DNA of 21,845 bases from positions 1 through 21,845 of IMG/VR virus record IMGVR_UViG_3300028548_005287; one strand, given 5' to 3'. This DNA is from a virus. The notes below the pieces were generated by a model. It did no database searches and was not told the origin of the DNA. It worked only from the letters and a program-made list of their open reading frames with translations. Shown piece after piece: positions 1-21,845 of the stretch. Both the position numbers and the translations under genes were made by a program. How positions within the stretch are numbered: position 1 is the first letter of the stretch; the number at the start of each line of letters is the position of its first letter.

Positions 1-1
1 A

Positions 2-385
2 TTAGTAGAAGTTGTTAGGCAAAAGAATTTACAAGCAATCTTGGGTGAATCTGGCAGAACTATTTCTGATAAAGACAGAGCAATTATACTTCAAGTATTT
101 GGTGATTTAGAGTTTACAGAAAATCCTAAAACTACTCTTGGAAAATTAAAAGCATCTAGACAATCTCTTGCTCAAAATAATATAAAACTTAAAAGTTTAA
201 TACAAGACGATACTGGATTTATGTTTACTCAAGGCACTTTAGGTCAAAGGTTCGGCGGAAACTTATTATCAGATTATCAAAGAGTGCTTCAACTAGATCC
301 ATTAGCTTCGCAATCTGCTGCAATTTTAGCTCAATTTATGGGTGAAACTTATTATAGCGGTAACATACAAGAAGTTGATTTATAA
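2..385 (+). CDS. C-terminal part of a virion-type protein (partial, start outside window)
   Basis: The reading frame is open from base 2, so only the last 127 residues are present and the true start lies upstream of the window. A TTG at 41 could be read as a start, but the frame continues in front of it with no stop and there is no ribosome site. The fragment is mostly helical and polar, with the phrase LGESGRTISDKDR near its beginning and a Gln/Leu-rich end. I do not recognise a named family. Its stop is 2 bases before the next gene, a large virion-type protein on the same strand, so it is probably co-transcribed with late structural genes. The structural role is inferred from position only. 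Confidence 0.7.
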   Translation, partial: LVEVVRQKNLQAILGESGRTISDKDRAIILQVFGDLEFTENPKTTLGKLKASRQSLAQNNIKLKSLIQDDTGFMFTQGTLGQRFGGNLLSDYQRVLQLDPLASQSAAILAQFMGETYYSGNIQEVDL

Positions 386-387
386 AA

Positions 388-3300
388 ATGCAACGATTTA
401 AAGTTAATATTTCACCAGGTGTTTCTCAAGTAGTTGAAGCAGAAAATTCAGTTGAAGCTAGGCAAAAAGTAAAGGCGCAAATTGCTAAAGGTGCTATGTC
501 TCCTTTCTATGATAAGTTATATTTTGATTACGATACTGGTGTTAATGTCAAAGGTCTTAGATCAAGTCTTGGAAGAGCAGAAACTGACAAAGAAAAAGAT
601 TTAGTTTTAAAAAACTTATTTGAATCTATTAAAGGTGCTGAAGAAGCAGAAGATCAAGATGCTGTTTTAGAAAATAAAGTTGGGAATGATGGTTTTGTTA
701 GAAACACAAGAGGTCAAATAGCATTAACCCCTAGTGGTTTAGAAGAACTAGGTTTGCCAATACAACAAAAAAAATTAGCAGACGGATCTGTTATTAATTT
801 AAATACCGTTATTGATGAAAAAGCTTGGTTTACTTCAGGAGATTTTGCTGACTTTGCTGGGATTGCAGGACCAATTGCTGGAGCTTTAACATTTCTATCT
901 CCACAATTAAAAGTTATAAAAGGCTTAAGAGCTTTGTTTGGCGGCAACAAAGTAATGTCAAACATGTTTGCTTCTGGTGTTGGCTCGGCTGCTGGTAAGG
1001 CCGCTGAAGAAGAAATTTTTGATACGCAACAAGGATTTCAATTACAAGATAGAGATGATCTAAATTCATTATATGCAACAGAATTCTTTCTAGGATCTGT
1101 AGGACAAGGAATTGGGGAGGCGGTAGGAGGAGCTTTTGGATTATTATTTGGCAGAAAAGCACCTACATCTGATGTTAGGTTAATAAGACAAGGAAACAAA
1201 GGAAGAATTGTAACTGACGTTATGAAGTTAGATAGAGATATTGGAAGAGAAGCAACGGAAAAAGAAATAAAAAGAGCTATTAAAGACGGCAAGGTTGGAA
1301 TGTTAGATTATAAATTTGTCCCATCTCAAACAACTCTTAAAAAACAATTGCCTGGTAAAGCTCAACAAATAGGGGAACAGGTTTTAGGCCCGGCTAGAGC
1401 AAATGAAGCAAATAATTATTTATTTGGAAATTTAAATCATTTGTTAAAAGCAATTGATGCTCATGATGCTTCATTAAATAAATATATTTCTGATGCAACA
1501 AAGGGAAGTTTGGATGAACAAATTCAAGCGGCAAGAAGCAAACTTGATATGGAAGAATTAAATGTTAGCAAAGTATTAAATGACTTTCTTAAAGATCTGC
1601 AAGAAGATTCTTTTAATGCTGGAGATTTAACAAGAACTCCGGGAACGGAAGAAGTTGGAGAAAATATAATTAAAGTGCTTAAAAGCGCAAGAAGCCAGGT
1701 TACAAGGGTCCTTGGTAAAGAATACGACAACGTTGATAATCAATTTTATGATTTAATAAATGTTCCAGCAAACGCTACAAAAGCACAAAAAGATACTGCT
1801 TTTGCTATCAGCAGAACTATTGGCCTTACGCAATCAAGATATTTAAAAGATAGTCTTAATGTACTTGAACAATTTAAAGCAAGTAATTCAGCTTGGGAAG
1901 TAGCAGGGGCTACTGATCCAGGATTACCAGGTGGCGTAATTAAACAAATAGAAAATGCTCTTGAAAAGATGCTTGCTCAAGCACAAAAAGGAACACTATC
2001 TTTAACAAATGTTAGAAACAGTTATGACTCTATTAAAGATATGGCTTCAAGCAGTATGGTTCCGACTCAGCTAAGAAGGCAAGTATTAAGAATATTAAAT
2101 AAATTAGATGACAGAAGACATGTAGAGTTAGATGAAGCTGGTAAAAATTTTATTGAAGGCAAGGGGTTGGGATCGACTGATAGTATATTTACTACTTTAG
2201 AAATAAATAGTCCTGAAGAATTTAGTAGGGTATTAGCAGAAACACAAAAAAGGTTAGATATAGGTGATGGATTTGGAATTCAACCAGCAGAACAAAGATT
2301 AATTACTAAAGCTGTTGGCGATTTAAGAGATGCAAATAAATTATCGGCTAAATTGTTAGAGCCATTTGATAGGATAAGAATTAATAAAACCATAGAGCGT
2401 GGAGGTACAGGCTCTTATAATGCTGATGAAGTTTATATTAATTTAGTAGAGAACGGAAAACCTAAAGACCTTAAAGATTTATTTCAAAGTTTAAGAACTT
2501 ACGATCAATACAAAAGACAAATGGCTGCTGGAGGCAAAGGTACTGCTACAACAGCAGAACAAGATTTAAAAGCTGCGTTAAGAAAAAGATTGTTTACAGA
2601 TGCTGGAAGAATGTCAACCGATACTTCTGGAGCAGAAGCTGTAATTGATTTTACTGCCTTTGCAAGACATATTCAAAAATTTGAAGGCCGACATGAAGGT
2701 AAATTACTTGAATTATTTTCAGATGCTGGTGGTGGAAGAAGTACAGGAAAAAATGTATTAGACACTATCAATCAATTGGTTAAATTAAAACCATCATTAA
2801 AACCAGCAGATTTAAAAGATTTAATTAATAGCTTTACTACATCTGGAAAAGGATTAGCTGCTAGTGACTCTGGCATTTCTTTTATACAAGGATTGACTAA
2901 ATTAGCCAAAGCTTCAGAAGATAAATTAATATTTACATCTAATACAGCTATTTCAGAATTACCGCTTAAAGGTGTTGATGAAACTGTAAAGGCAATTTTT
3001 AGACCAAATGCAGGCTCTAACATAAGAATATTAAAAGAGGCAGTTAGTGATGAGGTTTTTAAAGAAGTTCAACAAGCTAGTATGCAAAGACTTTTATCTA
3101 AATCAATTGATTTTAATTACAACGGTAAAGGAAATATAACTGAAGTATTTAAAGCAGGACATTTAAAGTCTGCATTAACTACTTATGGTGATGAGACTTT
3201 AGAAGCTATGTTTGGCAAAGAAGTTACCCTAGGTTTAAAAGATTTTCAAAGGTACATAGATCTATCAACAGTTGGTGAACTTGGAAGAGGTGGATCTGCT

Positions 3301-3795
3301 GGTGGGTTGGTAGCAGCTGGTATTGCAGCTGGTATTGTGTTTGCTCCTTTAGCAACACTACCTACATTAGCTGGTTTAGCAGTTATGAGGCAATTATTAG
3401 CTAATCCAAGGTTTGTTGGCATAATGTTAAAAACAGATAAAGGCTCAATTAAACAGGCTATTGAGATGGCCAGAAGAGCTGCTGGTATTGTTGGTGTTAG
3501 GTACGTTAATGGTCAAGCAGAGTTAATAGGATTTGAAACAAATAAAGCTTTAAACGAAGCTACTAATCAAGCTGAAGATAAAGGAATGATAGATACTGCA
3601 AAAGATTTTTTTAAGTCTACTACCGAGCAAGCAGGTCAAATTAGAAACGAAATACCTCAATCATTCCCAATATCTCAATCAAACATACCTGTTCCAGACG
3701 TACAACCAGTACAGATGCCCAACTTAAATCCTTTATCACCAGATAGAGTAGACTTTGATGAGCAGTTATTTGGCAGGCCTTCTAGAATAGGTTAA
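388..3795 (+). CDS. Large virion-type protein, possibly internal or ejected protein (1135 aa)
   Basis: This is an 1135-residue protein with no family I can name. Visible parts: a polar N-terminus (about 1-145); a Gly/Ala-rich hydrophobic stretch at about 152-175; a second Gly/Ala-rich stretch at about 190-250; a long charged, helix-rich middle; and a clear membrane-type segment at about 970-1000 followed by MRQLLANPRF. The tail is Pro/Gln-rich and ends in DEQLFGRPSRIG. Very long, helix-rich proteins with isolated hydrophobic segments near the late genes of small tailed phages are often internal virion or ejection proteins. That is my inference, not a domain match. The ATG at 388 lies 2 bases after the preceding stop and has no good Shine-Dalgarno sequence, so translation may be coupled. 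Its TAA stop overlaps the stop of the opposing nuclease gene inside one TTAA. Confidence 0.75.
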   Translation: MQRFKVNISPGVSQVVEAENSVEARQKVKAQIAKGAMSPFYDKLYFDYDTGVNVKGLRSSLGRAETDKEKDLVLKNLFESIKGAEEAEDQDAVLENKVGNDGFVRNTRGQIALTPSGLEELGLPIQQKKLADGSVINLNTVIDEKAWFTSGDFADFAGIAGPIAGALTFLSPQLKVIKGLRALFGGNKVMSNMFASGVGSAAGKAAEEEIFDTQQGFQLQDRDDLNSLYATEFFLGSVGQGIGEAVGGAFGLLFGRKAPTSDVRLIRQGNKGRIVTDVMKLDRDIGREATEKEIKRAIKDGKVGMLDYKFVPSQTTLKKQLPGKAQQIGEQVLGPARANEANNYLFGNLNHLLKAIDAHDASLNKYISDATKGSLDEQIQAARSKLDMEELNVSKVLNDFLKDLQEDSFNAGDLTRTPGTEEVGENIIKVLKSARSQVTRVLGKEYDNVDNQFYDLINVPANATKAQKDTAFAISRTIGLTQSRYLKDSLNVLEQFKASNSAWEVAGATDPGLPGGVIKQIENALEKMLAQAQKGTLSLTNVRNSYDSIKDMASSSMVPTQLRRQVLRILNKLDDRRHVELDEAGKNFIEGKGLGSTDSIFTTLEINSPEEFSRVLAETQKRLDIGDGFGIQPAEQRLITKAVGDLRDANKLSAKLLEPFDRIRINKTIERGGTGSYNADEVYINLVENGKPKDLKDLFQSLRTYDQYKRQMAAGGKGTATTAEQDLKAALRKRLFTDAGRMSTDTSGAEAVIDFTAFARHIQKFEGRHEGKLLELFSDAGGGRSTGKNVLDTINQLVKLKPSLKPADLKDLINSFTTSGKGLAASDSGISFIQGLTKLAKASEDKLIFTSNTAISELPLKGVDETVKAIFRPNAGSNIRILKEAVSDEVFKEVQQASMQRLLSKSIDFNYNGKGNITEVFKAGHLKSALTTYGDETLEAMFGKEVTLGLKDFQRYIDLSTVGELGRGGSAGGLVAAGIAAGIVFAPLATLPTLAGLAVMRQLLANPRFVGIMLKTDKGSIKQAIEMARRAAGIVGVRYVNGQAELIGFETNKALNEATNQAEDKGMIDTAKDFFKSTTEQAGQIRNEIPQSFPISQSNIPVPDVQPVQMPNLNPLSPDRVDFDEQLFGRPSRIG

Positions 3796-4253
3796 AACCC
3801 TAGCTCATTGCGATCCATTCCTAACGGTTTATCAGACAAACATTCCCATTTATCTAACGGTATGTGTATATAAGGCTCGTTGTCTTCATCATAAATAGGA
3901 TTGTCGCTTACATTCATTCTTACATCATAAACAAAGTCTTTCTCCCATTTGTGCATATAGATGCCGTCTGTCATAGCATAAACAATAATAAACGGCACTC
4001 CGGTTGCTAATGCAAAAGAAGATCCTTTCCGCAGCTTGTTTGTAGATATTATAAAAGTGTCGTATTTATCATGAGCAAAGGTGCGACATTTAACTTCGCA
4101 CCAATAGTTTTTTTCTTGCGACTCTATCCAATAATCTAGTGAATAACTTGTGGGTAACTTATGGCAACTAACTCCCCAAAGGCCCTCCAAAAATCCTGCT
4201 ACACGCTCTTCTCTTTTCTGGTCTTCTCTGCTTTCTAATGATGGTGTCTTCAT
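3792..4253 (-). CDS. Small PD-(D/E)XK-type nuclease
   Basis: This 153-residue protein has the layout of a PD-(D/E)XK endonuclease. An acidic residue in SLDYWI (Asp40) is followed by the strand motif YWCEVKCR (Glu53 and Lys55), which gives D-(n)-ExK. A hydrophobic strand, VPFIIVYAM, follows further on. Enzymes of this fold cut DNA; whether this one resolves junctions, degrades host DNA or repairs DNA cannot be told from sequence. I chose ATG 4253 rather than an in-frame TTG at 4265 because GAGG lies 6 bases upstream of the ATG, inside the end of the primase-helicase gene. It directly follows that gene, which suggests a role in DNA replication or processing. The fold call rests on the motif alone. 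Confidence 0.6.
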   Translation of the reverse strand: MKTPSLESREDQKREERVAGFLEGLWGVSCHKLPTSYSLDYWIESQEKNYWCEVKCRTFAHDKYDTFIISTNKLRKGSSFALATGVPFIIVYAMTDGIYMHKWEKDFVYDVRMNVSDNPIYDEDNEPYIHIPLDKWECLSDKPLGMDRNELGF

Positions 4254-4254
4254 A

Positions 4255-6375
4255 TCATTCCTCAAAGAAGTTAGGATCTACGGCAACAAACCTTTTGGTT
4301 GGTCTGCCTTTGCCCCCAACTTTAATTTCAATCTCCTGGATTTCACCAGCATTCTTTAATCGTTCTATAATCTCTTTGACTTCATAAGACTTCATACTTC
4401 TAAATAGTTCATGCCTATCTACTTCTCTTTTAGATATGCCTTCTCCATTTCTAGATCTAATAAAAGACAACACTTGTTTAATACGAGACTCTGTTGCAGA
4501 GCTGGCAACTTTGTCTCTGCATGACTCTATAAACATTAAATCATAGTATCTAATGTAATCTATAGACCACTTCATAATGTCTCCTGTAATCGTCTTAGCG
4601 TCTGCGTTAGAGGCTAACGTACATAACAAGGCTAACCTCATGGCTTTCTCTTTAGATCTACTGAGCAAAGGCTCTAAGTTATCTTTTTCTAATATGTCCT
4701 GTCTTTTAACAATCTCTCTGGCAAAGTCTTGCAACAACTCTTCTGACTGCTTATCAAAATTTAAAATAGTTTGATTCAAATCCATTTCTGAATTGTCTCT
4801 AGAGGTATCACTAAGACCACCCTTTAGCCTTCTAATGTAATTAACCCAGTTAACTATAGTAAGAGGAGGTTCTGTATATCGTCTTAGATCTCCAACTCTT
4901 CTAGGCTCTTTAGATTCAACAACTACAAAACGGTTAAGAAAACCATCTGCAATACGACCACCATTTAATGCTGAATAAAAATTCTTAGGTACAGACAAAC
5001 CAACTAATGTAATGGCTGGTTTATGTGTAACTCTATTCATCATCTGTTCTTTGTATTGTTCTTGTACTCCCATCAAAGAATAGTTATCTGGTCGCAAAGT
5101 CCCATGACAACGACCCCAAGCCTCCATAAGAGTCTGTATGCCGTCCTCTTTATTGGTATTACCAGCGTTACTAATTGCTTCAAGTCTTTTACCAAACTCA
5201 TCCATAATAGTAATTTGCGTAGGTCTTATCTTTAAAACAGAATGTACAGCACCACTTGAGGTATAACCGTCTCCTACTATTAACTTCTCGTGGTCCGAAG
5301 CATTAATAACAGCTTCAATAAATGTTTTGATGTTCTCTTTACCCTGACCAGATTTAGCAACGCCCATAAAATACATACTAGAAAAATTGTTCATGTTGGT
5401 TCTATACAAACGCCCACAAGTAACACTAGCCAAAGCTAATGCTCCAACAAGAGATAATTCTGGTTGAGGCACTTGCGCTATCTCCTCACAAAACTCAAAC
5501 ATGTTTTTAATTAAACCAGGTGGTGAGAATAGATCTGCTGGTGGACTAATGCTTTCTGTTGACTGTATAAATAATGGTGCTATTTGATTCTTTCTATCGT
5601 GCGTTCTTTTAACATTTTCTGCTACTGAGTCTATTTCCTGTTGAGGTAATGGAGGGTTGTTATTCTTATTCCAGTTCTGCAAAAAGACTTTAACAAATTC
5701 AAGGTTTACATTTTTAGAAATTAAATACCCAGCTATCCTAGCTGCTCCATCGTTCCTTGATCCTTCAAGCACTCCATCTAATGAGAAAGGAGCTGTTTGT
5801 TTGCTGCTTTCAATCTTAGGTATGCCTGTAATTTGTATGTACTCTTTCTCGGTAAAATCTGGTAGATCTGTATGATCGTCAATCTTCCAATCAGTAAACA
5901 TAACAGGCTTGTAAACAGTACCATTAGCATGACGGTTATATGGCGCAATAATTAAGCCACCAACTCCCCGTATGTCTATTAGTCTTTCTATAGGAGTATC
6001 GTTAGTCCTTCTTGTAGCGAAGGTGGTGTAGTTTTCTGGGTTGTTATAATAGTAATGCATGCCTTTACCAGTTATAACCTTAAAAGGACAAGCAGGTAAA
6101 TTTCTCTCTACCCAATCCATAGCCTCTGGCGAGTCTGCATCCACAACAACAAATTTGCCGCACACTAATGCTACAACAAGATTGTCCCTATCTTTAAACC
6201 AAGATTCAACAAGTTCTCTGGTAGGCCTAGTCTCCTTATACTGTTCCCAGCTTCCTAAGAATGATGGAGGTTTCTTGTTAGATCTCTGTAAAGGGACAAC
6301 ATTATAACCATCGTCAAAATAAGCCAAGGCAATATCTAAGGAAGAATCATCCTCATTAATATTGAGTTGAAACAC
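4255..6375 (-). CDS. Primase-polymerase / DUF3987-type helicase fusion (706 aa)
   Basis: The protein combines priming and DNA unwinding at the phage replication fork. Residues about 10-165 look like a bifunctional primase-polymerase domain (PF09250 type): VVDADSPEA gives the metal-binding Asp79/Asp81, GKGMHYY gives His107, and DIRGVGGLIIAP follows. Residues about 205-255 resemble the primase C-terminal linker domain. Residues about 285-490 resemble the DUF3987 ATPase: a P-loop-like SGQGKEN (342-348), with Glu instead of Ser/Thr after the Lys, and a Walker B-like ITIMDEFGK (388-396). The last about 75 residues look like a winged helix (KREVDRH, then EIIERLKNAGEI), probably for DNA binding. The start is GTG at 6375, one base after the regulator's TAG. 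It is the only start codon before the next upstream in-frame stop and has no clear Shine-Dalgarno, so translation is probably coupled. Confidence 0.85.
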   Translation of the reverse strand: MFQLNINEDDSSLDIALAYFDDGYNVVPLQRSNKKPPSFLGSWEQYKETRPTRELVESWFKDRDNLVVALVCGKFVVVDADSPEAMDWVERNLPACPFKVITGKGMHYYYNNPENYTTFATRRTNDTPIERLIDIRGVGGLIIAPYNRHANGTVYKPVMFTDWKIDDHTDLPDFTEKEYIQITGIPKIESSKQTAPFSLDGVLEGSRNDGAARIAGYLISKNVNLEFVKVFLQNWNKNNNPPLPQQEIDSVAENVKRTHDRKNQIAPLFIQSTESISPPADLFSPPGLIKNMFEFCEEIAQVPQPELSLVGALALASVTCGRLYRTNMNNFSSMYFMGVAKSGQGKENIKTFIEAVINASDHEKLIVGDGYTSSGAVHSVLKIRPTQITIMDEFGKRLEAISNAGNTNKEDGIQTLMEAWGRCHGTLRPDNYSLMGVQEQYKEQMMNRVTHKPAITLVGLSVPKNFYSALNGGRIADGFLNRFVVVESKEPRRVGDLRRYTEPPLTIVNWVNYIRRLKGGLSDTSRDNSEMDLNQTILNFDKQSEELLQDFAREIVKRQDILEKDNLEPLLSRSKEKAMRLALLCTLASNADAKTITGDIMKWSIDYIRYYDLMFIESCRDKVASSATESRIKQVLSFIRSRNGEGISKREVDRHELFRSMKSYEVKEIIERLKNAGEIQEIEIKVGGKGRPTKRFVAVDPNFFEE

Positions 6376-6376
6376 T

Positions 6377-6718
6377 CTAGTTCTGTTCTGTCAATATTTC
6401 AGATATAGAACCATATATAGATTCAAAATCTAATCTCCCCTCTGTTGCCTGTATTATTTGTTTAGCTTGAGCTATAGACGGTTGCCTATAACCATACCTC
6501 CAGGATTTACATGATGCTTCTGAGCATTTAAAGTCTTCCGAAGCTTTCTTATTTCCTAAGAACGCGATATATCCCGATAGGGTATAATCATCTACCTTTC
6601 TATCTTTGTGTTTTGGTTGTACGCCCATAGTGCTTAACTCCTTAAGTTTTTTTGTTGCTATTGATCTGGATCTAAAGTAGTAATTAGCCACCCAGGTCAT
6701 GTCATTTAATTTACCCAT
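6377..6718 (-). CDS. Cro/YdaS-like DNA-binding regulator
   Basis: A 113-residue protein with a likely helix-turn-helix at about 50-95: SGYIAFLG, then CSEASCKSWRYGYRQPS with Trp73, Gly76 and Pro80, and AKQIIQATEG. The pattern W-x-x-G-x-R-x-P-S followed by an A-x-x-I-x-x-x-T-x-G helix is typical of small phage Cro-like proteins. These bind operators as dimers and repress transcription. The ATG at 6718 has a good ribosome site (AGGAG). It is the first gene of a leftward operon with the primase-helicase and nuclease, and faces the recombination operon across a 93-base gap with two overlapping promoters. It probably regulates one or both of them; this is inferred from position. Confidence 0.65.
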   Translation of the reverse strand: MGKLNDMTWVANYYFRSRSIATKKLKELSTMGVQPKHKDRKVDDYTLSGYIAFLGNKKASEDFKCSEASCKSWRYGYRQPSIAQAKQIIQATEGRLDFESIYGSISEILTEQN

Positions 6719-6740
6719 ATACTTCTCCTAAATAATATGA

Positions 6741-6770
6741 TTTACACATTGTAGTTTCTTCATGTATAAT
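6741..6770 (+). promoter_or_regulatory. Promoter for the Sak4-like/DUF669 operon
   Basis: TTTACA (6741-6746) and TATAAT (6765-6770) are separated by 18 bases, close to the sigma-70 consensus. The expected transcript start near 6777 leaves room for the AGGAGG ribosome site just before ATG 6812. An inverted repeat TACA-CAT-TGTA (6743-6753) overlaps the -35 box and is a candidate operator half-site pair. Confidence 0.65.
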
Positions 6771-6776
6771 AATCAA
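6748..6776 (-). promoter_or_regulatory. Promoter for the regulator/primase-helicase operon
   Basis: Read leftward, TTGATT (6776-6771) and TACAAT (6753-6748) are 17 bases apart. The expected start is near 6741, upstream of the regulator's AGGAG site and ATG at 6718. The -35 and -10 boxes interlock with those of the rightward promoter, so the two sites share the same 36 bases. Confidence 0.55.
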
Positions 6777-6811
6777 GTTCATTTCAAATAAACCGTAGGA
6801 GGGTACAAAAT

Positions 6812-7528
6812 ATGAGCTTGAAAGATAAAATAAAAACACCAGACAAACTTGTCAATAAGCAAGGAGCAAAACTTCTTGTGTACGGCCAAGCCGGAGCTGG
6901 GAAAACTTATGCAACACAAACTATGCCAGGCAACGTCTTGGTTATAAGTGCTGAAGCTGGGTTGCTTTCTATTAAAGATGCGCCCAACGTATCTGCTATT
7001 GAAGTAAGTAATTATGACGATTTAAGAGAGGTTTATTCTGCTCTAAAATCTGGCGAATTAGTCTACGATAGCGTGTGTTTAGACTCTGTATCAGAGATCT
7101 CTGAGATCTTATTGGTGCATGAAAAGGGTAGAAACAAAGACGGGAGAATGGCTTATCAGAATGTAGCTGAAGCAGTCACCAGTCTAATGAGATCATTTAG
7201 GGATCTAGATATGCATGTGTTATTTCTTTGCAAAGAAGGCAAAGATAATAATGATGGCGTATTTTTCTTTGGTCCTAAAATGGCAAGTAAACCTCTGGGA
7301 GATTCGATAACGTATTTCTTTGATGAGGTTTTAGCACTTCGTATTATTGACGATCAAGATGATGATGGTAATGCGATAGCTGCAAGGTGGTTACAAACGA
7401 GAATAGGTCAAGGCTACACAGCCAAAGATCGTAGCGGTAAGCTAGAAGCGTTTGAGAAACCTGATTTAACTGCTCTAATTGCAAAATTAGGGTTTTCTAT
7501 GAATGTTGAAAATAAGGAGAGTAAATAA
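6812..7528 (+). CDS. Sak4-like RecA-family ATPase (AAA_24), recombination protein
   Basis: The 238-residue protein has a RecA-fold ATPase layout. Walker A is GQAGAGKT at 25-32. The phrase NVLVISAEAGLLSI follows at 41-54. The Walker B strand ends VCLDSVSE at 88-95, and VLFLCKEGK is a later strand near residue 135. This matches phage Sak4-type single-strand annealing or strand-exchange proteins (AAA_24, PF13479), which pair homologous DNA during phage recombination and repair. The ATG follows a strong AGGAGG site. The stop overlaps the DUF669 gene by one base (TAATG), and Sak4 genes are commonly next to such single-strand DNA binding proteins, which supports the call. Confidence 0.8.
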   Translation: MSLKDKIKTPDKLVNKQGAKLLVYGQAGAGKTYATQTMPGNVLVISAEAGLLSIKDAPNVSAIEVSNYDDLREVYSALKSGELVYDSVCLDSVSEISEILLVHEKGRNKDGRMAYQNVAEAVTSLMRSFRDLDMHVLFLCKEGKDNNDGVFFFGPKMASKPLGDSITYFFDEVLALRIIDDQDDDGNAIAARWLQTRIGQGYTAKDRSGKLEAFEKPDLTALIAKLGFSMNVENKESK

Positions 7529-7986
7529 TGTCAGATTTTAATGATGTTGATTTTTTTGAAAACGTGGAGCAAATGGAATCGAAAGGTCCAGAGGTTGCAC
7601 CAACTGGTGATTACGAAGCAAAGATTATTGCTGCTGAAAAGTACAAATCTAAAAGCGGTAATTGGACGCAAAAATATACTTTTCAGATTGATGGCGGTAA
7701 ATACCGAGATCATTCTGAGTGGTATAACTTATGGTCAACCAACGAAACAACTAAAAAGATATCATCCGAGATGCATAGTCGTTTAGCTTTGGCTGTTGGA
7801 TTTAAGAAGCTACCAGAGTTTGGTAAAGACTTTATAGGTAAAACTATTAAAGTAAACATGAAGCAATTTGAAGATGTTTGGACAGATGGCGAAGGCCAAC
7901 AAAGAACATCTCTCAAGTCTAAGATCATGAAACTTGAGAAGTCAACGGTTATGTCTCCCCCCCAAGAGGCAAAACCACCCTTTTAA
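7528..7986 (+). CDS. DUF669-type single-strand DNA binding protein
   Basis: The 152-residue protein starts with an acidic segment (FNDVDFFENVEQ), then APTGDYEAKIIAAEKYKSKS. A beta-rich core follows (WTQKYTFQIDGG; KTIKVNMKQFEDVW). It ends KPPF. This is the pattern of the phage DUF669 family, regarded as OB-like single-strand DNA binding proteins that work with Sak4 recombinases. The ATG shares its A with the upstream stop and has AAGGAG within the end of the ATPase gene, so the two are translationally coupled. A terminator follows 13 bases after the stop, closing a two-gene operon. Confidence 0.7.
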   Translation: MSDFNDVDFFENVEQMESKGPEVAPTGDYEAKIIAAEKYKSKSGNWTQKYTFQIDGGKYRDHSEWYNLWSTNETTKKISSEMHSRLALAVGFKKLPEFGKDFIGKTIKVNMKQFEDVWTDGEGQQRTSLKSKIMKLEKSTVMSPPQEAKPPF

Positions 7987-7998
7987 GTAAGGGTAAAC

Positions 7999-8025
7999 AA
8001 AAGGGGCGTCAAGCCCCTTTTTTTT
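7999..8025. terminator. Bidirectional intrinsic terminator
   Basis: An AAAAGGGGC stem (7999-8007), GTCAA loop and GCCCCTTTT stem, followed by a T run to 8025, ends the rightward recombination operon. Read leftward the same hairpin is followed by TTTTGTTT, so it can also end the leftward operon. The stop codon of the leftward 59-aa gene lies inside the loop. Confidence 0.9.
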
Positions 8026-8188
8026 GCATACAAATACGCCAAGCAGATTGTTTTATTTGATTTGGGTAGTTGGTGTACAAAGAATCTCTGCACTTATTAA
8101 ATTGTTCTTTTAGATCTATTGATTGTTTTTCTGGGATGGTTATAAGGCTGCATGTGTTTAAAAGTAAAACAATACAGAGAATGCGCAT
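8009..8188 (-). CDS. Small secreted or membrane-anchored protein (59 aa)
   Basis: The protein begins MRILCIVLLLNTCSLI, a short basic start and hydrophobic core that looks like a signal peptide or membrane anchor. A polar remainder follows with two further Cys (NKCRDS and RICMQKK). A lipoprotein-type cut before the Cys in LLNTC is possible but the lipobox is weak. The ATG shares its A with the TAA of the resolvase-like gene (TAATG), so expression is coupled. The last codons and the stop are encoded by the terminator hairpin. No function is recognised. A role at the host envelope during infection would be a guess. Confidence 0.55.
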   Translation of the reverse strand: MRILCIVLLLNTCSLITIPEKQSIDLKEQFNKCRDSLYTNYPNQIKQSAWRICMQKKGA

Positions 8189-8520
8189 TATTTTTTATGT
8201 AATGAAATAAAATGCTCTGCGTCCACCAGGACCAAAGGCTTGCTTCTGTTTCTTTTAATAACAACCAGAGGTTCGTAATCTTTGCAATTGGATTCAGCTT
8301 GCTCATACGCTTTCCATACATTAACTGCTTCTTGATTCTTGCATTCAATTGAGTAAGGAAATTTATTCCGGGATTGTTTACCCATAATAATATCTTCGCC
8401 TTGGCTTCCCATAGGCCTTGACTCTAGATCTTCTTTATCTAAGCATAAGATCTCAATCATTACATTAGCAAACCATTGCTGGAGTTTGCGACCTTTCGCT
8501 TTGGCACTTGATGTTTTCAT
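8188..8520 (-). CDS. Holliday-junction-resolvase-like / PD-(D/E)XK endonuclease
   Basis: A 110-residue nuclease-like protein. The N-terminus has AKGRKLQQWF. SRPMGSQGEDIIMG (34-47) holds the acidic pair Glu42/Asp43. FPYSIECKNQE (54-64) gives the ExK-type motif Glu59-Cys-Lys61. WKAYEQAESN and KPLVLVDAEHF follow. The combination PMGSQGEDI, SIECK and QAE-N is typical of small phage endonucleases annotated as Holliday junction resolvases, which cut branched DNA before packaging or during recombination. The ATG at 8520 overlaps the upstream stop (TAATG). It belongs to the same leftward operon as the exonuclease. Confidence 0.75.
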   Translation of the reverse strand: MKTSSAKAKGRKLQQWFANVMIEILCLDKEDLESRPMGSQGEDIIMGKQSRNKFPYSIECKNQEAVNVWKAYEQAESNCKDYEPLVVIKRNRSKPLVLVDAEHFISLHKK

Positions 8521-8693
8521 TATTCAGAAACAAAAACCATAACTTCGTCTTCGCTTATTTTAATCATACCTATTACCTCTTTGCCTTTAAACTTTCTCTC
8601 TGCGCCAGCAAATGATTTTGCTTTTACAATAGGAGTGTCTACTTGATAATCTTCGTCTTGTCCTTCTAGTATAATTGACTTTAATATGTTCAT
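8520..8693 (-). CDS. Small hypothetical protein (57 aa)
   Basis: The frame encodes MNILKSIILEGQDEDYQV, a lysine-rich middle (AGAERKFKGKEV) and a C-terminus with alternating hydrophobic residues (IGMIKISEDEVMVFVSE). It looks like a compact beta-type domain. No family recognised. It starts 2 bases after the DUF3310 stop and its TAA shares a base with the ATG of the resolvase-like gene, which fits the tightly coupled operon and supports a real gene. Confidence 0.6.
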   Translation of the reverse strand: MNILKSIILEGQDEDYQVDTPIVKAKSFAGAERKFKGKEVIGMIKISEDEVMVFVSE

Positions 8694-8695
8694 AG

Positions 8696-8923
8696 TTAAA
8701 CATTTTCCATTTGTTCTATTGCCCAGTTAATATACACAACGGCCTTCTGAAGATCCTGGATGTTTGCATCTTTGTGATTGGCTCTCCAAATATATTTAAA
8801 AGCATTACCCTTGCAATATCCTTTAAATTCTTCTGGAGTCAAAGCTGCCTTAATTGCATCAATACATTCAATACCACCTTGAGTGTAATGAGGTGGTTGG
8901 TGAACAGCTTTATCTTTGCTCAT
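8696..8923 (-). CDS. DUF3310 protein
   Basis: The 75-residue protein matches the DUF3310 pattern: HYTQGGIECIDAI (12-24), then FKGYCKGNAFKYIWRANHK (33-51), then DLQKAVVYINWAI. The family is widespread in phages and sometimes labelled nucleotide-kinase-like, but its function is not established. It occupies nearly the usual full length for the domain. AGGAG lies 8 bases before the ATG, and the ATG overlaps the previous stop (ATGA). Confidence 0.85.
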   Translation of the reverse strand: MSKDKAVHQPPHYTQGGIECIDAIKAALTPEEFKGYCKGNAFKYIWRANHKDANIQDLQKAVVYINWAIEQMENV

Positions 8924-9156
8924 TTATTATTCTCCTTTAATTTTTTAACAAGTTTATAAAGAACTCCAGATGTAAGTTCTTTGTTGTTTATAAATCTGTC
9001 TAATGTAGCGTGATATACATTATTTTCTTTTGCTAAAAGCCTTATAAAAGTATCTTTCTTGTATTGTTTTCCGTAGTTTTTTTGTAAATAGCCGATTAGC
9101 TCTAACCTGAATTCTTCTAGCTCTTGATCAGTATAAGTTTCTTTAGGCATTTTCAT
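8920..9156 (-). CDS. Small helix-turn-helix-like protein (78 aa)
   Basis: A charged, helical protein. The middle (KKDTFIRLLAKENNVYHATLDRF) and the end (TSGVLYKLVKKLKENNK) resemble a lambda-repressor-like helix-turn-helix in which NNVYHATLDRF would be the recognition helix. DNA binding is a moderate inference. ATG 9156 overlaps the preceding TGA (ATGA). An internal ATG at the third codon is an alternative start. A GGAG-like site lies in the end of the upstream gene. It could regulate its own operon. Confidence 0.55.
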   Translation of the reverse strand: MKMPKETYTDQELEEFRLELIGYLQKNYGKQYKKDTFIRLLAKENNVYHATLDRFINNKELTSGVLYKLVKKLKENNK

Positions 9157-9398
9157 TTCCTATCTCCTAAACATTTATCAATAGCATCATCAAGTATAGG
9201 TTTAACAGATTCATACGCTTGTTTATAATTTTTATCTTCACTCATACTGTATGTAATATGATTCTTAGCAAGTTGAAATATTCTTGATAGCTCCTCACAC
9301 AATTTAGTTTCTAAATATTTTTTATTATGTTCAATTAAATTGTTATCAACATCAATCAATACTTGCTCTGCAAAGTTTACTAATTTAGCTTTATTCAC
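9153..9398 (-). CDS. Hypothetical helical protein (81 aa)
   Basis: I place the start at GTG 9398, giving MNKAKLVNFAEQVL. GGAG stands 7 bases upstream, and the GTG overlaps the end of the zinc-ribbon gene (GTGAATAA), like its operon neighbours. The longer frame from GTG 9485 would add a spurious hydrophobic N-terminus that overlaps most of the zinc-ribbon gene and has no ribosome site. The product is helical and charged, with Cys in TKLCEEL and DKCLGDRK. No family recognised. Confidence 0.6.
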   Translation of the reverse strand: MNKAKLVNFAEQVLIDVDNNLIEHNKKYLETKLCEELSRIFQLAKNHITYSMSEDKNYKQAYESVKPILDDAIDKCLGDRK

Positions 9399-9543
9399 TT
9401 TGATTCTCCAGTTCCTTACATTTAGGACACTCTGTATCAGAAGTAACAACCATAAGATTACTGAATATAGTTGGTATTGGTTCACTTATATTTACAGGAT
9501 TCTCAATATCAGATCCACATCCATCACATATATATCTACTCAT
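9391..9543 (-). CDS. Zinc-ribbon small protein (50 aa)
   Basis: The protein has two Cys pairs, YICDGCGSD near the start and TECPKCKEL near the end, about 30 residues apart. This CxxC...CxxC layout is a zinc ribbon. The ATG at 9543 has an excellent AGGAGG site in the tail of the exonuclease gene and overlaps its TAG by 8 bases (ATGAGTAG). Zinc ribbons bind nucleic acid or protein; the partner is unknown, but the position directly after the exonuclease fits a DNA-related or regulatory role. Confidence 0.7.
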   Translation of the reverse strand: MSRYICDGCGSDIENPVNISEPIPTIFSNLMVVTSDTECPKCKELENQSE

Positions 9544-10417
9544 TCCAGCCTCCTGTTAGATCTACATCAACAATACTTGGTGAGTTGTATATGGTTGCTT
9601 CCTTGCCATTTAATACAGCGTTGTATTCGTCTAGCATGCTTTCCATTCTTAACCACCCAGCATCCATATCAGCATGGCTCATCTTAAAGACTTTACTTGC
9701 ATACGGTTTTTTCTTTTCTTGCGCTACAAACACAAAATCAGTAACACTAAACCCAGCCTTTTCAAAGCCTCGTTTATACCAGGCAGCTTGTAGGTCGTAT
9801 TGATACTTTCTAATAGAAGATGTAAAGCCTCTAACAGAGCAATCAATCGTAGTTTTATAGTCTACTAATACAATAGAGTTTTTATCGTGAGGTATAGCAA
9901 TAGGATGTCTAAGAACATCTGACTTAACCTTTAATAATAGATCCTTCTCCCACCAAAAGATTGCTCTTTCGTACGGAGAGTTAAAGATAAGGCTAGGAAA
10001 CTCATCTTCACTTGCAGACAAGTACTTAGCGCCTTCTGGTATTAATGCTTCTTTCATGCCGTATAAAGCATCTTTATCTTTTGCAGTAATAACCGTTAGT
10101 CCTCGGTCCTCATACTCTTTCTTAAGCTCTTTATTGGCATTGGTATACGGAGATCCAGATATACAAACAACATCATTAACAAAGGCCTCTTCTCCCTCAA
10201 CAATAAGTGAGTGAGCAGCAGTTCCAAACTTCATAGCTGGAGTTGTCTCTTGGACTTCCTCAAACGCATGAAGCTGACTCTGACCAAACCGTCTAATGTT
10301 TGATGATGAGATGCCTGGTACTGAATGATAGAAGTTATGTTCCATATCTGGGAAGTAGACAGCATCCCCAAGAATCACATGTTCTTCGTTCTCTAAGATT
10401 TCTGGCATTATTTTCAT
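9536..10417 (-). CDS. RecE/DUF3799-type PD-(D/E)XK exonuclease (293 aa)
   Basis: The 293-residue protein follows the phage exonuclease pattern of the DUF3799 / Exo VIII C-terminal group. FYHSVPGISSSNIRRF (29-44) is followed by AMKFGTAAHSLIVEG (61-75). LLKVKSDVL (161-169) holds Asp167. IVLVDYKTT (182-190) holds Asp186 and Lys188, the D-x-K catalytic strand, and KYQYDLQAAWY (204-214) is the downstream Q/Y motif. Such enzymes resect double-strand ends to give single strands for the annealing protein. The Sak4-like and DUF669 proteins encoded on the other strand are the expected partners. The ATG overlaps the preceding stop (ATGA) with AAAGGA upstream. It may alternatively serve as a Cas4-like nuclease; the exonuclease call is favoured. 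Confidence 0.8.
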   Translation of the reverse strand: MKIMPEILENEEHVILGDAVYFPDMEHNFYHSVPGISSSNIRRFGQSQLHAFEEVQETTPAMKFGTAAHSLIVEGEEAFVNDVVCISGSPYTNANKELKKEYEDRGLTVITAKDKDALYGMKEALIPEGAKYLSASEDEFPSLIFNSPYERAIFWWEKDLLLKVKSDVLRHPIAIPHDKNSIVLVDYKTTIDCSVRGFTSSIRKYQYDLQAAWYKRGFEKAGFSVTDFVFVAQEKKKPYASKVFKMSHADMDAGWLRMESMLDEYNAVLNGKEATIYNSPSIVDVDLTGGWNE

Positions 10418-10695
10418 GATGTTTCCTTTTTGTAAGAGTAAACTTTTGGATTATCTTTTAGCACTTTATCTGCATAATAATTTGCTCTAGTTGGATCATC
10501 TAAATCTTGTTGCGGTTTAAATGAAAAGATATTATCTAAGCTATCTTCTTTCCAGCCTTCAATACTATCTTTAAGTTTATGTAGGTCTTGAACGCTTACA
10601 TCTCCATATTCAAGTAAGCCTCCTATAACATCAATTACTTGGTTTCTTATGTCCAGCACTTTTGTTGCTTGATATTTACTTATTTTATAACTCAT
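10414..10695 (-). CDS. Hypothetical protein (93 aa)
   Basis: A polar, mostly helical protein (KYQATKVLDIRNQVIDVIG; VQDLHKLKDSIEGWKED) with a tail containing DDPTRANYYADKVL. No domain recognised. Its start overlaps the previous stop (ATGA) and its stop overlaps the exonuclease start (ATGA). Production tied to the exonuclease suggests an accessory or regulatory partner, but there is no direct evidence. Confidence 0.65.
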   Translation of the reverse strand: MSYKISKYQATKVLDIRNQVIDVIGGLLEYGDVSVQDLHKLKDSIEGWKEDSLDNIFSFKPQQDLDDPTRANYYADKVLKDNPKVYSYKKETS

Positions 10696-10862
10696 GATGC
10701 CTCCTTGATATCTTCTACTGCCATAGTTAGTTTATTAACTAAGTCAGTTAGATCCGAGATGTTTGCTTTGAGTTCAAACAAGGTGTAATTAAGGCGATCT
10801 TTAGTAATCTCCCGTTCGTTTGATGCATTTAAGATTGCATCTATCTGTTCTTTTGTATTCAT
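10692..10862 (-). CDS. Small coiled-coil-like protein (56 aa), first gene of leftward operon
   Basis: The frame gives MNTKEQIDAILNASNERE and then heptad-like LNYTLFELKANISDLTDLV, a probable coiled coil. AGGA lies about 8 bases before the ATG and the TGA overlaps the next start (ATGA). It opens the operon that runs to 8009. No family recognised. Confidence 0.6.
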   Translation of the reverse strand: MNTKEQIDAILNASNEREITKDRLNYTLFELKANISDLTDLVNKLTMAVEDIKEAS

Positions 10863-10882
10863 ATCTTTTTCCTATAAAGTTA

Positions 10883-10925
10883 ATGTAGATTGTATTATGA
10901 ACTAATAAGTATATAATGTCTACAT
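10883..10925 (+). promoter_or_regulatory. Rightward promoter inside a 7-bp inverted repeat
   Basis: TTGTAT (10890-10895) and TATAAT (10912-10917), 16 bases apart, form a likely sigma-70-type promoter for the gene at 10948. The promoter is framed by ATGTAGA (10883-10889) and TCTACAT (10919-10925), a perfect inverted repeat with a 29-base spacer that could be a pair of operator half-sites. The leftward operon starting at 10862 must also be promoted from here. Only a weak leftward pair ending in TACAAT is visible. Confidence 0.5.
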
Positions 10926-10947
10926 ACAGAAACTATAGGAGTTACAA

Positions 10948-11121
10948 ATGGGAAGAACATCAGATTTACTAATAGATATTAAGGCAGATTCAGAGTGCGT
11001 GATTGGCACTTGCTCTAGCTTTGAGGAGTTTTGCAAGCGCATGATTGAGGTTAACGAGACAAATTTACCGTCTCTGTTAACAGACATCTGGGAAGAGCAT
11101 GTTTACTCGCAAGAGTCATAA
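10948..11121 (+). CDS. Small hypothetical protein (57 aa)
   Basis: The protein starts MGRTSDLLIDIKADSECV and has three Cys (SECV, GTCSS, FCKR) and an acidic C-terminus (DIWEEHVYSQES). ATAGGAG is placed well before the ATG, and the promoter at 10890-10917 would start the message about 25 bases upstream. No family recognised. It is the first of three small rightward genes. Confidence 0.65.
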   Translation: MGRTSDLLIDIKADSECVIGTCSSFEEFCKRMIEVNETNLPSLLTDIWEEHVYSQES

Positions 11122-11127
11122 ACACTC

Positions 11128-11262
11128 ATGGATAAACAATCAGTAATACAACAATTAGTTATAGATTTTAAAGGCCTATCTGGGCCTGAGAAGTTAGAAG
11201 TATTGGATATTTTGATGCAGCATGCAATAAATGCAGCAAAAGAAAAAAAATCTAATAAATAG
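11128..11262 (+). CDS. Small hypothetical protein (44 aa)
   Basis: The frame encodes MDKQSVIQQLVIDFKGLS, then EKLEVLDILMQHAINAAK and a lysine-rich end. It begins 6 bases after the preceding stop, without a clear Shine-Dalgarno, so it would depend on re-initiation. The even helical pattern and close spacing favour a gene. Function unknown. Confidence 0.5.
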   Translation: MDKQSVIQQLVIDFKGLSGPEKLEVLDILMQHAINAAKEKKSNK

Positions 11263-11276
11263 TCTATACTTAATTA

Positions 11277-11555
11277 ATGACATTAAAAGTAGTGCCAATA
11301 CAGAGCAAAATGACTAAGCCATCTCTATCAGAGGTGGTTTCAAGTTTAGACAACGTTTTTAACAATTTTACAATTCGAGGAGAGGATAAGCTGAACATTG
11401 TGCTTACTTCTATTAGTTTTTGTATCTGGAATCTACAGAAGGTTGTAGGTGATGATGAAAAGATGATGGGTATGCTTGATGATGTAATAGATCAGTATGT
11501 GGATGTTCCAGAAGATGAGTCTTATGTGGAATTAATTACCCCAGATAAAGAATAA
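11277..11555 (+). CDS. Hypothetical protein (92 aa)
   Basis: The protein has a helical middle (LSEVVSSLDNVFNNF; LNIVLTSISFCIWNLQKVV) and an acidic end (DDVIDQYVDVPEDESYVEL). No domain recognised. ATG 11277 is 14 bases after the previous stop and lacks a good ribosome site; ATG 11310 (MTKPSLSEV) is an alternative start. It is the last gene before a promoter-containing gap. Confidence 0.55.
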   Translation: MTLKVVPIQSKMTKPSLSEVVSSLDNVFNNFTIRGEDKLNIVLTSISFCIWNLQKVVGDDEKMMGMLDDVIDQYVDVPEDESYVELITPDKE

Positions 11556-11556
11556 T

Positions 11557-11591
11557 TTATTATTGTCTTATTATTGTCATGGAGTCATGAC
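11557..11591. repeat. 11-bp tandem repeat followed by a 16-bp palindrome
   Basis: TTATTATTGTC occurs twice in perfect tandem (11557-11567 and 11568-11578). The second copy runs into the palindrome GTCATG-GAGT-CATGAC (11576-11591). There is no T run after the palindrome, so it is less likely a terminator than a protein-binding site. It lies in the gap in front of the terminase small subunit gene. Confidence 0.6.
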
Positions 11592-11692
11592 GCAAGAAAA
11601 CATGATAAGAATGGGGGTTTCACGATTATTTTATTTTTTGCATTTTTGTCATTAGAGTTAAGTACAAATAGATAAATATTACAATAAACATC

Positions 11693-11722
11693 TTGACTAA
11701 GTAATTTGTTGTAAGGTATCCT
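11693..11722 (+). promoter_or_regulatory. Promoter for the terminase small subunit gene
   Basis: TTGACT (11693-11698) and TATCCT (11717-11722) are 18 bases apart. The -35 box is near consensus and the -10 box is weaker, as in activated or timed promoters. The expected start at about 11729 falls on the first base of a palindrome. Confidence 0.5.
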
Positions 11723-11729
11723 CTCAATA

Positions 11730-11746
11730 CACTTTAGGGTAAAGTG
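11730..11746. promoter_or_regulatory. 17-bp palindrome at the transcript start (candidate operator)
   Basis: CACTTTA-GGG-TAAAGTG is a perfect inverted repeat with a 3-base centre, lying at about +1 to +17 of the promoter at 11693-11722. A dimeric repressor binding here would block transcription of the terminase gene. As RNA it could form a 5' stem-loop instead. Confidence 0.5.
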
Positions 11747-11780
11747 GGGGTAGGTATTATTTAATCTTCCTCACTCTAAT

Positions 11781-12437
11781 ATGCTTAACAACAATATGGG
11801 ATATAGAAAAAATAAACTAGAATACGAACCCATCCTCTCCCCAGAAGAAGAAGCTCCCATTGAATACGCAAACTTAAGTAATTCACTTAATCGCAGACAA
11901 AGAAACTTTATATGGCAAGCAGTCAATAATCCTCGCTTGTCTTTAGTAGAGTGCGCTCATAAAGCTGGGTATAAAGATGCACGACAATCTGCTAATAAGC
12001 TGATGAATAAAGCTCTAATTCGCAAAGAATATAACTATCTGATGAATGAGGCTAAGAAGAAGTATGAGTTGAATTATGATCGGGCAGTTCAAGATCTCTA
12101 CGATATAAGAGACAAGGCCCTTGAAGCCGGCTCATTCAACGCTGCAATATCTGCCCAGAACAGTTTATTGAAGGTCGGGGGTTTAGTTGTTGATAGAAAA
12201 GAAGTTATGTTCGGCAAGGTGGATCAAATGAGTCGGGAGGAAGTTGAGAAACGCCTGGAGCAGCTGATGGGCAGTCTAGTTCTGGAGAATAAAAAAGATC
12301 TTGCAGATCCTCTGGATCTTGATGGTGATTTAGCTGGTGTGCTGGATAAAAAAGAGGAAGAAGATAAGAAGCAAAAGGAAGTAGACGATCTAACAGAATT
12401 GCAGATCATGGACGAGGAAGAAGAAGATATTAGTTAA
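11781..12437 (+). CDS. Terminase small subunit
   Basis: The 218-residue protein fits a phage terminase small subunit. The helix-turn-helix region is at about 37-88: LNRRQRNFIWQAVNN, LSLVECAHKAGYKDARQSANKL and LIRKEYNYLMNE. A helical oligomerisation region follows (YDRAVQDLYDIRDKALEAGSFNAAI, 99-123; SLLKVGGLVVDRKEV). The tail from about 180 is extremely acidic and lysine-rich. Small terminases recognise phage DNA and hand it to the large subunit for packaging. The start at ATG 11781 lacks a Shine-Dalgarno, and ATG 11796 (MGYRKNK) is an alternative. The large terminase gene, usually next door, is absent: the following genes run in the opposite direction. The TAA overlaps the stop of a tiny opposing gene. 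Confidence 0.8.
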   Translation: MLNNNMGYRKNKLEYEPILSPEEEAPIEYANLSNSLNRRQRNFIWQAVNNPRLSLVECAHKAGYKDARQSANKLMNKALIRKEYNYLMNEAKKKYELNYDRAVQDLYDIRDKALEAGSFNAAISAQNSLLKVGGLVVDRKEVMFGKVDQMSREEVEKRLEQLMGSLVLENKKDLADPLDLDGDLAGVLDKKEEEDKKQKEVDDLTELQIMDEEEEDIS

Positions 12438-12505
12438 CTGTTAGGTCTGCCAAAAATAAAAGCAAGAATATAAAATACTAATGTTATTACGGCTAGGGTG
12501 GTCAT
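12434..12505 (-). CDS. Tiny transmembrane peptide (23 aa)
   Basis: The frame encodes MTTLAVITLVFYILAFIFG followed by RPNS, a single membrane segment with a short basic end. Its TAA overlaps the terminase stop in one TTAA (12434-12437). It lies beyond a leftward terminator, so it would need its own promoter or readthrough, and no strong ribosome site is visible. Its shape resembles the micropeptides at 12805-12906 and 16786-16851. Whether it is translated is uncertain. Confidence 0.35.
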   Translation of the reverse strand: MTTLAVITLVFYILAFIFGRPNS

Positions 12506-12542
12506 GAAGTGGCTCTTACATGATACATACTTATAGGAGAGT

Positions 12543-12564
12543 AAAAAAGATTTCGAATCAAATC
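12543..12564 (-). terminator. Leftward intrinsic terminator
   Basis: Read leftward, GATTT-GATTCG-AAATC forms a 5-bp stem followed by six T. It lies about 30 bases after the 12596 gene. An outer repeat, GAGAGT (12537-12542) and ACTCTC (12576-12581), encloses the hairpin and T run and could compete with it. Confidence 0.5.
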
Positions 12565-12595
12565 ACCTAAGAACCACTCTCGGATTGTATCGATA

Positions 12596-12808
12596 TTAAG
12601 ATAAATGTGCAACATAGTCTGCTAGTCCGTCAAAGCGATTATCGTTGTCCTTGTACCAAAATATTTGAGTTGGATAATCTTGTTGTTTATTTTTGTATAT
12701 GAATATTCCTTTTTGGAATCCTTTGTTGTCAAATCCTTCTGGGTAATTTAACTGGTCAACTACTTCGTCCCATTCAACCAGAACGATACGGTATTTGTTC
12801 TTGGTCAT
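12596..12808 (-). CDS. Hypothetical protein (70 aa), last main gene of the leftward operon
   Basis: The protein reads MTKNKYRIVLVEWDEVVDQL, then GFQKGIFIYKNKQQDYPTQI and WYKDNDNRFDGLADYVAH. The alternating strands suggest a small beta-rich domain. No family recognised. Its ATG overlaps the stop of the 33-aa membrane peptide (ATGA). A terminator follows. Confidence 0.6.
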   Translation of the reverse strand: MTKNKYRIVLVEWDEVVDQLNYPEGFDNKGFQKGIFIYKNKQQDYPTQIFWYKDNDNRFDGLADYVAHLS

Positions 12809-12906
12809 AAGTTCTTAGAAATCTGAACAAAGAGCATCACGCCTAATACTACGGCTAACCATATAAGGAAACCAATTCCATAAATAAATCCTATTGTCTC
12901 TATCAT
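12805..12906 (-). CDS. Small transmembrane peptide (33 aa)
   Basis: The frame encodes MIETIGFIYGIGFLIWLAVV continuing LGVMLFVQISKNL, a single long membrane helix with a short polar end. The ATG shares its first base with the stop of the 38-aa gene (TAATG) and the TGA overlaps the next ATG (ATGA). Both junctions match the coupling style of the operon, which is the best evidence that it is real. It could act at the host membrane; function unknown. Confidence 0.55.
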   Translation of the reverse strand: MIETIGFIYGIGFLIWLAVVLGVMLFVQISKNL

Positions 12907-13022
12907 TAAACCACTCGCCCAAATAAATACAGCAAAGCTAAAATATTCTTTCTTGGTAAATGTTGTAAATGTTTAGGTATTTCAATTCCTCTAACTATTT
13001 CTTTTGTCTTTTCTGGTTTCAT
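12906..13022 (-). CDS. Small hypothetical basic protein (38 aa)
   Basis: The frame encodes MKPEKTKEIVRGIEIPKHLQ, then a basic stretch (HLPRKN) and a hydrophobic end (ILALLYLFGRVV) that could touch a membrane. The ATG overlaps the preceding TGA and the TAA overlaps the next ATG. Too short for a family call. Confidence 0.5.
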   Translation of the reverse strand: MKPEKTKEIVRGIEIPKHLQHLPRKNILALLYLFGRVV

Positions 13023-13201
13023 GTTTTGTCCTGTAATTTCTTTAATCTTTTGTAGTCTTTTATGATCCACTCCATTTCTGTTGCAGACGATCTCATGCCT
13101 TTTTCATAAGGTGTCCTATCCTCTTTGTTTAAGTCTGTATCAATTATAATGCTATTGATTAATGCTTTCATCTTTTCAATACAAACGGCCTCAAGTGTCA
13201 T
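13019..13201 (-). CDS. Hypothetical protein (60 aa)
   Basis: A helical charged protein (MTLEAVCIEKMKALINSI; TEMEWIIKDYKRLKKLQDKT) with TPYEKGMRSSATEM in the middle. GGAG lies 7 bases before the ATG, inside the preceding gene, which it overlaps by 11 bases. The TGA overlaps the next start. No family recognised. Confidence 0.6.
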   Translation of the reverse strand: MTLEAVCIEKMKALINSIIIDTDLNKEDRTPYEKGMRSSATEMEWIIKDYKRLKKLQDKT

Positions 13202-13388
13202 CTTCTAACTCCGAGCCGTAATAACAAAAAGATTCGGTTAATATATATCCTTCTTGTTTTGCAGCCTTTTCAAGCTGTCGGTAACAAGCATCAAAGTATT
13301 TTTCCTCTGTAAAGGTTGCCACTTCTTCAGAGTATGAATGGTTGGGAGTTTCAAAATAAACTCTAATTAATGGTACTGGATTACTCAT
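13191..13388 (-). CDS. Hypothetical protein (65 aa)
   Basis: The protein begins MSNPVPLIRVYFETPNHSYS, has a helical centre (EEKYFDACYRQLEKAAKQEGY) and ends FCYYGSELEDDT. A GGGGG-rich ribosome site precedes the ATG, which overlaps the previous stop by 8 bases (ATGAGTAA). The strand-helix-strand pattern suggests a small folded domain. Function unknown. Confidence 0.6.
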   Translation of the reverse strand: MSNPVPLIRVYFETPNHSYSEEVATFTEEKYFDACYRQLEKAAKQEGYILTESFCYYGSELEDDT

Positions 13389-13608
13389 CTTCTACCCCCT
13401 CTATATAGTCATTAGCATCTTCTTCGGCATATCCTTTTTCAGATACTAACCACTCTTTAAAATCTTTTAAGTTATTAGGTATGTCTTTTTCATAGTAATC
13501 AGCTAAGACATCTATTATAAAATCTTTAGCGTGCAAATTATTAACATCATCTTTTGCCCAATCTTTTGCCCATTCTTTTTTAAAATCTTTAAATGTTTGT
13601 TTACTCAT
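13381..13608 (-). CDS. Hypothetical acidic helical protein (75 aa)
   Basis: The N-terminus has the short repeat EWAKDWAKDD. The C-terminus (LKDFKEWLVSEKGYAEEDANDYI) resembles a small acidic helical domain. The ATG overlaps the upstream stop by 8 bases (ATGAGTAA), the same arrangement as at its own 3' end. No family recognised; strongly acidic small phage proteins sometimes act as DNA mimics or inhibitors, which is speculative here. Confidence 0.6.
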   Translation of the reverse strand: MSKQTFKDFKKEWAKDWAKDDVNNLHAKDFIIDVLADYYEKDIPNNLKDFKEWLVSEKGYAEEDANDYIEGVEDE

Positions 13609-14008
13609 TTTCGTTTACCTCTAAGTTAATTTCTAAGTCGTTGTTAAAAACATTATTATGCTTTTCTATGGCATCTTTAATGTGTCTGAGTTGGTAACTA
13701 ATCTCCCAAGCTGATTTAGATCGTCTTTGCTCTTGGTGTTCTTTCTCTGCAATATGATCTCTAGTCTGATGATAGAGTGCTATCTTTTCTGCGTGTTCTA
13801 CTGGCAAGTCTCGGACATCACCATACACCTTACGGCTACCTCTACCCCTCGCCTTGAATTGGTAGCGTTGTTTATTGGCTACCTGCATAAGAAATTCCAG
13901 GACTTCGTGTCCGTTGGTTAGGGGAGTATCTAACTCTCCAGTAGGTATATCAAAAATGTTCCTTCTGATATGTTTAAACTTTCTCTTTTCTTTAAAAGTA
14001 TATTTCAT
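13601..14008 (-). CDS. Hypothetical basic protein (135 aa)
   Basis: The protein starts MKYTFKEKRKFKHIRRNIFD and has a basic patch YQFKARGRGSRKVYGD around residues 48-63, which suggests nucleic acid binding. The rest is helical (AEKIALYHQTRDHIAEKEHQEQRRS; SYQLRHIKDAIEKHN) with an acidic end. It lies between the zinc-ribbon gene, which it overlaps by ATGA, and the acidic 75-aa gene. No family recognised. Confidence 0.6.
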   Translation of the reverse strand: MKYTFKEKRKFKHIRRNIFDIPTGELDTPLTNGHEVLEFLMQVANKQRYQFKARGRGSRKVYGDVRDLPVEHAEKIALYHQTRDHIAEKEHQEQRRSKSAWEISYQLRHIKDAIEKHNNVFNNDLEINLEVNENE

Positions 14009-14139
14009 GATTGGTTCTCCATAATTGCTAACAGTTCGTTATCTGAGTGCTTACAATCACAAGACAAGCAAAGATAGTACCCTGCTTGTTCTTGTATGTT
14101 TCTCTCGTTCTCGTGTTTGTTGCAAAGTTCACAGTTCAT
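14005..14139 (-). CDS. Zinc-ribbon small protein (44 aa)
   Basis: The protein has MNCELCNKH at the start and YYLCLSCDCKHSDNE in the middle, giving two CxxC pairs plus an extra Cys and nearby His residues, a compact zinc-binding ribbon. Both ends overlap neighbouring genes by ATGA. It may bind nucleic acid or the transcription machinery, but its partner is unknown. Confidence 0.65.
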   Translation of the reverse strand: MNCELCNKHENERNIQEQAGYYLCLSCDCKHSDNELLAIMENQS

Positions 14140-14576
14140 GATTGATCACCTACGGCATTATTATTCTTGGTGAAGTACGCCCAAAGAGGAGTAAAATCTT
14201 TTGTGTGCAAGGCTTTAGTTTCCCAGTCTCCGTCTGGCAAAACTATAGATTTTATTTCTGCTACTTTCCATTCGTTGTTAGTAAACAGATAAACCCATTC
14301 TATATAACTGTCGCAACTTAAATCTAATAACCAGTTATGCACTGAGCTAAAAGTTTTGGGTTCTTCTTGGTGTACTCTGCCCTCGTTAGATTCTTCTAAG
14401 GTTTCTTTAAGTGCAGATTGATAGCCATTATCTACTAAGGCTTTTGCTTGGGTGGGGTGGCTGTAATGCTCTTGCAATAGTATGCCGTTATATTCTGGAT
14501 AGCCGTCATAATGACAATACATTACGACCACTTTTCCGTTCTCTTTCTCGTACGCTATATTACTTCTTGTTCCCAT
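14136..14576 (-). CDS. Conserved phage protein of the MGTRSNI type (146 aa)
   Basis: The start MGTRSNIAYE, followed by VVMYCHYDGYPEYNGILLQEHY in two parts, is a signature I recognise from many unrelated phages, where the protein is annotated only as conserved hypothetical. The remainder contains WLLDLSCDSYIEWVYLF and WKVAEIKSIVLPDGDW, a beta-rich pattern. AGGAG is placed well before ATG 14576. It is the first intact gene of the leftward operon and follows a leader region with hairpins. Role unknown. Confidence 0.7.
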   Translation of the reverse strand: MGTRSNIAYEKENGKVVVMYCHYDGYPEYNGILLQEHYSHPTQAKALVDNGYQSALKETLEESNEGRVHQEEPKTFSSVHNWLLDLSCDSYIEWVYLFTNNEWKVAEIKSIVLPDGDWETKALHTKDFTPLWAYFTKNNNAVGDQS

Positions 14577-14602
14577 AATTACTCTCCTAAAGTTAAAGGG
14601 TT

Positions 14603-14638
14603 AATAAAAGTGGGTAGAGTTTTAAGAGAGATACCCAC
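14603..14638 (-). terminator. Attenuator-like hairpin in the operon leader
   Basis: Read leftward, GTGGGTA (14638-14632) and TACCCAC (14616-14610) can form a 7-bp stem with a 15-base loop, followed by TTTTATT. It lies before the 14576 gene. The stop of the broken upstream frame falls in the loop, as in attenuators or in a terminator for that small gene. Confidence 0.45.
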
Positions 14639-14793
14639 TCTCTGCAAATTGTGGCTTTGTGGTTTTAAGTCTGTACAAACCTCCTCGCAACGAGGGAAAA
14701 TCAGACTTTGTGATAAGACCAAAGTTAATAAATAACGCAAGAGCTTCGGTTAATATAATTCCATCTTTCTAATGAAAAGTTATCTTGTCCCAT
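14622..14793 (-). pseudogene. Frameshifted small gene or leader peptide
   Basis: ATG 14793 (preceded by AAGGAG, spaced rather far away) opens a frame starting MGQDNFSLER that stops at 14725 after 22 codons. A second frame, open from 14768 to a stop at 14622, reads DGIILTEALALFINF and later FPSLRGGLYRLK, which looks like real protein. No good start codon exists in that frame. A one-base change near 14766-14768 would join the two into one protein of about 57 residues. Alternatives: a short leader peptide for the downstream hairpin, or chance. Confidence 0.4.
14667..14708. repeat. Nested inverted repeat (two-part stem)
   Basis: The outer arms AAGTCTG (14667-14673) and CAGACTT (14702-14708) enclose inner arms CCTCG (14683-14687) and CGAGG (14691-14695) with a CAA loop. 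This could form a two-stage RNA or DNA hairpin in the leader of the leftward operon. It lies within the broken reading frame. Confidence 0.5.
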
Positions 14794-14963
14794 ATAATTC
14801 TTATCACTCCTTAATACTACAGGAAGTAAACTATATAGCAAGTAATTTAGACTACTATTTGTAATAAGTTTATATAGTGTTATTTACGCTCATGCAGGGA
14901 ATTCGAAAGTTAATCGCATTAGCCCTGTCTCTTTGTCTCTCTCCCACAAAAAAGCATGAGAAA

Positions 14964-15126
14964 TCGGGTCGGGTCTTTAATCGGGTCGGGAGGTCGGATT
15001 CGGGAAATCGGGGGTTGGATATAACACACAAATAATAACACAACACAAGGAGGCTGGGGCTTCCAAAACAGATCCAATTTTCTGCTGGAGGGATAGAAAT
15101 GTTGTCTGCAAATGAATTAAAATAGT
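14964..15126 (+). repeat. Cassette block A: TCGGG repeats, ACACA tract, CTGG element
   Basis: Several TCGGG units lie at 14964-15014, including six G runs of three or more. AACACACAAATAATAACACA follows around 15022-15041, then AGGCTGGGGCTTCC at 15051-15064. The order is the same as in blocks B to E. It ends in AAAATAGTT before the promoter-like sequence. Confidence 0.65.
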
Positions 15127-15156
15127 TATACCAAATGTACCCACTTGTGTTACACT
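15127..15156 (+). promoter_or_regulatory. Diverged copy of the repeated promoter element
   Basis: After AAAATAGT, TATACC (15127-15132) and TACACT (15151-15156) are 18 bases apart. The block aligns with the TTGACA promoters at 15776, 16130 and 16993, including ATGTACCC versus ATGTAACC. The -35 box is weak by consensus. Confidence 0.4.
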
Positions 15157-15186
15157 TATGGTTCATTAACTTAATAGGAGAAAATA

Positions 15187-15594
15187 ATGAAAACGAATGC
15201 AACAGAAAGAAGAGCGATAGCACAAAAGCACATCAGGACTTTACAAGGTCAGGTGAAAATTGCTGATGCCAAGTTCCAAAATACCAAAGAGTGTAAAGCC
15301 ATTCTTAAAAAGAAAGCCGAGATTGACCATTACCACGAACAGATTAGGGAGGTGAATAGGTCTATCCAACAGGATATTGAAGACCTCAACGAAGCTAAAG
15401 GTTGGGGAGAGCATATAAAGGTAACTGAAGACCGACACTACTCTAACGGCATTTATGAAGAGCGACTTAGGATAGATATTCCTAGTGAGTACACTCTTAG
15501 AGAAGAGATTGAGCAAGAGATATGTATTGCTCAGATTGATTCTCTTGACTTGAACTCCTTGTTTAAAAAACTTAGCGAGGTATTTAAAGTATGA
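15187..15594 (+). CDS. Hypothetical coiled-coil protein (135 aa)
   Basis: The N-terminal two thirds are a charged helix, probably coiled coil (ERRAIAQKHIRTLQGQVKIA; ILKKKAEIDHYHEQIREVN; IQQDIEDLNEAKGWGEH). A short strand region follows (YEERLRIDIPSEYTL) and then an acidic helical end (EEIEQEICIAQIDSLDLNSL). The ATG follows AATAGGAGAAAATA, a good ribosome site nearly identical to that of the gene at 16189. A strong terminator follows 24 bases after the stop, so this is a one-gene unit. No family recognised. Confidence 0.7.
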   Translation: MKTNATERRAIAQKHIRTLQGQVKIADAKFQNTKECKAILKKKAEIDHYHEQIREVNRSIQQDIEDLNEAKGWGEHIKVTEDRHYSNGIYEERLRIDIPSEYTLREEIEQEICIAQIDSLDLNSLFKKLSEVFKV

Positions 15595-15617
15595 ATTAAA
15601 TAACGCACTCCAAACTT

Positions 15618-15643
15618 ACCCCGATTTATTCGGGGTTTTTTTT
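15618..15643 (+). terminator. Intrinsic terminator of the 15187 gene
   Basis: CCCCGA (15619-15624) pairs with TCGGGG (15630-15635) around a 5-base loop, followed by eight T. TCGGG of block B starts 2 bases after the T run. Confidence 0.9.
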
Positions 15644-15644
15644 G

Positions 15645-15775
15645 TCGGGAAGTCGGAACAGTCTTTAGTTTTTTCAAGGCACTAATACACACAAACAAAC
15701 AAACACATACACACATGAGGCTGGGATCTCTGGCCCTGGGAAAAAGCCAGGACAGTTCCGGTAATAAAATAGTTG
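15645..15775 (+). repeat. Cassette block B: TCGGG, ACACAC tract, CTGG hairpin
   Basis: TCGGGAAGTCGG (15645-15656) is followed by a CA-rich tract (15685-15715) and GAGGCTGGGATCTCTGG (15717-15733). The hairpin CCTGG-gaaaaag-CCAGG (15735-15751) comes next, and the block ends with AAAATAG. It has the same order of parts as the other four blocks. Confidence 0.7.
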
Positions 15776-15805
15776 TTGACAAGAAGTAACCAGTCGTTTT
15801 ATAAT
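15776..15805 (+). promoter_or_regulatory. Near-consensus promoter of the candidate small RNA
   Basis: TTGACA (15776-15781) and TATAAT (15800-15805) are both perfect, 18 bases apart, and preceded by AAAATAGTTG. The expected start is at about 15812. GGAGG at 15807-15811 would then lie outside the transcript. Confidence 0.85.
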
Positions 15806-15811
15806 GGAGGT

Positions 15812-15971
15812 AAGATGCATGACCAACTTCGGTTGCGACTCTCAAAAAAAACGGGCATTCACGCCCCCGCCTAAACAGGTCAAAGAGATTCGCCCAACTT
15901 GGATTCACCACTTAGGAAAGGAAAGCAAACCTATCCAAAAAACTCAGCCCCTCGAAAGAGGGGTTTTTTTT
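15812..15971 (+). ncRNA. Candidate structured small RNA (about 160 nt)
   Basis: A perfect-consensus promoter and a strong terminator define a transcript of about 160 nt. Possible frames from ATG 15819 (MTNFGCDSQKK) and ATG 15899 do not stop before the terminator: they run through its hairpin and T run. No complete protein is therefore encoded, and the GGAGG motif lies before the predicted start. Structure is visible: CAAC-TTCG-GTTG (15824-15835) forms a C(UUCG)G tetraloop hairpin, GGGC-ATTCAC-GCCC (15853-15866) a second, and the terminator has a GAAA loop. The role is unknown; an antisense regulator or decoy is possible. A small protein from a longer transcript is the alternative. Confidence 0.55.
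15948..15971 (+). terminator. Intrinsic terminator of the candidate small RNA
   Basis: CCCCTC (15948-15953) and GAGGGG (15958-15963) around a GAAA tetraloop, followed by eight T. Confidence 0.95.
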
Positions 15972-15984
15972 GCCAGCAGGATGG

Positions 15985-16129
15985 TCGGGATCTCATGTCG
16001 GGTTTCCATCTCAGTTCTTTGAATTTGCAAGGCAATAGGGAACACACAAGTAAACACAAGAGATCTGGGCCAGCAGCTCCGGCCAGGACAAAAGTTCTAG
16101 ATCCCCTGGATAGATCTATTGCGTAATGG
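15985..16129 (+). repeat. Cassette block C: TCGGG, ACACAC tract, CTGG element
   Basis: TCGGGATCTCATGTCGGG (15985-16002) is followed by AACACACAAGTAAACACAAG (16041-16060) and GATCTGGGCCAG (16062-16073). CCGGCCAGG, then CCCCTGG and two AGATCT sites follow. It has the same order as block B with different bases between the parts. Confidence 0.65.
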
Positions 16130-16158
16130 TTGACAAAATGTAACCAATCATCTATATT
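16130..16158 (+). promoter_or_regulatory. Promoter for the 16189-16851 unit
   Basis: TTGACA (16130-16135) and TATATT (16153-16158) are 17 bases apart. The stretch after the -35 box, AAATGTAACCA, matches the other cassette promoters. The expected start near 16165 leaves room for AATAGGAGAAGAAG before the ATG. Confidence 0.75.
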
Positions 16159-16188
16159 GGACCTTTATTAACTTAATAGGAGAAGAAG

Positions 16189-16434
16189 ATGGAAGTATTA
16201 GAATATTGTTACGTTGCCAAGTGTTTGGCTATGAAATGCCCAAGAGTCTGGGGCCAAACTAGAGAAGACTGCGAAGCAGCAATGGAGGCGTGGACGGCCA
16301 AGCAGGTCAGGTTCAAACCTCTAGGCCTGTATAAGTATCCGCTGATCCATAAAGGCGAGAACAATTATGAAGTTGACTGGGGCTATGAGAACGAAGATGG
16401 TTCATACAACGATAACGGCCAGGACGTATTGTGA
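16189..16434 (+). CDS. Hypothetical Cys-containing protein (81 aa)
   Basis: The protein starts MEVLEYCYVAKCLAMKCPRV with four Cys in the first 28 residues (CYVAKC, MKCP, EDCE). Then come EAWTAKQVRFKPLGLY and an acidic Asn/Gly-rich end. Metal binding by the Cys cluster is possible. AGGAG precedes the ATG. The coding sequence is visibly richer in G and C than genes elsewhere in the window, as is the next gene, suggesting separate origin. Its stop overlaps the next start (GTGA). No family recognised. Confidence 0.65.
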   Translation: MEVLEYCYVAKCLAMKCPRVWGQTREDCEAAMEAWTAKQVRFKPLGLYKYPLIHKGENNYEVDWGYENEDGSYNDNGQDVL

Positions 16435-16793
16435 AAAGGTTCCAAACGGATTGCGAGAAGAAGCTGCGCAGAATGATTGATGGGATGGCAGAAGATGTGA
16501 TCCAGGGCCGCATGCGTTTCTTTCCTGATGACGAAAGCGTTGTTGATGATATGCAAGGCGAAACGGTTTACGAGGTCTATAACACCAAGTATATAATCGG
16601 GGATGACGGGACCTATCACGATGTGATGATCATGCTGGCGGGAGGCGGTCCTACCATTTGGCTGGACACCTGGGCCGCAGAGATCCGCGGGAGCTGGGGT
16701 AGTGACAAGTACACCAAGCACATCTATAACTATGAATATATTAATGATTACTTTGAAGAGGAGTACTCATGCTGTGGGATTAAACATGCTTGA
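16431..16793 (+). CDS. Conserved phage-type protein with GGP-IWLDT motif (120 aa)
   Basis: A helical, basic N-terminus (FQTDCEKKLRRMIDGMAED) is followed by YEVYNTKYIIGDDGTY and the strand-rich block MIMLAGGGPTIWLDT...RGSWG (66-90). Blocks of the form GGP-x-IWLDT with a following aromatic-Gly pair occur in phage and plasmid hypothetical proteins, as I recall, with no known function. The start is GTG 16431, overlapping the previous TGA, with AGGA 7 bases upstream. It is co-transcribed with the 16189 gene and shares its higher GC content. Confidence 0.65.
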   Translation: MKRFQTDCEKKLRRMIDGMAEDVIQGRMRFFPDDESVVDDMQGETVYEVYNTKYIIGDDGTYHDVMIMLAGGGPTIWLDTWAAEIRGSWGSDKYTKHIYNYEYINDYFEEEYSCCGIKHA

Positions 16794-16851
16794 GCTGACT
16801 GTTTTAATTTACTTGCTAGCCATCCTATTATCTGGTCGGGGTCGGGGATGA
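16786..16851 (+). CDS. Tiny transmembrane peptide (21 aa)
   Basis: The frame encodes MLELTVLIYLLAILLSG followed by RGRG: one membrane helix and a basic tail. It overlaps the end of the previous gene by 8 bases, and GGGA lies about 7 bases before the ATG. The basic tail is encoded by the TCGGGG repeats that open block D. It resembles the peptides at 12434 and 12805. Translation is uncertain. Confidence 0.4.
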   Translation: MLELTVLIYLLAILLSGRGRG

Positions 16852-16992
16852 GCATTCATTCGGGTCGGCACGCTAGGTTAGCAGGTAACCCTAGCACATA
16901 CACACGAGCCTCCAGCAGCCAGGGATCTCTGACGAAACAAGTTCAGCTGACAGCTGGCAAAAACAAGCTGTAAAAATAAGTGAAAATAGTTG
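16836..16992 (+). repeat. Cassette block D: TCGGG, ACACAC tract, hairpins
   Basis: TCGGGGTCGGGG (16836-16847) and TCGGGTCGG (16860-16868) are followed by an imperfect hairpin (GCTAGGTTA at 16872-16880, TAACCCTAGC at 16886-16895). Then come CACATACACACGAG, CCAGGGATCTCTG and the repeat ACAGCT/AGCTGT (16950-16955, 16966-16971). It ends in GAAAATAGTTG. No T run follows the first hairpin, so no clear terminator closes the 16189 unit. Confidence 0.65.
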
Positions 16993-17022
16993 TTGACAGA
17001 ATGTAAACTATAATGATTAAAT
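16993..17022 (+). promoter_or_regulatory. Cassette promoter for the 17059 gene
   Basis: TTGACA (16993-16998) in the shared context AAAATAGTTGTTGACAGAAT. A perfect TATAAT (17009-17014) is only 10 bases away, too close. The usable -10 is probably TGA-TTAAAT (17014-17022), 18 bases away and of extended -10 type. Confidence 0.5.
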
Positions 17023-17058
17023 TACCTTAATTAAATAAATGACTTATAGGAGGTCAAG

Positions 17059-17259
17059 ATGAAAATAGAAGTACTAATGTATAACGAGGACGGACAAGTG
17101 GTTGGCAAGGCTATTGAGACAGCTTGTAACAGCTTAATAGTGAATGGTGTACATGTTATCTCTAATGGTGGCGTAAACGCTGAGATGAGAGACTTGTTAG
17201 GTGCAACAACCACGCAGGATATTGGCATGACACTAGTGCCACCACTAGAACTTAACTAA
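17059..17259 (+). CDS. Hypothetical protein (66 aa)
   Basis: The protein has a beta-rich N-terminal part (MKIEVLMYNEDGQVVGKAIE), then NSLIVNGVHVISNGGV and a C-terminus with TTTQDIGMTLVPPLELN. It has the look of a small folded domain. The ribosome site AGGAGG is ideal. It forms a one-gene unit between a cassette promoter and a terminator. No family recognised. Confidence 0.65.
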   Translation: MKIEVLMYNEDGQVVGKAIETACNSLIVNGVHVISNGGVNAEMRDLLGATTTQDIGMTLVPPLELN

Positions 17260-17277
17260 AAAAACTTAGGAGGATTT

Positions 17278-17303
17278 AAGGGAGCTAACGCTCCCTTTTT
17301 TTT
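17278..17303 (+). terminator. Intrinsic terminator of the 17059 gene
   Basis: AAGGGAGC (17278-17285), loop TAAC, GCTCCCTT (17290-17297), then T to 17303. Confidence 0.95.
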
Positions 17304-17329
17304 GGGACTCTATTTGGTGGAGAAACGGA

Positions 17330-17412
17330 GTCGGTAATCGGGCTTGGCATACCCCCCACCCCCAAAAATTGGGTAGACCAGTAGATACACACACTAGGAC
17401 AGGATCGCTCTC
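17330..17412 (+). repeat. Cassette block E: short copy
   Basis: GTCGGTAATCGGG (17330-17342) is followed by a C-rich stretch, ATACACACAC (17385-17394) and AGGACAGGATCGCTC (17396-17410). The order matches blocks A to D, but no TTGACA element follows. Confidence 0.5.
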
Positions 17413-17460
17413 AAACAATATTCATTTTTTTAACAAAGCTGTTCTTTTCTTAATATCTGG

Positions 17461-17469
17461 TGGTACAAT
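17461..17469 (+). promoter_or_regulatory. Possible extended -10 promoter for the virion genes
   Basis: TGG-TACAAT (17461-17469) is an extended -10 motif without a clear -35 box. The start would lie near 17476, ahead of AAGGA and ATG 17511. Confidence 0.35.
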
Positions 17470-17510
17470 CTGGCAATACATAAAAAATTTTTACAAAAAA
17501 GGAATATATT

Positions 17511-17867
17511 ATGGACGAAGATATGATGGGAATGGATGTTGCTCCTGTAATGGATCCGCAACAAATGAACGGTATGCCACCTCAAGGTATGGCGCCACAA
17601 GGCATGATGATGCCAGGGACCCCTCCAGCCCAAGAATTACCACAAGAATTACAATCAGAAATTAATAATTTGGGCGAAGATGAGAAAGGCGAAGCTAAAC
17701 AAGCCCTCATGCAAATTATGAAAATTGTAGAACAAATGGTAGCCGAAGGCGCAACAGACGAAGACGTCAAACAATTTTTAGAACAAATCGGCATGAGTAT
17801 GGAAGAGTTTGATATGGCCGTAGAAATGTTTGGAATGGGTGACGGCGAGCTTGGTTTTACTGTTTAA
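17511..17867 (+). CDS. Met/Gln/Pro-rich virion-associated protein (118 aa)
   Basis: Residues 1-45 are low complexity, rich in Met, Pro and Gln (QQMNGMPPQGMAPQG). Residues about 46-110 are acidic helices (LQSEINNLGEDEKGEAKQAL; VAEGATDEDVKQFLEQIGM). I recognise this layout from late-gene regions of uncultured marine phages, where it has no assigned function. AAGGA lies 7 bases before the ATG. Being followed by two further structural-type genes supports a virion or assembly role. Confidence 0.6.
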   Translation: MDEDMMGMDVAPVMDPQQMNGMPPQGMAPQGMMMPGTPPAQELPQELQSEINNLGEDEKGEAKQALMQIMKIVEQMVAEGATDEDVKQFLEQIGMSMEEFDMAVEMFGMGDGELGFTV

Positions 17868-17885
17868 TTAATATATTATAATTTT

Positions 17886-18893
17886 ATGGGATTTTTAAGT
17901 AAATTAAGAGATAGAGTTAACGCTCAAATAGGACAGCCTACGTTTGATAATCCAGATGGAAGAATGTACGCAGGAGGTTCTCCTGGATTGTACGCTCCAG
18001 GCGGGAGATTTAATCGAGGAGGCAGAGGTAGCAGAATAATGCCCAATCAAGGCATACCTTCCTTACCTCAAAATTTAGATTTTTTAAGTAGACTTCCTCC
18101 AAACATGATGCCCGAGGTAGATTTCTCTTCTTTACCCAAGACTTCAGAAAATTTAATGACAGGTATGCAACCAAGAATGAATTTTGCTTTTGGTGGGCCT
18201 TCACAAATGACACAAGGAAGCCAACACATGATGCCAGACGGCAGACAAATGCCTGGTGCAAATCATGCAGAGTACGAAGCTAACATGCAAAGACCTGGGT
18301 ACGCAATTGGAGGACCTTTAAGTCGAGCAGCTTTAGCTAAGATTTCTGGGGGTGCAGGCAAAGGTATAAATTTAAAAGACATACCATACCAAGGAATGAT
18401 TGGAACTAGAGCTGGGTTGGGTAGTGGTAAATTTACTGTAAACCCAGGGGGATTGGCAGCACAAGCTAGAACTATACCTTCTTTTGGTCCGACACAAGCT
18501 ACAATAGGAGCGCTTGGAGTGGGGGTAGCGGCAGACGCAACTCAAGGGTTTAGCGAAGATGCATCTAGAAGAAATATGATGTTTAATTCTCCAGAACAAT
18601 TTGGAAAAGATTTAGCAGGATTAAAAATAGGTTTTGATCAAGTAATGCAAATTGCATCTAATAAAGCTCAAGAGATAGGTGATGCTACTGGTGAATATGT
18701 TGATAGAGTTAGACAATCTTATAGTCAAGAAATGGAAAATCAAAGAATGCAAGAGCTAGATGCTCAACAAGGCATAAAACCTTTCTCTTTGCTTATGGGT
18801 CCTGACATGCCTTTTAGAAGACCTGAACCAACAGAGGGGCGCACTACTTCTGATATTGACGATCTTCTTTCTAGTATGGAAAAAAAAAACTAG
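17886..18893 (+). CDS. Gly-rich virion-type protein (335 aa), possibly continued by -1 frameshift
   Basis: The protein starts MGFLSKLRDRVNAQIGQPTF and has a Gly/Arg-rich stretch (PGLYAPGGRFNRGGRGSR, about 39-56). A Met/Pro/Gln-rich region follows, then a Gly/Ala-rich part (LGVGVAADATQGFSEDASRR) and a charged helical end. The style matches late proteins of marine phages; exact role unknown. No Shine-Dalgarno precedes ATG 17886. The stop TAG follows immediately after A AAA AAC at the end of a ten-A run. The -1 frame remains open for another 122 codons, so a 457-residue extended form is possible. Confidence 0.65.
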   Translation: MGFLSKLRDRVNAQIGQPTFDNPDGRMYAGGSPGLYAPGGRFNRGGRGSRIMPNQGIPSLPQNLDFLSRLPPNMMPEVDFSSLPKTSENLMTGMQPRMNFAFGGPSQMTQGSQHMMPDGRQMPGANHAEYEANMQRPGYAIGGPLSRAALAKISGGAGKGINLKDIPYQGMIGTRAGLGSGKFTVNPGGLAAQARTIPSFGPTQATIGALGVGVAADATQGFSEDASRRNMMFNSPEQFGKDLAGLKIGFDQVMQIASNKAQEIGDATGEYVDRVRQSYSQEMENQRMQELDAQQGIKPFSLLMGPDMPFRRPEPTEGRTTSDIDDLLSSMEKKN

Positions 18894-19258
18894 ATAACCC
18901 CCCAGAAGAATCCATTTCAGTTAAAGATATAACTGATGTAATTTTTGATCCTACCAACCCCTTAGATTATGCAGCTTTAGCAGGTGGACCATTTGTTAAG
19001 GCAGGGTTGTCTGCAAAGAAAGCCGACAAATTATACAAAGCTTTACAAAAAATTAGACAAAGAAAAAGACAAGCTAAAACAGATTACCGTAGAGGAGTAG
19101 CAGAGGACCAGGCCGGAGAACTTGCTGGTAAAAAACTTATGACAAAATCTCAAAATACATTTAAAGAATTGAGCATTAACGAGAAAAAAATATTAGAACA
19201 ATTAGAAGGCTACCAACCAGATTTATTTAATAAAGGAGGAAGTGTTTATGGCAGATAG
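18875..19258 (+). CDS. Open -1 frame extension of the 17886 gene
   Basis: This frame starts after a TAG at 18872 and is open to 19258. It has no ATG or GTG at a plausible place; the only common start is TTG 19007 with a poor ribosome site. The text upstream of that TTG still reads as protein (EESISVKDITDVIFDPTNPL; YAALAGGPFVKAG). The C-terminal part is basic and helical (KALQKIRQRKRQAKTDYRRG; LSINEKKILEQLEGYQPDLF). It probably continues the 17886 gene by -1 slippage on the A run. A homopolymer error in the assembly is the main alternative. Its stop overlaps the next gene by 11 bases. Confidence 0.55.
   Translation, partial: YGKKKLDNPPEESISVKDITDVIFDPTNPLDYAALAGGPFVKAGLSAKKADKLYKALQKIRQRKRQAKTDYRRGVAEDQAGELAGKKLMTKSQNTFKELSINEKKILEQLEGYQPDLFNKGGSVYGR
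18880..18890 (+). other. Slippery A10-C sequence (candidate -1 frameshift site)
   Basis: Ten A followed by C. In the frame of the 17886 gene it reads A AAA AAC TAG, a canonical X XXY YYZ slippery heptamer directly before a stop. Ribosomal -1 slippage, or RNA polymerase slippage adding one A, would enter the open frame that ends at 19258. No clear downstream pseudoknot was found by eye. Confidence 0.55.
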
Positions 19259-21845
19259 AAAACAAATAAACAAAATTTCTTCTTTAATTAAACAAGGAAA
19301 AGGAAGTGAAGCGTATCGAGCTTACGAAGAACTTTCTTTTGGTGATCAAATACTTGTAGCCGTATCCCCTGTAGTTGGAGATTTTTTAGCTGGATTTGAA
19401 ATTAAAGAGTTTAGTTCTAGAGCATCAAAAAACGTTAAAGACAAAGACTACCTAGGGGCTACGGGAAACTTTGCAATAGCCTCTTTAGCTGCTATAAGTC
19501 TTGTGCCTTTATTCAGATGGCTTAGAGGATCTAAAGGCGCTGCAAAGGCAGCTACTGAAATTGCTACAACTCGTAGAGGCAAAGCAGGCCTAAAAGGTCC
19601 TGGAGAATATCAAGCAGAAAAAGCAGCAAAGAAAGAAGCCGCAGAGAAGGCAGCCGAAGAATCAACAATAAAAGCAGAAAAAAAATTAGCCGCAGAAAAG
19701 GAGGCAGCAAGGAAAGCAGAGTTGCCAGTCGTTGAAGAATTTAAACCGTTATCTTTAGGTGAGATGGATTTTCGAGGAACTGTTACAGGGCCTCCAGGTA
19801 ATTTTCAAGGTCTTACTTCTAAAGCCGCTAAGTTTATTAATACCAATAAAAAATTACCTAATCAAACTGGAGTTGTTACTTACATCAATGCTTTAAAAAA
19901 AGGTGGTGTGTCAAACGGAGAATTAAAGTTACTTAATTTAATTGATGAATTTGGTGATGTCCATCCAAAACTTTTATCTGAAATACAGTCTTCAAATCCT
20001 TTAGACAAAATTACCCGACAAAGATTAGCTAGATACATTAAAGAAAATCAAAGCTCAATAGATAAAGGTGGTATACAAAAAAGAATGGTATCTAAAAGAG
20101 AGTTAGAAGCAGAGGGTAGATTAATTTCAGGCAACAGAATTTTAACCAACGAAACAGAATTTACTTACCACTTACCTAGAACACAATACGAAAGAACTAC
20201 TGAACTTGGTAGACATTATCGTGGCAAACCAGATCATGAAGCTCATTATGTGTTTGACGCTGCTGCTGACTTAAGAATGCCTGATTACAATACTTATGCA
20301 GATAGTCTGCGGATTATGCCGTTTGATTCAAAAGTAATAGGACCTCCAAAACCAATTTTAGATAAAGGAGATAAAGTTTTAAATTTAGGTAGGATTCAAT
20401 CTGATTATTCAAAAGAATTGGGTCAAGCTTTTACTAAAAACAAAAACAAACAAATAGAATTAATTTTGCGCAAACAGCCTATATACTCTTTAGAGGAAAA
20501 TTTAACAATTGCAATAAATAGAATTCGTGATGAGCTTGATCCTGATCTTATAGGAAGTCCAAATTTTTTAAGAGAAAATAATTTTTTTACAGCAATTGCT
20601 AGTGCCGCAAGAAAAACCAGTAATTTAGAATCATCAGAGCAACTACAAAAAGCTTTTATTAAAGATCAACAAAGGCTATATAAATTAGTTAAAGACGGCA
20701 AGCCTTTACAGACAGATGAATACATTATAGAGCCAAGTGAATTATCAGCTTTTGCTAAAATGGAAGGAGCCTCCATAAAAGACTCTATAAATAAAATTGT
20801 AAAAACAGTAAAAGAATTTGATGGCGAATTAGATATTTTTGAACCTTTTATAAAACCTACGAAAGAAGTTAAAGAAGTTTTTTCAGTATCTCCATACAAA
20901 GATACAAGAAAATTAACAGAGGCTAACAAGGCTAAAAATGCATACAATAAAGTTGTACCTACAATTAATAAAATGTCTGCAAGAGAATTAAAGTTACAAA
21001 AACAAATAACCGATTCAAATTTAAGCCCAGACTCTCCATCTCTTGTTGATCTTACTGCGGAATTAGAAAGCCTTGGTCAAAATAAATTAAGATTAATGCC
21101 AAGCAGTTTTGATGATATTGCAGAATTTACTTTAAACAAAAGTGAATTAAAAAACGCAACAGGAAAAGAATTTACCGACTCTCTTGGCAAAAGTTTAGAT
21201 GAAATATTTTATGAAACAGACAGTATCCCTGGAGGTCCTTTAGTACAAAAGTATGGACCAGGAACACCCATTCAAAGAGCTGAAAAATATTTTAATGAAA
21301 TAGTTAATAATCCATCTCCTACTTTTGATATTGGCAACGGAGTTAAAATACTTAAAAGAGCTACTAAAGTAAAAACTGATAATATTCCTGGCATTAAAAT
21401 GGATCCTTATGCTGTAGACAATAAAACTGTAGCTTACAAACTTCCAATTAGATCAAGATTTTTAGAAGCCGTAAACAACAAGTATGATGGGTTTTCTTTG
21501 GACTCAGCTGCAAAAAGACTAGGTGATGAAGGTGGTCAAGATAGAGAGTTTTTAGAAAAACTTTACGATAATGATGCGCCAAAAGAGATTGAAAAAATGC
21601 TTAAAGAATTAGGCGTAGATCCAGCAGAATATATGGGCAAAGTTGATCCTAAAATAAATCAAACATTTTCAGGTACCTACGTTAAAATTGATGATGCTCT
21701 TAGGAAGCTGGTTCAAGAGAAGGGTATTGACGCATTTAAGGCTGGCGGCGCAGTAGATGAAAGTAAAAAAGAAGCAACTGAAAGAAGATTAGATGCAGGC
21801 GAAGAAATAGATGATATTTTAAAAGACTTGTATGGAACAGCAATT
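19248..21845 (+). CDS. Very large virion-type protein (N-terminal 866 residues, partial)
   Basis: The frame from ATG 19248 stays open to the window edge, so the C-terminus is missing. AGGAGG lies 8 bases upstream. Visible parts: hydrophobic stretches at about 36-52 and 70-92 (ending LVPLFRWLRG); an Ala/Lys/Glu-rich helix, probably coiled coil, at about 120-163; then a long mixed region. LNLGRIQSDYSKELGQ lies at about 378-393. IQSD followed by an aromatic recalls the EIQSDW motif in very large phage proteins, but I cannot name the domain firmly. The segment near the edge contains IDAFKAGGAVDESKKEA. It may be an internal or ejected virion protein, judged by size and place. Confidence 0.7.
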   Translation, partial: MADRKQINKISSLIKQGKGSEAYRAYEELSFGDQILVAVSPVVGDFLAGFEIKEFSSRASKNVKDKDYLGATGNFAIASLAAISLVPLFRWLRGSKGAAKAATEIATTRRGKAGLKGPGEYQAEKAAKKEAAEKAAEESTIKAEKKLAAEKEAARKAELPVVEEFKPLSLGEMDFRGTVTGPPGNFQGLTSKAAKFINTNKKLPNQTGVVTYINALKKGGVSNGELKLLNLIDEFGDVHPKLLSEIQSSNPLDKITRQRLARYIKENQSSIDKGGIQKRMVSKRELEAEGRLISGNRILTNETEFTYHLPRTQYERTTELGRHYRGKPDHEAHYVFDAAADLRMPDYNTYADSLRIMPFDSKVIGPPKPILDKGDKVLNLGRIQSDYSKELGQAFTKNKNKQIELILRKQPIYSLEENLTIAINRIRDELDPDLIGSPNFLRENNFFTAIASAARKTSNLESSEQLQKAFIKDQQRLYKLVKDGKPLQTDEYIIEPSELSAFAKMEGASIKDSINKIVKTVKEFDGELDIFEPFIKPTKEVKEVFSVSPYKDTRKLTEANKAKNAYNKVVPTINKMSARELKLQKQITDSNLSPDSPSLVDLTAELESLGQNKLRLMPSSFDDIAEFTLNKSELKNATGKEFTDSLGKSLDEIFYETDSIPGGPLVQKYGPGTPIQRAEKYFNEIVNNPSPTFDIGNGVKILKRATKVKTDNIPGIKMDPYAVDNKTVAYKLPIRSRFLEAVNNKYDGFSLDSAAKRLGDEGGQDREFLEKLYDNDAPKEIEKMLKELGVDPAEYMGKVDPKINQTFSGTYVKIDDALRKLVQEKGIDAFKAGGAVDESKKEATERRLDAGEEIDDILKDLYGTAI

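Follow-up and report, generated by a model that had tools for sequence, protein, structure and literature searches.

Turnover of small genes between conserved intergenic blocks in the terminase locus of HTVC023P-related phages

Five intergenic blocks, each with TCGGG repeats and an ACACA tract in a fixed order, punctuate a series of short units in the window analysed here (the whole stretch of DNA, a 21.8 kb virus contig with a GC content of 36.5%). We consider that these are probably self-contained units standing behind conserved control and boundary blocks, with exchange between related phages through equivalent boundaries. A preliminary description made from the sequence had reported five repeated blocks, and all five are present at about the same coordinates.

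Results

The array consists of the following features.

14964..15186, + strand: block 1, with six TCGGG (14964-15012), an ACACA tract (15024-15047) and a GC-rich part
Within 14964..15186, + strand: 3' part of block 1, with a degenerate promoter (GTTATAC...) and the RBS of the coiled-coil gene
15187..15594, + strand: slot 1 gene, 135 aa, coiled-coil-like; in 24/24 relatives, at identities down to about 27%
15618..15636, + strand: slot 1 intrinsic terminator, the stem of which includes TCGGG
15645..15809, + strand: block 2, with TCGGG, an ACACA tract, a hairpin-prone part and the promoter GTTGACA (15775) / TATAAT (15800-15805)
15813..15914, + strand: slot 2 structured small RNA (nhmmer, covariation); the unit runs from about 15812 to its terminator
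15946..15965, + strand: slot 2 intrinsic terminator
15985..16188, + strand: block 3, with two TCGGG, an ACACA tract and the promoter GTTGACAAAATGTAACCA (16129) / TATATT
16189..16434, + strand: slot 3 gene, 81 aa; other genes stand there in relatives
16431..16793, + strand: slot 3 gene, 120 aa (model pLDDT 83), often kept
16786..16851, + strand: tiny ORF, 21 aa, with a hydrophobic stretch; its final codons form the initial TCGGGs of block 4
16836..17058, + strand: block 4, with a TCGGG cluster, ACACA, a hairpin-prone part and the promoter GTTGACA (16992), with unusual -10 spacing
17059..17259, + strand: slot 4 gene, 66 aa, in 24/24 relatives
17278..17297, + strand: slot 4 intrinsic terminator
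17330..17510, + strand: block 5, with TCGGG, ACACACA and then a different promoter-like sequence, TGGTGGTACAAT (about 17457-17468)

Block 1 lies in a divergent region and is doubled (1a and 1b) in most relatives. The promoter that had been described as following the first four blocks holds for blocks 2 and 3, but that of block 1 is degenerate and block 4 has no TATAAT at normal spacing. Nor do promoters stop at block 4: a promoter-like sequence of a different type, called by eye, comes after the TCGGG and ACACACA of block 5 and ahead of the structural operon, and relatives show the same layout. The three intrinsic terminators close three units, as described, with none at the block 4 boundary, and the slot 3 operon does have a higher GC content (47.4% versus 36.5% for the whole window). 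ORFs similar to the hydrophobic 21-aa one are conserved in relatives L106, L114 and L116, from both clades. G-quadruplex formation as a common block function was rejected, with enough G-runs, judged by eye, in block 1 only.

TCGGG is the most over-represented 5-mer of the array region (14870-17500), with 15 copies on the + strand versus 1.7 expected. ACACA (15 versus 4.0 expected) and GTTGACA (3 versus 0.17) are likewise enriched, each of the three counts being reached in 0/500 dinucleotide shuffles, and the TCGGG and ACACAC parts of the blocks thus withstand the comparison with shuffled sequence that had been proposed as a check. The CTGG/GATC-rich hairpin described as a further shared part does not: against the same kind of shuffles GATC (12 versus 8.3 expected, 64/500 shuffles) and CCAG are not enriched in this region, CTGG is weakly enriched, and the hairpin is the block part most variable in sequence. 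In the array region TCGGG occurs on the + strand only, one terminator stem excepted; the copy at 15630 is part of a terminator stem and that at 16597 falls within a gene. The array was found once per genome in relatives of 33-49 kb. The whole window has no near match in annotated phage records, and a motif scan of 84,980 bacterial and archaeal genomes gave matches limited to two Rhizobacter contigs, which are probably due to chance.

The search for relatives used the two flanking genes, the ATPase and the TCGGG/ACACA motif. Across 63 non-redundant related arrays TCGGG lies 979 times on the + strand versus 80 times on the - strand. ACACA follows within 90 nt after 237 of 238 TCGGG clusters (two or more TCGGG) in these arrays versus 25% of random positions, figures that come from relatives that are not independent and from arrays gathered partly by the same motif order. 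Equivalent blocks of ten genomes are about 69% identical, whereas different blocks reach about 17% by the same measure and, within one genome, have just short motifs in common. The blocks are therefore position-specific orthologues, which agrees with the earlier view that they are alike in order but not identical, and maintained rather than recently duplicated. The number of slots varies among relatives. Unlike blocks share motifs and no alignable ancestry, so on sequence identity no exchange between them is expected. The different blocks of a single genome do not resemble each other enough to recombine homologously, and the partner in an exchange would have to be the matching block in another phage.

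The contents of the slots differ in how they are kept. Slot 1 holds the coiled-coil-like family and the last slot a 58-71-aa family in 24/24 relatives, and the coiled-coil-like and 66-aa genes of the preliminary description are thus real and conserved. The middle slots of the 24 relatives hold many unrelated families, including a 209-aa DNA methyltransferase (PHROG 757, E 1e-55), a 157-161-aa DUF3846 protein, a 47+53-aa zinc-ribbon pair, families of 80, 51, 88 and 104 aa, a structured RNA and others. The 81-aa slot 3 gene is replaced in relatives by 157-aa DUF3846, 209-aa DNA methyltransferase or 90-aa genes. In L094 versus L096, blocks 2 to 4 are roughly 70-98% identical and the genes of slots 2 and 3 are unrelated. 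A 209-aa DNA methyltransferase-like gene (L096 7290-7919) is a middle cassette in six relatives.

Equivalent blocks flanking different genes in different relatives had been named beforehand as the test of the array, and this is what was seen; turnover of genes between conserved blocks is well supported by these comparisons. The proposed landing zone for morons describes the middle slots, in which units turn over. However, all 24 genomes retain the first and last genes; the array is therefore not a free landing zone, and the moron label does not fit its outer units. Pfam and PHROGs searches with the array proteins of the window gave nothing informative, a fold search with the 120-aa protein returned mostly uncharacterised viral proteins, none naming a function, and the structure model of the 66-aa protein is too poor for fold search.

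The candidate small RNA of slot 2 turned out to be a real conserved RNA. In both clades, slots of this kind hold homologues (nhmmer E 1e-15 to 1e-27). A fold with a closing stem and two hairpins accommodates ten distinct sequences, with 94% of cells paired and two-sided changes at five pairs. The covariation score is 0.227, compared with 0.084 for shuffles (0/500) and no more than 0.078 for slid controls, a comparison tilted against the slid controls because the structure came from this very alignment. A tRNA identity was rejected for want of a tRNA match, and a 67-aa ORF over the RNA is probably spurious and runs through the terminator. There is no Rfam match at gathering score, and by sequence comparison the RNA is a new, previously undescribed covarying family, likely a small regulatory RNA.

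The spacer motif GTTGACA-N3-TGTAWCCA is fixed across the array promoters. TGTA lies exactly three bases 3' of GTTGACA in 49 of 57 non-redundant promoters, with TGTAWCC in 37/57 and A at the next position in 54/57. Together GTTGACA and TGTAWCC make up an imperfect dyad (GGWTACA-N3-TGTAWCC) that overlaps the -35 and is probably an operator. Candidate phage regulators are a 113-aa gene at 6377-6718 and a 78-aa gene at 8920-9156. Strong matches to the spacer motif are confined to the array; outside it the matches are weaker, few in number and apparently due to chance. A generic promoter scan was uninformative (five sites versus 6.5 in shuffles), its 12/12 and 11/12 matches being two GTTGACA sites.

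Two comparisons show recent replacements. L114 and L116, from different metagenomes, have near-identical arrays that differ in the slot 1 unit (RBS through terminator) and, as one further small difference, in a promoter. Between the window and L121 the left flank is 99.5% identical up to the start codon and first codons, the coiled-coil gene is a different allele (36% amino-acid identity), and identity resumes in the terminator stem just 5' of the block 2 TCGGG (98%). Both clean swaps are in slot 1, on metagenomic contigs, and involve homologous alleles, not unrelated genes; they support, as read from the contigs, whole-unit exchange at unit boundaries. Breakpoints over all HSP pairs, however, are not enriched in blocks (61 versus 62 expected, 75 HSP junctions), so recombination at blocks is not established as a general rule, and certain replacements are limited to the hairpin part or the promoter part of a block. 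The earlier suggestion of exchange through shared flanks is supported by two unit swaps that end at the start codon or RBS and the terminator, but not by the overall breakpoint count.

The negative breakpoint test would be expected if the blocks were regulatory elements only (activator or repressor sites), with turnover by other routes and no part in exchange. Blocks kept by position at moderate identity and a fixed promoter motif that looks like an operator are also in line with such a role. We nevertheless consider it unlikely, given that the two recent replacements are bounded by the RBS or start codon, where identity stops, and by the terminator or first TCGGG, where it returns, and that non-homologous genes stand between conserved blocks.

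The array region lies between the small and large terminase genes (terS and terL) both in the clade and in cultured HTVC023P-like phages. A 49.5 kb relative has 58-64% identity to the HTVC023P-type in the terminase (TerL) and about 66% in the capsid, and by such sequence comparison the clade is placed beside the HTVC023P-type, as a marine clade. The HTVC023P-type phages compared were the pelagiphages HTVC023P and HTVC027P, phage 023Pt_psg01 and DSL-LC04, which has a gammaproteobacterial host. GroES/Cpn10 is present in 3/4 records of the clade. The HTVC023P-type core genome includes a DNA polymerase (PMC9599517), which in the annotated records is of family A; DNA_pol_A was not found in four records of 35-50 kb, which are fragments. 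A Prim-Pol module stands in place of the HTVC023P-type DNA polymerase A module, and the replication and recombination genes of the window (3792-10417) encode a Prim-Pol/DUF3987 protein, a Sak4-like AAA_24 ATPase, DUF669 and a DUF3799 exonuclease.

The terS-terL interval of cultured HTVC023P-like phages also holds small units with repeats of their own, namely oriented GCTTG in HTVC027P (L153 15921-17168; 25 versus 0.66 expected) and oriented GCTCG in 023Pt_psg01 (L155 15366-17855; 14 versus 0.36 expected). The interval of DSL-LC04 has a weaker 5-mer and that of HTVC023P no such oriented 5-mer. For one cassette family (F4) the sole match in 50,697 phage records is in HTVC027P, directly before terL. 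HTVC027P gp39 (L153 19456-19686), directly before terL, is a homologue of the 80-aa cassette gene of L096 and L117. RNA-seq of HTVC027P gave gp30, gp33 and gp34 of the equivalent interval their own time courses and expression classes (PMC12753301), which is independent, if indirect, support for separately controlled units. Another contig (L145 5116-6574) carries relatives of the HTVC023P and DSL-LC04 terS-terL genes plus the left flank gene of the array, and is possibly a link between the lineages.

Short oriented direct repeats between the terminase genes, with other oriented 5-mers there in two cultured phages, could also form a pac/cos-like site for the small terminase or replication initiator iterons, with the genes merely among them. 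This is improbable, given that nearly every cluster is followed by a CA tract and, as a rule, the promoter of a separate unit, that the five or six copies extend over 3 kb and that the cumulative GC skew shows no origin-like turn at the array. It is a long shot, too, that the accessory locus before terL in HTVC023P-like phages uses a lineage-specific oriented 5-mer (TCGGG in the array, GCTTG in HTVC027P, GCTCG in 023Pt_psg01), read by a phage protein in a Chi-like or terminase-like manner, as a compatibility code between lineages that decides which units are exchangeable. Short motifs on metagenomic contigs might suggest chance, low-complexity sequence or an assembly artefact, but this is hardly credible: the shuffles refute it for the motifs, and the blocks are conserved across many independently assembled contigs.

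Discussion

We favour self-contained units with exchangeable boundaries, and the array could then work as follows. Each unit would have its own host-type sigma-70 promoter with an operator-like spacer motif and usually its own terminator. Ahead of the promoter, and past the terminator of the preceding unit, lies a conserved module of oriented TCGGG repeats followed by a CA tract. This module is most likely a cis-control and insulating element bound by a phage or host protein, which would allow separate activation of each small gene or RNA, whatever its neighbours do. With every boundary conserved at its position in all relatives, co-infecting relatives could exchange the unit between equivalent boundaries; they would do so by homologous recombination, possibly with a part for the Sak4-like ATPase and the exonuclease, leaving the rest undisturbed.

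The locus is a fixed address with a searchable motif, where genes change between near-identical genomes. Takeover or counter-defence genes could be gathered there and recombination tested at defined boundaries, and the locus also yields a new covarying RNA family.

No description of the array was found in the open-access literature, and several known systems resemble it in part. In the part of PMC4351075 that deals with them, the stoperators of cluster A mycobacteriophages are, like TCGGG, asymmetric sites oriented with transcription, but they are longer, genome-wide and act in termination and silencing. The 17-bp dyad repeats of cluster O are repeated, many of them intergenic, and recombination has inserted or removed genes there; unlike the array they are genome-wide palindromes, about one third lie inside genes, and they have no promoter-linked order (PMC4351075). 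The haloarchaeal virus HGTV-1 has a promoter (TATA-box) and an inverted repeat before many ORFs, proposed for shuffling, although it is an archaeal virus with other sequence (PMC3950731). Cluster K mycobacteriophages carry the SAS/ESAS, short repeats that precede some of the non-structural genes and persist from one subcluster to another in front of different gene families (PMC3203893). SAS, however, is a 13-bp repeat, GGGATAGGAGCCC, at translation starts, whereas the TCGGG repeats stand about 110-130 nt before the promoter, and the array does not belong to this class.

The closest known kind is the T4-type PeSLs (Arbiol 2010; Comeau 2014), which, as summarised in PMC4503421 and PMC3950731, are many promoter/terminator composite copies between small genes, linked to gene shuffling. 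In the array, promoter and terminator recur at unit boundaries, separated by the TCGGG/CA modules and not at every boundary, and the flanking genes differ between close relatives. The TCGGG and CA modules are an addition to the PeSLs as summarised there, and the five or six copies are position-specific, in one 3 kb locus of a different phage group, terminase and capsid pointing to HTVC023P-like phages and not to a T4-like myovirus. Given the other phage group, the other architecture and the single locus, the array is not a PeSL member, but by analogy it would work alike.
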